Below are positions 1-61,193 of a DNA stretch of 61,193 nucleotides, one piece after another. The notes under the pieces are model-generated. The model had not been told where the DNA came from. It searched no databases and was given only the letters and a program-made list of their open reading frames with translations. Position numbers and translations under genes: made by a program. Source of the stretch: Candidatus Gastranaerophilales bacterium (GTDB taxonomy: Bacteria > Cyanobacteriota > Vampirovibrionia > Gastranaerophilales > Gastranaerophilaceae); assembly GCA_944325705.1 (NCBI GenBank), contig CALVBB010000011.1, positions 1-61,193 of the forward strand, in the 5' to 3' direction. Position 1 is the stretch's first letter. Each line of letters opens with the position of its first letter.

Positions 1-110
1 TTACCAATTAATTTTGCTAATTAGAACATATAAATATGCTTAATTAGAAATAAGAATTTTAATAATATAAAAAACAGTTAAATTACAATACAATCTCTTT
101 AAAAATTTAA

Positions 111-142
111 AGAGAGATAAATCATTCGGATGTTATCTCTCT
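111..142 (-). terminator. Probable terminator of tRNA-Arg
   Basis: A 10-bp perfect stem (AGAGAGATAA at 111-120 with TTATCTCTCT at 133-142) lies 12 nt past the 3' end of the tRNA-Arg gene on the minus strand. A T-rich stretch follows. A second small AT palindrome at about 94-115 overlaps it. The position suits a terminator, although the stem is AT-rich. Confidence 0.5.
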
Positions 143-153
143 TATATAAACCT

Positions 154-227
<74 letters not shown>

Positions 228-532
228 CTGTGGTCTTATTCAATTTTCCCGTGGTTTCAGTTGGATAGAGCTTATTATTTAAACTCCGTAAGTTCTTCGA
301 ACTTACTATGGCCAACTGAGCTACACACGCTTGCTACTATTTAATTTTCTTGTGGTTTCAGTTGGATAGAGCTTATTATTTAAACTCCGTAAGTTCTTCG
401 AACTTACTACGGCCAACTGAGCTACACACGCTTGCTACTATTTAATTTTCTTGTGGTTTCAGTTGGATAGAGCTTATTATTTAAACTCCGTAAGTTCTTC
501 GAACTTACTACGGCCAACTGAGCTACACACGC
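228..532 (-). repeat. Three tandem ~101-bp repeats carrying 5' tRNA-Arg fragments
   Basis: Units end at 330, 431 and 532 (spacing 103, 101 and 101 bp) and are nearly identical. Read on the minus strand, each starts with the first 19 nt of the adjacent tRNA-Arg (acceptor strand plus part of the D-arm). It then leaves the tRNA sequence with a 9-bp-class hairpin (GTAAGTTC / GAACTTAC), and next carries GCTCTATCCAACTGA, which is perfectly antisense to 15 nt of the same tRNA's D-arm. An AT-rich spacer completes the unit. The block sits between the ankyrin-gene terminator and the intact tRNA, so tRNA transcription must start in or cross it. Function is unknown. It could be the footprint of a small element that targets tRNA genes, or a transcribed tRNA-derived RNA. 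Confidence 0.85.
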
Positions 533-553
533 TCGTCCTTTTTATTTATTAAA

Positions 554-575
554 AAGTTGCGGTCTCCCGCAACTT
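554..575 (-). terminator. Rho-independent terminator of the ankyrin gene
   Basis: A 9-bp GC-containing stem (AAGTTGCGG / CCGCAACTT) with a 4-nt loop is followed on the minus strand by TTTAATAAA. It lies about 40 bp past the stop codon of the ankyrin-repeat gene and separates that gene from the tRNA repeat block. Confidence 0.75.
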
Positions 576-616
576 CTAGTTTAGCAAAAAAATATTTATT
601 TTCAAGGTTTTATTTT

Positions 617-1201
617 TTATTCGTTTTTAAATTTTTTCAAAACGAGGCTTTTAATATTATCGTCCTTGCTTTTCAAGGCTTTAATAAGAGCATCTTCATT
701 TGTTTTGGCACCGGCATTAATAAGGCTTGTTACTATTGCTTCATTATTCTTTTTGATTGCATAATTCAGCGGATATAAATTCCCGTTTCCGCCGGCGAGG
801 TTTACATTTGCACCGTATTTTATCAGTGTATCCACGATTACCGGATCTTTTTTCTTAATTGCGACAAGCAGTGGTGTTATACCTGTTGTGTAATCCCCGT
901 CAGGTTTTACTCCGTTTTGAAGCAGTATCTCAACAATCTCATTCTGGTGTGAATATATTGCCATATAAATTGCAGGAACTTTGAAATATGTTGTATTCGG
1001 GCTCATGCCGGATTTTAAAAACAGTTTTACAAGCGCTGCATTCCCGTCCTCTATTGCACTGAAAAAACCTCTGGCACTGTAGCTCACATCCTGTTCAAGA
1101 ATTTGTTTTATACACTGTTCCTGCGCGCTCAAAGGTTCTGCCGCGGAAACTGTTGTGCTGAATGCCGATAAGATAAATATTGCTGCAAGTATTTTTTTCA
1201 T
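617..1201 (-). CDS. Secreted ankyrin-repeat protein
   Basis: A 194-residue protein. Residues 1-20 are a Sec signal peptide (MKKILAAIF... ending STTVSA), so it should be exported to the periplasm. Residues ~45-185 form four or five ankyrin repeats, visible as GNAALVKLFLKSG, HQNEIVEILLQNG, KDPVIVDTLIKYGANVN and NNEAIVTSLINAGA. These repeats bind proteins; no catalytic motif is present. I chose the ATG at 1201 over the upstream in-frame ATG at 1216 because the Shine-Dalgarno GGAGGA lies inside that 5-residue extension. The gene is monocistronic, with its own terminator at 554-575. Its binding partner cannot be inferred. Confidence 0.85.
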   Translation of the reverse strand: MKKILAAIFILSAFSTTVSAAEPLSAQEQCIKQILEQDVSYSARGFFSAIEDGNAALVKLFLKSGMSPNTTYFKVPAIYMAIYSHQNEIVEILLQNGVKPDGDYTTGITPLLVAIKKKDPVIVDTLIKYGANVNLAGGNGNLYPLNYAIKKNNEAIVTSLINAGAKTNEDALIKALKSKDDNIKSLVLKKFKNE

Positions 1202-1338
1202 AACATTCCTCCTCAATTCTTTAACATTTTACTATTTTTATGCAAAATTTGCTTAGGTTATATATATGATTTTGAGGAGGAAAATTTTTTAACCCTGCTG
1301 TGGAAATATTTAATCTGCAGCAGGTGAAAATTTTAACG

Positions 1339-2001
1339 CTAAACAAGTCCTTCTTTTAAGGCTTTTACTGCAGCCTGCGTCCTGTCGTCTACAACAAGTT
1401 TCTGGATTATATTGCAAACGTGAGCTTTTGCGGTGTGTTCGGAAATTGTAAGCTCCTGCGCGATTTCATTGTTTGATTTTCCGTCCACAACGAGTTTCAG
1501 AACCTCATATTCTCTCTGTGTAAGGTTTGCGTGCTGTTCTTTGAACATTGCTCTTGACATGTGCCGTGGCGGAATTACGCCGCAGTTCTTTTCTCTTAAG
1601 ATAGGAACTGCCTGCGGATCAAGCCACATTGCCCCTTCTTTGACTGTTTTGATAATCATTTTTAAGATTTCTATGTTAATATCTTTCATCACGTAGGCGC
1701 ATGCTCCGGCATGCAGAGAATCCATTACCTCTTGTTCTGAAAGATGGGAAGTAAGCATGATTATTTTTGCGTTATTATTTATTTCAAGTATTTTTTTTGC
1801 GGCTTCAATACCACTCATATCCGGAAGCCCTATGTCCATCAGTACAACATCCGGATGAGAAATTTTGTAATTTTCTATTGCTTCTTTGCCGCTCTGTGCT
1901 TCTGAAATAACTTCTAATTCTTTATGTTCCTCAAATAATGATTTGAGCCCGACTCTCATAAGTTTATGGTCTTCAACTAATAAAATTCTTACCTGTGCCA
2001 T
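1339..2001 (-). CDS. NarL/FixJ-family response regulator
   Basis: A 220-residue two-domain regulator. The receiver domain (about 1-120) has the acidic pair E10/D11, the phospho-acceptor D56 in VVLMDIGLPDMSG, T84 and K106, so all key residues are present. The C-terminal LuxR-type helix-turn-helix (about 160-218) has LTQREYEVLKLVVDGKSNNEIA followed by SEHTAKAHVCNI. A good Shine-Dalgarno (AAGGAG) precedes the ATG. No histidine kinase is adjacent, so the partner is encoded elsewhere. It should be a DNA-binding transcription factor in the cytoplasm; its targets are unknown. Confidence 0.9.
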   Translation of the reverse strand: MAQVRILLVEDHKLMRVGLKSLFEEHKELEVISEAQSGKEAIENYKISHPDVVLMDIGLPDMSGIEAAKKILEINNNAKIIMLTSHLSEQEVMDSLHAGACAYVMKDINIEILKMIIKTVKEGAMWLDPQAVPILREKNCGVIPPRHMSRAMFKEQHANLTQREYEVLKLVVDGKSNNEIAQELTISEHTAKAHVCNIIQKLVVDDRTQAAVKALKEGLV

Positions 2002-2230
2002 AATTTCTCCTTATTGCCTGTAATTTTCCTATTCTATTTATAAAATGTTATTGCTGCTTTTTAATCGGCTTAAAATCTCCGGCGGCTGCTAATATTAACT
2101 TATTAACTTTAATAAATAAAATTTGGATTAAAATTAAAAACTTAATAAAAAATTAATGTATAAGCTGGCAATTTTTATTATTTTGGAGTATTATATACTT
2201 TGATAGGGAGAAAAGATAAAGGCACGCTAT

Positions 2231-3847
2231 ATGAAATATTCAAGATATTCGGCAGTAATTGTAGGAAGCGGCATTGCAGGTCTGTATGCAGCGCTTAAAA
2301 TAGAACAGCAGACAAAACTTCCTGATGGAATTTTGCTTCTGACAAAATCGAAACTTGGCGAGAGTAATTCCCGTTATGCGCAAGGTGGCATGGTTGCGGT
2401 TTTGAAAGAAAATAAGTTTGACTCAACAGAATCTCACATAAGCGATACAATTAAAGCCGGTGCCGGTCTTAGTGATTTTAATACGGTCAAATTCATTTCG
2501 GAAAACTCTGACAAAGTTGTGAAAGACCTCTTGAAATTCGGGGTTGAATTTGACAGAGATGAAAATAATCAGTTGTGTTTTACAAGAGAAGCGGCCCACA
2601 GTGTGAGAAGAATTTTACACTCCGGCGGGGACGCTACAGGCAGAATGATAGAGCAGGCTTTATGTAAAAAAGTCGCTGAAAACAGCAACATTGAAATCTA
2701 CGAGCAGACAATGGCGGTAGAACTTCTTGTGAATGCAAATTCGGAATGTAAGGGAATACTTGTTTACAATGATGTTACCGGTGAATATGAAACAATATAC
2801 ACATCAGCAGTAATTCTTGCAACAGGCGGCATAGGGCAGCTGTATAAATATACGACAAATCCGGCAGGGGCAACGGGTGACGGGCTTGCTCTTGCGTATA
2901 ATGCCGGTGCTGTTATGCAGGATATGGAATTTGTTCAGTTCCATCCGACAGCCCTTGCTATTGACGGTGATGAAAACAGGTTTTTAATATCCGAGGCCGT
3001 AAGGGGAGAGGGAGCAAAACTTGTTGACGCAGACGGCGCGGAATTTATGTACAGGTACGATGAGCGTAAAGAACTTGCTCCGCGGGATATTGTTACACGT
3101 GCAAACTTTAATGAGATGCTTGAAAATCATACGGACTGTGTGTATCTGAATGCTGCATGTATAGATAAAGAAACTCTTGCGCACAGGTTTCCGAATATTA
3201 CTAAAAAATGTGCCGAAAACGGCATAGATATTGCTCATGATTTTATTCCTGTAGCACCTGCTGCTCATTATTTTATGGGCGGTGTGAAAACGGATGTGGA
3301 AGGCAGAAGTTCTGTAAAAGGACTGTATGCCATAGGCGAAGTTGCTTCTACCGGTTTGCATGGCGGAAACAGGCTTGCAAGCAATTCTATTCTGGAATGT
3401 GTTGTATGTGCTTACGAAGTCGCAAATTATTTAAAACAGTCAAATCTTGCCGCTCCAAAACAGATTGATATGGAAATAAAAACTCTTATTGACAGTTATT
3501 CTGAAGATATAGATGTAGAAGAACTTGATGTGCCTGCTTTGAAGAAAGAACTTCAGGCAGTTATGTGGGAATATGTTGGTATATTAAGAAGCGAAAAAAC
3601 TTTAATGACAGCTCTGGAAAAAATCGAAGCTATGAAGTCTGCTTTCCCGCGCGGGAAAAAATGCTTGAGCAAAGAAGAGTATGAATATAAAAATATGCTC
3701 ATTGTTGCAAAGCTTATTGTAATATCTGCATTAAGGCGAAAAGAATCACGCGGAGCTCATTACAGACTCGATTATTTAAACACAAATGAAGAATGCGTTC
3801 ACACATGTTTTACTAAAAAAGAAGGAGAACTCAGTTTTGTTAAGTAA
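2231..3847 (+). CDS. nadB: L-aspartate oxidase
   Basis: A 538-residue flavoenzyme that oxidises L-aspartate to iminoaspartate, the first step of de novo NAD synthesis. The FAD-binding GSGIAGLYAA motif is at residues 12-21. The SRYAQGGMVAV segment, the HSGGDATG motif, the EFVQFHPTA stretch and the C-terminal flavin-binding GEVASTGLHGGNRLASNS are all family signatures. Length matches the family. It overlaps nadC by 11 bp, so the two are one operon. The quinolinate synthase gene nadA is not nearby. A possible promoter has a -10-like TATACT at 2194-2199. Confidence 0.95.
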   Translation: MKYSRYSAVIVGSGIAGLYAALKIEQQTKLPDGILLLTKSKLGESNSRYAQGGMVAVLKENKFDSTESHISDTIKAGAGLSDFNTVKFISENSDKVVKDLLKFGVEFDRDENNQLCFTREAAHSVRRILHSGGDATGRMIEQALCKKVAENSNIEIYEQTMAVELLVNANSECKGILVYNDVTGEYETIYTSAVILATGGIGQLYKYTTNPAGATGDGLALAYNAGAVMQDMEFVQFHPTALAIDGDENRFLISEAVRGEGAKLVDADGAEFMYRYDERKELAPRDIVTRANFNEMLENHTDCVYLNAACIDKETLAHRFPNITKKCAENGIDIAHDFIPVAPAAHYFMGGVKTDVEGRSSVKGLYAIGEVASTGLHGGNRLASNSILECVVCAYEVANYLKQSNLAAPKQIDMEIKTLIDSYSEDIDVEELDVPALKKELQAVMWEYVGILRSEKTLMTALEKIEAMKSAFPRGKKCLSKEEYEYKNMLIVAKLIVISALRRKESRGAHYRLDYLNTNEECVHTCFTKKEGELSFVK

Positions 3848-4667
3848 TTTTTATATAGAGGATCACATAAAAAGAGCACTGGAAGAAGATATAGGCTTCG
3901 GTGATATTACAACGGAAAATCTGGCAGAAGAGGGCGACATTCTTTCTGCTGAATTGAATACAAGAAGCGACGGGGTTCTTTGCGGGTGTGAGGTATTCAA
4001 GACTGTTTTTAAAATCCTTTCTCCAGAAGTTGAGACAAAATTCTATTTTAAAGACGGAGATGAGATTAAAAAAGGAGATAAAATTGCCGATTTGAAAGGC
4101 CCGGCAAAGTATCTTCTTATGGGAGAACGTGTTGCATTGAATTATGCTCAGAGAATGAGCGGAATTGCTACAGAAACAAGAAAATATCAGGATGCAATCG
4201 GGTCTTACCCTGCAAAAATTGCCGATACAAGAAAAACTACTCCTAACTTCAGACCTTTTGAAAAGTATGCAGTATTCACAGGCGGCGGTCATCTTCACAG
4301 GTTTAACCTTTCAGATTGTGCTATGATTAAAGATAATCATATTCGCCTTGCCGGAAGTATTACAAAAGCAGTAAACAAACTCCGCGGTAAAATTTCTTTT
4401 ACCCACAAAATAGAAGTTGAATGCGATACGTTTGATCAGGTAAAGGAGGCTGTTTCTGTAGGGGCTGATATTATTATGCTTGATAATATGGATACGGTAA
4501 CCATGAAACAGGCATGTGAATACATAAATCATCGGGCAATAGTTGAGGCAAGCGGTAATGTTAACCTTTCAACAGTTAATGCTATAGCAGCCTGCGGGGT
4601 TGATATAATTTCATCAAGCGCTATTGTTGCCAAGGCTCCAACGCTTGATTTAGCACTGGATATCTAG
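3837..4667 (+). CDS. nadC: Quinolinate phosphoribosyltransferase (nicotinate-nucleotide pyrophosphorylase)
   Basis: About 276 residues. It converts quinolinate and PRPP to nicotinate mononucleotide. Visible signatures are EDIGFGDITTE near the N terminus, the phosphate-binding and catalytic block TRKTTPNFRPFEKYAV, then GGGHLHRFNLSD and IKDNH, plus the late IEVECD and LDNM motifs. The open frame extends upstream to an ATG at 3786 inside nadB. The family N terminus and the Shine-Dalgarno AAGGAG at 3822-3827 instead point to the TTG at 3837, giving an 11-bp overlap with nadB and likely translational coupling. Confidence 0.93.
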   Translation: MLSNFYIEDHIKRALEEDIGFGDITTENLAEEGDILSAELNTRSDGVLCGCEVFKTVFKILSPEVETKFYFKDGDEIKKGDKIADLKGPAKYLLMGERVALNYAQRMSGIATETRKYQDAIGSYPAKIADTRKTTPNFRPFEKYAVFTGGGHLHRFNLSDCAMIKDNHIRLAGSITKAVNKLRGKISFTHKIEVECDTFDQVKEAVSVGADIIMLDNMDTVTMKQACEYINHRAIVEASGNVNLSTVNAIAACGVDIISSSAIVAKAPTLDLALDI

Positions 4668-4687
4668 ATAAATTAAGGAGAAGATAT

Positions 4688-5623
4688 ATGCTAAAAGCTG
4701 TAAATAAAGCGATTTTTGGGGGCGGGGGGCGACTCCTTTCAGGCTTATCAGAATTTTTAAGAAATTATAAGCCTATAAAGAAGAAAAATTGTTGTGTTTT
4801 TTTAGGTGGCACATCAAATCATTTTCCAGCAATGGCAGCAGTTGTTTTAGAGCTTAATGAACATCTAAAGAATATTGATGATATTATCATTTATGTTGAT
4901 AGGATTGATAGTAAACAAGTCAAGATATTGAAATCTTTGTCTAAGATAAATGTTATTGTAAAAAAATATAATATATTTTTTGGAGTGAAATATAATAATG
5001 GTAATATTGACCACTTTTCAACTATGTGTTTTTGTAAGTTTGAAGGGTTTAAACTTCTGAATAAATATAAAAAAGTTATCTGGACTGATTATGATGTTGC
5101 GATAAAAGAAGATATAAATGAACTTGTTTCTGAGTATGATTCGGGGCTTTATACTCTTGATACTTATGATGCAAAAGCTGTTGATAATTTCAGGTATCCA
5201 GTTGCTGAATTAAATATGGAGGCTAAAGCTTCTTATTGTGCTTTGATAATATTTAATGATGATATAACTAATTATAATGAAGTCTATAAAGCATGTTTTA
5301 GGTTTACAAAGAAATATATAAATGATTTGAGTTATGGTGAACAGGGTATTTTTAATATAGTTATAGATAAGTTTAATATTCCAATATCATATATAAATCC
5401 ATTCATCTATTCATGTGGTGTTGAAGATGCCTGTATAAAATATCATAAAGATGCTAAAATTTTTCATGCTTATTGTTTGGAGAATAAATTTTGGAATGGT
5501 AAACATAATGATATATATGAGAAATTTTATACAAAATGGCTTGATGCAGGCGGACTTGAAATTTCAAACAAAAGAAAACTTTCAAAATTTTCTAAATATA
5601 TGAAGAAGCATCATATTGTTTAA
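4688..5623 (+). CDS. Glycosyltransferase, GT8-like, with G-rich tract in the 5' coding region
   Basis: A 311-residue putative nucleotide-sugar glycosyltransferase. It has an acidic metal-binding motif WTDYDV near residue 138 (DxD type) and a C-terminal HAYCLENKFWNG block resembling the GT8 HxxGxxKPW end motif. No membrane segment is evident. It starts 20 bp after nadC with a good Shine-Dalgarno, but its base composition is distinctly more AT-rich than nadBC, which suggests later acquisition. The start region holds GGGGGCGGGGGG (4718-4729), in frame as FGGGG. Such tracts can slip, so expression could be phase variable. The acceptor is unknown; a surface polysaccharide is likely. Confidence 0.7.
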   Translation: MLKAVNKAIFGGGGRLLSGLSEFLRNYKPIKKKNCCVFLGGTSNHFPAMAAVVLELNEHLKNIDDIIIYVDRIDSKQVKILKSLSKINVIVKKYNIFFGVKYNNGNIDHFSTMCFCKFEGFKLLNKYKKVIWTDYDVAIKEDINELVSEYDSGLYTLDTYDAKAVDNFRYPVAELNMEAKASYCALIIFNDDITNYNEVYKACFRFTKKYINDLSYGEQGIFNIVIDKFNIPISYINPFIYSCGVEDACIKYHKDAKIFHAYCLENKFWNGKHNDIYEKFYTKWLDAGGLEISNKRKLSKFSKYMKKHHIV

Positions 5624-5767
5624 GTTGTACTGCAAAAGATATGTAATGGATATATAAAGTGTCTATTTTACACTAAATGTTAAGATTTAAGAAGCAGATA
5701 TTTTTCAGTAGTACAAATTATTTGCGGTATTTTTAATAAAAAATTTGTAAAGTTTTTAAAAATGCTA

Positions 5768-5796
5768 GCAAAAAATTTTTTTCTTTGATTTAAAAT
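5768..5796 (+). promoter_or_regulatory. Candidate promoter with GCA-A-tract upstream box
   Basis: GCAAAAAA at 5768-5775 is followed 23 nt later by TAAAAT at 5791-5796, about 33 nt before the ATG of the next gene. Very similar arrangements stand before the genes at 23155 and 27972 (GCAAAAAAA with a TATATT box 24 nt on). The box is unlike a standard TTGACA -35 element. Confidence 0.4.
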
Positions 5797-5829
5797 AAAT
5801 GTACAAGACGTTAAAAATTTTGGTGGGAC

Positions 5830-6723
5830 ATGAAAATAAATTCTATTAAATATGACATTACCCGAAATCAGGGATATTATACGGTTCATCGAGACCCGCA
5901 GATATTCAAAGAGAAGAGTGCGGGTTTGTGTGAAAAAAATAACGCGGATAAAAGTGTGACATTTAGCGGTGGCTTAACTAGGATGAGTGAGGCTGCCGCT
6001 AATTGTTTAAATGCAAATGCAACATCCTCAAGCGGTGGCGGATTATTTAAGAAAAAATGGTTTGATAAATTTTTAAGATATGCTGATGCACATAATATCG
6101 GATGCAGTGCCCTGATGTCGCTTTTGCTGGCAGGAATTGTCAGACCTGCAACTATTATGTCGCTTCCTGGTGAAAAGGATAAAGAAGATAAAATTTACGC
6201 ATCAGGCCACTCAATTGCGTCAGGGATAATCGGTTTTGCCTTCTCTACAGTTATTACAACCCCTCTTGATCAGGCGCTTAAAAAGATTTTTGAAGATGCC
6301 AAAGGAAAACTCCCTATTCCGAAAGGCGGTATTCCGGCAGGCGAGGACAGGTCTAAATATACAAAATTCAATATGGGAATATTAAATAAAAAGTATTTAA
6401 GACTGGCAGAACTTAAAAAGAAGGCAGCGGATGCCGCAACAGAAGCGGAAAAGAAAGCTATAAAACAGCAGATAAGTGCTCTGGAACTTTCTATCAAGAA
6501 TATTCCGGAATGGATTATTGCTGTACCGCGAGCTATGCTCACAATCGCATTAATCCCGCTGGTTCTTAAATATGTATTTGGTCTGGAAAAGAAAAAGAAA
6601 CCTCAGCCGGCTGCTGTAGTAAATAATGTTCCTGCAGGAACGAATACTCAAGCAGTGAATAATGCAGGTATGAATAATTTTATGAAAAAAACACTCAGTG
6701 ATTTTAAAGGAGGGAACAAATAA
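5830..6723 (+). CDS. Uncharacterised membrane protein
   Basis: 297 residues, not recognised. The N-terminal ~60 residues are polar and probably disordered, and contain VTFSGG, a short F-x-G motif that recurs in neighbouring unknown proteins. Hydrophobic segments lie at about 90-110, 128-150 and 225-245, separated by a lysine/alanine-rich helical stretch (about 190-215). The tail is Asn/Ala-rich and ends in a basic segment. There is no cleavable signal peptide. The stop codon overlaps the next ATG (TAATG at 6721-6725), so it is translationally coupled to another unknown membrane protein and the two probably act together. Confidence 0.7.
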   Translation: MKINSIKYDITRNQGYYTVHRDPQIFKEKSAGLCEKNNADKSVTFSGGLTRMSEAAANCLNANATSSSGGGLFKKKWFDKFLRYADAHNIGCSALMSLLLAGIVRPATIMSLPGEKDKEDKIYASGHSIASGIIGFAFSTVITTPLDQALKKIFEDAKGKLPIPKGGIPAGEDRSKYTKFNMGILNKKYLRLAELKKKAADAATEAEKKAIKQQISALELSIKNIPEWIIAVPRAMLTIALIPLVLKYVFGLEKKKKPQPAAVVNNVPAGTNTQAVNNAGMNNFMKKTLSDFKGGNK

Positions 6724-7580
6724 TGAACATAACCCTCAATACAAATACTACAAATAAATTTAACAGATATAACAATAACAATCATACTCAGGCGCCGTCT
6801 TTTACCGGCAGATTCTCTGCGATAATAAATACTTCAGAAAGAAAAATTGCCAAAAGAATGTTTGATGCCGGAAAGGAAGAAAGCACTGTTGTAACTCCGA
6901 TTGTTGAAGATTCCAAATTCTTTAGACGTGTAAAAAAATATATTAATAAAAAATATAACAGTTTTACAGACGGAATTGCTAAGCATTTTACAAAACGTGT
7001 ATTTGACAACAAATATGTTGACAAGTTTGCTGATAAAGTAAAAGGCAGTGACAACCTGTTTAAACATTTTATGGCAATAGGTTCATTAATTACCAGCGGT
7101 ATGTATATGGAAAAAACTCTTGCCAATAAAGACTTAGACAGTGACAGAAAGCGTACGCTGGCTGTCAATCAAGGGTTGACATTTATAGTCTCAACAGCTG
7201 GTGCTTATTACCTTGATAACAAACTCAACAACTGGTGGGATAACGTTACAGCAAAATACGCCGGCGCGAAATTCAATGATGACACCTTTGCAAAAACATT
7301 TATTGATACAAATAAGGCTAACAAAAAAGCCGGTAAAAAACTGTTAAGAGCAAAAGATTACATTGCACAAAATCTCAACAAATACCTGACTGACGAAAAA
7401 GATATTAAACATTTCAACAGCCAGATAGCAGGTATGGGTGTTCTGAAATCTATGCTGATATTTGCCCTTGTATACAGATACATAGTACCGGTTGCGGTTA
7501 CACCTTTTGCAAATAAAATCGGCGATAAATTAATTGCCAGAAAAAAAGCAAAAGAAGCAGCAGAAAATGTTTCAAAGTAA
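6723..7580 (+). CDS. Uncharacterised membrane protein, coupled to previous gene
   Basis: 285 residues, not recognised. An Asn-rich N terminus leads to APSFTGR at about residues 24-30, matching the F-x-G motif of the upstream protein. A basic, helical central part follows. Hydrophobic segments occur around 115-130 (MAIGSLITSGMYM), 150-165 (GLTFIVSTAGAYY) and 240-260 (MLIFALVYRYIVPVAV). The C terminus is Lys/Ala-rich. It starts inside the upstream stop codon and is followed by a strong terminator, so the pair forms a closed two-gene operon. Its layout resembles the proteins at 23155 and 27972 (polar ends, few membrane helices), but function is unknown. Confidence 0.7.
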   Translation: MNITLNTNTTNKFNRYNNNNHTQAPSFTGRFSAIINTSERKIAKRMFDAGKEESTVVTPIVEDSKFFRRVKKYINKKYNSFTDGIAKHFTKRVFDNKYVDKFADKVKGSDNLFKHFMAIGSLITSGMYMEKTLANKDLDSDRKRTLAVNQGLTFIVSTAGAYYLDNKLNNWWDNVTAKYAGAKFNDDTFAKTFIDTNKANKKAGKKLLRAKDYIAQNLNKYLTDEKDIKHFNSQIAGMGVLKSMLIFALVYRYIVPVAVTPFANKIGDKLIARKKAKEAAENVSK

Positions 7581-7582
7581 TA

Positions 7583-7611
7583 AAAAAAGCCTCCGTTAAG
7601 GGGGCTTTTTT
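7583..7611 (+). terminator. Rho-independent terminator
   Basis: AAGCCTCC and GGGGGCTT pair around a 5-nt loop and are followed by TTTTTT. It lies 3 bp after the stop codon at 7580. The A-run on the other side means it may also stop transcription from the convergent purL. Confidence 0.85.
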
Positions 7612-7691
7612 ATAAATACATGCTTCTCCGGAAGTTGGAAACCTTTGATAGAATTTGCCGGCAGGTTGGCTGCTTAAAGCAGATGGCATTT

Positions 7692-9194
7692 TTATTTAAT
7701 CCCGAGCATTGTGAATGCCGGTATGTTTATAATTTTTGATGAGGAACTTTCGTTATAAAATGAAACATTGCCTGAGCATACTGGAATGTGTAATTCTTCG
7801 CATGTGTCTTTAATAGCAAGTATTGTTTTCTTAAATTCCGACATTGTCGGAGGAATTTCAGGGTTTGTGAAGTTTAGGCAGTTTGTGATGCCTTTCGGGG
7901 TGAAGCCTTTCTGTTTCAGAAATTCTCCGGCGTTTAAGATTGATGTGCGGCAGTCTTTAACGTTGGACGAAAATGTATAAATCCCGAGCGAACATCTTTC
8001 TTCCCATAAGTAAAGAGAATTGAACTGAGGACAGTCATCCGGTTGATATTGAGTGCGGGTTCCGACTGTGTGATCATATTGATTATAAATGTAAGGCGAG
8101 TTAATATCTTTTAAAGGCGGGTCATTGATAGGAAATTCCGTAAAATCAATGTTCACTGCGGGCGGAGTAACAAGAATACTGACAGGAATATCCGCAAGTA
8201 TTTTTTTCCCGTTTCTGACAAGGTAGTGCCCGCTGTCTGTAACTTTCCCGATAACAGAATATTCCAGTTCGTAACTGTCGAGGATTTTTTCTATTTCCTT
8301 TATTGAGTGTTCCTCAACGACAAATAGCATTCGCTCCTGAGTTTCCGAAAGCATTATTTCAAAATCTTTGATTGTGGAATCTCCGGTGTGAACTTTTGAT
8401 ATGTCAATATCTACACCGGTGCCGCTTTTAAAAGCAACTTCGGATGTAGAAGATAAAATCCCTGCAGCACCGCAGTCCTGACAGGCTGCAACAAGTTTAC
8501 GGCTGAAAACTTCAAGACAGGCTTCAATAAGTTTTTTCTTCATAAAAGGATTTGCTATCTGTATAGAAAGTTTATTCTCTTTTTTTTCATCGCTTAACTT
8601 TTTTGAGGCAAAACTTGCGCCGCCCATGCCGTCTTTCATTGTGGCAGAGCCGGCAAGAAGAAGATACTGTCCGTTTTTTGCATTAGAAGATGTTAAAATT
8701 TCGTCAAATTTTGCAATCCCGATTGCTGTCACATTCACCAGCGGATTTTCGGTAAACCTTTTGTTATACAAAACTTCGGTTGAAACAGTCGGCACCCCGA
8801 TACAGTTTCCGTAGTTTGAAATTCCGTCTACAACGCCTTCAACAATTCTTTTGTCATCACCGAATTTTAAAGAATTACAGAGCGCAATCGGGCGTGCATT
8901 CATCGCCAGCACATCCCTTACAATTCCGCCGATGCCTGTTGCCGCTCCGTTAAACGGTTCGACTGCACATGGATGATTGTGCGATTCCATTTTGAAAAGG
9001 ATTGCGTGATGCCCAACTTTTATTCCGCCAGCGTTTTCATTATAAAAAACAGCCCCGTTGCGCGGCAGAAGTTTCAAAAGGTCTCTCGAATGCAAATAAC
9101 CGCAGTGTTCCGAATATGTGGCGCTAAATAGATGAAGTTCAAATTCCTCGGGTTCTCTATTCAGTTTTTCTTTTATGTAATTATAATATTTCAT
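7692..9194 (-). CDS. purL: Phosphoribosylformylglycinamidine synthase subunit PurL, short form
   Basis: The catalytic FGAM synthase subunit of purine synthesis, which uses ammonia delivered by PurQ. YSEHCGY with the conserved His lies near residue 30. The ATP-binding ESHNHP, NGAATGIGG and RDVLAMNARP, the GVPTV segment, GGASFAS, ESQERM and YDHTVGT are all present. The frame stops just after SGNVSFYNE...FTMLGIK, about 100 residues earlier than the compact Thermotoga PurL as I remember it, so the C-terminal end of the second half is missing. I chose the ATG at 9194; an in-frame ATG at 9206 is also possible. Either way the start overlaps purQ, giving operon purS-purQ-purL. Confidence 0.88.
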   Translation of the reverse strand: MKYYNYIKEKLNREPEEFELHLFSATYSEHCGYLHSRDLLKLLPRNGAVFYNENAGGIKVGHHAILFKMESHNHPCAVEPFNGAATGIGGIVRDVLAMNARPIALCNSLKFGDDKRIVEGVVDGISNYGNCIGVPTVSTEVLYNKRFTENPLVNVTAIGIAKFDEILTSSNAKNGQYLLLAGSATMKDGMGGASFASKKLSDEKKENKLSIQIANPFMKKKLIEACLEVFSRKLVAACQDCGAAGILSSTSEVAFKSGTGVDIDISKVHTGDSTIKDFEIMLSETQERMLFVVEEHSIKEIEKILDSYELEYSVIGKVTDSGHYLVRNGKKILADIPVSILVTPPAVNIDFTEFPINDPPLKDINSPYIYNQYDHTVGTRTQYQPDDCPQFNSLYLWEERCSLGIYTFSSNVKDCRTSILNAGEFLKQKGFTPKGITNCLNFTNPEIPPTMSEFKKTILAIKDTCEELHIPVCSGNVSFYNESSSSKIINIPAFTMLGIK

Positions 9195-9783
9195 TAAAAA
9201 TTTCAAAAACCTTTCTGCCGTCAGTCAGCCCGAGTTCCTCAAATACAGCGCGCTCAGGGTGCGGCATCATTCCTATAACTTTATTTTTCCGGTCATAAAT
9301 TCCTGCAATCCTCTCATCTGAGCCGTTTACATTTTCGCAGTAACGCAGAATAACTTCTTCATTTCCGTGTCCGGTGTAATTCCCCTGATGGTGAGCAACA
9401 GGAAGATTAATAACTTCTCCCTGAAATTCAAGCGGAACAACTTTTGAGATAAATTTTAAGCTGTCATTAAATGTCAGAGCGCCTGATAAGAGTTTTGCCT
9501 CGGTTAAAATTTGAAATCCGTTGCAAATTCCGACAATTAAGCTTTTCCCTACGGGAAGCGACTGTACGGCAGGAGTAAGTTTTGCAATCCTTCCTGCTGA
9601 TATGTGATCACCGTATGAGAATCCTCCGGGAAGAAATATTATATCATAGTGTTTTTCAATTTTTTCGGAATGTTTTATAAGTTCTGTTTTCCATCCGAAA
9701 AATTCACATGCTCTTTTGGTATCAAATTCACAATTTGTGCCTAAAAATGTAACTATTCCGGCTTTTACAGCTATTCTTCCCAT
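9181..9783 (-). CDS. purQ: Phosphoribosylformylglycinamidine synthase subunit PurQ
   Basis: A 200-residue class I glutaminase subunit that hydrolyses glutamine and passes ammonia to PurL. The nucleophile elbow GICNGFQ (Cys near residue 87) and the C-terminal MMPHPER with its catalytic His and the partner Glu region are visible, as is FPGGFSYGD-like LPGGFSYGDHISAG. It overlaps purS by 13 bp at its start and purL at its end, so the operon is tightly coupled. Confidence 0.94.
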   Translation of the reverse strand: MGRIAVKAGIVTFLGTNCEFDTKRACEFFGWKTELIKHSEKIEKHYDIIFLPGGFSYGDHISAGRIAKLTPAVQSLPVGKSLIVGICNGFQILTEAKLLSGALTFNDSLKFISKVVPLEFQGEVINLPVAHHQGNYTGHGNEEVILRYCENVNGSDERIAGIYDRKNKVIGMMPHPERAVFEELGLTDGRKVFEIFNEIL

Positions 9784-10022
9784 TGAATTTCGTACTCTTC
9801 TATAACACTGTTCGCAAGAATTTCATCAGCAATTGTTTTTACTATTTTTTCAGCGCAATCTTTTGTTTCCGCTTCAAAATTTAAAATGTAAATATTTCCT
9901 GTCCTGCAGTTGAGATTTTTAACCTCAATAAGGTGTGAAACAGCCTGTTCAAAGGCTTTTGCCTTGATGTCTTTGATTTCAGGCTTTAATTTAACTTTTA
10001 CAATTGCTTTATAATTCTTCAT
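9771..10022 (-). CDS. purS: Phosphoribosylformylglycinamidine synthase subunit PurS
   Basis: An 83-residue small subunit that bridges PurQ and PurL in the FGAM synthase complex. The pattern KVKLKPEIKDIKAKAFEQAV, then LNCRTGNIYILNFEA, is typical of the family. It is the first gene of the operon. The upstream gap to the divergent gene at 10072 is only 49 bp, so both promoters must be compressed into it. Confidence 0.93.
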   Translation of the reverse strand: MKNYKAIVKVKLKPEIKDIKAKAFEQAVSHLIEVKNLNCRTGNIYILNFEAETKDCAEKIVKTIADEILANSVIEEYEIQWEE

Positions 10023-10071
10023 AACACTTTACATAATAGCAAAAAAAAATATTCAGAGCTATTAAAATAAT

Positions 10072-10815
10072 ATGAGAATATCACCAGTAACACAAAATTC
10101 ATATACAACCGGGCGCCGGGCGCCGGCTTTTCAGAGTATTATCCGCAACGTAAAGGATTCCGAAGGTAATATTAAAAACAGCAACACAACCTGTTTTTTC
10201 CGTCAGGACTTGCACTGGAATGAACTTGCAACTTATATGGACAACAAGTACAGAAATTCCGAGAAAGTTAATATATATTCATACGGCTGTTCGGACGGTT
10301 CTGAACCAATGTCGATGGCTGTTTTATTGAATGAAAGATTCAAATTTAATGCAAGAAAATACTTCCCGATTATGGCGAAGGATAACGACGATTTTATTCT
10401 TGATAAAATCAGGTCAAGTTGTACACGCATGTATTTCAGGGATATAGATGCTGTTATTCATTATTCGCAAAATAATCTCGGAAAATATTTTGTTATCAAT
10501 AACCAGCTTCCGGAAAACGAATCCATGATAGTTCATCCAAGCTATGAAACCAAGAGTAAAATCAGATACAGCAAAGCGGACGTCATAAAAGATGTCCACA
10601 GGCTTCCGGAAAAAGATACAGTTGTTATGCTGAGAAATATTCTGCCGTATATTCCGGAAGATAAACGCAACAGTGTTATAAATACAGTAACAACAAAACT
10701 GAAAGATAACTGTATGATTATAATTGGTGACCTTGAAGATAGTATGGGTATAGGTGAGAAGCTTGAAGCTGCCGGATTTAAGAAAACCCCGCTTAACCAC
10801 GTCTATGAAAATTAA
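10072..10815 (+). CDS. CheR-like SAM-dependent methyltransferase-family protein
   Basis: A 247-residue protein. Residues ~38-90 read TTCFFRQDLHWNELA then YSYGCSDGSEPMSMAVLL, which closely follows the CheR pattern TxFFRxxxHF ... WSAGCSTGEEPYSLAI (SAM-binding loop). A later VVMLRNILPYIP resembles the CheR 'FCRNVLIYF' strand. The usual small N-terminal CheR domain is replaced by a short polar segment with APAF. The substrate need not be a chemoreceptor, since no che genes are near. No Shine-Dalgarno is visible; a TATTAA box ends 6 nt before the ATG, so the mRNA may be leaderless. Confidence 0.65.
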   Translation: MRISPVTQNSYTTGRRAPAFQSIIRNVKDSEGNIKNSNTTCFFRQDLHWNELATYMDNKYRNSEKVNIYSYGCSDGSEPMSMAVLLNERFKFNARKYFPIMAKDNDDFILDKIRSSCTRMYFRDIDAVIHYSQNNLGKYFVINNQLPENESMIVHPSYETKSKIRYSKADVIKDVHRLPEKDTVVMLRNILPYIPEDKRNSVINTVTTKLKDNCMIIIGDLEDSMGIGEKLEAAGFKKTPLNHVYEN

Positions 10816-10999
10816 AGCAGGTGAACGGTCAAATTTTTAACCGGATTTGTCGTTCATAGCAGAAGAAGATAATTAAGCTTGCGTTAGTGGAATGTTTTTT
10901 GCTGCAGGTCGTGCTTATATCTTCATAACCGGTGTATAAGACGTTACTTTACTTGCTAAAAAAATACGTTTGTAGTATATTTTAAAGCAGGGGTAAGAA

Positions 11000-11995
11000 G
11001 TGGACGATAAAAATACGTTGGATTTGGAAGCTATAGCTAATAAATGCAATCTATTTCCGGGGAAAGATATTTCAGCCCCTGAGGCTGTTATCTGCAAAAT
11101 TAATGCCCTTGATGAAACATACGAGCGTGATAATCTTGTTAAAATTTATAATTATTTTCTTACCATCTGCAAATCTCCCGATGTGTTAATGAATCTTATC
11201 CGCTGCGTGGACAGGTTTCGGGATAAATCTTCTCTCAGCCCGCTTCTTGATATTCTTTTGTGGAAGATTGACAACGATAATCTTGATAAAGAAAAGTTCG
11301 TAAATGTACGGGCAATGTGCGCTAAAGCGATTGCCAACCTCAAAGATACCTCTGCAGTAACCCCGCTCTTATACTGCCTGAACAATAAAGATGAAAACTA
11401 TAAAGTCCGTTTTGCCTGTGCAGATGCTCTGGGGCGGATAGGCGACAGGTATGCGGTTGCTCCGTTGATTGAGGTTATGAAAGATGAGGAAGAACGCTCT
11501 GTTTATTTAAGAGAATCTGCTGCATCTGCTCTGGGTATGATTGGTGATATGCGTGCACTTGAGCCGCTCGTCAGCATTCTGGAAACCAAGCAGGGCATAA
11601 TGGATAAGTTTACCTTTTTGAAAGAACGTGTTATTGAAGCACTCGGAAAACTCCGCTGCGATCGTAATGACAGAGTGTTTAATGCTTTAAAAAGTTCTTT
11701 GATGGATGAATCCGTACAGATAAAAATTAATGCAATTGAAGCATTGATGGACAGTGATAATCCTGAGGCCTACGATGTTATAAAACGCTGTCTGACGGAC
11801 AGCGATGACGAGGTTAAGAAAAATGCCCTTATTGCATTATATAATATGCGCGGGCGCAGAATTCTTGATGAGGTTATAAAAGAGCCGGATTTTTCTGATT
11901 TTTTAAAAGTTGAAGCGGTTTCACTGCTGGAGGAATACGAAACTGATGATGACGACGGTATGGCAGGTCGAATGAGGGAGGATTTTGATGAATAA
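11000..11995 (+). CDS. HEAT-repeat protein (PBS-lyase type)
   Basis: A 331-residue protein with a GTG start preceded by GGGG. From about residue 95 on, it is built of ~31-residue HEAT-like repeats such as VRAMCAKAIANLKDTSAVTP, VRFACADALGRIGDRYAVAP, LRESAASALGMIGDMRALEP and IKINAIEALMDS. The C terminus is acidic. Such scaffolds bind proteins; in cyanobacteria related proteins serve phycobilin attachment, but nothing here supports that role. A promoter-like TTGCTA-17-TATATT lies just upstream. It overlaps queC by 8 bp, so the two are cotranscribed. Confidence 0.82.
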   Translation: MDDKNTLDLEAIANKCNLFPGKDISAPEAVICKINALDETYERDNLVKIYNYFLTICKSPDVLMNLIRCVDRFRDKSSLSPLLDILLWKIDNDNLDKEKFVNVRAMCAKAIANLKDTSAVTPLLYCLNNKDENYKVRFACADALGRIGDRYAVAPLIEVMKDEEERSVYLRESAASALGMIGDMRALEPLVSILETKQGIMDKFTFLKERVIEALGKLRCDRNDRVFNALKSSLMDESVQIKINAIEALMDSDNPEAYDVIKRCLTDSDDEVKKNALIALYNMRGRRILDEVIKEPDFSDFLKVEAVSLLEEYETDDDDGMAGRMREDFDE

Positions 11996-12653
11996 ATCAA
12001 TTGTACTTTTATCCGGTGGACTGGATTCCCTTGTTAGCCTCGGGCTTTTGAAGGATGAATATAATGTTGATACTGCATTGACTTTTGATTACGGACAAAA
12101 ATCCGCCAGTGATGAGATAACCGCTTCCGCAAGGATTTCTGTTTACTATGGTATCAGACATGAGTTTATTACGCTTGACTGGCTTAAAAGGATTACCTCG
12201 ACAGCTCTTGTATCGGAAAAAGAGGTTCCGTCAGGAGAACTTCTTCACAATCCTGAACAGTCGGCAAAGCTTGTCTGGGTGCCGAATAGAAACGGGCTTT
12301 TTCTGAATATTGCAGGCAGTTTTGCTGACGCTCAAAACTTTACTCATATTATTATAGGTGCCAATAAAGAGGAGGGCGCGACTTTCCCTGACAATACACA
12401 GAAATTTATTGACAGTGTGAATAAAGAGTTTGAATATTCAACACAGAACCAACCGAAAGTCATTGCACCCTTGATAAATTCAGATAAAAATGATATAGTT
12501 AGGTTGGCTTTAGAGCATGGTATTCCTCTGGAATATGTCAGAAGCTGCTACTGCGGGGGAGAAAAGCACTGCGGTGTGTGTGAATCCTGTGTAAGATTAA
12601 AAAATGCACTTATTCACAATGAGGCTGACCGCTTTATAAAACTTCTTTTTTAA
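11988..12653 (+). CDS. queC: 7-cyano-7-deazaguanine synthase
   Basis: 221 residues. It converts 7-carboxy-7-deazaguanine to preQ0 using ATP and ammonia, on the queuosine tRNA-modification route. The PP-loop SGGLDS is at residues 9-14. The NRNGLFL and GANKEEGATFPD segments and the C-terminal zinc site (CYCGGEKHCGVCESC) are present. The in-frame TTG at 11985 is less likely than the ATG at 11988, which has GGGAGG upstream. QueD is encoded far away at 54191, so the pathway genes are dispersed. Confidence 0.95.
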   Translation: MNKSIVLLSGGLDSLVSLGLLKDEYNVDTALTFDYGQKSASDEITASARISVYYGIRHEFITLDWLKRITSTALVSEKEVPSGELLHNPEQSAKLVWVPNRNGLFLNIAGSFADAQNFTHIIIGANKEEGATFPDNTQKFIDSVNKEFEYSTQNQPKVIAPLINSDKNDIVRLALEHGIPLEYVRSCYCGGEKHCGVCESCVRLKNALIHNEADRFIKLLF

Positions 12654-12668
12654 GATATAGTATTAATT

Positions 12669-13223
12669 ATGAAAACAAAGTTAATTGAACAAGAAATTAA
12701 ATATGAAGGCTGGCAGCTTTCGCCGCACTGGATTTATAAGAACTTTAAAATTCAGGGAGATGCGACTGTTGCGTTCAAAGGTGAATGCGAGGTAAAGCTG
12801 GATGAAATGGTCGATATTGAAGATGTTATCAATAACGAACCTATTTACAGCAAATCCATGCTGAGTTTTATTTCAGAACAGTTTAATATCGGGCTTGTGG
12901 AGGGTGTTTTCAGGCAAAGACTGCTTATATGTATTATTAAAGAAGCGCTTGAAAGACGCGGTATTTCTATCAGAAGAAGCGGCGATGATTTGTTTTTTAA
13001 CGATAAAAAACTGACGGTTTCAATAGCCACAAAGTCTGTAAATTCAATACTTATTCATACAGGAATCAATATAGATTCAAACGGTGCCCCTGTAAAGGCT
13101 TGCGGGCTTGAGAATGATTTAGGCATCAGCGATATTGACGCTTTTGCAAATGAAATTCTTAAAAGATATTCGGAAGAAATCGATGATATAATTCTCGCAA
13201 GTACAAAAGTTAGAGGAGTATAA
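12669..13223 (+). CDS. DUF366 family protein
   Basis: A 184-residue protein that matches the DUF366 pattern as I recall it: EIKYEGWQLSPHWIY near the N terminus, GDATVAFKGECEVKLDEMVD, then FRQRLLICIIKEAL, SGDDLFF, SIATKSVNSILIHTGINI and a C-terminal LASTKVR. Function is not established. Its place directly after queC suggests a link to 7-deazaguanine metabolism, but that is inference. No Shine-Dalgarno is seen. A promoter-like TTTATA-17-TATAGT ends 7 nt before the ATG, so it may have its own leaderless transcript. It is 3 bp from the next gene. Confidence 0.75.
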   Translation: MKTKLIEQEIKYEGWQLSPHWIYKNFKIQGDATVAFKGECEVKLDEMVDIEDVINNEPIYSKSMLSFISEQFNIGLVEGVFRQRLLICIIKEALERRGISIRRSGDDLFFNDKKLTVSIATKSVNSILIHTGINIDSNGAPVKACGLENDLGISDIDAFANEILKRYSEEIDDIILASTKVRGV

Positions 13224-13226
13224 TTT

Positions 13227-13946
13227 ATGATTGATGATGAACCGAAGCAGAGTGCGCATATAAGTTATAAGGATTACAAAAAGCTGGTAAAACGTAATCC
13301 GCGGCAGAGTTTTATTCTGTTTGTATCGTTATTTTTCACTCTTCTTCTTGTGTTTTTGGGGTTTGCAAAGCTTATGTCGCCGGATGTTGAGATTAATCTC
13401 GGGGATGATGCTACCGTTATGCAGGAAGATGAGGACGGAATAAGAGGCGGTGTAGATCACAGGTTAAAAGAAATTCAGATGGAAGATAATTTTGATGCCA
13501 TCGGCGGGGAGGATCTTGCAGTAGAGGATGGAGGAAAAGTTATTATTCCAAAGACAAAAGATTCGGAAACTGATGAGAATTCTTTGCAGCAGGACGACGA
13601 AGAAGCAATTAATCTTGAACCTCCTGTACAGCATTCCGTAGCTGAAACCGTAAAATCAGAAAATGCAGCGCCGGCTCCATCCGCACCTGAACCTCAGACT
13701 TCTATACAGGCGCCTGCAATTAACGCAAGGGTAGTAGTTGGGTTTTATTCTACTGCGGAGCAGGCGGAAGTTGCTAAAGGTATTTTACAGGATGCAGGGC
13801 TTGGTGTTTCTCCATTTATCAGAAAAATGGGGAGCGGTTATACATTACAGGTGGGCTCCTATAACTCAAAAGATACCGCAATGAATGTTGCTAATGAATT
13901 ACTAATAAAAAATTACCCTGCGCGTGTAATTATTGAACAGAAATAG
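13227..13946 (+). CDS. SPOR-domain membrane protein
   Basis: 239 residues. A short cytoplasmic N terminus is followed by one transmembrane helix at about 30-52 (SFILFVSLFFTLLLVFLGFAKLM). A long acidic and Pro/Ala-rich periplasmic linker follows, then a C-terminal SPOR domain from about 168 (VVVGFYSTAEQAEVAKGIL ... GYTLQVGSYNSKDTAMNVANEL). SPOR domains bind denuded peptidoglycan at division septa, so a cell-division or envelope role is likely. Shine-Dalgarno GAGGAG precedes the ATG. Confidence 0.85.
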   Translation: MIDDEPKQSAHISYKDYKKLVKRNPRQSFILFVSLFFTLLLVFLGFAKLMSPDVEINLGDDATVMQEDEDGIRGGVDHRLKEIQMEDNFDAIGGEDLAVEDGGKVIIPKTKDSETDENSLQQDDEEAINLEPPVQHSVAETVKSENAAPAPSAPEPQTSIQAPAINARVVVGFYSTAEQAEVAKGILQDAGLGVSPFIRKMGSGYTLQVGSYNSKDTAMNVANELLIKNYPARVIIEQK

Positions 13947-14000
13947 AATTTGCGCGCCCGCATGGTTTGTGCTAAGCTTTAGATACGATAAGGAGAAGCT

Positions 14001-15443
14001 ATGGAAAGTTTAAGAGATAAATACGAAGTTGTTATAGGGCTGGAAGTTCATGCACAGTTGAAAACCAGATCAAAAATTTTTGCTCCGGACGGAACTGAGT
14101 TCGGAAAAGAGCCGAATTCGGAAACCAGCCCGATTACTCTGGGGATGCCGGGTGTTTTGCCTGTTTTAAACAGAGAAGTTGTAAATATGGGAATTCTGAC
14201 AGGGCTTGCACTGAATTGTGAAATCCCTGCAAGATGCAAGTTTGACAGAAAACAATATTTTTACCCGGATTTGCCGAAAGGCTATCAGATTTCGCAATAT
14301 GATGAACCTATCTGTGTAAACGGTCATATTGATATTAAAGGTAAAAGAATCGGAATTACACGCGCGCACCTTGAAGAAGATGCCGGAAAACTGGTTCACG
14401 CAGGCGCTGCAGGTATTGCAGGCTCAAGCTATTCTTTGGTTGATTTGAACAGAGCCGGAACTCCGTTACTGGAAATTGTATCTGAACCGGATATGAGAAG
14501 TTCGGATGAAGCAAGGGCTTATATGGAAGAACTCAGAAATATTGTAAGATACATAGGCGTTTGCGACGGCAACCTTGAAGAAGGTTCTATGAGATGCGAC
14601 GCAAATATTTCTGTTATGCCAAAAGGTTCAAAAGTTTTCGGTACACGTGCAGAAATTAAAAACGTAAACAGTTTCTCCGCATTGCAAAGAGCTATTGAAT
14701 ATGAAATTGACAGACAAATTGATATTGTTGAAGAAGGCGGAAAGGTTGTTCAGGAAACAAGACTCTGGGATGATAATGCCAGAGAAACACGTTCAATGAG
14801 AGGGAAAGAAGATGCACATGATTACAGATACTTCCCTGAACCGGATCTTATGCCTCTTGAAATTTCAAGAGAATGGGTTGAAGAAATCCGCTCAAAAATG
14901 CCTGAGCTTCCTGAACAAAAACGTCAGAGATATATGGGTTTAGGTTTGAGTGAATATGATGCAAGCGTTATTGTTGAACAAATGGGGCTTGCTCTGTTCT
15001 TTGATAAAGTTCTTGAACTCGGTGCAACACCTAAGATTGCAGTAAACTTTATTATGGGTGAGATTGCTGCTTATCTGAAAGAAGAACATAAAGAAATCAC
15101 CGAAACTGAATTAACTCCGGAAAACCTTGTAGAATTAATTGCTTTAATTGAAAAAAATACAATTTCTAATAATATCGGGAAACAAATTATTGTTGATATG
15201 ATGAAGGATGGCACAAAGGCTTCTGAAATTGTTGAAAAACGCGGATTGAGCCAGATTTCTGATGAAGGCGCAATTAAGGAAGTCTGTGAAAAAGTTGTTG
15301 CTGCAAACCCTAAAGAGGTGGAGGCATATAAAAAAGGAAAAGTTCAGCTTCTCGGATTCTTTGTTGGACAGGTTATGAAAGAAACAAAAGGCCGTGCTAA
15401 TCCTAAAGCAGTTAACGAGTTATTGAAAGAGATTCTTGGATAA
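14001..15443 (+). CDS. gatB: Aspartyl/glutamyl-tRNA amidotransferase subunit B
   Basis: 480 residues, complete. It is the tRNA-binding and kinase subunit that turns Glu-tRNA(Gln) or Asp-tRNA(Asn) into the amide with GatA and GatC. Signatures are VIGLEVHAQLKTRSKIF at the N terminus, GMPGVLPVLN, DRKQYFYPDLPKGYQISQYD, SLVDLNRAGTPLLEIVSEPD and MRCDANIS. The C-terminal GatB/YqeY domain (about 330-480) ends with KGRANPKAVNELL. gatA and gatC are not adjacent. Shine-Dalgarno AAGGAG precedes the start. Confidence 0.97.
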   Translation: MESLRDKYEVVIGLEVHAQLKTRSKIFAPDGTEFGKEPNSETSPITLGMPGVLPVLNREVVNMGILTGLALNCEIPARCKFDRKQYFYPDLPKGYQISQYDEPICVNGHIDIKGKRIGITRAHLEEDAGKLVHAGAAGIAGSSYSLVDLNRAGTPLLEIVSEPDMRSSDEARAYMEELRNIVRYIGVCDGNLEEGSMRCDANISVMPKGSKVFGTRAEIKNVNSFSALQRAIEYEIDRQIDIVEEGGKVVQETRLWDDNARETRSMRGKEDAHDYRYFPEPDLMPLEISREWVEEIRSKMPELPEQKRQRYMGLGLSEYDASVIVEQMGLALFFDKVLELGATPKIAVNFIMGEIAAYLKEEHKEITETELTPENLVELIALIEKNTISNNIGKQIIVDMMKDGTKASEIVEKRGLSQISDEGAIKEVCEKVVAANPKEVEAYKKGKVQLLGFFVGQVMKETKGRANPKAVNELLKEILG

Positions 15444-15450
15444 AATTTCT

Positions 15451-15471
15451 ACCCTCCCTTTGAGGGAGGGT
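15451..15471 (+). terminator. Palindrome after gatB, probable terminator
   Basis: An 8-bp stem (ACCCTCCC / GGGAGGGT) with loop TTTGA is followed by GAAAATTTT. It lies between gatB and the SIS gene. The same kind of CCTCCC-GGGAGG palindrome appears in the intergenic region at about 49731, so it may also be a dispersed palindrome. Confidence 0.55.
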
Positions 15472-15498
15472 GAAAATTTTAATTCTCTATGGAGTGTT

Positions 15499-16557
15499 AT
15501 GTTTTTTAAAAGAAATCTAAAATCCAGTATGGAAACTGAAATCTTCGAACAGGCAGAAGTGCTTGAAAAGCTGTTGAAAACGCATGTCAATGACAGTAAT
15601 TACATACTGTTTGACATTCCTACAGATGTATCTAAAATAGTTATTGTTGCAAGCGGTTCATCCTATCATTGCGCAAGATTTACCGCAGATTTGTTTGGAA
15701 ATGTTGCAGGAATGGAGGCTCGCGCTATTTACTCAAGCGAATTTCTTTTAAAGTCAGCAGTTCCTCATGAAAATGATATTCTTTATGTTTTTATAACCCA
15801 GTCAGGCGAAACTTCAGATACAAATTCTGCGCTCAAAAAAGCAAAAGAACTAGGTATGCGTACACTTTGTGTTACAAACAAGAAAGATTCCACAATCTGG
15901 CAGGCTGCTGATTTTAAAATTGACTGCTGCGCCGGTGAAGAAAAAAGTATTGCCGCGACAAAATCGCTCACCTCACAGATGTTGTGTTGTACTCTCCTTG
16001 TGCTGAAATATGCTGCACTCAGTGGGTTGGATATTTCAGGGTATATTGAAGAGTTAAAACTTCTTTCAGGTGCGGTTGAAGATACTTATAACCTTCATCC
16101 AAAGATTAAAGTTATGGCAAAGTTCCTCTCAAAATTCAAGAATATTGTTATTACGGCAGACGGAATTTCTTACGCTATTGCAAAAGAGGCTTCTTTAAAG
16201 ATTAAAGAAACTTCTTATATAAACGTATATTCAAATATTCTCGGTGAATTTATGCACGGACATGTCGCTGTGTTGAATAACCGGCCGGCAATGATTCATA
16301 TTTCCGTAAATGAATTGAGCTATACGGCAATAAAGAATTTGAATAAGATAGAGGAAGAATATAACCCGCCGATTTGTATAATAGGATGTTCTAACGAAAA
16401 GATAAAAACTAAATTCAATATAAATATAAACTGTGAAAGCGAGATTGTAAAATCATTCTGTATTGTTGTTATAATACAGCTTCTGGCGCTTGAAATTGCA
16501 CGGTGCCTTAACCGGAATGTTGACAAACCGCATGGATTGAATAAGGTTGTGAAATAG
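15499..16557 (+). CDS. SIS-domain sugar isomerase / GlmS-like isomerase module
   Basis: 352 residues with two SIS domains, resembling the isomerase half of glucosamine-6-phosphate synthase without the glutaminase half. Motifs: ASGSSYHCARF, then TQSGETSDTNSALKKAKELG and AATKSLTSQ in domain 1; ASLKIKETSYINVYS and EFMHGHVAVL in domain 2. Such proteins are amino-sugar phosphate deaminases or isomerases; the substrate is not decided by sequence. I chose ATG at 15499 (GGAG 6 nt upstream) because the longer frame begins in the palindrome after gatB. Confidence 0.82.
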   Translation: MFFKRNLKSSMETEIFEQAEVLEKLLKTHVNDSNYILFDIPTDVSKIVIVASGSSYHCARFTADLFGNVAGMEARAIYSSEFLLKSAVPHENDILYVFITQSGETSDTNSALKKAKELGMRTLCVTNKKDSTIWQAADFKIDCCAGEEKSIAATKSLTSQMLCCTLLVLKYAALSGLDISGYIEELKLLSGAVEDTYNLHPKIKVMAKFLSKFKNIVITADGISYAIAKEASLKIKETSYINVYSNILGEFMHGHVAVLNNRPAMIHISVNELSYTAIKNLNKIEEEYNPPICIIGCSNEKIKTKFNININCESEIVKSFCIVVIIQLLALEIARCLNRNVDKPHGLNKVVK

Positions 16558-16582
16558 GCTAAAAATTCTAATATCCCTGATT

Positions 16583-16900
16583 TTAGATTTTTCCGAGGCT
16601 TTTTAGAAATTTGTAGGTTATGAGGGTTGTTTCCGGATCCTTCTGCAGTTTTTCTATAATTGTATTAACTATTGTCTTGTAGTCGTTTATATGTGAAAAT
16701 TGAAAAAGTTCGGAAATTTCAATATTTAAAATCTCACTTATTTTAACAAGATTTTCAGGTTTCGGAAAAGACAATCCGTTTTCTATTCTTGAATAATTCT
16801 CAGGCTGGATACCGATGCCCTCTGCCATTTTTTCCTGTGTTAATTCTTTTCTTGTACGTATTTCTCTAAGTCTTTTTCCGAACTTTTTCTTTATATCCAT
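16583..16900 (-). CDS. XRE-family HTH transcriptional regulator
   Basis: A 105-residue DNA-binding protein. The helix-turn-helix covers about residues 8-62 (FGKRLREIRTRKELTQEKMAEGIGIQPENYSRIENGLSFPKPENL, written here in part). The C-terminal ~40 residues are a short helical tail. It is divergent from the pilin gene at 17034. The intergenic region has two copies of GTATTGCAT spaced 22 bp apart, one overlapping the pilin -35 box, so it probably represses the pilin gene and itself. Confidence 0.88.
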   Translation of the reverse strand: MDIKKKFGKRLREIRTRKELTQEKMAEGIGIQPENYSRIENGLSFPKPENLVKISEILNIEISELFQFSHINDYKTIVNTIIEKLQKDPETTLITYKFLKSLGKI

Positions 16901-16939
16901 TTTTTTATTAAACCTTTATTTAAATATTTATTTAAGAAT

Positions 16940-16993
16940 GTATTGCATCAATAAATATGTCGTATTGCATTAATTTACTTGATGTGTTACAAT
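16940..16993 (+). promoter_or_regulatory. Pilin promoter with candidate XRE operators
   Basis: A promoter TTGCAT (16965-16970) - 17 bp - TACAAT (16988-16993) faces the pilin gene at 17034. The direct repeats GTATTGCAT at 16940-16948 and 16962-16970 are exactly 22 bp apart (two helical turns). The second overlaps this -35 box, and the first overlaps a TTGATG box on the minus strand that could drive the XRE gene. This is a plausible shared operator. Confidence 0.6.
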
Positions 16994-17033
16994 AAGAATA
17001 TAAAAATATATTGATGTATGAAAGGATGTTGCC

Positions 17034-17729
17034 ATGAAAAATGGTTTTACACTTGCAGAAGTACTTATTACACTTGGAATTATCGGAATAGTTGCAGCAA
17101 TGACTTTGCCGGCAGTCTTAGCAAGTTATAGAAAAAAGGAGATTGAAGTAAGATTAAAAAAGTTCTCGTCAACTATGCAAAATGCTTTTAATTTTGCCAC
17201 TGTAGATTACGGGCCGATTCAAAATTGGAAATATCCGACAAAGCAAAATGATGCTGATGAGATTAATGAATTTATGTTTACATACTTATTTCCATATTTG
17301 CAAGGTATTAAGGTATGTGAATCAGGTGATGCCAAGTGCAATCAATTTCATGAAAATTTTACGGGTCATACTTCAAATATTATGCCGGTATATATTTTTT
17401 CTGACGGAAGCTGTTTTACGACGGTTATTGGAGGTTCTTCCGCAGATATGGGCGTTGCAACAATACATTACTGGTTTGATTATAACTGTGCCGGTAAACC
17501 GAATAAAGAAAATGAAGATATCTTTAAGTTTGTGACAAGATTTGTCAATAATAAAGGAACTTTATTCAGTGCCGGAAACTGGCGAACATATGAAATTCAA
17601 GATAGAAATACTTTGTTAGAGTATTGTAAAACCTCTGATACCGGCGATGAACGGGGAAGTGGTTCTTGTACAAGATTAATAGAATACGACGGCTGGGAAA
17701 TCAAAGATGACTATCCTTGGATAAGATAA
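17034..17729 (+). CDS. Type IV pilin-like / pseudopilin protein
   Basis: 231 residues. A very short leader MKNG precedes FTLAEVLITLGIIGIVAAMTL, the class III prepilin signal: cleavage after Gly4, Phe at +1 and Glu at +5. A hydrophobic assembly helix extends to about residue 30. The rest is a secreted head domain with several Cys and an end motif YDGWEIKDDYPW that is shared with the broken pilin at 48746. It would be processed by prepilin peptidase and exported by a type IV pilus or type II-like machine encoded elsewhere. It faces an XRE regulator and ends 1 bp before the convergent pheS. Confidence 0.88.
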   Translation: MKNGFTLAEVLITLGIIGIVAAMTLPAVLASYRKKEIEVRLKKFSSTMQNAFNFATVDYGPIQNWKYPTKQNDADEINEFMFTYLFPYLQGIKVCESGDAKCNQFHENFTGHTSNIMPVYIFSDGSCFTTVIGGSSADMGVATIHYWFDYNCAGKPNKENEDIFKFVTRFVNNKGTLFSAGNWRTYEIQDRNTLLEYCKTSDTGDERGSGSCTRLIEYDGWEIKDDYPWIR

Positions 17730-17730
17730 T

Positions 17731-18765
17731 TTAGAATTGTTTCAAAAATCTTACATCATTATTGAAGAATAATCTGATATCGTCGATTGCATATTTTAGC
17801 ATAGCTAGTCTTTCAACCCCCATACCAAAGGCAAACCCTGTATAAACATCCGGATCAATTCCGACATTTTTTAATACATTAGGGTCAACCATACCGCAGC
17901 CGAGGACTTCCAGCCAGCCGGTACCGGAACATGTGCGGCAGCCTTTTCCTTCACACATAATACACTGAACATCAACTTCAGCAGATGGTTCTGTGAACGG
18001 AAAGAAGCTGCTTCTGAAACGTGTCGGACGGCTTGCTCCGAAGTATATTCTGATAAATTCGTTCAATACACCCTTCAAATCCCCGAAGGTAATATCTTTA
18101 TCCACATACAAGCCTTCAATCTGATGGAAGAAGTTGTTTTTGCGAGCGTTAATGTTTTCATTTCTGTAAACTCTGCCCGGCGCAATTACTCTTATCGGAG
18201 GTTTTGCATTTTCCATAGCATGAATCTGTGCGCCCGAGGTCTGGCTTCTTAATACAACATTCTGCGCGATTGTAGTGTAAAATGTATCCTGAACATCACG
18301 TGCAGGATGGTCTTTAGGAACATTCAGCGCATCAAAGTTGTAATAGTCTGTTTCAACTTCCGGCGACTGGCTGTCTGGAACAACGGAAAAGCCGAGGCTC
18401 TGCAAAATTGATACAAGCTCATTCGTTGTGGAAGTTATCGGGTGAACTTTTCCGCACGGAATAAATTTCCCCGGAAGCGTAACATCTATTTTCTCTTTCA
18501 ACAGTCTGGCATCGAGTTCTTTTTTATAAAATTCATCGTGCTTTTCGCTTAAAGATGTTTCAAGTTTACGGGTAATTTCGTTTGCAAGCGAACCGACAAT
18601 CCTTTTATCTTCATCTGATAAATTCTTAAGGTTCTTTTTTATCTCGTTAAATTCGCCTTTTCTGCTAAGGTATTTTGTTCTTATTTCCTCAAGGTCGCTG
18701 ATTGATTGTGCTTTTGATAAATCAGCAGATGCGCTTGCATATATTTTTTCCAGTTGTTCTTTCAT
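17731..18765 (-). CDS. pheS: Phenylalanyl-tRNA synthetase alpha subunit
   Basis: 344 residues, complete. It forms the (alpha-beta)2 enzyme with PheT, which is not in the window. An N-terminal coiled-coil tRNA-binding part (1-90) is followed by the class II catalytic core: motif 1 around NVPKDHPARDVQDTFY, motif 2 LRSQTSGAQIH and GRVYRNE, HQIEGLYVD, and motif 3 GFAFGMGVERLAML. A zinc-like CIMCEGKGCRTC insertion lies near residue 275, as in many bacterial PheS. The gene is the last of the operon kdsA-MBL hydrolase-pheS. Confidence 0.96.
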   Translation of the reverse strand: MKEQLEKIYASASADLSKAQSISDLEEIRTKYLSRKGEFNEIKKNLKNLSDEDKRIVGSLANEITRKLETSLSEKHDEFYKKELDARLLKEKIDVTLPGKFIPCGKVHPITSTTNELVSILQSLGFSVVPDSQSPEVETDYYNFDALNVPKDHPARDVQDTFYTTIAQNVVLRSQTSGAQIHAMENAKPPIRVIAPGRVYRNENINARKNNFFHQIEGLYVDKDITFGDLKGVLNEFIRIYFGASRPTRFRSSFFPFTEPSAEVDVQCIMCEGKGCRTCSGTGWLEVLGCGMVDPNVLKNVGIDPDVYTGFAFGMGVERLAMLKYAIDDIRLFFNNDVRFLKQF

Positions 18766-18777
18766 TTTGTTCCTCTT

Positions 18778-19413
18778 TTAGTTGTTATATCTTAGAATTT
18801 CGTTGGATAATTTTTCGTTTCTAATAGTTGTAGCAGGCCCGTGTCCGGGATAGACAATAATATCGCCGTTTAGTTCAAAAAGTACATCTTTAATGCTGTG
18901 TACCAGTTTTTTTATGTTACCGCCGAATAAATCAGTTCTGCCGAAATTCTGACAGAAAAGCGTATCTCCAGAAAACAGCATTTCATCATCGACAAGAAAA
19001 CTCATTCCGCCTTCCGTATGCCCCGGAGTCGGAATTGCTTTTATCCTGTGCTCGCCGATAGTAAATTCCTGCCAGTCCTGTATCCGCCCTTTAATCTCTG
19101 GAATTTCCAGCACAGGGGGGTTGGAAATTCTATTAACCATATTATTTATATTATCTGTTAAAATAATATCGGCTTGATTAATATAAGCATCAACATTCAA
19201 AGCTTTAGTCATTTCATTTACACCGAGTACGTGGTCAAAATGTCCGTGAGTTAGAAGTATACATTTTACCTTTGCACCGAGTTTTGTTATGTCTTCAATA
19301 ATCCGTTGTTTGTATTCGGAGCAGTCAATAAGCACTGCCTCTTTAGAAACTTTATCCATTAGCAGATAATTGTTGGCATCAAACGGCCCAGCAATATAAG
19401 TATTCAGAATCAT
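18778..19413 (-). CDS. Metallo-beta-lactamase-fold hydrolase (glyoxalase II-like)
   Basis: 211 residues. The dinuclear metal site motif THGHFDH is at about 54-60, with further ligands in PTPGHTEGG, FSGDTLF and the final YPGHG. Size and motifs match the short glyoxalase II-like/YcbL group, which hydrolyse thioesters of glutathione or similar; the real substrate here is unknown. It begins 2 bp after kdsA and ends 12 bp before pheS, so it is within one operon. Confidence 0.85.
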   Translation of the reverse strand: MILNTYIAGPFDANNYLLMDKVSKEAVLIDCSEYKQRIIEDITKLGAKVKCILLTHGHFDHVLGVNEMTKALNVDAYINQADIILTDNINNMVNRISNPPVLEIPEIKGRIQDWQEFTIGEHRIKAIPTPGHTEGGMSFLVDDEMLFSGDTLFCQNFGRTDLFGGNIKKLVHSIKDVLFELNGDIIVYPGHGPATTIRNEKLSNEILRYNN

Positions 19414-19415
19414 TT

Positions 19416-20237
19416 TTACCGCCTTATCAGTTCATATATGTCTTTACAAGTTTTGAAAAGTTCTTCCGCCTTATTCAACGCAATCATATTAGGCCCGTCG
19501 CAGAGAGCGTTATCCGGTTCAGGGTGAACTTCAAAAAACAGAGCATCAGCACCTGCAGCCATTGCAGCTTTTGCAAGGTACGGCACAAACCTTCTATCTC
19601 CACCTGAAGAACATCCGTTTGCCCCGGGAAGCTGTACGCTGTGTGTAGCATCAAACACTACAGGGTAACCGAAGTTCTGCATTATCGGTATTGCACGGAA
19701 ATCTACCACAAGATTGTTGTAGCCGAATGAGGTGCCTCTGTCTGTTACTAATATTTTATTATTTCCGCTGTCCTCAACTTTTTTAATCAGCGGCCCCATC
19801 TGTTCCGGCGCTAAGAACTGACCTTTTTTTATGTTAACGATTTTGCCGGTTTTGGCTGCCGCAACAAGAAGATCTGTTTGTCTGCACAAAAATGCCGGAA
19901 TTTGTAAAATGTCTGCAACTTCAGCCGCCGGTGCAGCCTGATCTGGTGTGTGAATATCAGTTACCACCGGAAGGTCAAATTCTTTTTTTACTTTCGAAAG
20001 CATCTCCAGCCCTTTTTCTATTCCGGGGCCCCTGAATGAAGTTATTGAGGAGCGGTTCGCTTTATCAAAAGATGATTTGAAAACGAAATTTATTCCGAGT
20101 TTTTCTGTAATTCCTTTTAACTTTTCCGCTGTCCTGTTTAAAATTTCCTGACTTTCTATTACGCATGGGCCGGCAAGTATTGTAAGCTTATCCGCACCAA
20201 TTTCAAAATCATTTAGTTTAATTCTCTTAATATCCAT
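19416..20237 (-). CDS. kdsA: 3-deoxy-8-phosphooctulonate synthase (Kdo-8-P synthase)
   Basis: About 273 residues. It condenses phosphoenolpyruvate with arabinose-5-phosphate to Kdo-8-phosphate for lipopolysaccharide. LAGPCVIES near the N terminus, [55 protein letters not shown] and [17 protein letters not shown] are family signatures. The ATG at 20237 fits the family; the longer frame from TTG at 20264 runs through the promoter. That promoter places the transcription start at the ATG, so the mRNA may be leaderless. Confidence 0.95.
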
Positions 20238-20243
20238 ACCTTT

Positions 20244-20272
20244 ATTATATGTAAAATACCTCAATAGTGCAA
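20244..20272 (-). promoter_or_regulatory. Sigma-70-type promoter of kdsA
   Basis: On the minus strand TTGCAC (20272-20267), a 17-bp spacer and a perfect TATAAT (20249-20244) stand just upstream of kdsA. Only 6 nt separate the -10 box from the ATG, so the predicted +1 is the A of the start codon. Confidence 0.7.
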
Positions 20273-20327
20273 GAAAACTTTACTGTTTTAATTAATTATG
20301 TTAAAATCTGTCTGTAGGGAGAGAAAA

Positions 20328-21542
20328 ATGGATACTAAAATTACACATTTGAACAACAATATTGAATTTTTTTATAAAAGGAATGAAAATACGCCGCGTG
20401 TTGCGCTGTGTATGAATTTTTCAATTAATAATCCTGAGAAAAATATCGGCAGTTATGTTCTTATGACAAGGTTATTGCTACAGGGAACAAAAAACAGGAC
20501 GGCAGAGCAGCTTGCAGATGAACTTGATGCTTATGCTATCGAGTTTTCTAATGAATTGAAGCAGGATTATTTACGGTGCAGATTTGTTTGCTTAAATGAA
20601 GATTTCTCAAAGGCTCTTGAGATTATGACAGATGTTATAAAAAATTCTACCTTTGAAGAATTTGATAAAGAACTTGCAAAAATGGAAGGCGAGATTACTG
20701 CGGAACTTGATTCTCCGCGAGCTAAAGTTTCGGACGGATATTACAGAACAATGTTCGAAAACCATCCTTACGGAAACACTTCTTCAAAAATTCTTGAAAA
20801 TATCAAAAATATTACTAAGCAGGATGTAATAGATGCTTACAATTCTATAATTAATAACAGCAAAAAAGTTATAACTTTTGTCGGTTCTCTCCCTTATGAG
20901 GAAGTTTTACCGGAATTGAATGATAATCTCGGAAATCTCTCAAATGAAAAGGATGAGAAATCGCTTAAGCCTGTTGAGCCTTTAACTTCCTGCAAAAATA
21001 AAGAAATTTTAAAACCGGATGCTAATCAGGCGCACCTTTTGAAGGGATGGATTGTTCCTTCTTATAAAGATGCTGATTATCCGGCTCTTGTACTTTTGAA
21101 TATAATTCTCGGGGCGTCAGGACTTTCATCAAGATTGTTTCTGGAATTAAGAGATAAAAAGGGGCTTGCTTATGTTGTGAGAAGTTCGTATGAGCCGATG
21201 GCTCTCTGCGGAAACTTTTCTATTTACATAGCAACAGAACCGAAAAATATTGAGGTTTCGCTTGCCGGCTTTAGAGAGGAAATTGAAAAAATTAAATCAA
21301 TTCCGGTTAGCGAAGAAGAACTTGAGAATGCTAAAAATAATATTGCAGGCAAATGGGCGTTTTCAACTGAAACAAACAACAGCCAGGCATGTTTACTTGC
21401 TCATTACGGAATAAACGGGCTGGGTTTTGATTTTCTTGAAAGGACAAAAGAGGTGGTGAAAAAGGTTACGCCGGAACAGCTTCAGGAGTGTGCACAGAAA
21501 TATTTTACCGAAAACTATGTCTATGCTGTTTTGAAACCTTAA
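20328..21542 (+). CDS. M16-family peptidase-like protein, probably non-catalytic
   Basis: About 404 residues with the two-domain M16 (insulinase/processing peptidase) layout. LLQGTKNRTAEQLADEL and LDSPRAKVSDGYYRTMFENHPYG lie in the first half, and the family's late motif GLSSRLFLELRDKKGLAYVV is in the second. The zinc motif HxxEH expected near residue 45 is replaced by YVLMTRLL, so this chain resembles the non-catalytic subunit that supports an active partner; none is adjacent. The ATG at 20328 has GGGAGAG upstream, unlike the earlier in-frame ATG at 20298. Divergent from kdsA. Confidence 0.8.
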   Translation: MDTKITHLNNNIEFFYKRNENTPRVALCMNFSINNPEKNIGSYVLMTRLLLQGTKNRTAEQLADELDAYAIEFSNELKQDYLRCRFVCLNEDFSKALEIMTDVIKNSTFEEFDKELAKMEGEITAELDSPRAKVSDGYYRTMFENHPYGNTSSKILENIKNITKQDVIDAYNSIINNSKKVITFVGSLPYEEVLPELNDNLGNLSNEKDEKSLKPVEPLTSCKNKEILKPDANQAHLLKGWIVPSYKDADYPALVLLNIILGASGLSSRLFLELRDKKGLAYVVRSSYEPMALCGNFSIYIATEPKNIEVSLAGFREEIEKIKSIPVSEEELENAKNNIAGKWAFSTETNNSQACLLAHYGINGLGFDFLERTKEVVKKVTPEQLQECAQKYFTENYVYAVLKP

Positions 21543-21603
21543 CCATATCAGGCAATGGCTGAATTGGATAATTTAATAAATAATGAGTCCCGGGAGAATT
21601 GTC

Positions 21604-22149
21604 TTGAAACTCATTCGGGTACTAATTTTAATTTGCTGTCTTGCATGTCCTGTAAACGCTGGAGAATACAAAATTCTATATACTCGTTCCGGAATTAATG
21701 CAAGCATGCCCTCAGTTCAGGCTTATTTTGAAAAGGGGCTTCCCTTAAAAAATACGATTACCTATACACAGGTTCCGCGCGGTTTGATAGTAAGCATAGA
21801 TGAAAGCGAGTTTTTTGAGCCGCAAAGTATTATCCTCAAGTCCGATGGAAAATTTCTTCTTGATACTATTGCAGTAATTCTTGAAAAATTTGATAACCCG
21901 TGTGTTGTTGAGAGCCATACTGATGAACCGGTTTCTGGTATGGGAGCACTGAAACATGACTGGGAACTTACTATTATGAGGGCTAACGCAATTGTTGATT
22001 ATCTTGTAATAAAAAATAAACTTCCTTACAGGCGGGTTTTCCCTCTGGGGTATGGTGAAATCATGCCGTTTAACGACAATGTTGCAGCCCGTAATTTCAG
22101 TGACAGACGGATTGATTTTGTAATTTTTGACAATAGTATTAAGCGTTAG
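21604..22149 (+). CDS. OmpA/MotB-like periplasmic domain protein
   Basis: About 181 residues. A Sec signal peptide (KLIRVLILICCLACPVNA) is followed by a short region, then an OmpA C-terminal peptidoglycan-binding domain. Visible parts are the FEPQSIILKSDGKFLLDTIAVIL strand-helix, VVESHTDEPV, the RANAIVDYLV helix, and the final NFSDRRIDFVIF. It likely anchors an envelope part to peptidoglycan. I prefer the TTG at 21604 (GGGAGA 6 nt upstream) over the ATG at 21583, which would put the Shine-Dalgarno inside the coding region. The end overlaps convergent fliA by 4 bp. Confidence 0.78.
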   Translation: MKLIRVLILICCLACPVNAGEYKILYTRSGINASMPSVQAYFEKGLPLKNTITYTQVPRGLIVSIDESEFFEPQSIILKSDGKFLLDTIAVILEKFDNPCVVESHTDEPVSGMGALKHDWELTIMRANAIVDYLVIKNKLPYRRVFPLGYGEIMPFNDNVAARNFSDRRIDFVIFDNSIKR

Positions 22150-22973
22150 GCAACAATACTTTTTCTTAAACGGGAAGATCTGTTTTCACTGAGGATATTT
22201 TTCAGTTTCATGATTGCCTGTGCGTGAAGCTGGCACACTCTGGATTCTGACATGTTAATAGTTGCACCTATTTCCTTGAGTGTCATGTTTTCCTGATAGT
22301 AAAGAACCATTATGACGCGTTCTCTTTCCGGAAGTCTGCGGAGTGCTTTTTCAAGTTCCTCTTTAACATTTTTTTCTTCCAGGTTTTCCTGAGGGGTAAG
22401 CTTTCCGGTATCCTGAATAGTATCTATAATTTCAACGCTGTCGTCAGTATTGCCGCGTTTTTCGTAAATGGATGTCATTGTTGTATCTTCTGCCATAATC
22501 TGGTTTACTTTTTCGGCATCCATATTCAGGTAATTTGCAATTTCTGTTGTGGTTGGCATTCGCCCGAGATCCTGTTTTAATGTTTCCTGAGCGTTTTTAA
22601 TATCTTTAATCTTTTTTCTGACACTTCTCGGCAGAAAATCTTCCGAGCGTATTTTGTCTAAAATTGCACCGCGGATTCTTATAAGCGCATAGGTTTCAAA
22701 TCTGGTATTCTTTTGCGGTGAGTATCTTTCTATTGCGTTAATCAAACCTTCAACACCGTAGCCTGCAATATCCTCTATTGAAATTGTGGCAGGCAGCGTA
22801 ACTTTTACACGTCCTACTACATAGCGGATTAAGTATATATACTGCACTATCAAAGTATCTCTAACTTCCTTGTTAGATTTATCTTTAAAATATTTTTCCC
22901 ACAACGCTATTAATTCATCCTCGCTAAGTCTTTTAATATTGTTGTAAGATGTGAAATCAAAACTTTGATTCAT
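22146..22973 (-). CDS. fliA: RNA polymerase sigma factor, FliA/WhiG (sigma-28) type
   Basis: 275 residues with regions 2 (about 40-105: LIVQYIYLIRYVVGRV, SIEDIAGYGVEGLINAIERY and RFETYALIRIRGAILDKIR), 3 and 4 (from about 215: LPERERVIMVLYYQENMTLKEIG, then SESRVCQLHAQAIMKLK). Length and motifs match FliA/WhiG group sigma factors, which drive late flagellar or motility genes. Flagellar rod genes are in the window at 55.8 kb, though I saw no convincing sigma-28 promoter before them. Its own start is preceded by GGGTGG. Confidence 0.9.
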   Translation of the reverse strand: MNQSFDFTSYNNIKRLSEDELIALWEKYFKDKSNKEVRDTLIVQYIYLIRYVVGRVKVTLPATISIEDIAGYGVEGLINAIERYSPQKNTRFETYALIRIRGAILDKIRSEDFLPRSVRKKIKDIKNAQETLKQDLGRMPTTTEIANYLNMDAEKVNQIMAEDTTMTSIYEKRGNTDDSVEIIDTIQDTGKLTPQENLEEKNVKEELEKALRRLPERERVIMVLYYQENMTLKEIGATINMSESRVCQLHAQAIMKLKNILSENRSSRLRKSIVA

Positions 22974-23091
22974 TAATCCACCCGAAGTTTGTGTAACATT
23001 TCTTTACATTACTATTCTATACCATCTGTCCGCTCTCACATCATTTAAAAAGAGGAAAAGTTTTTTAATTACTAAAGTTTGTGATGTAGTA

Positions 23092-23121
23092 GCAAAAAAA
23101 TTTTTGTTCAAGTATTATATT
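23092..23121 (+). promoter_or_regulatory. Candidate promoter with GCA-A-tract upstream box
   Basis: GCAAAAAAA begins at 23092 and TATATT at 23116, 24 nt apart, about 34 nt before the ATG of the next gene. The same spacing and sequence occur at 27915-27944. Confidence 0.4.
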
Positions 23122-23154
23122 AATAAATTTGTGTAAAAACTTTAAGGAGAAATT

Positions 23155-24057
23155 ATGATTCAACCGTTAAACAACAATCAGAGAACTGCATTATACACAG
23201 GAGCAGGACTTGGCGCTGGAGCTATAGCCGGCGGTATCATAGGGTATTTTACAAAACCTTATATGAAAGGTAATTCTGTTACAGATGAATTTGTATACAA
23301 AGCTATAGATAATTCGGTCGGTGAATTAGTTGAAGAACAGAAAAAACTGCTTGCCGGCGTGAAACAGCTCTGGGAAACCGGTTCAATAGACGGAATTTCA
23401 GATGATATGCTTAAGCAAATTGGTGAAGATGATAATGTTGATTTAAAAGCACTGTCAGTTGAAGAAAGAAAGACTTTTGCTGACAAATTTGTTAAAGAAG
23501 GTTTTGAAGAATTTGGGGTTGATAATTTTGATGACCTTTCCAAAAAATGTTTGGAGGATGTAAAAGATGGATTTGTTGAAAGGCAGAAAAAAGCTATAAA
23601 TGCTTATGATAATTTGATATTTGCAGAAGGAACAGCTCCGGAAAAGATGAAAGAAACTTTAAAAGCCCATGCTGATATGTTTGATTTTGATGACTATTTT
23701 CCTAATATGTCGCTGGATGAGGCGATTGATGATGCCGTTGACGGTAAACCTGTCAGCGAAGTAAATAAATTTATTCTGGATAAAAAACAACAGGCTCAGG
23801 AAGGTTTTAATTCAGGGATTAATCGTCATAAAAATTTGATTAATGAATATCTCGTATTGAAAAAAGAAGGCAAACCGGGCAAAAATCTTGAAAGAGTTTT
23901 CACTGAAGATGAACTAAAAGTTTTCGGGAAAAAAATTGATAAGCTCGTAAGAAATGCAAAATTAAAAGCTGCCGGAAAGTGGGCTGCCATAAGCGGAGGT
24001 GTTCTTGCTGTAATCGGTGCGGGCGCAGCGCTTCTGACCGGCAAGAAAAAAGCTTAA
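23155..24057 (+). CDS. Uncharacterised protein with terminal membrane segments
   Basis: 300 residues, not recognised. A hydrophobic Gly/Ala-rich helix at about 13-32 (LYTGAGLGAGAIAGGIIGYF) and another at about 275-295 (WAAISGGVLAVIGAGAALLTG) enclose a long, acidic, helical middle part with no Cys and no catalytic motif. It could be an inner-membrane protein with a large soluble domain. A strong Shine-Dalgarno (AAGGAG) precedes it. No neighbour is cotranscribed. Its architecture resembles the other unknown proteins at 5830, 6723 and 27972. Confidence 0.7.
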   Translation: MIQPLNNNQRTALYTGAGLGAGAIAGGIIGYFTKPYMKGNSVTDEFVYKAIDNSVGELVEEQKKLLAGVKQLWETGSIDGISDDMLKQIGEDDNVDLKALSVEERKTFADKFVKEGFEEFGVDNFDDLSKKCLEDVKDGFVERQKKAINAYDNLIFAEGTAPEKMKETLKAHADMFDFDDYFPNMSLDEAIDDAVDGKPVSEVNKFILDKKQQAQEGFNSGINRHKNLINEYLVLKKEGKPGKNLERVFTEDELKVFGKKIDKLVRNAKLKAAGKWAAISGGVLAVIGAGAALLTGKKKA

Positions 24058-24226
24058 GCTAACCCTTGAAATACGTAAGCGGGCTGCTTGAAATGCATGC
24101 AGCTGTAAGTTTTGCCTGTCTGGGGCGTTTTGAACCTGTCACACGCAAAGGTAAAAATGTTCAGGCCTCGTTCTCCGGCGTATACTCCGGCGTGCAGAAA
24201 TGCTTTCTTCGCTAAAATTTATGGTT

Positions 24227-25198
24227 TTAACTCCGGCAGCCGCCAAATTCAAAAACGGTTTTATTTAAAACTCGCAGATATTTTCCTTTTCTGCCCCAGC
24301 GGAACTGGAAAATTTCCTGTCTTGAGCGGAGGTTTTTATATGGCGTCTGTTTTCTGATTTCGTTATACATTTTGGCAAAAGGCAGATTATCCTGCGGAGC
24401 ACGCCATGGTTTTTTGAGAAAATGAATAATTAATGGTGTTTCTTTTTCTTCTTTGTAGCCGGACAATTCTTTTTTTACATCGTCTGAAAGATTATTCCAA
24501 GTATTATCATGCGGAATCATAAAATTATATTTTGGTTCCAGAATTTTAATTCTGTCATGGCAGACAAAGTTTATGCAATCCTGATCCGGAAATGCAAAAG
24601 TTCTTTCTTTTAAACTTTTATATATTTTTTCTTCAATTTTATCTTCCCGCATAAGTTTTAAGTTCATCAAAAGCATTCCGCTGTTAATGTATTTTTTCAT
24701 TTCTTCGGCGTTCCAGCCGAGTGCGGTTTCAAAGTAATCTTTTATAATGATAGTCTTGTTGTCGCCTGCCGGCACGGTCTTTCCTGCATTTAAATCAGAG
24801 ATCATCCCGTAGTCTTGAACTCCGGCAAGGTAATATCCCTCAAGATTTTGATTATAAAATTGTGTTAAATCTCCTGTAACCATTGTGTCAGCATCTAAAA
24901 ATAAAATTCTCTCATCAGGACAAATTGAAGAAAGCGCAAGCGGAAAGTAAACCGCACATGACTTCCACAAACCGGTAAACAGGTTGCTGAACTTTCCTGT
25001 CATATCAATCCAGACGAGCTGCCCACCCCCACCTGGGTGAGATACAATCATATCGGTAATTTTAGCCATATCTGATTTTTTTAAATTGTCATACATCAGA
25101 TAAAATTTGACATCCTTGTTGTGATGCAGAATTGATTTTATTGCAGCAGCTGCATAAGGTGCAAAATTACTGTCGAAGCCAAGTGCGATATTAAGCAT
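24227..25198 (-). CDS. Glycosyltransferase family 8 protein
   Basis: 323 residues. The GT8 fold starts at the N terminus (NIALGFDSNFAPYAAAAIKSIL), with the metal-binding DADTMV motif near residue 100, the FNSGMLLMNL-like YINSGMLLMNL stretch, then DQDCINFV and the C-terminal IIHFLKKPW. It should transfer hexose from UDP-sugar to a surface glycan. A G-rich patch (C-runs at about 25022-25034 on the plus strand, SHPGGGGQ in the protein) interrupts the region between two strands. It overlaps the upstream CNNM gene by 8 bp. Confidence 0.88.
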   Translation of the reverse strand: MLNIALGFDSNFAPYAAAAIKSILHHNKDVKFYLMYDNLKKSDMAKITDMIVSHPGGGGQLVWIDMTGKFSNLFTGLWKSCAVYFPLALSSICPDERILFLDADTMVTGDLTQFYNQNLEGYYLAGVQDYGMISDLNAGKTVPAGDNKTIIIKDYFETALGWNAEEMKKYINSGMLLMNLKLMREDKIEEKIYKSLKERTFAFPDQDCINFVCHDRIKILEPKYNFMIPHDNTWNNLSDDVKKELSGYKEEKETPLIIHFLKKPWRAPQDNLPFAKMYNEIRKQTPYKNLRSRQEIFQFRWGRKGKYLRVLNKTVFEFGGCRS

Positions 25199-26555
25199 TC
25201 TCGTTTTCTTCTCCGGTCTTTTCTTCTTCTTTAGGTGTTCTTATAATTTCAACTTTTGTAACCCTTGCGCCGTCAACTTCTTTTACAATAAATGTTAAAT
25301 CGTTAAATGCAACTGAATCTCCGACTTCTGCAAGTCTGCCAAGAATTTTCACAACCAGACCGCCTATTGTGTCAATATCTTCGTCGTCAACAGTTTCTTC
25401 CGGAATATTAAAAAACTCTGCCATCTCATCAATTCTCATCATGGCATTTGCAATATATTTATTTTCTTCAATTTCTTTTATGTCGACTTCTTCTTCCTCG
25501 TCAAATTCATCCTGCACTTCTCCGAAAATTTCTTCAAGAACATCTTCCAGAGTAATAAGCCCTGAAGTTCCGCCAAACTCGTCTACAACAATTGCCATCT
25601 GCCCTTTTCTTTTCTTAAATTCAAGAACAAGATTGTCCATAGTAATTGTTTCAGGAACCATAAGAACTTCACGCAAAAGTTCCTTAATCGGGCGCTCCTG
25701 ATTTTTTATTGAAAGTGCATACAAATCCTTAACATGGATTATGCCTGTAATGTGGTCAATATCTTCGCTGTAAACAGGGTATCTTGTATACTGGTTTTCT
25801 GCAGCAAGATTAGTCAATTCTTCAAAAGACATATCCTCAGGTATACATACCATATCAGTCCTCGGTATCATCACCTGTTTAGCTGTTAAATCCGAAAACT
25901 TAAATACATTATGAAGCATGTCTTTCTCTGTTTCATTAAGCACTCCTCCGTTGTAGCTTGCGTTAACCAGCATGTCAAGTTCCTCAGTCGAGTGAACAAG
26001 TGAACCTTTATGAGAATGAGGAATGTGCATCATATTTAAAAGAGAGTTTCCAAATCCGTTCAAAAGCCAGATAAAAGGATTGAAAATAAATGTGATAAAC
26101 TGCATCGGTCTTGCAACAATGAGTGCAGTAGATTCTGTGTATTCAAGCGCAATTGATTTCGGAATAAGTTCGCCGATTACAACATGCAAAAATGTAATTA
26201 ATGCAAACGAAATGGAAACTGAAACCGTATGGGTTGCAACAGACTGGCTTATCCCCGGCAGAAATGCAAAAATTGGTTCAATAATTGCAGCGAGGGTTCC
26301 TTCTCCCACCCAGCCTAAGCCGATACTTGAAATTGTGACGCCTAATTGTACGGCAGCAATAAATTTATCTAAATCTTTCAAAGCCTCAAGCGCAATCTTT
26401 GCATTAAAATTTCCTTCATTTACAAGTTGTTCAATACGGGTTTTTCTCACCTTTACCATTGCAAATTCTGAGGCTACAAAAAAACCGTTTGAAAGAAGTA
26501 AAAATACAATCAATATTAAATTGAATATGATCCCAATATTATACGTTTCACTCAT
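25191..26555 (-). CDS. CNNM/CorC-type transporter (hemolysin C family)
   Basis: 454 residues. The N-terminal DUF21/CNNM membrane domain (1-195) has three to four transmembrane helices, beginning LILIVFLLLSNGFFVASEFAMVK (split here: helix about 13-30). Two CBS domains follow (about 215-340: VMIPRTDMVCIPED and VVDEFGGTSGLITLEDVLEEIFG). A C-terminal CorC transporter-associated domain runs from about 360-440. The family is tied to Mg2+/Co2+ or Na+ transport. The gene is first in a two-gene operon with the GT8 enzyme. Confidence 0.92.
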   Translation of the reverse strand: MSETYNIGIIFNLILIVFLLLSNGFFVASEFAMVKVRKTRIEQLVNEGNFNAKIALEALKDLDKFIAAVQLGVTISSIGLGWVGEGTLAAIIEPIFAFLPGISQSVATHTVSVSISFALITFLHVVIGELIPKSIALEYTESTALIVARPMQFITFIFNPFIWLLNGFGNSLLNMMHIPHSHKGSLVHSTEELDMLVNASYNGGVLNETEKDMLHNVFKFSDLTAKQVMIPRTDMVCIPEDMSFEELTNLAAENQYTRYPVYSEDIDHITGIIHVKDLYALSIKNQERPIKELLREVLMVPETITMDNLVLEFKKRKGQMAIVVDEFGGTSGLITLEDVLEEIFGEVQDEFDEEEEVDIKEIEENKYIANAMMRIDEMAEFFNIPEETVDDEDIDTIGGLVVKILGRLAEVGDSVAFNDLTFIVKEVDGARVTKVEIIRTPKEEEKTGEENENA

Positions 26556-26633
26556 TTATTTTTTATCTCTCTTAAATAATTCAAATATACTGTATTAATT
26601 ATATTATTATCCGGTAAAAAAATCAACAATATT

Positions 26634-27443
26634 TTATTTAACATCAAGTTCTCTGAGTTGTGTATAAATCATCGGAGAAAAGCCTTTTGTCGTTACAACA
26701 TCAATGATTTTATACTGATTAGGCAATGCCAGAAGCGACGGTGAATTTATGTGGTAAATCCCATCCTGCATTTTTTCGGAATTCATGTGGAAGTGTCCGG
26801 AAATAAGAGCAATTACATTGGAATGTTTTTTCAAAAGTTCAAGATACTCTTCCGAACGATATGTTCCGTGTGATGTCGAAGGTTTTGGTTCAATCAGCGG
26901 GAAATGCTGGCAGATTATAACAGGCTTTTTGGCATATTTTGTCAGCTGTTTATCGAGCCATTCAAGCGTGTTTGCCTTAAAATATCCTGTTGTCCCCGGA
27001 ATTACCTCTTTGGCACCATCAACTACTATGAATACAAATTCCCCTTTTTTGAACACGTAATTTGGAGTTTTGTATTTGAATAAAATGTTGTTTTCTCGTA
27101 CTATTTCAAAATATCTTTCTTTTGAAAGTCCGTTCGATTTAAACACATCATGATTTCCAAGTATAATATAATAAGGAACATCTAGTTTGTTAGCAATTCT
27201 TGTGAATGCAGCCACGTCTTCTGGTTTTGGATCATTAATATTGTCGCCGGAAAAAATTACAAACGAAATATTGTCCAGTTTATTAATATCTTTTACAGCA
27301 CTCTCAAGCACACGCTGTGAATACTCATTTCCTTTTGTAAAGTGTGCGTCTGATACTTGTACAAATCTTATTTCCCCGGCGTTAGCACCGGTAAAAAATC
27401 CGGATATAATTAACAGTACCCAAATAATTATATTTTTTTTCAT
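26634..27443 (-). CDS. Exported calcineurin-like metallophosphoesterase
   Basis: 269 residues. A signal peptide (MKKNIIIWVLLIISGFFTGANA) sends it to the periplasm or surface. Metallophosphoesterase motifs follow: VSDAHF, FSGDNIND, LGNHDV, ICQHFP and SGHFH with the His/Asp metal ligands. This set fits the Icc/CpdA-like group, which cleave phosphodiesters, but an exported enzyme may act on nucleotides or lipids instead. The Shine-Dalgarno AAGGAG is good. Monocistronic. Confidence 0.88.
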   Translation of the reverse strand: MKKNIIIWVLLIISGFFTGANAGEIRFVQVSDAHFTKGNEYSQRVLESAVKDINKLDNISFVIFSGDNINDPKPEDVAAFTRIANKLDVPYYIILGNHDVFKSNGLSKERYFEIVRENNILFKYKTPNYVFKKGEFVFIVVDGAKEVIPGTTGYFKANTLEWLDKQLTKYAKKPVIICQHFPLIEPKPSTSHGTYRSEEYLELLKKHSNVIALISGHFHMNSEKMQDGIYHINSPSLLALPNQYKIIDVVTTKGFSPMIYTQLRELDVK

Positions 27444-27523
27444 TTAAAATACTCCTTTACAAGATAAAACGATTATATCACAAATGATGTTTGTATGGTA
27501 AAATTTGTACAAAGGAATGACTT

Positions 27524-27769
27524 ATGAGATTAGATAAATTTTTAAAAGTTTCAAGACTGATAAAAAGACGCACAGTGGCAAATGAAGTATCGGACAACGG
27601 AAGAATTTTCGTCAACGGCAATCCTGCAAAAGCCGGAAAACAGTTAAAAGAAGGCGACATAATAAACATTGAATACGCCAACAGAACAGTTGTAGTAAAA
27701 GTTGTTCGAATACCGGTTAATAATGTTAGTGTTCAGGAAGCTCCTACACTTTATGAAGAAATAAAGTAA
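27524..27769 (+). CDS. rqcP: RNA-binding S4-domain protein, RqcP/HslR type
   Basis: 81 residues. Nearly the whole protein is one S4 RNA-binding domain (MRLDKFLKVSRLIKRRTVA, then VSDNGRIFVNGNPAKAGKQL and GDIINIEY). RqcP (YabO) stabilises the P-site tRNA during ribosome-associated quality control with RqcH; HslR is the proteobacterial relative. RqcH is not in the window, so I give the name with moderate confidence. Confidence 0.8.
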   Translation: MRLDKFLKVSRLIKRRTVANEVSDNGRIFVNGNPAKAGKQLKEGDIINIEYANRTVVVKVVRIPVNNVSVQEAPTLYEEIK

Positions 27770-27914
27770 AACTTTTTCTTGATATTTATTTTGTTTTTGT
27801 TAAAATATTTTCTGTCAATAATCTGCTTTTTTTGTAAGGATTTTGGGATTTTAAATTAAATTATTATCCGAAGTTATTTATTGTAAAAAAATGTAAAGTA
27901 ACTTATTCTAAATG

Positions 27915-27944
27915 GCAAAAAAAAGTTTTGACGCCTGTTATATT
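27915..27944 (+). promoter_or_regulatory. Candidate promoter with GCA-A-tract upstream box
   Basis: GCAAAAAAAA begins at 27915 and TATATT at 27939, exactly 24 nt apart as at 23092-23121. It stands 28 nt before the ATG at 27972 and would drive the three-gene operon of unknown membrane proteins and a GH13-like enzyme. Confidence 0.4.
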
Positions 27945-27971
27945 AACTGACTAATCGTGTGTGGAGTAAAG

Positions 27972-28976
27972 ATGATTTTACCTATTACAAACCGCTACAG
28001 CAGCATAAAATTTTCTGCCGGAGAGAATGACGACAACAAACTCCCTTACACTCATGATACAGTTCTAAAAAATACATTTTCAAACCGTATGCGTATCGGT
28101 TTTGATAAGTTTACAAATGCCATGACACTGTATCCTACAAAAGGTTTGAAAGGCAGCAAAAATGCTAACTTTTATGAGTTTTTAACAATGGGCATGGTTC
28201 CGTATCTCGTTGGCAGCGGCATGCTTATGGCTGTTTTTAATGCTGTAAACAAAAAATTTGAACATTCCGCACAGAAAACAGCGGTACCGCTCGGGAAGAA
28301 GATGGCACTCGGCGTTTTGTTTTACGGTATTATGAAAGAGGTTTCAAAGTCATTTGTTACCCGTCCGGTTAACTGGATTACCGGTGTTGATACAGAGCTC
28401 CCTTACGCAAAGGTTATCTATGAACTTCCGGATAATATAAACGATACGGATATTACAAGTATTGAATATCATAAAGTTTTTGAAAGTGTAGAATTCCCGC
28501 GCTGGGATTTGCTTTATTGCGATGAAACAAAAGGGCAAAAACGAAATAAATACTACGACAGAGTCTCAAGAAAACTCGGTATGGGTAAAAACTTAAAAGA
28601 TTCTGATCAGGAAGTTAAACCAAGAATAAAAGAAATTGTTGTAAAAACAAATCTGGCTAAAAATGTTTCATCTTATCTCTGGGCAGCAGTTGGTGTCGGA
28701 CTTGCATTCCAGGAACCGTGGGATAAATTGTTTAATGTAAAAGGCTTTAAAAAATCAACCTCACAATTCTTTGAAAGTCTCGGCGACAGCGTAATAAATT
28801 TCTTTAAAGGAGAAGGTAAGCAGTTTTTCGGCAAACACAGCGGAAAAGTCCTTTTTGGTGCTGCAGCTTTATCATCAATTCTGGGAGTTGTTAATGTTGT
28901 TGCAAGCTCTCATAGACCATCCAAGCTTGACAGTGCAGATATTATAGAAAAAGACAGAAAGTATGTGGTGAACTAA
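27972..28976 (+). CDS. Uncharacterised membrane protein, first gene of GH13 operon
   Basis: 334 residues, not recognised. The polar N terminus has IKFSAGEN (F-x-G-like motif). Hydrophobic segments lie at about 60-85 (FLTMGMVPYLVGSGMLMAVF), 100-118, 230-248 (SSYLWAAVGVGLAFQ) and 285-308. After the second segment comes FPRWDL...KYYDRVSRKLG, a pattern repeated in the next protein (FIPWDL...KIGDRLRV), so the two are probably paralogous in that part. The ATG at 27972 has GGAG 5 nt upstream; the earlier GTG at 27957 is less likely. It is separated from the next gene by 1 bp. Confidence 0.72.
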   Translation: MILPITNRYSSIKFSAGENDDNKLPYTHDTVLKNTFSNRMRIGFDKFTNAMTLYPTKGLKGSKNANFYEFLTMGMVPYLVGSGMLMAVFNAVNKKFEHSAQKTAVPLGKKMALGVLFYGIMKEVSKSFVTRPVNWITGVDTELPYAKVIYELPDNINDTDITSIEYHKVFESVEFPRWDLLYCDETKGQKRNKYYDRVSRKLGMGKNLKDSDQEVKPRIKEIVVKTNLAKNVSSYLWAAVGVGLAFQEPWDKLFNVKGFKKSTSQFFESLGDSVINFFKGEGKQFFGKHSGKVLFGAAALSSILGVVNVVASSHRPSKLDSADIIEKDRKYVVN

Positions 28977-28977
28977 T

Positions 28978-31551
28978 ATGAAAACAAATTTAATCCAGAA
29001 CTACATACATCAGTATAAAACACGGCAGCAGAATAAAGAGCCGGAAGTTAAAGTTATTACCCCTAAAAAGGCAAAACCTGATTTTGATATTAACCGTGAA
29101 CTTGCTAACAGAACCTTTATTAAACCTTTAAAAGGTCAGGGGCATATTGTAAAAAGTAATATCTTTACTGCTCCTGCAATATTTTTGAAAGATACGATTT
29201 ATGATGTAAAAGCATTGCGCGATGGTTTAAAGGGTGACGCAAATGACCATCAGTTAGGCAAATTAAATGACCTTGGTATGAAACTCGGCGGTCTTGCTAT
29301 TGCATCTTATCTTTACACAAAAAGACAAACCCCTATGACAAAGGGGATGGAATTTGTCGGGCTGGCTTCATTCTTTGCTTCAATGGCTTTGTGGCCTAAG
29401 ATTGCAATTCAGCTTCCGGCAAAGCTTATTCACGGCGTGAATGTAATGCCTGAATATGAAGATAGTTTCGGGCGTAAAAAGCCTTTCTATCAGGATCCTC
29501 AATTTATTCCATGGGATTTATATTCGGATAAAGAAATCAACAAAATTGGTGATAGGTTGAGAGTGCCACGCGATATTCCGAACAGACGCGACTTCATTGA
29601 AGAAAAAATGAGAAAGCTTGCCCTGCAAAATAATACTCTCTGGATGCTGACAGCAGGTTTTGCGACTCCGGTTATGAGTGCTCTTATCTGCAACAAGGTT
29701 GAACCTTATCTTTTGAAAATTCAGGATAGAAGCAGGCTTAAAAAAGCTGAGAATATGCTGAATCATTTCCCTAAAGAAACGGCAAAGGCTAAATCGGATA
29801 TTATAGACAGAACTCTTGACGATTTAATTGAGCTTCATAAGGATGAACCTATTACAGATGATTTGCTGCACAGAATTACAAGAACTGCCGGCTACGGATT
29901 TGACCCGGAAACCTCAAAAGTTATGGAAGACGATTTGCGCAAACTTCTTATTTCTGATAATCCTAAATATACAATTACCAAGACTAATATCCCGCTGATT
30001 ACACGCGGAATTCGTAAAGAACTGGAAAAAGTAAACATTGAAGGCTCTGTAATAAAAGCAATTATACCTGATGATGATTCGTTTATAAAATACTTTGATT
30101 CAAACGGTTTTACAAATAGAGTGATTTCTTCATACTCCACCAACGGCAGCGAGATTGCAGTACAGGATGTTGTAGACGCTATTGATAATGTTATCAGAGG
30201 AAATATTAACCGGTATAATGCTACTGCCGTACAGAACGGTAAGGCCGCAATCAGCGAAGTAGATCAGGAAATTATTTTTGACCTGCTCTATAAAGGTACT
30301 GCAAAAGACAACCCAATTTATAAAATATTATTCAAAAATCCGGCGGCGGTTCTTGATATGGATGCACAGAGAAAAATAAGGCGGGTCGCTGATGTAATGA
30401 CCGACCTTAATGCTAAAAGAGCAGTCCTTGATAAATACGTTTACACCAAATTTGCAGCAGCACCAGAAATGGGTCTTTCTGCTTACTGGGGTGATGTAGC
30501 AAATGATCTCCCTGAAATTTTTGGATTTACTGAAAAAGATCTTAAAATAACAAGACATGATCGTGAAATTATGTACAAAGTTTTCAGGGATAAAATGGAG
30601 AAGGTTGCGTCAGATGATAAAGCGTACAAACGGGTTCTTTCAGCAATATCAAGCAGAGTTGCCCAGATTGAAAGAGTTGCTGATGGAGGAGAAATTTCTC
30701 CGAAGTATATAGAACATGCCGATGCAACCTTCAGGGCTGCGGCAGCTTCTTTTGAAGGTATGGGTATGCACTCCACAGCAGAAGCTCTTATCGGACGTAA
30801 CGGAAGTGATTACGGTTCTTTACTTGCAACACAAAAATCCTATATCAGAAATAGGTTAACCGGTGTTAAAAATTCATTTGCACGTTTGATTAATACTCTT
30901 GATTTATACAGAAGAGTTGCTACGCTTAAAAACCTTGACGCTCTAAATAATCTTCCGCTTGAAGTAAAAGAGGAACTGGTTGAACACTGCAAGACTTTCA
31001 CAATGCAGGGGCATTCATGCGATTTTGAAACAAAATTAAACTGCCTCAGAAACAGTACCCCAGATCCGGAAAAGGGTGAACTAATCGTAAAAGACGGCAA
31101 AGTTCAGAACCAGAAGATGAATAAGAACAAGAAACTTATAAAAGTTGAAGTCACAAATGATGAAGAATTCTTTAAACGGGCAATGGGGCTTGTTTATGAA
31201 TGTCCGTACAGTGATGACACAAGAAAGATACTTGAAAACAACGGTATTTTGAAACTTGTTGATGAGCACAGGCATGATATGGCTTATGATGTAGGCGACA
31301 GTGAATACTTTGCACAGAAGTACCATATATTCCACGGAAAACCTTCATCTGCAACTTCTGAACGTAAATTCTGGGTAACCGGCAGCGCACCTGATGAATT
31401 AATGTACAAGACCTGCAAACAGAAGTTTAATACAAAAACCTGGCTTAAAACATTTGGAAAAGTCGGCGGTATATTGTTAGGTGTTACCGTACTTGCGCAA
31501 TTCTTCCTCGGAAGAATGAAAACACCGGAAAGGACACAAAATAAAGGTTAA
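28978..31551 (+). CDS. Large uncharacterised membrane-associated protein
   Basis: 857 residues, not recognised. A basic N terminus leads to hydrophobic segments at about 100-120 and 128-142 (GLASFFASMALWP). Then come the FIPWDL...GDRLRV pattern shared with the upstream protein and another hydrophobic stretch near 220-235 (LWMLTAGFATPVMSALI). The long middle (about 250-820) is soluble, helical and charged without known catalytic motifs. One membrane helix ends the protein (VGGILLGVTVLAQFFLG). It could be an integral scaffold with a large cytoplasmic domain. Coupled to the genes on both sides. Confidence 0.72.
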   Translation: MKTNLIQNYIHQYKTRQQNKEPEVKVITPKKAKPDFDINRELANRTFIKPLKGQGHIVKSNIFTAPAIFLKDTIYDVKALRDGLKGDANDHQLGKLNDLGMKLGGLAIASYLYTKRQTPMTKGMEFVGLASFFASMALWPKIAIQLPAKLIHGVNVMPEYEDSFGRKKPFYQDPQFIPWDLYSDKEINKIGDRLRVPRDIPNRRDFIEEKMRKLALQNNTLWMLTAGFATPVMSALICNKVEPYLLKIQDRSRLKKAENMLNHFPKETAKAKSDIIDRTLDDLIELHKDEPITDDLLHRITRTAGYGFDPETSKVMEDDLRKLLISDNPKYTITKTNIPLITRGIRKELEKVNIEGSVIKAIIPDDDSFIKYFDSNGFTNRVISSYSTNGSEIAVQDVVDAIDNVIRGNINRYNATAVQNGKAAISEVDQEIIFDLLYKGTAKDNPIYKILFKNPAAVLDMDAQRKIRRVADVMTDLNAKRAVLDKYVYTKFAAAPEMGLSAYWGDVANDLPEIFGFTEKDLKITRHDREIMYKVFRDKMEKVASDDKAYKRVLSAISSRVAQIERVADGGEISPKYIEHADATFRAAAASFEGMGMHSTAEALIGRNGSDYGSLLATQKSYIRNRLTGVKNSFARLINTLDLYRRVATLKNLDALNNLPLEVKEELVEHCKTFTMQGHSCDFETKLNCLRNSTPDPEKGELIVKDGKVQNQKMNKNKKLIKVEVTNDEEFFKRAMGLVYECPYSDDTRKILENNGILKLVDEHRHDMAYDVGDSEYFAQKYHIFHGKPSSATSERKFWVTGSAPDELMYKTCKQKFNTKTWLKTFGKVGGILLGVTVLAQFFLGRMKTPERTQNKG

Positions 31552-31556
31552 TAATT

Positions 31557-33326
31557 ATGATTAATACAAATTTATTGACTCAACATTTGAATAATATCAA
31601 ACATAAGCTTGTGTCTTATCCTGAGCCGGAGCAGTTTGACGATTCTCAGAAACACAAAAAACACGGCTCCAATTTGCTTACGGCTTATCTTACAAACCTT
31701 GCCTCAATCAACAAACCGGCGGTAAAAACTCCACAAGCACAGCAGACACAGCCATCAGCTCCTGTTCAGGAAAGCAAGGAAGTTAAACATATCATCTACA
31801 AAAATAACCTCCGTACAATGATACAGAATAACGAAGCCAATATTCTTGCTATTGTTCCGAGAACTTTTAATGCAAAAGACTTGAACGGCAATGGTTATAT
31901 TGATAACGGAGAAGAAAACGGAACTTTCCTGAATGCCATAGAAAGACTTGATGAAGTTAAGGCTGACGGATTTAATACATTGCATGTGCTTCCTGTGAAT
32001 ACTCCGGGAAAAGTTAAAGCAATGGGAACCGCCGGTTCTGTTTACGCTCCACTGGATTTGTTGGAACTCGATCCTATGCTTATCGACAAAAACGATCCGA
32101 GAAGCCCTAAAGACCAGTTTAAAGCTTTTATTGATGAATGTCATAAGCGTGATATTAAGGTAATGCTGGATTTGCCTAGCTGTGCATCTTATGAAATGTT
32201 CCTGAAACATCCGGAGTGGATGGCAATGGAACGTGACGGGCTAGCAAAAACACCACAGGGATGGAATGATATTAGAATGTTCCAGCCGTGGGAAGATGAA
32301 GGCAAACGTACTTTAAACCCCAAGCTGCTGGAACTTCACAAACAATTTATTGATATGTGCATAGATTTAGGTGTTGACGGAATCAGGGCGGATGTAGCCA
32401 GAGCAAAACCTGTAGAATTCTGGGATATTCTAATCCCGTATTCAAGAATGCGCGACCCTCAGTTTGCATGGCTTGCGGAAACCTATACTTATGAAGACGC
32501 TTCTCCTCAGGCAAATATGCCGTACGACAGACCGGAAGATTCTCTCCGTTCAGGATTTGATTTAATGTACGGGCAGTACCATATTTTCCATGAATGGCCG
32601 GATGCAACAACTTTGATGAATTATGTAAAAGAAAACCTTGATATGTCATACAGGCTTGACCCGGGAAAAGCTCTCATCGGTTCTTTCGCAACACACGACG
32701 ATATTTCTCCGATGTTCCACGGCGGGGCAGATTATTGTAAGTTGACTGTCGGACTGCAGGCAATGCTTCCTATGTTGAATATGTATCAGGTAGACGGGTT
32801 CCAGACAGGCGACTATTATTTGTACCCGTGGGCTGATAAATATAATCCGGTAACCCAGACAGATTCGCATGAAATGACCGTTCACCACGGGAAGCTTGAT
32901 ATATTTAATCTTTCAAGAAAGCCGGGCGGAGATGATGAATCTATCAGGACATTTATGCGCGCTGCAAATAAGTTAAGAGCGGATAACCCTGATATTCTCG
33001 GGCGTAAAGGCACTTTTATCGAACTTGATAAAGAGGGTGACAAGAACGATCAGATTATAGCATTTGCCCGTCATTACCACGGTAAAACACTTCTCTGTGT
33101 TGCGAACAAGAATATTGACAGAGCGGTTGCTTGTAAAATCAAAATTCCGACATTAAAAGAAAGCCAGCAGCTTTTAAATCTTCTTCCGTCTTACGGTAAG
33201 GAAAGTATATTCCAGCCTGTTGATAACGAACTCCGTGTTGACATAGGGCCGGCAAGGGTTCACGTTTTTGAAATTGATACCCCTAATATTGAAGATTATA
33301 CAAATAAAGTTTACAGACAGCACTAA
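31557..33326 (+). CDS. GH13 (alpha-amylase family)-like glycosidase with EF-hand-like loop
   Basis: 589 residues, no signal peptide, so cytoplasmic. A disordered linker (1-80) leads into a TIM-barrel. Conserved region II is GIRADVARA (Arg277, nucleophile Asp279), region III is AETY (acid/base Glu308) and region IV is FATHDD (His380, Asp381), so the catalytic triad is intact. Region I (MLDLPSCAS, about 203-211) lacks the usual Asn-His. Near residue 108 the segment DLNGNGYIDNGEE reads like a calcium-binding EF-hand/dockerin loop. Likely substrates are alpha-glucans. It is last in the operon with two unknown membrane proteins and is followed by a terminator. Confidence 0.8.
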   Translation: MINTNLLTQHLNNIKHKLVSYPEPEQFDDSQKHKKHGSNLLTAYLTNLASINKPAVKTPQAQQTQPSAPVQESKEVKHIIYKNNLRTMIQNNEANILAIVPRTFNAKDLNGNGYIDNGEENGTFLNAIERLDEVKADGFNTLHVLPVNTPGKVKAMGTAGSVYAPLDLLELDPMLIDKNDPRSPKDQFKAFIDECHKRDIKVMLDLPSCASYEMFLKHPEWMAMERDGLAKTPQGWNDIRMFQPWEDEGKRTLNPKLLELHKQFIDMCIDLGVDGIRADVARAKPVEFWDILIPYSRMRDPQFAWLAETYTYEDASPQANMPYDRPEDSLRSGFDLMYGQYHIFHEWPDATTLMNYVKENLDMSYRLDPGKALIGSFATHDDISPMFHGGADYCKLTVGLQAMLPMLNMYQVDGFQTGDYYLYPWADKYNPVTQTDSHEMTVHHGKLDIFNLSRKPGGDDESIRTFMRAANKLRADNPDILGRKGTFIELDKEGDKNDQIIAFARHYHGKTLLCVANKNIDRAVACKIKIPTLKESQQLLNLLPSYGKESIFQPVDNELRVDIGPARVHVFEIDTPNIEDYTNKVYRQH

Positions 33327-33353
33327 TGGCAAACATTAAATAAACATTAGAAA

Positions 33354-33382
33354 GGAGTACAGTCTTTTTCTGTACTCTTTTA
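33354..33382 (+). terminator. Rho-independent terminator
   Basis: GAGTACAG (33355-33362) pairs with CTGTACTC (33370-33377) and is followed by TTTT. It closes the GH13 operon 28 bp after its stop codon. Confidence 0.85.
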
Positions 33383-33510
33383 ACTGTTTAACAAGGGGGG
33401 CGTCGGCCGCTTATTACCTCAGACCTGTTTTCCAAAGTAGTGAAACAGCGTAAATAAATACTGTATTTAAACTATTACGTTTTTGAAAATTTTCCTGTAT
33501 AATTCTTATT

Positions 33511-34425
33511 ATGAAAAAGATAATTATTCCATTAATTTTATGCTTAGCAATCAGCGCAAATTTTGTTGAACCTGCCGAGGCAGGCTTTCTTTCTTCTTAT
33601 AAAGCAAGGATAGAAAAAAATAAAATATATTCTGATGCGGAAAAAGACATTAAAGCTCTTTTTGAATATCAGACTGAACTGACAAATAAATATGATTTTG
33701 AAGGGCTCTATAAGATTTATTCCGACGATTTCATAAATAACGACGGGTACAATAAAAAGGTTTATTTTAAACTAATAAAAGAAACCTGGGAAACCTACCC
33801 TGATATTACTTATCAAACTAAAATAAAGGATATAAAGGTTTATTCTGACTACGCAACAGTGCAGACAGAGGAAGCGGCATTCGCGACAACAACGGAAGAT
33901 TCGGAATTTATCTCAGCCCGCGGAGAACTGCAGGCTTATGCAAGCTGTGTTTACCACCTCAAAAAGATTAATAACAGCTGGGTCATCGCAGGGGAAAATA
34001 TTCTTGAGGAAAAATCCGCATTAAAATACGGCGATGCACGCTTTATAAAAATGGACTTGAGTGCGCCGTCTTTTGTTAATGCCGGACAGGAATACACTTC
34101 CGAATTGAAAATAGATTTGCCCGAGGAGGATATTGTCATTGCCTCAATTAACAGAGAGAAGATGGTACAGCCGGCATCAAAGTCAGAGGACGCTTTCAGA
34201 CGGCTGCCGGAGGATCAGATTTTAGAGAGAATGTTTGCAGCAAACAATGACAACGTTAATGAGTACAATATCGCATCCGTCGGGGTTACAAAAACCGAAC
34301 CGGTTGATAACACAAAAGTCCGCGTTTATATGAACGGGCTTGCGTTTATTATGACAAGGGTTAACGTTGTACCGGTGAATAATTTTATAAAGTTTGAGGA
34401 CGAAGATGCACAGAAATCTAAGTAA
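33511..34425 (+). CDS. Exported NTF2/SnoaL-like protein of unknown function
   Basis: 304 residues. A signal peptide (IIIPLILCLAISANFVEPAEA) predicts export. Residues about 40-165 look like an NTF2-like fold: an N-terminal helix (DIKALFEYQTELTNKYDFEGLYKIYS), TYPDITYQTKIKDIKVYSDYATVQTEE strands and a final KKINNSWVIAGENIL strand, all typical of DUF4440/SnoaL domains. The C-terminal half is beta-rich. No Shine-Dalgarno is visible and TATAAT ends 7 nt before the ATG, so the mRNA may be leaderless. It overlaps lspA by 20 bp. Confidence 0.7.
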   Translation: MKKIIIPLILCLAISANFVEPAEAGFLSSYKARIEKNKIYSDAEKDIKALFEYQTELTNKYDFEGLYKIYSDDFINNDGYNKKVYFKLIKETWETYPDITYQTKIKDIKVYSDYATVQTEEAAFATTTEDSEFISARGELQAYASCVYHLKKINNSWVIAGENILEEKSALKYGDARFIKMDLSAPSFVNAGQEYTSELKIDLPEEDIVIASINREKMVQPASKSEDAFRRLPEDQILERMFAANNDNVNEYNIASVGVTKTEPVDNTKVRVYMNGLAFIMTRVNVVPVNNFIKFEDEDAQKSK

Positions 34426-34870
34426 AATTATTTATCTGATAGTGTGCTTTGTATTTTTTCTTTTTTCAGACCTGTATCTTTCAGATATACTCGTGAGAGA
34501 AATTAACAGTGGACTAAGTATAAATAATCAGGTTTTTGCTCTAAATTATGTAAAAAATACCGGTGCAGCTTTTAGCCTTTTAAGGGATTCAAGAGAGTTT
34601 TTGATAATACTTTCATGTGTTGCCATTGTATTATTGTTTCTTTATGTGTTTAAACATTTGAAGTCAATTTCAATGAAAAGTATCTTTTTCATTTCTCTCC
34701 TGTCTGCCGGAATTGCAGGAAATCTTCATGAGCGCATTGTATTTGGATATGTGAGAGATTTTTTTGAATTGACTTTTGTAAAATTCCCTGTGTTTAATAT
34801 TTCAGATATATTTATTAATATCGGTGTAATCGCGCTTATAATACTGATACTATTGAAAAAAACAAGGTAA
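34406..34870 (+). CDS. lspA: Lipoprotein signal peptidase
   Basis: 154 residues with four transmembrane helices. It removes signal peptides from lipidated prolipoproteins. NYVKNTGAAFSLL is the family's conserved segment. The two catalytic Asp lie in GYVRDFF and FNISDIFINIG, as in other LspA proteins, and GIAGNLHERIVFGY replaces the usual GNLIDR stretch. The ATG at 34406 (GAGG upstream) is more credible than the TTG at 34394. It overlaps the preceding gene and is 2 bp from the next. Confidence 0.9.
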   Translation: MHRNLSKIIYLIVCFVFFLFSDLYLSDILVREINSGLSINNQVFALNYVKNTGAAFSLLRDSREFLIILSCVAIVLLFLYVFKHLKSISMKSIFFISLLSAGIAGNLHERIVFGYVRDFFELTFVKFPVFNISDIFINIGVIALIILILLKKTR

Positions 34871-34872
34871 TT

Positions 34873-35781
34873 ATGATTCTTACAGCCGGCGAAAACGATG
34901 AAAATATCAGGCTTGATGCGTATCTTGCAGGAATTCTGCCGGATTTTTCGCGTTCAAAAGTTCAGAGTTTTATTAAGAGTTCAGCCGTGCTAGTTAACAA
35001 CACTGCCAGAAAGCCTTCTTATCAATTAAAAGAGGGTGACAGGATTGAAATTAATATTCCGGAAGAAAGTTCTTTAAAAATTGAGCCGCAGAATATTCCG
35101 ATTGATGTTGTTTATGAAGATGAAAATATGCTTGTGGTGAACAAACCCTCCTGCATGCTTACTCACCCGACGGTGCAGGAGCGGGAAAATACTCTTGTGA
35201 ATGCACTTTTATATAAATACGGAGAAAATCTTTCCGGAGTAAACGGAGAATTCAGGCGCGGAATTCTGCACAGGCTTGATAGAAATACATCAGGACTTTT
35301 GATGATTGCGAAAAACGACAAAACTCATGAATTTCTGGCAGAACAGATTAAAAATCACACTGTTACAAAAAAATACAGAGCGGTTGTCAAAGGGGTTATA
35401 AGTGAGAATGAAATTACGATCAATGCTCCTATCGGGAGGAACCCTAAACAGCCCCATAAAATGATGGTCAGGGAGGACGGGAAAGAAAGTTTAACTATAT
35501 TAAAGACGGTTAAAAGATTTAAAGATGCAACTGCTGTTGAACTTACGCTTGTCACCGGCAGAACTCATCAGATAAGAGTACATTTAAGTTATATAAATCA
35601 CCCTGTCTACAATGATACCCTATATGGCGCAGGCAGGGGGAAAGTTTCCACGGAAGAACAGGTTCTGCAATCATTCTTTCTGAGGTTTACAAAACCTTTT
35701 TCTGATGAGATAATAGAATTGGAAATCCCTCCGGATGAAAAATATAAAAAAGTACTAAACTATTTTGAAAGCAGGCAATAG
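34873..35781 (+). CDS. RluA/RluD-family pseudouridine synthase
   Basis: 302 residues. An N-terminal S4 domain (about 10-60: LDAYLAGILPDFSRSKVQSFIKSSAVLVN) is followed by the catalytic domain. The motif HRLDRNTSGLLMIAK holds the catalytic Asp near residue 137, and GRTHQIRVHL binds RNA. RluD-type enzymes with an S4 domain modify 23S rRNA helix 69. Which sites this one modifies cannot be told. It is directly followed by the LapA-like gene. Confidence 0.93.
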   Translation: MILTAGENDENIRLDAYLAGILPDFSRSKVQSFIKSSAVLVNNTARKPSYQLKEGDRIEINIPEESSLKIEPQNIPIDVVYEDENMLVVNKPSCMLTHPTVQERENTLVNALLYKYGENLSGVNGEFRRGILHRLDRNTSGLLMIAKNDKTHEFLAEQIKNHTVTKKYRAVVKGVISENEITINAPIGRNPKQPHKMMVREDGKESLTILKTVKRFKDATAVELTLVTGRTHQIRVHLSYINHPVYNDTLYGAGRGKVSTEEQVLQSFFLRFTKPFSDEIIELEIPPDEKYKKVLNYFESRQ

Positions 35782-36156
35782 ATGAAAACAATTGTACAGA
35801 TTTTAGCATATTTCGGGATACTTGCCGTAATATATTTTGCGATACTAAATTCTCACGATACTGTAACCCTTCAGGTATGGGGGCCGAAAGTCATTGCCGG
35901 TACTCAGGAGGTTTATCATTACACCAAGGATATTAATATTGCTGTATATACAATTGGAATTCTTGTAATCGGGCTTGCTGTCGGGGTTGGCATGTTCAGC
36001 CCGTTTTACTTTGCAATGGAAGAAAAATTAAAAATTTATAAACGTGAACTTGAGAGAAGTTCTGTAAAAACAGATACAAGTTCGTCGCAGGTAAAGGTTC
36101 TGGAGGCAAAAGTTCAGGTTTTAGAAAAAGCATTAAGAGATGCTTTAAACAGATAA
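35782..36156 (+). CDS. LapA-like (DUF1049) small membrane protein
   Basis: 124 residues. Two transmembrane helices at about 4-22 and 50-75 (IAVYTIGILVIGLAVGVGMFS) are followed by a coiled-coil tail with a leucine/valine heptad (QVKVLEAKVQVLEKALRDAL). This matches the LapA/DUF1049 layout seen in lipopolysaccharide-assembly protein LapA. Its ATG begins right after the upstream stop codon, so translation is coupled. Confidence 0.7.
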   Translation: MKTIVQILAYFGILAVIYFAILNSHDTVTLQVWGPKVIAGTQEVYHYTKDINIAVYTIGILVIGLAVGVGMFSPFYFAMEEKLKIYKRELERSSVKTDTSSSQVKVLEAKVQVLEKALRDALNR

Positions 36157-36174
36157 TATGAAAGGAGATATTGT

Positions 36175-36962
36175 ATGATTTTGAAAGTCAATCGTAGTGC
36201 GTATTTCGGGGGGGGGGGCAACGTGCTCTAAGCTCCTTTAAATTTTTTGACGCATTTACTTTAGCGGAAGTGTTGATTACACTCGGCGTAATAGGTGTAG
36301 TTGCCGCAATGACACTGCCGGCTCTTGTCAATAAGTACAATGAGAAGGTTATGGTGAATAAGTTGAAAAGAACTTATTCTGAACTTGTTAATGCTATGGA
36401 TATGAGGAGAGCAGAATTAGGAGCTTCTGATTATGAAGCGTTATTTGAAACTGAGATGTCCGCTGCCGAACAGCTTGACGGTTTTATTAAAAATTTGCAT
36501 GTAATTGAAAGGTGTTCATCTTCTGATAAAAAAGGCTGCGGAGGCTTATATAAAATTAAGCCTAAGAAAAGAACTAATGATGGTTACGGAAATGTCCGCT
36601 CAGGTAGTGTTAATGGTGAACGGGCTGTATTAAGCGATGGTACGTTAGTATGGTTCGGTAAAAGAAATTCTGAGGGTGGTTGTATTACAACTCATCTAAA
36701 AACAGAAACAGATGATAATGGTAATTATGTATTGGGTGATGATGATAAACCGGTTACCTCTACATATAAAGCAAATCAATGTGCTGAAATATTTTTTGAT
36801 TTAAACGGGTCGGCGGGTCAGAACCAGTTTGGATATGATTGTTATAGCTTTGCTGTCAAAAAGAATTTTGCTGATCAGCATTCAGGATATGGAGGTATGT
36901 TTGATACTATGAGGACAGGAAAACTTGATTACGAAAACTACTCTACCGGAGGAAAATTCTAA
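36175..36962 (+). pseudogene. Type IV pilin-like gene, out of frame at an 11-G tract (phase-variable candidate)
   Basis: An ATG at 36175 with a strong Shine-Dalgarno (AAGGAG, 7 nt spacing) opens MILKVNRSAYF and then runs into eleven G (36208-36218). With 11 G the frame stops at TAA 36229-36231. One more or two fewer G would read FGGGGQRALSSFKFFDAFTLAEVLITLG and on to the stop at 36962, giving a ~262-residue prepilin-like protein with intact signal (Ala-Phe cleavage site, Glu at +5) and a head domain with several Cys. The rest of the gene has no other lesion. This looks like a contingency locus in the OFF state; an assembly error in the homopolymer is the alternative. Confidence 0.82.
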
Positions 36963-36965
36963 TAA

Positions 36966-36992
36966 AAAGCCGGAATAAAAAATTCCGGCTTT
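36966..36992 (+). terminator. Bidirectional Rho-independent terminator
   Basis: AAAGCCGGAAT (36966-36976) pairs with ATTCCGGCTTT (36982-36992) and is followed by AATTTTTT; the other strand has a matching A/T run. It separates the pilin from the convergent small-protein operon. Confidence 0.9.
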
Positions 36993-36998
36993 AATTTT

Positions 36999-37268
36999 TT
37001 ATTCAGCTTTAGCTTCTTTTTGCTGATTGATAAGGTTTTGAAGTTTTTCTTTAATTTCATCACCTTTTTTCTGCATATCCGACACAACGTCGTCTGCTTT
37101 AGACTGAATTTCTTTAACGGTTTCATCTGCACGTTTTACGGCATCTTTTGTAGTCTGTGCGATGAGGGCTCTTGTTTCTTCGCCTGATTTAGGTGCTAGA
37201 AGTATGCCTGTGATTGCTCCGATTGCACCGCCTACTATAAAACCTGCTAAAAATTTAGTTGCTGACAT
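36999..37268 (-). CDS. YtxH-domain protein
   Basis: 89 residues. A Gly/Ala-rich membrane segment (KFLAGFIVGGAIGAITGILLAPKSGEETR, split: helix 5-23) carries the YtxH signature LLAPKSGEETR. A lysine/glutamate coiled-coil tail follows (VKEIQSKADDVVSDMQKKG...). YtxH proteins are small stress-associated inner-membrane proteins of unknown mechanism. Good Shine-Dalgarno. It is the last of a cluster of four small envelope genes on the minus strand. Confidence 0.82.
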   Translation of the reverse strand: MSATKFLAGFIVGGAIGAITGILLAPKSGEETRALIAQTTKDAVKRADETVKEIQSKADDVVSDMQKKGDEIKEKLQNLINQQKEAKAE

Positions 37269-37338
37269 AATTATTTCACTCCTTTTCTTTTGATTTTATT
37301 CTATCAGGGCGTCTGTAAAAAATAATTACCGGAAATAA

Positions 37339-37698
37339 CTATTTTTTTACAAACATTTTGAACACTGTGGTAAACCCTTTGATAATACCGCCTAAGATAG
37401 ATTCTGATATTGCCTTGGTTTTGCCGAGTGTTTTTTCTACTGCGCTTTTGAAACTGTCAACTCCTTCGTCGGTGTTTTTTACAATTGCATTGATGGAATG
37501 CAGTGTATCATTAAGTTCCTTTAAAGTCGGTTTGAGTTCAGTGTTCAAAAGTATAGCTGTTTCGTTAACGTTTTTGGCTAACGCTGATAAATCTATAAGC
37601 AGTTTAACAAGAAATCCTGCGACAATAAGTATTACAATACCTGATGCCCATGCAAGAAATGTTAATCCGTTATTTAATGCTGCTTGAGATAAGTCCAT
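37339..37698 (-). CDS. DUF948-like small membrane protein
   Basis: 119 residues. One N-terminal transmembrane helix at about 12-33 (LTFLAWASGIVILIVAGFLVK) leads to a predicted coiled coil (ALAKNVNETAILLNTELKPTLKELNDTL and INAIVKNTDEGVDSFKSAV). This layout fits DUF948 proteins, which usually accompany YtxH proteins, as here. Function is unknown; envelope stress is the usual context. Confidence 0.72.
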   Translation of the reverse strand: MDLSQAALNNGLTFLAWASGIVILIVAGFLVKLLIDLSALAKNVNETAILLNTELKPTLKELNDTLHSINAIVKNTDEGVDSFKSAVEKTLGKTKAISESILGGIIKGFTTVFKMFVKK

Positions 37699-37833
37699 TT
37701 TTTGTTATCCTTTACTTTTACCGGTAAATTTGCTGTTCTCCTGCATTGTGCAGGTAAAACAAAAGTCTTTTTTTGTGCGGGTATTATGTCTGCCGGAATA
37801 TTTTTCACCGGAGATAGTTACGCCTCACAACAA

Positions 37834-38151
37834 TTAGTATTCGTAATCAAAACCGTCATCAGCTGCTTCGAGTTCTTTTGCCTTTAACAGTTTCTTTGAT
37901 TTTATCATATTATTGAATTTTCTGAATTGCCTTTCCAGCTTATACCTCATCAGGTCAACATTTTCCAGTGCCTGTTTTTTAGCCTCGGCAATTGCAGGCG
38001 AATTTTTTTCGTAAAGTTCGCACGCAGCTTCTTTTATCTGGCGTCTGGATTCTTCACCCGGTTTCGGTGCAAAAAGAACCCCTGCCACAACACCGCCGAT
38101 TACGCCGGCAAGAAGCCCCATACCAAATGCTAGTGATTTATTTTTGCTCAT
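37834..38151 (-). CDS. YtxH-domain protein
   Basis: 105 residues. It carries the same YtxH signature (FGMGLLAGVIGGVVAGVLFAPKPGEESRRQ; membrane segment 8-27) as the protein at 36999, followed by a helical region and an acidic C terminus ending DDGFDYEY. The two genes look like paralogs flanking a DUF948 gene, forming YtxH-DUF948-YtxH. Confidence 0.8.
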   Translation of the reverse strand: MSKNKSLAFGMGLLAGVIGGVVAGVLFAPKPGEESRRQIKEAACELYEKNSPAIAEAKKQALENVDLMRYKLERQFRKFNNMIKSKKLLKAKELEAADDGFDYEY

Positions 38152-38214
38152 AATTAACCTCTTCTTTCGTTTGTGATTTTGATTATAGCATATTTTTTGA
38201 AAATTACAAGTAAA

Positions 38215-38574
38215 TCAGGCAGGAAGCCCGTCCCAGTAGTCTTTTGCCAGTACTGCATACTGACAGATGGTGGCAAGTTTCTTATATTTATTCTTTATTA
38301 AAATAAGCATTAAATAGATAAGAATAGTTCTTGTTATACGGCGCATAACTTCCTGATGCTTGCGTTTTACGAAAGTTATCGCGGCATTAACGCCTGTTTG
38401 CAGGCAGGAAACGCATTCGCGTGTCTGTACAATTGCATTATGAATTTCCGGTTTTAGTTCCTTTACCCTGCTGTTAAGTGCACGAATTTTTCTGGCGGCT
38501 CTCAAAATTCCGTTTATGATGTTGCCGGCAATGATTAGTTCGGCTATAAAAATTATTGCGATAAATAAATACAT
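38215..38574 (-). CDS. Small membrane protein of unknown function
   Basis: 119 residues. One transmembrane helix at the N terminus (LFIAIIFIAELIIAGNIINGIL) is followed by a helical segment, and a second hydrophobic stretch (TRTILIYLMLILIKN) lies near residue 85-98. No family is recognised with certainty. It is upstream of the YtxH-DUF948-YtxH genes on the same strand with a 63-bp gap, so cotranscription is likely. Shine-Dalgarno is weak. Confidence 0.6.
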   Translation of the reverse strand: MYLFIAIIFIAELIIAGNIINGILRAARKIRALNSRVKELKPEIHNAIVQTRECVSCLQTGVNAAITFVKRKHQEVMRRITRTILIYLMLILIKNKYKKLATICQYAVLAKDYWDGLPA

Positions 38575-38657
38575 TTTTATTTTCTTAACTTTTGTATTAT
38601 CATTTGAAGTATAAAATAAGAAAAAAATAATTGGAATACGTCCAAAGGACTATTTAT

Positions 38658-39998
38658 ATGATAGACAGCATACGTTTTTACTTATCATTAATACTTGCAA
38701 GAGCGGCATACTTCGGGGTAAAGACTTTTTATAAGTCCTCCGGAACCTCTTTTGCAGGAAAACTTGTGCTTAAGTTTTATCCTGAATTTCTGGGCAGATG
38801 CAGGCGTTATATTAAAAATAGTGTGATAACAGTTACCGGTACAAACGGTAAAACCACCACATCCGGTATAATTTCCCATATACTGGAAACCTCGGAACAC
38901 ACTGTTATTCATAATGTTAAGGGTGCAAATATGCTCACCGGTGCTGCCAATGTGTTTGCGCTTAATCTTGCGCCGTTCAGACGGTTTGATTACGCTGTGA
39001 TTGAATCTGATGAAGCTTATTTGCATAAACTTTATGACTTTTTGCCATCGGACTATCTTGTTGTAACAAACCTTTTCCGCGATCAGCTTGACAGATACGG
39101 GGAACTTGCGACTACTGCAGAGTTTATAAAAAAAGCTATTAATAAAAATTCAGAGTTAAAGCTGGTTTTGAATGCTGATGATCCTATCGTGGCTACTTTT
39201 GGTGCCGGAAAGTCTGCTGTTTATTACGGCTTTGAAAATGTTCAATATGATTGTAATTACCAGCATTCGTCAAATGCCCCGTCAGAAGTGTTTAACTGTA
39301 ATTGCGGAGAACCTTTAGAGTATTCAAAAAGATTTTTTGCGCAGCAGGGGCATTATTATTGCAGAAAATGCGGGTATAAACGTCCTGTTTGTGATTATCC
39401 GGCTGATGTTGAAGTGTTTAATGATTACTCATTGCTGAGCGTAAGAAATAACGGCGAAAGTTACAGGTTCAGGGTAAATCTTGCCGGACTTTATAATGCC
39501 TATAATGCTCTTGCAGCAATTGCTGCAGCTTTTGAAAACGGGTTTTCTGCAGAACAGATACAAGATGCTCTGGATAGTTATAAGTCAATTTTCGGAAGAA
39601 CGGAAAAGCGCAGGATTAACGGGCATCCTGTAGTGATTCAGCTTATTAAAAACCCGACGGGCGCAAGCGAAGTTTTGAAAACTGTCGATTTGAATTCTAA
39701 TATTGTAATTGCGATAAATGACAATTATGCGGATGGCAGGGATATTTCCTGGCTCTGGGACAGCGATTTTGAACAGTTGAAGAATGCTCAAAAACGGATT
39801 ATTACATCAGGAATCCGCGCGCTGGATATGGCAGCAAGGCTTAAATATGCCGGTGTTCCGCAGGATAAAATAAAAGTCGTTCCCTCCATAAAAGAGGCGG
39901 TGAACCTTGCCTGCACATCTGAGGATAAGACGGAATCTGTTACGATTTTGCCGTCTTATACCGCGTTATTGAAGATTAATAAGGAAAATTTTAAATAG
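38658..39998 (+). CDS. murT: MurT-like Mur ligase (lipid II isoglutaminyl synthase subunit)
   Basis: 446 residues. The Mur ligase ATP site GTNGKTTT is at about 61-68, with VIESDEAYL and NLFRDQLDRYGE in the central domain. A zinc-ribbon insertion (NCNCGEPL ... YYCRKCGYKRP, about 220-250) and the C-terminal DUF1727 region mark MurT rather than MurC-F. MurT works with the amidotransferase GatD to amidate the D-Glu of lipid II, best known from Gram-positives. The usual adjacent gatD is missing; pdxJ follows instead. The ATG at 38658 (AAAGGA upstream) is preferred to the TTG at 38631. Confidence 0.85.
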   Translation: MIDSIRFYLSLILARAAYFGVKTFYKSSGTSFAGKLVLKFYPEFLGRCRRYIKNSVITVTGTNGKTTTSGIISHILETSEHTVIHNVKGANMLTGAANVFALNLAPFRRFDYAVIESDEAYLHKLYDFLPSDYLVVTNLFRDQLDRYGELATTAEFIKKAINKNSELKLVLNADDPIVATFGAGKSAVYYGFENVQYDCNYQHSSNAPSEVFNCNCGEPLEYSKRFFAQQGHYYCRKCGYKRPVCDYPADVEVFNDYSLLSVRNNGESYRFRVNLAGLYNAYNALAAIAAAFENGFSAEQIQDALDSYKSIFGRTEKRRINGHPVVIQLIKNPTGASEVLKTVDLNSNIVIAINDNYADGRDISWLWDSDFEQLKNAQKRIITSGIRALDMAARLKYAGVPQDKIKVVPSIKEAVNLACTSEDKTESVTILPSYTALLKINKENFK

Positions 39999-40014
39999 AG
40001 AAAGAAGGTTAAAA

Positions 40015-40725
40015 ATGCTTTTAGGTGTAAATATAGATCACGTAGCAACATTAAGAAATGCAAGAGGCGGGGTTGAGCCGGATCCTGTTAAGGCTGCTGC
40101 TGTATGCGAACATAACGGTGCGGCTTCAATTACAACACACCTTAGAGAGGACAGAAGGCATATAAAAGACAGGGATGTCTATACTTTGACTAATACTCTT
40201 ACAACTAAGTTAAATCTTGAAATGGCAATGGCTGAAGATATTCAAAAAATTGCCCTTCAAATCAGACCATATTCAATTTGTCTTGTTCCTGAGAAAAGAC
40301 AGGAAATCACTACAGAAGGCGGTCTTGATGTCGCAGGACAGGTTGATAAGGTTATAGAGTTTATAAAACCGCTTCTTGATGCAGGAATAATTGTAAGCCT
40401 ATTTATCGACCCTGTCAAAGAACAGGTTGAAGCCTCGAAAAAAACAGGTGCTCAGTTTATTGAAATGCACACCGGCGCTTATGCAGAGGCTTTTGGTAAA
40501 GAAAATGAAGAAGCAGAGTTTCAAAAGTTGAAACAGGCAGCTGAGTTAGCACAGCAGATTGGGTTAAAAGTTAATGCCGGTCACGGACTAAATTATGAAA
40601 ATGTTCACAGAATGCACGAAATAGAAGGGCTGGTTGAGCTTAATATCGGGCACAGCATAATCTCCAGGGCAGTATTTACCGGTTTGCCTGAAGCTGTCAG
40701 TAAAATGGCTGAATTGATAAAATAA
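40015..40725 (+). CDS. pdxJ: Pyridoxine 5'-phosphate synthase
   Basis: 236 residues. It condenses 1-deoxyxylulose-5-phosphate with 3-amino-2-oxopropyl phosphate to pyridoxine phosphate. Signatures: GVNIDHVATLRNAR with the active-site His near residue 9, EHNGAASITTHLREDRRHI, LVPEKRQEITTEGGLD, EMHTGAYAEAF and NAGHGLNYENV, ending LNIGHSIISRAVF. Length matches the family. It is 16 bp after murT. Confidence 0.97.
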   Translation: MLLGVNIDHVATLRNARGGVEPDPVKAAAVCEHNGAASITTHLREDRRHIKDRDVYTLTNTLTTKLNLEMAMAEDIQKIALQIRPYSICLVPEKRQEITTEGGLDVAGQVDKVIEFIKPLLDAGIIVSLFIDPVKEQVEASKKTGAQFIEMHTGAYAEAFGKENEEAEFQKLKQAAELAQQIGLKVNAGHGLNYENVHRMHEIEGLVELNIGHSIISRAVFTGLPEAVSKMAELIK

Positions 40726-40735
40726 GGAATTTTTT

Positions 40736-41050
40736 ATGAAATCAGAAAAAGAAATTGTTGAAGAAATGCAGGCTGTTGTTGAGCAAATGAGGCTTGATGA
40801 TATTGAAGATAACCCTGATATTGTTGATGAAACTTTTGAATGCGACTGCTGCGGCCAGCAAAAGTGCCTTGCAGGCTCTATTGAATATGATGGTTACAGA
40901 CTCTGTAATGACTGCGTGCTTCTTGCTGAAACAGGTTTTGCCCTTAATAAATTTTCAAACATCGAAGAATTAATTAATGCTATGGAAGATAAACGTCTGG
41001 AAGGACTATGCAGCTTTATTACTGAAGAAGAAAAACGTAAACTGAATTGA
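40736..41050 (+). CDS. Small zinc-ribbon-like protein
   Basis: 104 residues, not recognised. Residues 36-39 (CDCC) and 57-60 (CNDC) form a two-CxxC arrangement that probably binds one zinc. The N terminus is acidic and helical, and the C terminus also helical. It could be a small regulatory or adaptor protein. It starts 10 bp after pdxJ with AAGG upstream, so it belongs to the murT-pdxJ operon. Confidence 0.72.
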   Translation: MKSEKEIVEEMQAVVEQMRLDDIEDNPDIVDETFECDCCGQQKCLAGSIEYDGYRLCNDCVLLAETGFALNKFSNIEELINAMEDKRLEGLCSFITEEEKRKLN

Positions 41051-41173
41051 AAAGCTAATCCTAAAGAATTAATTTTTCTTTACAAATAGTTATAAAGAAT
41101 TAGTTACGGGGAATAATTAAAAATAAGAGATTATAACAAAGAGTATTGAAAAAAAAGAAAGGTTTATTTGATT

Positions 41174-41812
41174 ATGACAAAAAGATTCGGTTTTACTTTG
41201 GCAGAAGTATTAATCACATTAGGTATCATCGGTGTTGTAGCTGCCATGACAATGCCTACATTGATGAACTCAACAAACGGTGCACAGTACAAAACAGCTT
41301 ATAAAAAAGCATTGTCAGTACTTTCACAGGCTGTAGTTTTGAACGTAGCACTTGATGACTATGATATGTCTCAGGCTACTGAAACCAGTGCAGCTAAAGC
41401 TACTGACGGTTCTTCAGCTTCATTGTACAACCTGTTCAACAACCGTATGAATGTTGTTAAAACTGCTACTACAGGTACCGGCTGGACTGCTTCTAACAAC
41501 GCTAAAATTAAATTCGCTCAGGCAAGTAACTATACTTTGTTCTTCAATGACGGTATTGTATTCTCATTCAAAAACAATGACGGCAACTGTACTGAAGGCA
41601 ACGCCACTACTACTGAAGATAAATGCTACGGTGTAATCGATGTTAACGGTGAAAAGAACCCGAACAAAGAAGTTAAATGCGACAGCGGTACTTCTGCTGA
41701 CACTTGTACAGTATCCAACCCTACAGATATTTATCCTGTAGTTATGTACGACCAGACAATCCTTCCTGCTACCAGAGCCGGTGAAGCTGTTCTCTACGGT
41801 GCCGGTAACTAG
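41174..41812 (+). CDS. Type IV pilin-like protein, candidate major pilin
   Basis: About 212 residues. Leader MTKRFG is cleaved before FTLAEVLITLGIIGVVAAMTM, with Glu at +5. The head domain is rich in Ala, Thr, Ser and Asn and has four Cys. Its codon use is more GC-rich and uniform than that of the other pilin genes, as expected for an abundant structural protein. The Shine-Dalgarno AAAGG at 41157-41161 could serve the ATG at 41174 or an in-frame TTG at 41168. Followed by a terminator at 41917. Confidence 0.85.
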   Translation: MTKRFGFTLAEVLITLGIIGVVAAMTMPTLMNSTNGAQYKTAYKKALSVLSQAVVLNVALDDYDMSQATETSAAKATDGSSASLYNLFNNRMNVVKTATTGTGWTASNNAKIKFAQASNYTLFFNDGIVFSFKNNDGNCTEGNATTTEDKCYGVIDVNGEKNPNKEVKCDSGTSADTCTVSNPTDIYPVVMYDQTILPATRAGEAVLYGAGN

Positions 41813-41916
41813 TGCGAATGAGTTGATGGCGTAATAGAAGGATGGACAGCTGCATTCTATGCAACCCCGAAAATAATCAAATTTTTAACCGCAGAATTAA
41901 AATAATAAAGCCTTTT

Positions 41917-41941
41917 GGACGGATAAAAAATCCGTCCTTTT
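41917..41941 (+). terminator. Rho-independent terminator
   Basis: GGACGGAT (41917-41924) pairs with ATCCGTCC (41930-41937) and is followed by TTTTTATTT. It lies about 100 bp past the pilin stop codon and 10 bp before the -10 box of rex. Confidence 0.9.
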
Positions 41942-41962
41942 TATTTGGTGTATAATCTGATT

Positions 41963-42577
41963 ATGGAAAAAAAGATTTCGGAAAAAGTAATAAACCGTTT
42001 GACGCTGTACCATTGTATTCTGGCGGATTATATCAATGCGGATATAGAGTTTATTTCTAGCAAACAGATAGCTGCACTTTTGAAGATAGATGATTCTCAG
42101 GTAAGGAAGGATATAAATCTGCTTAACAATTCAGGCAAATGCCGTGTCGGATATATAGTGAAAGAACTTAAGCGTTCAATTGAGGCAGCACTAAGCTTTT
42201 CAAAGACCAAAAAGGCTTTTATTATAGGAGCCGGAAACCTCGGGATGGCGCTTGCAAAATATGATAATTTTGCGAACTACGGTCTGAATATTCTCGCTCT
42301 TTTTGATAACGACAAAAAGAAAATCGGGGGAACTGTTAATAACAAGATGATTCTGGACATTGCTAAATTGCCGAATCTTGCGCGAAAATCAAGTGTGGAT
42401 ATTGCAATTCTTACTGTTCCCCGCGAGTTCGCCCAGCAGACAGCGGATTTTCTGGTAAAAGCTAATATTAAATATATCTGGAATTTTGCCCCTGCTGTTC
42501 TTGATGTGCCTGATGATGTTCAGGTCTGGAACGAAAATCTTATGGGGAATTTTTTGCAGTTTACGTATAATATATAA
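41963..42577 (+). CDS. rex: Redox-sensing transcriptional repressor Rex
   Basis: 204 residues. The N-terminal winged helix (about 1-75) has RLTLYHCIL, ISSKQIAALLKIDDSQVRKDI and VGYIVKEL. The NAD(H)-binding Rossmann domain follows, with FIIGAGNLGMALAKYDNF, ILALFDNDKKKIGG and a C-terminal WNFAPAVLDVP. Rex represses fermentation and respiration genes and releases DNA at high NADH. TATAAT ends 6 nt before the ATG and no Shine-Dalgarno is seen, so the transcript may be leaderless. The ATG at 41963 is chosen over the GTG-type extension at 41945. Confidence 0.92.
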   Translation: MEKKISEKVINRLTLYHCILADYINADIEFISSKQIAALLKIDDSQVRKDINLLNNSGKCRVGYIVKELKRSIEAALSFSKTKKAFIIGAGNLGMALAKYDNFANYGLNILALFDNDKKKIGGTVNNKMILDIAKLPNLARKSSVDIAILTVPREFAQQTADFLVKANIKYIWNFAPAVLDVPDDVQVWNENLMGNFLQFTYNI

Positions 42578-42639
42578 TCTGCGGCTACGGTTTGTTATTG
42601 TGTATATTTTAAATAGCTCCGGATAAAACATAATTCGTT

Positions 42640-42780
42640 CTGTAACTGCATTCGCTATCCGATTGCAGTCAGTTCAACCCCTGGCAAGTGAACTCGCTTA
42701 CGCTCAGACAGCACTTGCCCTGTCGTTGTTTCACTGAACATCGGCTGCTCATTTCGTTGAGTACAAATTATGCTTTATAC
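42640..42780. repeat. Palindrome-rich intergenic region
   Basis: The 270-bp gap between rex and the HTH gene holds no credible gene. Between about 42640 and 42780 several inverted repeats nest: ACTGCA/TGCAGT, AGTTCA/TGAACT and GGCAAGTG/CACTTGCC, the last around a 21-nt loop. A 66-codon frame covers it but reads like translated palindromes. It resembles a dispersed palindromic repeat; its nature is unknown. Confidence 0.45.
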
Positions 42781-42845
42781 GGAGTTATTAAGTTAAAATT
42801 TGAATCAGTTCCCAAAATTCGTGCGCATGGAAAACAGGATGCAGA

Positions 42846-43067
42846 CTATTTTGTATATGGTTTAGTCCGTATGTATTTTAATTCATAGCCAAGAATTTTT
42901 CCTATGAGTTTGGCTTCTTCAAATTTCAGGGTACCTCTTAGAAGTTTTTGCGAAATATTCACCTGCGAGTAATGTTTTCCCGTTGCTTCCGTCATGTATT
43001 TCGCTAGCTGTGTGATTGAAACGTCATTTTCTGCAAGAATTGTCTTTATGTCGGTTCTAATACTCAT
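42846..43067 (-). CDS. Small HTH regulator facing a pilin gene
   Basis: 73 residues from the ATG at 43067 (an ATG at 43082 would add 5 residues; the Shine-Dalgarno GGAAAAAGAG sits within that extension). Residues ~5-45 look like a helix-turn-helix (DIKTILAENDVSITQLAKYM, then YSQVNISQKLLRGTLKFEEA), close to XRE/Cro type. It is divergent from the pilin at 43198, mirroring the XRE-pilin pair at 16.6-17.7 kb. A perfect 9-bp inverted repeat at 43121-43156 may be its operator. Confidence 0.7.
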   Translation of the reverse strand: MSIRTDIKTILAENDVSITQLAKYMTEATGKHYSQVNISQKLLRGTLKFEEAKLIGKILGYELKYIRTKPYTK

Positions 43068-43089
43068 AATCTCTTTTTCCATAAGTATA

Positions 43090-43156
43090 TTGACATGTTT
43101 TTAGCAATAGTGTAAAATTCATAACTATAACAATATTAGTATTCCTATATAGTTAT
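43090..43156 (+). promoter_or_regulatory. Pilin promoter and inverted repeat
   Basis: TTGACA (43090-43095), a 17-bp spacer and TAAAAT (43113-43118) form a consensus sigma-70 promoter for the pilin at 43198. Just downstream ATAACTATA (43121-43129) and TATAGTTAT (43148-43156) form a perfect inverted repeat covering the expected transcription start. It could be a repressor operator or a 5' UTR hairpin. Confidence 0.7.
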
Positions 43157-43197
43157 AATTAATGTAATAAATTTTAATATACAGAAAGGAAGAATAA

Positions 43198-43893
43198 ATG
43201 AAACATTTTGCATTCACTCTGGCCGAGGTCTTAATAACACTTGGGATAATAGGAGTTGTAGCCGCAATGACCTTACCTGCTCTGGTTCAGAATTATAAGG
43301 AGCAGGAAACTGTTACCCGTGTAAAAAAGTTTTACAGTGTATTTTCTCAAGCCTATGCTCAGGCAATACTGGATAACGGAACAATTGATACGTGGGGGCT
43401 TGCAGATTCTACAATAGAAGAAGATGAGGAAGGGAATAGTTTTTATACAGATGAAGCACTGGCTCAGAGTGATAAATTTATTGCTATAATGAAACCTTAT
43501 TTAAAAAATATCCGTGATGAAAAAATAAGCGACCAGAGCAAAGGAAATTCAAAAGGTTTTGTTCTTGCAGACGGTACTGCTATTGTCGGTGTATATCTCA
43601 ATATTTCTAACTGTAAAGACGATAAATCATATTGCGGAGATTTTTATATTGTGACAAACGGCGGAGATTTATATTCTGACAAAGCTTCAAAAACAATCGG
43701 CAAATACGGTTTTTCCTTTATACTCCGAAAAAACAGAATAGAACCGTCAGGTGCAAGTGATTCCGCTTTTAAAAATTCCTGTTTGACCGGAAAAAGATAC
43801 TCAGACTGTACCGCCTGGGTTATTCTGAACGGGAATATGGATTACCTGCACTGTAAAGACCTTGAATGGGGCGGCAAGACAAAGTGTGATTAG
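43198..43893 (+). CDS. Type IV pilin-like / pseudopilin protein
   Basis: 231 residues. Leader MKHFA then FTLAEVLITLGIIGVVAAMTL with Glu at +5; the residue before the cut is Ala rather than Gly. The head domain has several Cys (ISNCKDDKSYCGDFYIV, SCLTGKRYSDCTAWVILNG; split from separate parts) and a C-terminal Cys pair that could form disulfides. Expression is probably controlled by the divergent HTH regulator. Good Shine-Dalgarno (GAAAGGAAG). Ends 5 bp before convergent coaX. Confidence 0.86.
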   Translation: MKHFAFTLAEVLITLGIIGVVAAMTLPALVQNYKEQETVTRVKKFYSVFSQAYAQAILDNGTIDTWGLADSTIEEDEEGNSFYTDEALAQSDKFIAIMKPYLKNIRDEKISDQSKGNSKGFVLADGTAIVGVYLNISNCKDDKSYCGDFYIVTNGGDLYSDKASKTIGKYGFSFILRKNRIEPSGASDSAFKNSCLTGKRYSDCTAWVILNGNMDYLHCKDLEWGGKTKCD

Positions 43894-43898
43894 AAATT

Positions 43899-44663
43899 TT
43901 AAACCGCAGCAAGCTGGTTTATGTAATAAAGATGTCTTAAGCCCTCAAGGGTTAATGTAGGATTTATGTAGTCAAACGGACGCTTCATGTATTCAGCAAT
44001 GCAGGACGCATATCCGCCGGTTGCAACAACAACGGCTTTTTGTCCGAGTTCTTTCTCGCATTGTTCGACAAGCCCGTCAATCATGCAGGCGCATCCGCGG
44101 ATTACGCCAGAAAGAATTGCATCTACTGTATTGTTTCCTATAGCGCATGGCGATTTAGCAGCCTCTATACGCGGAAGCTTTGAGGTAAATTTATTCAGTG
44201 ATTTCAACTGAAGGTTTATTCCCGGAGCGATAACTCCGCCGATAAATTCACCTTTGCCGTTTACTATGTCAAAAGAGGTTGCGGTGCCAAAGTCAATAAC
44301 AATCACCGGATGTTTGTATAATACATAAGCCCCCGCGGCGTTTGCAATTCTGTCTGCGCCGATTTCATTAAGATGCGGCATTACAATCTTTACGCCTGTG
44401 TTTATTTTTGCTGATAAAAACAACGGTTTTATGTTGAAAACATTTTTAACGGCAGTTTGAAATTTTGTATTGAGTTCTTCTACAACAGACGATATAATGC
44501 AGCCTTCGACCGGATACACTTTAAACAGTGATTTTAAAAGCACTTCATATTCTTCAATTGACAAATCTCTGTCAGATGCCAGCCTGAATTCTTCTACAAG
44601 CGCGTTTTCATCAAATAAACCGAGAGTGATACTCGTATTCCCTATATCAGCAGTTAATAACAT
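43899..44663 (-). CDS. coaX: Type III pantothenate kinase
   Basis: 254 residues. It phosphorylates pantothenate, the first step to coenzyme A. The ASKHA-fold signatures are visible: TADIGNTSITLGLF at the N terminus, PHLNEIGADRIANAAGAY, VIDFGTATSFD, GGVIAPGINL and a late VVATGGYASCIAEY. Length is normal. A hairpin stands just before the start codon, separating it from the small gene at 44719. Confidence 0.95.
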   Translation of the reverse strand: MLLTADIGNTSITLGLFDENALVEEFRLASDRDLSIEEYEVLLKSLFKVYPVEGCIISSVVEELNTKFQTAVKNVFNIKPLFLSAKINTGVKIVMPHLNEIGADRIANAAGAYVLYKHPVIVIDFGTATSFDIVNGKGEFIGGVIAPGINLQLKSLNKFTSKLPRIEAAKSPCAIGNNTVDAILSGVIRGCACMIDGLVEQCEKELGQKAVVVATGGYASCIAEYMKRPFDYINPTLTLEGLRHLYYINQLAAV

Positions 44664-44664
44664 A

Positions 44665-44694
44665 AAAAATAGTCCTTTTGCAAGGACTATTTTA
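44665..44694 (-). terminator. Hairpin between small gene and coaX
   Basis: AAAATAGTCCTT pairs with AAGGACTATTTT around a short GCAAA-type loop; T-runs follow on the minus strand right before the coaX ATG. It would end the transcript of the 66-residue gene upstream, or act in the coaX leader. Confidence 0.7.
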
Positions 44695-44718
44695 TATCAA
44701 AAAAAAATTTTTGCAAAA

Positions 44719-44919
44719 TCAGCTGTTAAAAGCACCTACGCCCTGATTCCCGTCGTATTGCTGAACGCCTTCATTACGCATATACGTAAACAACCCTTCA
44801 CCGGATTTCAATCGCTGATATGCTGCACTGAAACCTTCAGCAACCTGTTGTTTATATTTTTTAAAATAATTATCTGTTTTTCCTGTTTTGGTGTCAAATG
44901 AAACGCTTAAATCACTCAT
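44719..44919 (-). CDS. Small protein of unknown function
   Basis: 66 residues, not recognised: a hydrophilic protein (MSDLSVSFDTKTGKTDNYF, then KYKQQVAEGFSAAYQRLKSG) with no Cys and no membrane helix. It is probably real because a perfect Shine-Dalgarno (AAGGAG, 5 nt spacing) precedes the ATG. A promoter TTGTAA-17-TATAAA is also seen upstream on the minus strand (about 44995-45025), and a hairpin follows the stop. Confidence 0.65.
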   Translation of the reverse strand: MSDLSVSFDTKTGKTDNYFKKYKQQVAEGFSAAYQRLKSGEGLFTYMRNEGVQQYDGNQGVGAFNS

Positions 44920-45057
44920 AGCTTCTCCTTGTTTTGTATTAGGTTAATACTTATATCTCATGTATATATATAAAGTATTTTATTTCCAGAGAAGTGCGCG
45001 ATTTTATATTTTTTGTTACAAAACTTTACAACTGTAGTAGAAAATCTAGCCGGATGG

Positions 45058-45942
45058 CTATTTTAGAAATTCTTTTTCAAGCCTGAGCGCTGTTCTGGTT
45101 TTTGCTAAACCGGCCTGAGAACTCTCTTTGAGAAGCGGTGACATAAGTTTTCCGGTTTGTTCAAGTGCGTCAATTACCTCATCAGGCGGAATTTTGGATT
45201 TTATACCGGCAAGGGCAAGTTCGCTTGCGGTCACTGCATGGATTGCAAGGAAAGGATTCCTTTTTACGCATGGAATTTCAACAAGCCCGCAGACAGGATC
45301 ACAGGTAAGCCCGAGGAGATTTTTTAAAGCAAGCGCTGCTGCGTTAAGAATTTCCTCCACGTTGCCGCCTCTCATTTGGGTAAGCGCTGCTGCTGCCATA
45401 GCAGAGGCAACTCCGCATTCTGCCTGACAACCTGCCACGGCTCCTGCCAGCGCAACTTTATTTGATACAATCCTGCCGATTTCTCCTGCTGTTATAAGCG
45501 CATTAATCTGTTCTTCTTTTGGGATGTTCAAATCCTCTGCTGCTCCAACAAGTACAGACGGAACAATTGCGCACGAACCGGCTGTCGGGCAAGCAACAAT
45601 TTTACCCATGCGAAGATTTTCCTCAATGGTTGCTAGCGCGTATGTTGTAATTTTTTCAAAAGTTTTGCCGAAAAGTGCACCAGTAGTTTGAAACCTTTCC
45701 TGAAGCCGGCTACAGTCATCTCCGCACATTCCGCTTATAGACATTTCACGGCTTTTTAGGCCTGTCCTGATAGCTTCTTTCATTGCATCAAGGCTCTTTT
45801 TAACAATTGCCCTGAATTCTTCAACAGAAATTTCCGCAGCGTCAACCTCGTGTTCCATGGCAGTCTGCCAGATTGTCGTTGATTGCTCCGTACAGGTGTT
45901 ATATAGTTCTTCAAATGTTGTTATGTTTTTATAATATTCCAT
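45058..45942 (-). CDS. sdaAA: L-serine ammonia-lyase, iron-sulfur-dependent, alpha subunit
   Basis: 294 residues. With the beta subunit it deaminates serine to pyruvate. The family's GKIVACPTAGSCAIVP, AGCQAECGVASAMAAAAL and CDPVCGLVEIPCVKRN segments contain the cysteines that hold the [4Fe-4S] cluster. It begins 1 bp after the beta-subunit gene, so the two are one operon in the order beta-alpha. Confidence 0.95.
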   Translation of the reverse strand: MEYYKNITTFEELYNTCTEQSTTIWQTAMEHEVDAAEISVEEFRAIVKKSLDAMKEAIRTGLKSREMSISGMCGDDCSRLQERFQTTGALFGKTFEKITTYALATIEENLRMGKIVACPTAGSCAIVPSVLVGAAEDLNIPKEEQINALITAGEIGRIVSNKVALAGAVAGCQAECGVASAMAAAALTQMRGGNVEEILNAAALALKNLLGLTCDPVCGLVEIPCVKRNPFLAIHAVTASELALAGIKSKIPPDEVIDALEQTGKLMSPLLKESSQAGLAKTRTALRLEKEFLK

Positions 45943-45943
45943 T

Positions 45944-46603
45944 TCAGCTTTCCAGTTTTTTAATGTACCTAATCATATAAATGTGTTCAATCAGCCCGAG
46001 AAAATCAATAACTTTCTGATTAATTTCTCCGTCAAGGCAGATGCACATTGAGGCTTCCTGCCCTTTGGCGTATCTGTCACAGTGGAGTGAGGCTATGTTC
46101 ACCTGTATTGAATTTGTCACCCGCGCAATCATATTAGGAACATCTTTATAAACAAGAAGCAGGGTGTTATATTTTCCTGTAACATTAACTGAAAAATCAT
46201 TGATTTTACGAATTACAATTTCGCCTGCGCCTATAGAGTCACCTGAAATTGTCATCGGCGTATTGCCTTCAAAAATAAAATCAACAGCGTTCGGATGTCT
46301 GTTAAAGTCTTCAAGGTATTCAAATTTGTATTCAAATTTTTTGGAAATATCTAAATCAAAAATATTTTTTATTCTGGTATCGTCAACAGAAAGCCCGAGG
46401 AGGCCGGCTAATAATCCTTTATCCGTTCCATGCCCCTTACCGGTTTGTGCGTAAGAGTTATAAAGCCGGAATGTCACTTTCCGTGGGCATTCATTGTAAA
46501 TGTTTCTTGCAAGAAGCCCTAATCTCACTGCTCCTGCGGTGTGTGAGCTTGACGGCCCGACCATTACCGGAGATATTATATCAATTATTGAGGATTGACG
46601 CAT
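45944..46603 (-). CDS. sdaAB: L-serine ammonia-lyase, iron-sulfur-dependent, beta subunit
   Basis: 219 residues. The N-terminal SPVMVGPSSSHTAGAVRLG is the conserved serine-binding motif, followed by GHGTDKGLLAGLLG. The C-terminal ~75 residues form an ACT domain (TLLLVYKDVPNMIARVTNSI), a likely allosteric site. The ATG at 46603 with AAAAAGG upstream fits the family; the longer frame starting at 46651 does not. Confidence 0.93.
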   Translation of the reverse strand: MRQSSIIDIISPVMVGPSSSHTAGAVRLGLLARNIYNECPRKVTFRLYNSYAQTGKGHGTDKGLLAGLLGLSVDDTRIKNIFDLDISKKFEYKFEYLEDFNRHPNAVDFIFEGNTPMTISGDSIGAGEIVIRKINDFSVNVTGKYNTLLLVYKDVPNMIARVTNSIQVNIASLHCDRYAKGQEASMCICLDGEINQKVIDFLGLIEHIYMIRYIKKLES

Positions 46604-46794
46604 AACTAAACCTTTTTGTAACTGTACCGGAATCATTATAGCACCATTCACTCCGGCTTTCCGTTAAATTTTGTAACACTAATGTAAAAATTTTATTAAT
46701 ATTTGACAATAATTTAATTTTCTGTGTTTTTATATAGATGTGAAGTTTAGTGATTATTTTTTATTGGTTAGGAAAAGTGTAGTAAAGGAGAATT

Positions 46795-46941
46795 ATGTTT
46801 AGCCCTGAATTTATGAAATTTCTTATAAATTATCAGAAAGATGAGTTTACCCCGCAGCAGGAAAAGAAAGAAATTAACTTTAAATACGGAAAAGGCGGAA
46901 ATAGACTCGCTGAAATTTTGATTACTGTTAACAGTAAGTAA
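46795..46941 (+). CDS. 48-residue small protein
   Basis: A short frame, MFSPEFMKFLINYQKDEF..., ending NRLAEILITVNSK. It is probably translated because AAAGGAG lies 5 nt before the ATG, and a terminator follows at 47017. It is charged (Lys/Glu) with no membrane segment or Cys. The end GNRLAEILITVNSK faintly recalls the LAEVLIT of the prepilin signal, but the hydrophobic run is too short for a pilin. Function unknown. Confidence 0.55.
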   Translation: MFSPEFMKFLINYQKDEFTPQQEKKEINFKYGKGGNRLAEILITVNSK

Positions 46942-47016
46942 GAGGAGGGGCATGGCTCCTGTCTGAGGGCCTGTCTGTATGGTTCCCGCGTCGGAAAGGT
47001 AAGTGAATCGTAAAAA

Positions 47017-47041
47017 AAAGAGCCTTTTTTAAGGGCTCTTT
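47017..47041 (+). terminator. Rho-independent terminator
   Basis: AAAGAGCC pairs with GGGCTCTTT around a T-rich loop, with an A-run before and a short T-run after. It closes the small gene at 46795. The 75 bp between stop and hairpin is GC-richer than its surroundings but holds no gene. Confidence 0.8.
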
Positions 47042-47303
47042 GGAACAAATTTTTGGTTCATTCCTCAAATAGTGTGAAGTGTAGTGTGTGTGCTTAAATC
47101 TCGTTTTTGATTCCTCGAATTTAAGCTTTCCTCGTGTTACATTTATATAAAAAATTTTCCTTATATATAATTGCTATATTTTGTCTATTGATTTTATATT
47201 TGTTACAAAACTTTATAAAGAAATCTGTATAATTTTGTAAAAATAGGGAATAATAATATTATTATAATAGGATAAGAGTGTTCAGTTTGTTTAAAGGAGA
47301 TAT
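47042..47303. other. Intergenic region before surE
   Basis: About 260 bp without a credible gene. It is AT-rich and holds an inverted repeat GCTTAAAT / ATTTAAGC (about 47093-47130) and a TATAAT box at about 47228-47233 preceded by TTTGTTACAAAA. The latter may be the surE promoter, with a ~65-nt leader. Confidence 0.4.
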
Positions 47304-48095
47304 ATGAAAATTTTAATTTCAAACGATGACGGTATTGCAGCAAATGGTATCAGAGTGCTTACAATGTCGCTTGCAGATGATCATGATGTTTATGTCGTCG
47401 CGCCGGATAGAGAAAGAAGCGCCGCCGGGCACTCGCTTACCCTGCATACTCCGCTGAGAGTTGAGGAGCTGGAAACAATTACCGGAGCTAAGCGAACTTG
47501 GGTTACAACAGGCACTCCGGGCGATTGTGTCAAAATTGCGATTAATGCTATTCTATCGCCTGACGAGATGCCGGATTTCGTTATTTCCGGTATAAACCAC
47601 GGGCCGAATCTCGGGTCGGATATTCTGTATTCCGGAACGGTAAGTTGTGCTATGGAAGGCGCTATGATGGGAATTCCAAGCATTGCAGTATCTTTAGCCA
47701 GTATGCAGGCTGACTATGACGATTTTGTATATACTGGTAAATTTATGAATGCTCTGTTGAAAAAGCTTGAAAAATACCCGTTCCCGCCAAAATCAATCCT
47801 GAATGTAAATGTTCCGGCACTGGATTCTGAGGATATTGCAGGGGTTGCAATTACAGAACTCGGCAGCAGGATGTTTACAAATACTTACGAAAAACGTGTG
47901 GACCCGCGCGGAAAGGTTTATTACTGGATGGCAGGCGAGCTTACGAATGAGCCGAGCGATGCTAATACGGATATTGCTGCTGTAAGAAATAACAAAATTT
48001 CAATAACTCCGGTTACTTATGAAATGACCAAAGAGGATTACATGGCAAATCTTGACAATATCCTCTGCGGCAACGATGCCTGCAGCTGGTTTTAG
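47304..48095 (+). CDS. surE: 5'/3'-nucleotidase SurE
   Basis: 263 residues. It removes phosphate from nucleoside monophosphates. ILISNDDGIAANGI at the N terminus holds the metal-binding Asp pair. VAPDRERSAAGHSLTLH, VTTGTPGDCVK, ISGINHGPNLGSDILYSGTVSCAMEG and NVNVPAL complete the family set. AAAGGAG precedes the ATG. Confidence 0.95.
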   Translation: MKILISNDDGIAANGIRVLTMSLADDHDVYVVAPDRERSAAGHSLTLHTPLRVEELETITGAKRTWVTTGTPGDCVKIAINAILSPDEMPDFVISGINHGPNLGSDILYSGTVSCAMEGAMMGIPSIAVSLASMQADYDDFVYTGKFMNALLKKLEKYPFPPKSILNVNVPALDSEDIAGVAITELGSRMFTNTYEKRVDPRGKVYYWMAGELTNEPSDANTDIAAVRNNKISITPVTYEMTKEDYMANLDNILCGNDACSWF

Positions 48096-48109
48096 GGAAT
48101 AAAATTGAG

Positions 48110-48577
48110 CTAATTTTTCCCCGGCACCCTGTGGTGTTTTTCCAGATACTGTCCGAAAATTTCGGCAGCGTCACCTATAATCTGCTCGCATGGTCGGGTT
48201 GAATAATATTCTTCAGTCCGGTCAGCAGGAATACAGTTATCGTCAGCAAGATTTCCCAGAAGTTCGCGGCAGATGATAGTTTTATTTCTGTCTTTAAATG
48301 AATTTGCAAGCTCCTGTATTCTTTCGTAATGCTCAGTTTTTGTATCTTTATCAACAGGAGAGGTATAACCGTATTTAAGACCTGCAGCCATAAACATTCC
48401 GCTGACAGCACCGCAGACCTCCCTCATTCTGCCCATGCCGCCGCCAAAGGAGGATGCAAGCTTCAGCGCAGTTTCAAAGTCAAGCCCAAAGTCTTCAGCA
48501 AATGTGCAAAAAACAGACTGTGCACAATTATACCCCTCTCTAAATAATTTTCTTGCTTTTTTGGAATAATCATTCAT
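48110..48577 (-). CDS. C_GCAxxG_C_C family redox protein
   Basis: 155 residues. GYNCAQSVFCTF at the N terminus, MREVCGAVSGM in the middle (the GCAxxG-like core), ICRELLG and TRPCEQII near the end give the Cys pattern of this family. It is thought to be redox-active, often near molybdenum or electron-transfer genes. Here it stands alone, convergent with surE and divergent from the broken pilin at 48746. Confidence 0.85.
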   Translation of the reverse strand: MNDYSKKARKLFREGYNCAQSVFCTFAEDFGLDFETALKLASSFGGGMGRMREVCGAVSGMFMAAGLKYGYTSPVDKDTKTEHYERIQELANSFKDRNKTIICRELLGNLADDNCIPADRTEEYYSTRPCEQIIGDAAEIFGQYLEKHHRVPGKN

Positions 48578-48745
48578 TTTATAATCCTCCCTCTGTAATT
48601 ATATAACAGAATTTTACATAACCTCAATCAGTCTGTAAATAATTCTAAGCTGGGAGAGATTTAATTGCGGAAGTTTTGCGTTTATCTCGTTAATTATAAA
48701 TTATTTCTCATAATAGAGCGTTTTTGAGAAAGAAAGGATTTATTT

Positions 48746-49572
48746 ATGGAGAGAAAAAAGTGCTTATACCGGCAAGAAAAATTTTTAAGAGGTCATGCAG
48801 GCTATTCCAGCGCAGCGTTTACGCTTGCAGAGGTTCTTATAACACTCGGGATTATCGGGATAGTTGCAGCAATGACACTGCCGGCGCTTGTCGGGAAATA
48901 TCAGAAAGTACAGACAGTAAATCAGCTAAAAAAATTTATTCCGAACTAAATCAGGCATTACTTATAGCACAAAAAGATTACGGAAGCCTTGACAGCTGGG
49001 ATTTACTGGATTTTGAAAATGCTACAGAAAGAGGCACTTTTTTCGGAGAAAAATATTTGTTTCCGCATATAAAAACAATCAAAAAATGTTTTCCTGTATC
49101 TTCTGATTGCTGGGCAGAAAAAATGTATACCATTGATAATAAGACAGTCAGCTCCTTTGTGAGTGATGGGCGTGGTGCTTTTATAAGCGCCTCGGGCTAC
49201 TCTGTTCTTTACTGGGTTCATGGAACAGGCAACGGCGGCTGGTTCTGGGTAGACACCAACGGGCCTGTCAAAAAACCAAATACTTTTGGTAAAGATATTT
49301 TCCCCTTTATTATTGCTTGGGGTAATGCCGGCAGCGTAAGGCAAACAACGGAAAGCGACTGTTTTAAGCGTTTAGGTATCTATCCGCTAGGCCTTGATTG
49401 CAGTACTGCTTCTCCTACAAGAGATGACATTATTAACGGTACAATAGCAGGGCACCCCGATTACAGTACTTATAAATGTAAAAAAGGATCCGGTTCAAAC
49501 CATGCGGGCGCTTACTGCGGGGCATTGCTTATATATGACGGCTGGCAGATGAAAGATGATTATCCCTGGTAA
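48746..49572 (+). pseudogene. Type IV pilin-like gene with -1 frameshift at A7
   Basis: ATG at 48746 (AAAGGA upstream) opens a leader of ~28 residues, then AAFTLAEVLITLGIIGIVAAMTL. The frame runs to VNQLKKFIPN and stops at 48949. At A7 (48928-48934) one extra A, or a -1 ribosomal slip on A AAA AAA, would join it to the frame giving LKKIYSELNQALLIAQKDYG and on to the stop at 49572. That would be ~275 residues ending YDGWQMKDDYPW, the same end as the pilin at 17034. The head frame is clean, so the break is recent, a sequencing error, or a recoding site. Confidence 0.8.
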
Positions 49573-50075
49573 AAAAAGACGATAAGACGCTTGTGCGGCA
49601 AAAAGTGAAGGGGTGAAGAGTGAGGGGTTCACTATGGCACTCTCTCACTGTGAGAGGGCAGAATTACTTAATGAACGAAGTGAATTTAGTAATTCAGGAC
49701 ATGGTAAACCCTCCGGCACTACCGTGCTACCTCCCTTACAAGGGAGGTCTTTGTCATTACCCCCTTTGATAAAAGGGGGGCAGGGGGAAATTTTTAAAAA
49801 GGTCATATTTACTAATCAGACACAACTTTGTATCTATATAGGAACAGTAGTATTAGTTTTCGAAATGATAGCGGGAGCAGGGCGGGAGCATGTTGAGAAA
49901 ATTAATAATACTGTTCCGGTATAAGATCCTGAAACACCAGGTAGGGGGCATAAAATCACGTTTCGCCTCTAGCTCAACGGATTTTGCTGCCAGTTCAGGA
50001 TGACATATATCACCTTTCAACCTTTCAACTTTCTTATTTCTTCCCTGCTCGTTTCTTTCATGATAAAATTCCTGT
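49573..50075. repeat. Intergenic region packed with palindromes
   Basis: About 500 bp with no credible gene. Inverted repeats follow one another: CTCTCAC/GTGAGAG near 49640, GAATTACT/AGTAATTC near 49661-49701, CTCCCTT/AAGGGAG near 49732-49746 and CCCCCTTT/AAAGGGGG near 49761-49780. The hairpin element described separately follows at 49841. A 103-codon frame covers part of it but is only translated palindrome. The last ~35 bp hold the putative promoter of the antiporter gene. Confidence 0.6.
49841..49917 (+). repeat. Hairpin element, copy A
   Basis: A 77-bp element with long terminal inverted repeats (GGAACAGTA...TTTTC / GAAAA...TACTGTTCC) around the core GAAATGATAGCGGGAGCAGG. A second copy lies at 55512. 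Its arms are 2 bp shorter than those of copy B on both sides, and the outer pairs differ in a compensated way. This suggests selection for the folded form (RNA or cruciform). Confidence 0.75.
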
Positions 50076-51392
50076 ATGTCAATATTAATTAATCCGGTAA
50101 TAATTTCAGTAATTTTGTTATGCCTTTTATGTTTATGCAGAATAAATGTTCTGCTTGCAATAATTATATCCGCAATCGCAGCAGGGCTTTCCGGCGGACT
50201 TGGCATTGAAAAAGTTATGAACACATTTATAGCCGGAATGGGCGGCAATTCCGAAACAGCATTGAGTTATATTCTTCTCGGAACTTTTGCCGCGGCAATG
50301 ACACATACGGGACTGGCAACAATTTTAGCAAAAAAAATTGCAAATATTATTGCAGGTAAAAAAATAATTCTTCTGTTTATTCTTGCCGGAATTGCAGTGC
50401 TGTCGCAAAACCTTATCCCTGTACATATTGCATTTATTCCGATACTGATACCGCCTCTCCTGCATGTTATGAACAGACTAAAATTAGACAGGCGCGCCGC
50501 AGCCTGCGCGCTGGCTTTTGGATTAAAAGCACCTTATATTGCAATACCGGCAGGTTTTGGCCTGATTTTTCAAGGTTTAATTGCAGATAATATGACTTTG
50601 AATGGCATGCAGGTTTTGAAAAATGATGTATGGAAATCAACATGGATATTAGGGCTTGCAATGCTTGCCGGATTTTTGACTGCAATATTTATTTCATATA
50701 GAAAGCCGCGAGAATATAAAGACTGTGAAGTTCGTGAAAATGCACTTGAAAAAGAGGATGAAGAAGCTTTAAAATTAAATAAGAATCACTATATAACCCT
50801 TATCGGTGCCTTTGCAACCCTTGCCGTACAGTTGTGGACAAAATCGTTGCCGCTCGGCGCGTTAGTCGGACTTGGAATAGTGTTTGGCGGCGGTGCTGTA
50901 AGCCATAAAAAAATGGACAAACTTATAAATGAAGGCATTGGATTAATGGGTTATGTAGCGTTTGTAATGCTTGTTGCGGCAGGTTTTGCTCTTGTACTGA
51001 AAGAAACCGGCGGGATTGATGAACTTGTAAATGCTATTATGCCGTTTATGCAGAATAGCAAAATTCTTGCATCATGTCTGATGCTGTTTCTAGGTCTGTT
51101 TATAACAATGGGTATTGGAACATCTTTCGGCACAATACCTATTCTTGCTGTGCTTTTTGTACCTATTTGCCAGCATCTCGGAATGAGTGTTTCTGCAAGC
51201 ATAGTGGTTCTGGCAGCGGCTGCCGCATTAGGGGATGCCGGCTCTCCTGCTTCCGACACAACTCTTGGACCTACTGCCGGTCTAGATGCTGACGGGCAGC
51301 ACAACCATATACAAGATACCTGTATTCCGACATTTTTACATTACAATATCCCGCTCATAATCTTTGCCCTTCTGGCGGTTGTACTATTTTAA
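50076..51392 (+). CDS. Na+/H+ antiporter-family transporter (YuiF-like)
   Basis: 438 residues with about ten to twelve transmembrane helices; hydrophobic from the first residues (VIISVILLCLLCLCRINVLL). The pattern MGGNSETALSYILLG, NLIPVHIAFIPILIPPLL, and MGIGTSFGTIPILAVLFVP with GDAGSPASDTTLGPTAGL matches the Na+/H+ antiporter / YuiF histidine-transporter-like group. The ion or amino acid carried is not certain. TAAAAT ends 6 nt before the ATG and no Shine-Dalgarno is seen, so the mRNA may be leaderless. Overlaps convergent hxlR-like gene by 9 bp. Confidence 0.8.
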   Translation: MSILINPVIISVILLCLLCLCRINVLLAIIISAIAAGLSGGLGIEKVMNTFIAGMGGNSETALSYILLGTFAAAMTHTGLATILAKKIANIIAGKKIILLFILAGIAVLSQNLIPVHIAFIPILIPPLLHVMNRLKLDRRAAACALAFGLKAPYIAIPAGFGLIFQGLIADNMTLNGMQVLKNDVWKSTWILGLAMLAGFLTAIFISYRKPREYKDCEVRENALEKEDEEALKLNKNHYITLIGAFATLAVQLWTKSLPLGALVGLGIVFGGGAVSHKKMDKLINEGIGLMGYVAFVMLVAAGFALVLKETGGIDELVNAIMPFMQNSKILASCLMLFLGLFITMGIGTSFGTIPILAVLFVPICQHLGMSVSASIVVLAAAAALGDAGSPASDTTLGPTAGLDADGQHNHIQDTCIPTFLHYNIPLIIFALLAVVLF

Positions 51393-51710
51393 CAAAAGGC
51401 GTCTGTAGGCCTCACCCCATTCTGCCATTGAATTAAGAACCGGCTCAAGCGTAAGGCCTGTTTTAGAAAGCGAGTATTCAACTTTTGGCGGAACTTCTGC
51501 ATAAACCTTTCTTCTAACCAGAGAATTTTCTTCAAGTTCGCGCAGGTTATCTGTCAAAACTTTCTGGGAGCATCCGACACTTCTCTGAAGTTCGCCAAAT
51601 CTTTTAGTGCCTGTCAGTAAATCCCGTATAATCAAAATTTTCCATTTATTCCCTATGAGTTTTAACATCAATGCTACAGGACATGGCGGAAGATTATTTT
51701 TATCCAGCAT
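51384..51710 (-). CDS. HxlR-family transcriptional regulator
   Basis: 108 residues. PPCPVALMLKLIGNKWKILIIRDLL near the N terminus is the HxlR signature with the sensor Cys. FGELQRSVGCSQKVLTDNLRELEENSLV is the winged helix and YSLSKTGLTLEPVL the wing. The family usually responds to aldehydes, oxidants or other reactive species through the Cys. It is divergent from a cupin gene, its probable target. Confidence 0.9.
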   Translation of the reverse strand: MLDKNNLPPCPVALMLKLIGNKWKILIIRDLLTGTKRFGELQRSVGCSQKVLTDNLRELEENSLVRRKVYAEVPPKVEYSLSKTGLTLEPVLNSMAEWGEAYRRLLLK

Positions 51711-51736
51711 TTAAAACCTCTTTCTGTTCCAATAGT

Positions 51737-51800
51737 TACTTTTTTAATACTACATTACAAAATTGTGCCTACTTTACAAAATCTATGTACATACTTTAAC
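51737..51800. promoter_or_regulatory. Candidate HxlR operators between hxlR-like and cupin genes
   Basis: TACTTTAC at 51770-51777 and TACTTTAA at 51792-51799 are direct repeats 22 bp apart, and TTACTTTTTTA at 51737 resembles them. They lie in the shared 121-bp promoter region, where a HxlR dimer would be expected to bind. Confidence 0.4.
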
Positions 51801-51831
51801 ATGATAAATGTAAAAAATAAAGGAGGTATTT

Positions 51832-52266
51832 ATGAATGAAATTATTATCAAAAACTACAAAGAGATGACAGCAGAGGTAAATTCTAACAACGGCAACAGC
51901 TTTGGCGTAAAAACAGTCATCCCGAACGATTGCACCGATAAATGTTACGTAAACTTTGTAGAAGTGGAACCAGGAAATTTTGCATACGGCTATCATTACC
52001 ACGAAGAAAATGAGGAAGTTTTCTATGTAATAAGCGGTGAAGCGTCCGTAAAAACAGAAGCCGGCGAAAAACTTCTTAAAGCAGGAGATATAATATGTTT
52101 TCCTGCAAATGAAAAAGGCTCTCACGTCATTGCCAACGCCTCAAAAACAGAAAAACTTGTTTATATAGATTTCGGAACAGCAAACCGTCCGGATATAGTT
52201 CACTTCACAGGAACAAATGCAGGAATGGCTGTTTCAAAATCAGGAATTTATAATTTTACTAAATAA
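51832..52266 (+). CDS. Cupin-domain protein
   Basis: 144 residues. The cupin fold is shown by GYHYHEENEEVFYVISGEASV (metal ligands His, His, Glu) and GDIICFPANEKGSHVIAN (final His). Small single-domain cupins have varied roles, from isomerases to sensors. The divergent HxlR regulator suggests a response to a reactive or toxic compound. AAAGGAGG is a perfect Shine-Dalgarno. A terminator follows. Confidence 0.87.
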   Translation: MNEIIIKNYKEMTAEVNSNNGNSFGVKTVIPNDCTDKCYVNFVEVEPGNFAYGYHYHEENEEVFYVISGEASVKTEAGEKLLKAGDIICFPANEKGSHVIANASKTEKLVYIDFGTANRPDIVHFTGTNAGMAVSKSGIYNFTK

Positions 52267-52274
52267 ATATCCAC

Positions 52275-52305
52275 AAAGGGCTGCGAATTTTTCTCAGCCC
52301 TTTTT
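52275..52305. terminator. Bidirectional terminator
   Basis: AAAGGGCTG pairs with CAGCCCTTT and T-runs follow on both strands. It serves the cupin gene and overlaps the end of the convergent gene at 52304. Confidence 0.85.
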
Positions 52306-52576
52306 AAACAATCTCAAGATTTTTTGCAGGTAGACCGGCAATTAAATTCATAATACTATCAGATGCAACATGGCATCTAAGTTTCCCTTTAGGATATTTG
52401 CTGTAGTGGTATGCGGAAGATAAAAGCATTATCTTTGACGCTTCAAAAACATTAAGCGCTGACAAATCAAGCGTAATTACCGGACAGTCATATTTTTTTA
52501 TATAGTTCTTAACACGTCCTGCAAGACTGCCTGAACCTGTAAGTTTTAAATAGTTTTCCGACCTTTTTTCTCTCAT
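52304..52576 (-). CDS. Small protein, STAS-like
   Basis: 90 residues. The pattern YDCPVITLDLSALNVFEASKIML followed by YPKGKLRCHVASDSIMNLI has the strand-helix rhythm of STAS (anti-sigma antagonist) domains, but no Ser phosphosite or partner is clear. The Shine-Dalgarno is weak. I treat it as a real small gene of unknown role. Confidence 0.55.
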   Translation of the reverse strand: MREKRSENYLKLTGSGSLAGRVKNYIKKYDCPVITLDLSALNVFEASKIMLLSSAYHYSKYPKGKLRCHVASDSIMNLIAGLPAKNLEIV

Positions 52577-52734
52577 AAAGCTTTACTCGTGCAAATAATA
52601 ATAAAATTTAATTTTTGTCAACAAATTCGTACATTTAAACGATTTTATTATATAATAATCTTGAAGCTGTACGGACAACAGTGTCACTGCATAAGCAGAG
52701 CGACACCGGAATAAAAAACAAAGCGAGGTAAAGT

Positions 52735-53706
52735 ATGATGACCGCAACAAGCATAAATGAACTGGCAAAAGAAGTTTTTGATATTGAAGCAAATTCAATT
52801 CTCAGACTAAAAAATAACATAGGCGACAATTTCGATAAAGCCATAGAGCTTCTTTATTCCTGCAAAGGGAGAGTAATCATTACCGGAATGGGAAAATCAG
52901 GTCTTATCGGTAAAAAGATTGCCGCAACCCTTTCCTCCACAGGAACCCCGTCATACTTCCTTCATCCTGCTGAAAGCACTCACGGCGACAGCGGCATAAT
53001 TACAAGGGAGGACGTAATTGTCGCGATCTCAAACAGCGGTGAAACCCAGGAGCTTTTGAATCTTCTTCCGCTTATCAAAAGATTCGGCGTTCCAATGATT
53101 GGAATGACAGGCAAGCTTAATTCAACACTGGCGCAGGCATCGGATGTTGTTCTTGATATTTCTGTTGAACGCGAAGCCTGCCCGCTTAACAAAGCTCCTA
53201 CCGCTTCAACTACGGCAACCCTTGCAATGGGAGATGCTCTTGCTGTCTGTCTGCTTGAAAAACGCGGTTTTACAGAAGAAGACTTCCTTGTATTCCATCC
53301 GTCAGGCGCTTTAGGAAAAGGTTTCCTCTACAAGGTTTCTGATTTGATGAAAACAGAAGACCTTCCTGTTGCTCATGAAAACGACAGCTTTACAAAAGTT
53401 ATTGAAATAATTACAAACCACAAACTTGGTATGGCAATGATTTTAAACTCAAAAGGCGAATTAAGCGGAGTGTTTACAGACGGCGACATAAGAAGAACGT
53501 TACTGAAATACGGGAACACCTCAAACCTTCTTATAAAAGATGTTATGACTACTAACCCGAAACGCATAACAGCAAATGCGTACGGTGCAAGCGCTCTGAA
53601 TTTAATGGAAAAATATTCCATCACTGCTCTCGCGGTTGTTGATGAAAACAATATTCCAATCGGCGTAATCCATGTCCATGATCTTTTGAAGGCCGGAGTA
53701 GCTTAA
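52735..53706 (+). CDS. kdsD: Arabinose-5-phosphate isomerase
   Basis: 323 residues. It interconverts ribulose-5-P and arabinose-5-P, the substrate of KdsA. A SIS domain (about 35-170) shows VIITGMGKSGLIGKKIAATLSSTG, SNSGETQELLNLLP and the late PTASTTATLAMGDALAV. Two CBS domains (205-320) follow VFHPSGALGKG, ending VIHVHDLLKAGV. It starts the operon kdsD-kdsC-queD-uppP, 1 bp from kdsC. An adjacent second ATG (52738) is possible. Confidence 0.95.
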   Translation: MMTATSINELAKEVFDIEANSILRLKNNIGDNFDKAIELLYSCKGRVIITGMGKSGLIGKKIAATLSSTGTPSYFLHPAESTHGDSGIITREDVIVAISNSGETQELLNLLPLIKRFGVPMIGMTGKLNSTLAQASDVVLDISVEREACPLNKAPTASTTATLAMGDALAVCLLEKRGFTEEDFLVFHPSGALGKGFLYKVSDLMKTEDLPVAHENDSFTKVIEIITNHKLGMAMILNSKGELSGVFTDGDIRRTLLKYGNTSNLLIKDVMTTNPKRITANAYGASALNLMEKYSITALAVVDENNIPIGVIHVHDLLKAGVA

Positions 53707-53707
53707 G

Positions 53708-54187
53708 ATGGGGAAGATTAAACTTGCGGCATTTGATGTTGACGGGGTTATGACAGACGGAAGCATAACTTATGATGAAAACGGCGTTGAGTATAAAACC
53801 TTCAACGCAAAAGACGGCCACGGGCTTGCTGAACTTAATAAGGCCGGAATTATTACCGCAATTATTACCGGTAGAAATAACGGTACCGTTGCAAGACGGG
53901 CTAAAGATGTAAAAATTACAGAAGTTCATCAGGGTGTGAAAAATAAAATCGAAGTTCTTCAAGATATACTAAAACGTCATAATATTACACTTGAAGAAAC
54001 TGCCTATATGGGAGATGATATTCCGGATCTTTGCATTCTGGAAAAAGTTAAACTTGCTGGCTGTCCGGCTGATGCTGTTGATGATGTAAAAGCAATTGCA
54101 GGCTTTGTTTCAGGCAAAGGCGGCGGGCGCGGCGCTGTCAGAGAATTTTGCGATTATATCTTAAAAAACAATAAACAAGGAGAATAA
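53708..54187 (+). CDS. kdsC: 3-deoxy-8-phosphooctulonate phosphatase
   Basis: 159 residues. A HAD phosphatase that makes Kdo from Kdo-8-P. The nucleophile motif AAFDVDGVMTDGSI is near residue 6-19. AIITGRNNGTVARRAKD holds the motif II region, and YMGDDIPDLCIL motif IV. VSGKGGGRGAVREFCDYIL is the C-terminal tail typical of KdsC. Size is normal (tetrameric, small cap). Confidence 0.95.
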   Translation: MGKIKLAAFDVDGVMTDGSITYDENGVEYKTFNAKDGHGLAELNKAGIITAIITGRNNGTVARRAKDVKITEVHQGVKNKIEVLQDILKRHNITLEETAYMGDDIPDLCILEKVKLAGCPADAVDDVKAIAGFVSGKGGGRGAVREFCDYILKNNKQGE

Positions 54188-54190
54188 CTT

Positions 54191-54556
54191 ATGTACGAAA
54201 TAAAAACACAGGCTTTCTTTTCGGCAGCCCACCACTTGCTGAACTATGACGGTGAATGTGAAAACCAGCACGGACACAACTGGATGGTGGAGGCTTACGT
54301 TAAAGGGGAAACTCTTGACAAAAGCAACATTTTAATTGATTACAAAGTTTTGAAACGCGAACTTAACGCTGTTCTGGATTTGTTAGACCACAAAGACATT
54401 AATGAACTTCCGGAATTCCACGGCGAAAGTCCGTCAAGCGAAATGATTGCCTCTTTCATTTATAACAAACTAAAGGAAAAGGTTGTTCAACTGAGCAAAA
54501 TTTCGGTGTGGGAAACACAGACTTCCTGTGCAAGCTATTATGAAGAAGATGTGTAA
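54191..54556 (+). CDS. queD: 6-carboxytetrahydropterin synthase
   Basis: 121 residues. It makes 6-carboxy-5,6,7,8-tetrahydropterin for queuosine. Zinc His ligands are in FFSAAHHLLNYDGECENQHGHNW; the catalytic Cys is in the same segment. LDHKDINEL and the late VWETQTSCASYYE (binding Glu) fit QueD. It shares this role with QueC at 11988 but lies in the Kdo operon 3 bp after kdsC, an unusual neighbour. Confidence 0.93.
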   Translation: MYEIKTQAFFSAAHHLLNYDGECENQHGHNWMVEAYVKGETLDKSNILIDYKVLKRELNAVLDLLDHKDINELPEFHGESPSSEMIASFIYNKLKEKVVQLSKISVWETQTSCASYYEEDV

Positions 54557-54609
54557 ATATTGAAGCGCACAGGTTTAGAGAGAATAGTTAGAGAGATTGA
54601 GGAGACAAA

Positions 54610-55452
54610 ATGAATTTTATACAGGCGGTATTAATGGGGATAGTGCAGGGGTTGAGCGAATTTTTGCCAATATCAAGCTCTGCACATCTTGTGTTTACAT
54701 CAAATTTTTACAAGGTTTTCAAAGGAATTGAAATTGTTCAGCAGTCAAATGAGGAAGTATTTTTTGACATTATGGTTCATCTTGGAACCCTCGTTGCAGT
54801 ATTGATTTTCTTTAGAAAAGATGTAATGCAGATAATAACAGCTATGTGGACAGCACTTAAATCAAAAAACTGGACAAACACAGAAGCTAAACTCGGACTT
54901 TATATAATAGCGGGTACGATTGTAACAATAATACTTGCACTTCCGATACACGAAATTGCTGAAAAATTGGTTTACACCCCGAATATCGTGGGTATTCTGC
55001 TTTTTATTACAGGTTTTGTTCTCCTGTATAGCGAATATTTGTCAAAAAATATGCCTGCCAAAAAAGAGGATGTCGATTTAAAAACCTCGCTGCTAATAGG
55101 TTTAGCACAGGGGCTTGCAGCGCTTCCTGGATTTTCACGCTCCGGATGGACGATTGCAACCGGACTTTTTAACGGGCTGGACAGAACAACTGCGGCAAGG
55201 TATTCATTCCTTCTAAGTATTCCGATAATTCTCGGAGCATCAATGGTTTACCCGCTTGTAAAAATAGATATTAATGAGGCGGCAAGCTATAACTGGAGCG
55301 CAATTACAGCAGGAACTATTGTTTCGGCTGTTGTAGGGTATCTTTGCATTAAATACTTTATGAAATTTATATCAAAGTTTTCACTTGCAATATTCGGGTA
55401 CTACTGTATTATTGCGGGGCTTGGAACTGCTGTGTTCTTTACAATTTTTTAA
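54610..55452 (+). CDS. uppP: Undecaprenyl-diphosphate phosphatase
   Basis: 280 residues with about eight membrane helices. It recycles the lipid carrier of cell-wall and polysaccharide synthesis. The motif GLSEFLPISSSAHL at the N terminus and the second GLAQGLAALPGFSRSGWTIATGL are the BacA signatures with catalytic Glu, Ser, His and Arg. GAGGAG precedes the ATG. Confidence 0.95.
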   Translation: MNFIQAVLMGIVQGLSEFLPISSSAHLVFTSNFYKVFKGIEIVQQSNEEVFFDIMVHLGTLVAVLIFFRKDVMQIITAMWTALKSKNWTNTEAKLGLYIIAGTIVTIILALPIHEIAEKLVYTPNIVGILLFITGFVLLYSEYLSKNMPAKKEDVDLKTSLLIGLAQGLAALPGFSRSGWTIATGLFNGLDRTTAARYSFLLSIPIILGASMVYPLVKIDINEAASYNWSAITAGTIVSAVVGYLCIKYFMKFISKFSLAIFGYYCIIAGLGTAVFFTIF

Positions 55453-55813
55453 AAGAGGTATGCCGTTAAGTGCATCAGAGGCGATAAGTGAAACACAAAA
55501 ATTGAAGGTGGATTAACAGTAGTGTATTAGTTTTCGAAGCGATAGCAGGAGCAGCGCGGGAGCGTGTTGAGAAAATTAATACACTACTGTTAATCTATAG
55601 GTGCAAGGTTCTGTCGGATTTACAAAATCCGACCTGCTTTCTTACACTTCACTTTTTGTTGAACTTAACGTCTTTCCCCCTCCCCCTTGACTTTTCAAAA
55701 AAAATCATTAAATCACTGACAAAGTCATACATATAGATGATTTTTCTTTTCTGAATTAATCCATCATGAAAGTTGACCCGTCTATATATATGAATAAGTT
55801 AGAGGTAGTTTGA
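55453..55813. other. Intergenic region before the flagellar operon
   Basis: About 360 bp with no gene. It holds the second hairpin element (55512-55594), a 9-bp hairpin GTCGGATTT/AAATCCGAC at 55613-55633, then a GC-poorer part that should carry the flagellar promoter. TTGACC near 55775 and a TATATATA stretch are promoter-like, but I could not find a clear sigma-28 site (TAAA-N15-GCCGATAA). Confidence 0.5.
55512..55594 (+). repeat. Hairpin element, copy B
   Basis: An 83-bp element with near-perfect terminal inverted repeats (ATTAACAGTAGTGTATTAG / TTAATACACTACTGTTAAT with one mismatch) around GAAGCGATAGCAGGAGCAGC. The core and arms match copy A at 49841. The outer pairs are A-T here where copy A has G-C, and both arms carry a 2-bp insertion relative to copy A. 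Confidence 0.78.
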
Positions 55814-56512
55814 ATGATAATCAACGGCAGAGTTACATTTCTGGAAAACGGGATTAATACATCAATCCGTGCAATGCAGGTTCAGAGCCAGCTTATGGCT
55901 ATGACAAACGAAAATATTACCGGATTTGACAAAGTCGGCTATCAAAGACAGGAACCGGTTGTATCGTCATTCACGGAATTCCTCGGGATACACGGGCTTT
56001 CGCAAACCTCTGACGATAAAGTCGGACGTATTATGATGACAGGGAACCCGTTGGATTTGGCTATTGCAACAAAAGGTTATTTCCAGACTCAGAGCGATGA
56101 AGGAGTTAAACTCACCCGCGACGGCAGATTTAAAATTGATAAGGAAGGCAACCTTTTGACGCTGGAAGATCACCTTGTGCTTTCAAACGCAGGCGTTCCG
56201 ATAAAACTTCATGTTGTTCCGGATGATTTGAAAAAGATTACGGTAGACGATTCTGGACTGCTGAGCGTTTACAATGTCAAAACCAACAAGCTTGAACCGG
56301 TAGCTACAATCGGCGTTGTTGACAATAACGGCGCACTCGTTATGACGCCGAAAGTCAAACAGGGCTACAACGAATATTCAAACGTTTCGCTGCAGAATGA
56401 ATTTATTTCTTTAATGCCGGTTATCAGAAACTTTGAAGCAAACAGGCAGCTTTTTATGATTCAAAACCAGAATCTTCAAAAAGCAATATCACAACTGAGT
56501 TCAACATCATAA
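55814..56512 (+). CDS. flgF: Flagellar hook-basal body protein, FlgF/FlgG type (rod)
   Basis: 232 residues. The N-terminal rod motif (INTSIRAMQVQSQLMAMTNENITGF) and DLAIATKGYFQTQSDEGVKLTRDGRF match FlgF/FlgG proximal or distal rod proteins, and the C-terminal EFISLMPVIRNFEANRQLFMIQ is the family helix. Being shorter and preceding another FlgG-like gene, it is most likely FlgF. It is exported by the flagellar type III machine. First gene of flgF-flgG-flgB-flgC. Confidence 0.82.
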   Translation: MIINGRVTFLENGINTSIRAMQVQSQLMAMTNENITGFDKVGYQRQEPVVSSFTEFLGIHGLSQTSDDKVGRIMMTGNPLDLAIATKGYFQTQSDEGVKLTRDGRFKIDKEGNLLTLEDHLVLSNAGVPIKLHVVPDDLKKITVDDSGLLSVYNVKTNKLEPVATIGVVDNNGALVMTPKVKQGYNEYSNVSLQNEFISLMPVIRNFEANRQLFMIQNQNLQKAISQLSSTS

Positions 56513-56528
56513 CTAAAGGATTAAAACT

Positions 56529-57242
56529 ATGGAAAATATTCAGGGAATAATCAGAAAAAGCGTTAACAACGTAACAAACCAGTGGGACAAACTGGGTTAC
56601 GTTGCCAATAACCTTGCAAACTTTAATACCCGCGGTTACAAGGCCGTAAGATTTGAGCAGATGCTGAAAGAGGACGGCTACCTCACAGGTGCCCTCAGAA
56701 CTGACTACAAGCAGGGCTCCGTCCAGATTACAAGTAACCCTTATGATGTTGCAATCACAGGCCCCGGATTTATTCCAGTATTTTCTCCGGCAGGAGAAGT
56801 AGCCTACACCCGCGACGGGGCTTTTAAGCAGGGAAAAGACGGCTATCTGGTTACAAATGACGACTGGATTGTAGGAGAAGGAATAAAAATTCCTACAAAC
56901 TGCTACAAGTTTCAGATAAAACCGAACGGGGAAGTTATTGCTTATGATGCCGTAGATTCAGCCCCGCGAAAACTCGGAACAATTCCGCTTGTAAGATTTG
57001 CTAATCCGGAAGGGCTTGAACAGGGTGACATGAACAAAATGGTGCCGACAGAAGAATCCGGTGATGCAATTCTTGTGAAAGAACACCAGTGCTTTGCACA
57101 GAATAATCTGGAAAACTCCAACATTAGTATTTACGACTCGGTAAGCGATATGCTGAGGCTGAACGCTTCTATGCTTGCCAGTACAAGAATGATGAAAGTT
57201 ATTGATGATATGTACAACAAATCAATTAATATCAGAGAATAG
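56529..57242 (+). CDS. flgG: Flagellar distal rod protein FlgG-like
   Basis: 237 residues. The N terminus (VTNQWDKLGYVANNLANFNTRGYKAVRFEQML) holds the NNLAN signature. DVAITGPGFIPVF with YTRDGAF and the C-terminal LENSNISIYDSVSDMLRLNASM complete the FlgG pattern. Good Shine-Dalgarno (AAAGGA), 16 bp after flgF. It may be FlgG or a second rod protein; the assignment rests on order and length. Confidence 0.82.
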   Translation: MENIQGIIRKSVNNVTNQWDKLGYVANNLANFNTRGYKAVRFEQMLKEDGYLTGALRTDYKQGSVQITSNPYDVAITGPGFIPVFSPAGEVAYTRDGAFKQGKDGYLVTNDDWIVGEGIKIPTNCYKFQIKPNGEVIAYDAVDSAPRKLGTIPLVRFANPEGLEQGDMNKMVPTEESGDAILVKEHQCFAQNNLENSNISIYDSVSDMLRLNASMLASTRMMKVIDDMYNKSINIRE

Positions 57243-57298
57243 CAATTGTTAACCGTCTAAAAAAGCCTTAGCGGCTGATTAAATAAGAAAGGAAAATT

Positions 57299-57646
57299 AT
57301 GTTTACACCGCTGGACAGCATGGGAAAAGTTTCATTGATGATGGATCTTGTATCGCAAAGGCAAGTCGCTCTGGGTTCAAATCTTGCCAATATGAATACT
57401 CCAGGATATGTCAGACGCGATATTGATTTTTCAGAATATTTAGGCACAATGAACAGTCCGCTGGAAACAAAACTTTCCGAAAGGCTTGGCCCTTCTGCAG
57501 TTATTGAACAGAGGTTTAATGAAGAAATAAGGGCGGATAAAGAACTTATGGAACTTCAAAATAACGCAATACTTTACACAATGGCAACAAGAAGAATGTC
57601 AAACATAATTACTGAAATGAAAACAGTTATAAACGTAGGTAAATAA
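57299..57646 (+). CDS. flgB: Flagellar basal-body rod protein FlgB
   Basis: 115 residues. MDLVSQRQVALGSNLANMNTPGYVRRDIDFSEYL is the FlgB N-terminal pattern (split), and the C-terminal helix (LMELQNNAILYTMATRRMSN) completes it. FlgB sits at the base of the rod. Note the order flgF-flgG-flgB-flgC, while many bacteria have flgB-flgC-fliE together. Confidence 0.92.
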   Translation: MFTPLDSMGKVSLMMDLVSQRQVALGSNLANMNTPGYVRRDIDFSEYLGTMNSPLETKLSERLGPSAVIEQRFNEEIRADKELMELQNNAILYTMATRRMSNIITEMKTVINVGK

Positions 57647-57673
57647 TTTTTTATAAAAAACAGGAGCGAAAAT

Positions 57674-58117
57674 ATGAGTATACTGGAATCAATGAATATA
57701 GGCGAACGCGCACTGAGAACACACAGTCTGCGGCTTGATGTTCATTCAAAAAACATGGCAAACGTAGATACGCCTAATTATGTCAGACGCATCCCTGTTT
57801 TAAATGCCACAGAGGACATATCGTTTCACGGCTTGATGAATGCAATGAAAGAAGATGTATTCGGAGTTGGTACACTTCCGTATCTTCAGGGGGGTGTTGT
57901 ATTTAACGGCTGCGTAGAAGATCCGACACTTGGGGAAAAAATATATAAACCAGGTCATCCCGATGCAGATGAAAACGGTTACATTCGGGCATCAAACGTA
58001 AACCCGATGGTTGAAATGGCAGATGCAATCCTTGCGCAGCGCGCTTATGAAGCGAACCTTGCACTCGTAAACATCTCAAAATCAATGGCTCTAAAAGCTG
58101 TAGAAATCGGCAGATAA
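57674..58117 (+). CDS. flgC: Flagellar basal-body rod protein FlgC
   Basis: 147 residues. The N-terminal SMNIGERALRTHSLRLDVHSKNMANVDTPNY contains the AN-DTP signature, and the C-terminal VNPMVEMADAILAQRAYEANLALVN is characteristic of FlgC. fliE, which usually follows, is absent; a restriction-modification system begins 64 bp later. Confidence 0.94.
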   Translation: MSILESMNIGERALRTHSLRLDVHSKNMANVDTPNYVRRIPVLNATEDISFHGLMNAMKEDVFGVGTLPYLQGGVVFNGCVEDPTLGEKIYKPGHPDADENGYIRASNVNPMVEMADAILAQRAYEANLALVNISKSMALKAVEIGR

Positions 58118-58180
58118 TTAAACTGTCACAAAAAGTTGCCGGTAGGTTGTGAGCAGCTAATTTTATGCTATCATAAACTT

Positions 58181-58975
58181 ATGGCGGAAGAAATTATTAC
58201 AAAAGAGCAATTTAGCAGTTGTTTTCAAAATTTTATAAAATTTTTGGATACTTATGTCTGTGATGAATTAAATAATTGGAATATAAAGGGATTTATCGAT
58301 AAGGATAAAAATATTTACACAATCTCTGATGATACGAAAATTATCTCTAAAATATTAGAAATACATATTTTCCCTTTAATCTATAATTTTGCACAGGAAA
58401 TAGGTTATAATATTATACTTCCGTCCTGTCAGAACTATTATCCGGATATTTCGTTTGTAAATAAACAGAATGCTGCAATAAAGTTTGCCGTAGATTTTAA
58501 ATCAACTTACAGAAAATCAAAAGATAACTGCAACGGTTTTACGTTAGGTTCACACGGCGAATATTTTTGCCGGCGGACTTCAACTAAAAATATACAATTC
58601 CCATACAAAGACTACAAAGCGCATTATTGTCTGGGAATAATATATACAAGAGTTAAAACCTGTGATGAATTCAAAAAGTATTCTTTGGATAATATTTTGA
58701 CAATTCCATCTGTAATTAAAGATATTGAATTTTTCTTTACTGAAAAATGGCAGATTGCAAGCGACAGAAGCGGAAGCGGGAATACCGCAAATATCGGGAG
58801 TATTAATAGAATTTCCGATATTATCAAAGGAAACGGAACTTTTGCGAAATACGGAGAAGATATATTTGATGATTACTGGATGAATTACGGTAAAATTCAG
58901 ATTCCTTGTAAAGACGGCAAAACTAAAAAGATTACGAGTTTAAGAGATTTTTTAAAGTATAAAGGGATTGAGTAG
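58181..58975 (+). CDS. EcoRV-type type II restriction endonuclease
   Basis: 264 residues. Similar to EcoRV along its length as I remember that sequence: SDDTKIISKILEIHIFPLI matches EcoRV SDTKVLSTIFELFSRPII. The catalytic PD-(D/E)xK is Pro88-Asp89, Asp105 and Lys107 (EcoRV Asp74, Asp90, Lys92). The recognition loop SGSGNTANIGSI matches EcoRV AGSGNTTNIGSI. Specificity for GATATC is therefore likely, with a blunt cut. ATG at 58181 is preceded by TTGTGA-16-TATCAT ending 6 nt before it and has no Shine-Dalgarno, so it may be leaderless. The methylase follows 3 bp later. Confidence 0.9.
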   Translation: MAEEIITKEQFSSCFQNFIKFLDTYVCDELNNWNIKGFIDKDKNIYTISDDTKIISKILEIHIFPLIYNFAQEIGYNIILPSCQNYYPDISFVNKQNAAIKFAVDFKSTYRKSKDNCNGFTLGSHGEYFCRRTSTKNIQFPYKDYKAHYCLGIIYTRVKTCDEFKKYSLDNILTIPSVIKDIEFFFTEKWQIASDRSGSGNTANIGSINRISDIIKGNGTFAKYGEDIFDDYWMNYGKIQIPCKDGKTKKITSLRDFLKYKGIE

Positions 58976-58978
58976 ATA

Positions 58979-59869
58979 ATGGTAAAGTATATTCCGCCGA
59001 TAAAATGTCAGGGAATTAAAACTAAGTTAATTGAATACATTAAAAATCTGCTGCCGGACTTTAACGGTATCTGGTATGAACCCTTTATGGGCTCCGGCGT
59101 TGTCGGGTTTAATATACTGCCCGAAAAAGCTGTCTTTGGAGATACAAATCCTCATCTAATCAACTTTTACAACGACCTGAAAAATAATATAATTACTCCG
59201 GAAAAACTAAACAAATTTCTGCAAGCTGAGGCGGTGAAACTTCTTGAAGGTGCAGATGATTATTACAAGGAAGTCCGGAACAGATTTAATAAAAACCCTG
59301 ATTCCTATGATTTTATATTCTTAAACAGAGCCTGCTTTAACGGAATGATGAGGTTTAACAGCAAGGGAGAATTTAATGTTCCGTTTTGCAAAAAACCAAA
59401 CCGTTTTGCTCAAGCTTACATAACAAAAATTATTAATCAGGTTAAAAATGTACAGCAGATAATTCAGACAAAACAGTATAGTTTTGTAAATACATCTTAT
59501 GAAAATTTGATTGAAATCGCCGGCAAAGACGACTTTCTTTACTGTGATCCGCCGTATATAGACAGACATTCAAGTTATTATAACGACTGGAACGCTGAAA
59601 ACGAAAATAGTCTGTACCAATTATTAAAAAACACAGAAGCACAATTTATTTTATCCACCTGGGTTGGAAACAGCTTCAGAGAAAATACATACATTGAAAA
59701 AATCTGGAAAGATTTTAATATTAAAGAAATAGAACATTTTTATTTTGTCGGAGGACAGGAGAGAAACCGCAACGCGATAACAGAAGCGCTGATTTACAAT
59801 TACACCAAAACTGTAAAAATCTATAATAAGACTACCTGCGATAAAGATAAACAGCTGGTTTTATTCTAA
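58979..59869 (+). CDS. Adenine-specific DNA methyltransferase (Dam-like, EcoRV-type modification)
   Basis: 296 residues of the D12/Dam class. The SAM-binding motif YEPFMGSGVVGFN lies near residue 34-46, GDTNPHLINFYN follows, FLNRACFNGMMRFNSKGEFNVPF is the conserved middle, and the catalytic DPPY (YCDPPYIDRHS) is near residue 185. It should methylate an adenine in the endonuclease's site, most likely the first A of GATATC. It starts 3 bp after the endonuclease, with no clear Shine-Dalgarno, so translation is probably coupled. Confidence 0.93.
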   Translation: MVKYIPPIKCQGIKTKLIEYIKNLLPDFNGIWYEPFMGSGVVGFNILPEKAVFGDTNPHLINFYNDLKNNIITPEKLNKFLQAEAVKLLEGADDYYKEVRNRFNKNPDSYDFIFLNRACFNGMMRFNSKGEFNVPFCKKPNRFAQAYITKIINQVKNVQQIIQTKQYSFVNTSYENLIEIAGKDDFLYCDPPYIDRHSSYYNDWNAENENSLYQLLKNTEAQFILSTWVGNSFRENTYIEKIWKDFNIKEIEHFYFVGGQERNRNAITEALIYNYTKTVKIYNKTTCDKDKQLVLF

Positions 59870-59907
59870 ATTAAATTTTTATGTTATAATTTTTCCGGAG
59901 AGTGATG

Positions 59908-60900
59908 ATGCCTAAAATATCCATTATTATACCTTGTTATAATGTTGAAAAATATCTGGACAAATGTATGGAAAGCATTTTATCGCAGACGCTGTCCGAC
60001 ATAGAAATTATCTGCATTAATGACGGTTCTACAGATAACTCTCTTGATTTGTTAAACAAATACGCTTCATCTGACAACAGGTTCACTATTATAAACAAAA
60101 AGAATGAAGGTGTTGGAATTGCTCGTAATGCCGGGCTTAAACTTGCACAGGGCGAATACATTTACTTTGTAGATCCTGATGACTGGCTTCAAAATTCAGG
60201 AGTACTTTCAAAAATTTATGAAAAAGCAAGAAGTGAAAATCTTGATATACTGATTTTTGGTGGCTATTCCTGCAGAGTAACTAACGGAAAAGAGCATATT
60301 ACAAAAGGCGGTTACAGCTTAAGATACCTGCCTAAAAAATATCTGAACAAAGTATTTTCTTACAAAGATGTAAAAGAGGACATCTTTAAATTCCCGTCCA
60401 CAACTTGGACAAAATTATACAAACATGAATTTTTGAAAAAAAATAATATACAATTCCAGACAATTCCTGTCGGACAGGATCAGCTACCATTCTTTCATGC
60501 AATGATTACCGCAGAAAGAATAGCGGTGCTTGATGAATGTTTATACTGTTACAGAAAAAATCGTCCTAATTCCGCAATGACAGAAAAGAAACGTAAAAGT
60601 TTTTCGCCGATTTTTGTAATTGAAGGAATCGAGGAACTCTTGGTTAAACTCGGCAAAATAGACGAATACAAAGACATTTTTATAGATAAATATTTTGCCA
60701 AAGCAACCTCCTGGCTCGGTAAATTTGATAAAACTCTTAAAGCCGACTATTATAGCGCATATATAAAAATGCTTGAACATTTAAAGAAAGATTATCCTGA
60801 CGGCTGGTGGAAATATTTTACGCCATCAATCCAGGACAATTACTACACATTAAAAACAAAAATGATGTGTGCAAAATTAAAATATAAAATTCTGAAATAA
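59908..60900 (+). CDS. Glycosyltransferase family 2 protein
   Basis: 330 residues. KISIIIPCYNVEKYLDKCMESILSQTL is the GT2 N terminus (split), INDGSTDNS and FVDPDDWL hold the metal- and nucleotide-binding acids, and GIARNAGLKLAQGEY is the family middle motif. No membrane helix is seen, so it acts at the inner membrane surface on a polysaccharide or protein. Three start codons (59902, 59905, 59908) lie together; 59908 is best spaced from GGAG. TATAAT at 59885-59890 is the likely -10 box. Confidence 0.9.
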   Translation: MPKISIIIPCYNVEKYLDKCMESILSQTLSDIEIICINDGSTDNSLDLLNKYASSDNRFTIINKKNEGVGIARNAGLKLAQGEYIYFVDPDDWLQNSGVLSKIYEKARSENLDILIFGGYSCRVTNGKEHITKGGYSLRYLPKKYLNKVFSYKDVKEDIFKFPSTTWTKLYKHEFLKKNNIQFQTIPVGQDQLPFFHAMITAERIAVLDECLYCYRKNRPNSAMTEKKRKSFSPIFVIEGIEELLVKLGKIDEYKDIFIDKYFAKATSWLGKFDKTLKADYYSAYIKMLEHLKKDYPDGWWKYFTPSIQDNYYTLKTKMMCAKLKYKILK

Positions 60901-60950
60901 GACTTTGAAAATAATTATTTTTGTGATAATGTATAATAGTCAGCCATGAC

Positions 60951-61130
60951 AAAACCTTTGAAAATTGAATATTATATTTTTAATACTATGTCGTAGTGGC
61001 ACTGTGCCGCAGGAAAACAATTCTTAATTGTTTTCCGAGAGGGTTCACCTAGAGTGAACATCCGCCGCGAAGACAAGCTAAAAACCTTTGAAAATTGAAT
61101 ATTATTTTTTTAATACTATGTCGTAGTGGC
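60951..61130 (+). repeat. Direct repeat containing the tRNA-Leu promoter and 5' end
   Basis: 50 bp at 60951-61000 is repeated at 61081-61130 with one mismatch. Each copy has TTGAAA-17-TAATAC and the first 11 nt of tRNA-Leu (GTCGTAGTGGC). After 61000 the first copy departs into hairpins: GGCAC/GTGCC, an 11-bp GGAAAACAATT/AATTGTTTTCC and GTTCAC/GTGAAC. It then has CCGCCGCGAAGAC, which is imperfectly antisense to the tRNA-Leu 5' end (10 of 13 match). The arrangement parallels the tRNA-Arg repeats at 228-532. Confidence 0.85.
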
Positions 61131-61193
61131 GGAATGGTATACGCGCACGTTTGAGGGGCGTGTGGAGAGATCCGTGCGGGTTCAAGTCCCGCC
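61120..61193 (+). tRNA. tRNA-Leu (anticodon GAG), cut by the window end
   Basis: Acceptor strand GTCGTAG is followed by TGGCGGAATGGTATACGC (D-arm), an anticodon arm with stem CACGT/GCGTG and anticodon GAG in TTGAGGG. A long variable arm (TGGAGAGATCC) and the T-arm GGGTTCAAGTCCC come next. The sequence ends before the 3' acceptor strand. The long variable arm is typical of tRNA-Leu. A complete copy presumably continues beyond the window. Confidence 0.93.

Follow-up and report, generated by a model that had tools for sequence, protein, structure and literature searches.

The tRNA-Arg(ACG) gene near one end of the contig analysed here, a 61,193-nt stretch of DNA from a Candidatus Gastranaerophilales bacterium to which we refer as the window, is preceded by tandem units of about 100 bp, each of which carries a copy of the 5' end of the tRNA together with a segment antisense to its D-arm. 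We propose that such a unit is a cis-acting, structured element in the 5' leader of the tRNA gene, inherited vertically, kept by selection and bistable, a reading to which we assign a probability of about 0.5. For the leader architecture we draw on sequence, covariation and conservation. The copy of the first 11-19 nt of the tRNA would provide the 5' strand of a closing stem (P1/P2), the segment antisense to the 5' part of the tRNA would provide the 3' strand, and one or two further hairpins (P3, P4) would complete a three-way junction. The precursor would then be bistable, with two mutually exclusive folds. In the first, the unit would fold on itself and the tRNA would form its cloverleaf, such that RNase P could cut at tRNA +1; in the second, the antisense segment would sequester the real D-arm and the 5' copy in the unit would take the 3' acceptor strand of the tRNA, giving a tRNA-like, misfolded precursor. 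How much mature tRNA is made would depend on the balance of the two states, and the number of unit copies may tune it.

Proposed leader units at the two ends of the contig

Both ends of the window carry a tRNA gene with units upstream, on opposite strands. Their parts are as follows, the Arg locus being given in its direction of transcription.

578..605, minus strand: promoter-like TTGAAA-16-TAAACT upstream of the Arg array (consensus scan)
551..577, minus strand: terminator-like hairpin followed by Ts, AGAAGTTGCGGGAGACCGCAACTTTTT (seen by eye in the sequence; the terminator scan did not return it)
432..532, minus strand: unit 3, distal, 101 nt (tRNA copy 532-514; P3 508-490; antisense 473-459)
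331..431, minus strand: unit 2, 101 nt (tRNA copy 431-413; P3 407-389; antisense 372-358)
228..330, minus strand: unit 1, proximal, 103 nt (tRNA 5' copy 330-312; P3 hairpin 306-288; P4 about 287-267; antisense D-arm 271-257; AT-rich leader about 250-228), from sequence, TRF, self-fold and relatives
154..227, minus strand: tRNA-Arg(ACG) (ARAGORN; Rfam RF00005, 69.5 bits)
60951..61000, plus strand: first copy of leader plus tRNA-Leu nt 1-11 (repeat search)
60990..61119, plus strand: unit upstream of tRNA-Leu (tRNA copy 60990-61000; P3 61012-61036; P4 61043-61059; short antisense TCCGCC 61061-61066; second leader copy from 61081), from sequence, repeat search and self-fold
61120..61193, plus strand: tRNA-Leu, 3'-truncated by the contig end (Rfam RF00005, 34.7 bits)

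On the minus strand the Arg units thus run 532-432, 431-331 and 330-228, followed by tRNA-Arg(ACG), the sole Arg-ACG gene detected in the host genome; TRF returns them as a tandem array at positions 209-533 with a period of 101 bp, 3.2 copies and 95% matches. Every unit begins with tRNA nt 1-19 (GCGTGTGTAGCTCAGTTGG), continues with CC and three bases, an 8-bp hairpin with a GAA loop (GTAAGTTC GAA GAACTTAC) and an AT-rich stretch in which the arms GGAGTTTA/TAAGCTCT make a second hairpin, and ends with 15 nt (GCTCTATCCAACTGA) that are the exact reverse complement of tRNA nt 12-26, then ACCAC and an AT-rich leader. The first-pass annotation of this DNA had described three units of about 101 bp directly upstream of tRNA-Arg, each with the first 19 nt of the tRNA in sense, a strong hairpin and 15 nt perfectly antisense to the D-arm, a description that proves exact to the base for units of 101-103 bp. 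The antisense segment also pairs within its own unit, such that the unit self-folds into a three-way junction whose closing stem consists of the tRNA copy and the antisense (-29.9 kcal/mol; z = -4.4 against dinucleotide shuffles).

At the opposite contig end, a 50-nt direct repeat (60951-61000 and 61081-61130, 98% identical at a spacing of 130 bp) encloses two hairpins and a short antisense between its copies, and the Leu unit self-folds into the same three-way-junction shape as the Arg unit (z -2.9).

Promoter-like sites lie upstream of the arrays on the same strand, as judged by consensus only and in a scan that gave no excess over shuffles. The site upstream of the Arg array is identical or near-identical in four relatives, suggesting that this array is probably part of a transcribed leader. 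Between this site and the array sits the terminator-like hairpin at 551-577. A similar hairpin stands before the same tRNA-Arg in relatives that are free of units, as if the tRNA had an attenuator.

Distribution among tRNA genes, genomes and phyla

Segments antisense to the D-arm of the tRNA's own gene (score of 10 or more, at most 200 nt upstream of the tRNA) were found for 19 of the 84 tRNAs in three genomes, namely the host, one Saccharibacteria and one Peregrinibacteria, and reversed, complemented, anticodon-arm and T-arm controls in the same three genomes each gave 0/84. Counting sense copies as well, 12 of the 36 tRNAs in the host genome have units (Arg-ACG, Gly-UCC, Val-UAC, Val-GAC, Phe, Trp, Lys-CUU, Pro-UGG, Pro-CGG, Met, Ala-GGC and Leu-CAG), to which the Leu gene at the contig end is added. 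All 12 have TTGG in the D-loop region, compared with 4 of the 24 unit-free tRNAs (Fisher p 1.5e-6); the contig-end Leu is an exception to this rule. A motif near TTGAAAATTNAATA lies 10-25 nt upstream of nearly all unit-bearing tRNAs among the tRNA leaders of genome G000, often repeated ahead of each unit, and is mostly missing at unit-free tRNAs.

Of 286 genomes in the order Gastranaerophilales, 17 matched an exact pattern, with 48 units in all (reversed-pattern control, 0). Over about 85,000 species the same pattern matched 67 contigs, chiefly from Gastranaerophilales and Saccharibacteria, with further matches in Peregrinibacteria, Gracilibacteria, Nomurabacteria and Peribacteria, and single records labelled Deltaproteobacteria, Bradymonadales, Ancillula and Oscillospiraceae; these labels are given as deposited, and at least one such record (L098) belongs to the order Gastranaerophilales. 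Three matches are false, being a tRNA-Thr itself (L102), a large palindrome (L131) and a reverse-strand tRNA (L240). When we searched for the antisense segment only, in the class around the Saccharibacteria genome, 9 of 195 genomes matched, one of them falsely, and every true match also had a sense copy upstream, which indicates that the element comes as a package, widespread and patchy. Presence is patchy even inside the genus. Wherever enough of the contig is available, units immediately precede the tRNA gene that they match and share its orientation; many loci have one unit only and others have three to five near-identical tandem units.

Several variants are worth describing in their own right. 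Units of a second subtype, in which GGNNAGCCNTNAGC follows the tRNA copy, occur in several Patescibacteria lineages and at many tRNAs (among others, the Saccharibacteria and Peregrinibacteria units L067, L087, L103, L112 and L115), and two bases of this motif change jointly (C..G or G..C). As a class-S motif, GGNNAGCCNTNAGC was present in only 1 of 287 genomes, which rules it out as a common Patescibacteria element. One unit lies within an rRNA operon, between the 16S rRNA and tRNA-Ile (L132 7463-7635, label Bradymonadales). At a Saccharibacteria tRNA-Arg-UCU (L166, genome G289), about the first 37 nt of the tRNA are duplicated upstream with no obvious antisense, a plain duplication that may represent an early or different stage. 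Lastly, a five-unit array before tRNA-Thr(CGU) has alternating unit types (G007:C2:10527-10994), which suggests growth by unequal exchange of two-unit blocks.

Fold, inheritance and predicted pairing with the tRNA

The shape of P3 is kept while its sequence varies between tRNAs, with compensatory changes. We aligned 14 P3 types from Gastranaerophilales by hand on their structure. Seven of them have U-A and six have C-G as the outer pair, C-G, U-A and G-C make up the inner pair in 5, 6 and 3 types, and the pairs are standard in 13-14 of the 14 types, giving a conserved fold; a G.A-type internal loop (GA/GA or GNA/GNA) recurs, and the loops are mostly GNA. Saccharibacteria tRNA-Thr units have the same tandem G.A with the inner pairs swapped (GCC/GGC versus GGC/GCC). 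RNAalifold returned no consensus from a sequence alignment of all units, which are too diverged for MAFFT to align.

Conservation is concentrated in the unit core. Identity among five species reaches 97% for the Arg unit core, compared with 65% for its own AT leader, 77% for the leader before the units and 53% for the sequence after the tRNA, and fourfold-degenerate sites in a neighbouring regulator gene are 31-44% identical in four genomes (G000, G004, G006, G007), which is near saturation; the units therefore appear to be constrained. Outside the tRNA-derived part, identity is 0.87 for units of the same tRNA across species, 0.52 between tRNAs within one genome and 0.53 for different tRNAs in different species, like the within-genome value, so that units follow their tRNA by descent. 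The clear case of paralogous spread is that of the Phe and Thr-CGU units, which are 0.89-0.91 alike in one genus. Distal units decay in some arrays and the proximal unit is kept. The picture of neutral, decaying copies with no conserved hairpin thus fits some distal units and fails for the proximal ones, with their conserved core and P3 covariation; we reject neutral decay and regard the units, on these comparisons, as vertically inherited and seemingly constrained.

Folding models favour pairing between unit and tRNA. When proximal units were folded together with their tRNA (RNAfold, 66 units), on average 0.95 of the antisense bases were placed on the tRNA and the normal acceptor stem was lost. 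Unit nt 1-7 paired with the 3' acceptor strand of the tRNA in 69 of 76 combined folds, and folding the two together gained 10.5 kcal/mol on average over folding them apart. A few loci in this set, L102 among them, are false or extreme, and the energies leave out tRNA tertiary contacts and modification. The competing fold is the one predicted to be preferred in every proximal unit examined. This preference partly follows from an architecture of copy plus antisense, and the energies speak to the possibility of such pairing rather than to its use.

The D-loop gives a more telling hint that pairing between unit and tRNA may matter. Antisense bases opposite variable D-loop positions, one or two per unit, match the unit's own tRNA in 47 of 55 distinct units; with permuted tRNAs about 19 matches are expected, and none of 10000 permutations reached the observed value in any of the groups. 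These bases are only about half paired in the self-fold. In young units the match could also stem from descent from an original inverted duplication. Where units differ from their tRNA at nt 1-7, 15 of 43 differences keep the pairing with the 3' acceptor strand, against about 7 expected without transition bias, a signal that is not clear, and some units, those of Met, Leu and Ala-GGC, are complementary to the tRNA over a short stretch only or with a break midway. The earlier idea of a transcribed, tRNA-derived RNA able to pair with tRNA-Arg is supported at the level of sequence, given the position of the arrays between promoter-like sites and the tRNA, the D-loop matches and the predicted pairing.

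Taken with the models, the units probably modulate tRNA maturation through mutually exclusive folding. Several unit-bearing tRNAs are the sole ones of their kind, so the cloverleaf must form often and the unfavourable state cannot dominate in vivo. We infer that the unit acts to brake or tune tRNA production and not to switch it off.

Alternative explanations and known systems

An alternative that we consider unlikely is that the units are what is left of a tiny mobile or satellite element that inserted site-specifically at tRNA 5' ends, duplicated its target (nt 1-11 to 1-19 plus leader) and then grew in tandem. The 5' end of the tRNA, at times with the whole leader, is directly repeated (the 50-nt repeat at tRNA-Leu; also Thr), occurrence is patchy across phyla, the Phe and Thr units of one genus are about 90% alike, and units favour D-loops with TTGG. 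However, unit type goes with the tRNA and not with the genome, conservation at fixed loci is far above neutral, and the Phe/Thr class lacks copies away from tRNAs; two unit types searched over 13 genomes gave strong matches only upstream of tRNAs. Viral contigs yielded no match to the exact pattern, which gives no evident source in phage tRNA arrays or prophage att sites, and the five main carriers (G000, G004, G006, G007, G012) have no RVT_1 reverse transcriptase, which speaks against it as a mobility partner. The duplicated segment, 11-19 nt of the tRNA 5' end plus a variable leader, gives a mixed picture, being inconstant in length where one enzyme would leave a target-site duplication of constant length. 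The earlier suggestion of an element integrating at tRNA 5' ends retains the duplication that an insertion would give, whereas vertical inheritance and the lack of stray copies, viral matches and RVT_1 leave an active mobile element unsupported, and we disfavour it. Very unlikely, in our view, is a role at the level of DNA, with the palindromic unit as a site for protein binding or recombination that tunes the activity or copy number of the tRNA gene: P3 of the Arg units is an invariant 8-bp dyad with a GNA spacer, and near-perfect direct repeats favour recombination, but P3 varies in sequence between tRNAs while keeping its fold, and two-sided compensatory changes and G.A internal loops suit a folded single strand better than a duplex.

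The arrays could instead be a source of small trans-acting RNAs, serving as decoys or sponges for tRNA fragments or for a tRNA-binding protein, with the tRNA as a convenient location. Three to five near-identical tandem units, a stable self-fold and an antisense that fits one tRNA would agree with this, and such arrays would resemble the Escherichia coli tyrT repeats; we nonetheless think it improbable, since many loci have a single unit and a trans-acting RNA has no need of a constant placement directly upstream and in the same orientation. A functionless by-product of mutation, in which template switching at the D-arm inverted repeat produced a duplication-inversion-duplication that then slipped into tandem copies, has only a slim chance of being the complete account. 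The order sense-loop-antisense-sense is that of a double-template-switch product, distal units decay, and direct repeats of the tRNA copy permit expansion and loss. Against this, the core is conserved beside near-saturated synonymous sites, compensatory changes occur in P3, which is mostly not derived from the tRNA, and the confinement of matches to 67 contigs, concentrated in two groups, does not fit a general mutational process. As a complete account this is largely refuted, and as an origin it is plausible: we take a double template switch at the D-arm as the likely starting point of the leader element that we propose, its fold having come under selection later, and the direct repeats explain both tandem growth and precise loss. 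We also rejected an intron-like reading with the upstream copy as the true 5' exon, because that copy is damaged at several single-unit loci (Trp, and Lys of genome G002) with the downstream tRNA intact, and inspection by eye gave no consistent motif for archaeal C/D or H/ACA guides, CsrA sponges, boxA or self-cleaving ribozymes.

Known systems each share one aspect with the units and differ in others, and the features that define them and can be checked are absent here. The repeats of the E. coli tyrT operon (rtT RNA) are 178 bp long and each start with 19 nt of tRNA-Tyr; they resemble the units as tandem repeats carrying about 19 nt of an adjacent tRNA and are co-transcribed with it, as is predicted here. 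They lie downstream, derive from the tRNA 3' end, have no antisense and belong to one operon, whereas the units lie upstream, copy the tRNA 5' end, carry a D-arm antisense and a conserved fold, and occur at a third of one genome's tRNAs and in several phyla. T-box riboswitches are leader RNAs with tRNA-specific pairing and mutually exclusive helices, both of which are predicted for the units, but they precede amino-acid genes and read the anticodon and 3' end, whereas the unit leader precedes a tRNA gene and is complementary to the D-arm. The Rfam T-box model had no match at the loci examined, and no unit with enough contig to judge lay upstream of aminoacyl-tRNA synthetase or amino-acid genes, the apparent exceptions being the three false matches (L102, L131, L240). 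Rickettsia palindromic elements and other MITE-like repeats are likewise small palindromic units of about 100 bp, dispersed and sometimes located in RNA genes; they are not matched to a host gene, in contrast to the units, which match their own tRNA and were found nowhere else in the 13 genomes searched. Integrase attachment sites also duplicate part of a tRNA gene and leave the tRNA intact, but they usually involve the 3' half and flank kilobase elements, whereas the units involve the 5' 11-19 nt, are 90-130 bp long and show no integrase-sized insert. Rfam 15, at gathering and at permissive thresholds, placed no family on the units in the window and nine other loci, where only tRNA and 16S rRNA reached the cut-offs, and our literature searches, for which subscription journals were mostly outside coverage, found no description of such repeats. 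Given these two results and the differences from known systems, we rate the kind as new; leader RNAs that both copy and oppose their own tRNA are of no described kind that we found.

Gene number, promoters and processing are generally taken as the main determinants of tRNA supply in bacteria. Units of about 100 bp that are kept by selection, even though recombination between direct repeats could remove them precisely, need explaining even without regulation. More tentatively, Gastranaerophilales and Patescibacteria may share a new class of cis-regulatory RNA, represented by the units, in which a leader decoy of the tRNA 5' half plus antisense forms a strand-displacement switch between the real tRNA and a tRNA-like decoy, with copy number as an evolvable dial for the levels of individual tRNAs. 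If true, this would make the units a clean natural setting in which to study co-transcriptional folding and strand displacement. Judging from sequence, the units might perhaps control the amount of tRNA made, and in some gut-associated bacteria one tRNA gene in three, including several that are the only copy of their kind, would then stand behind a folding switch.
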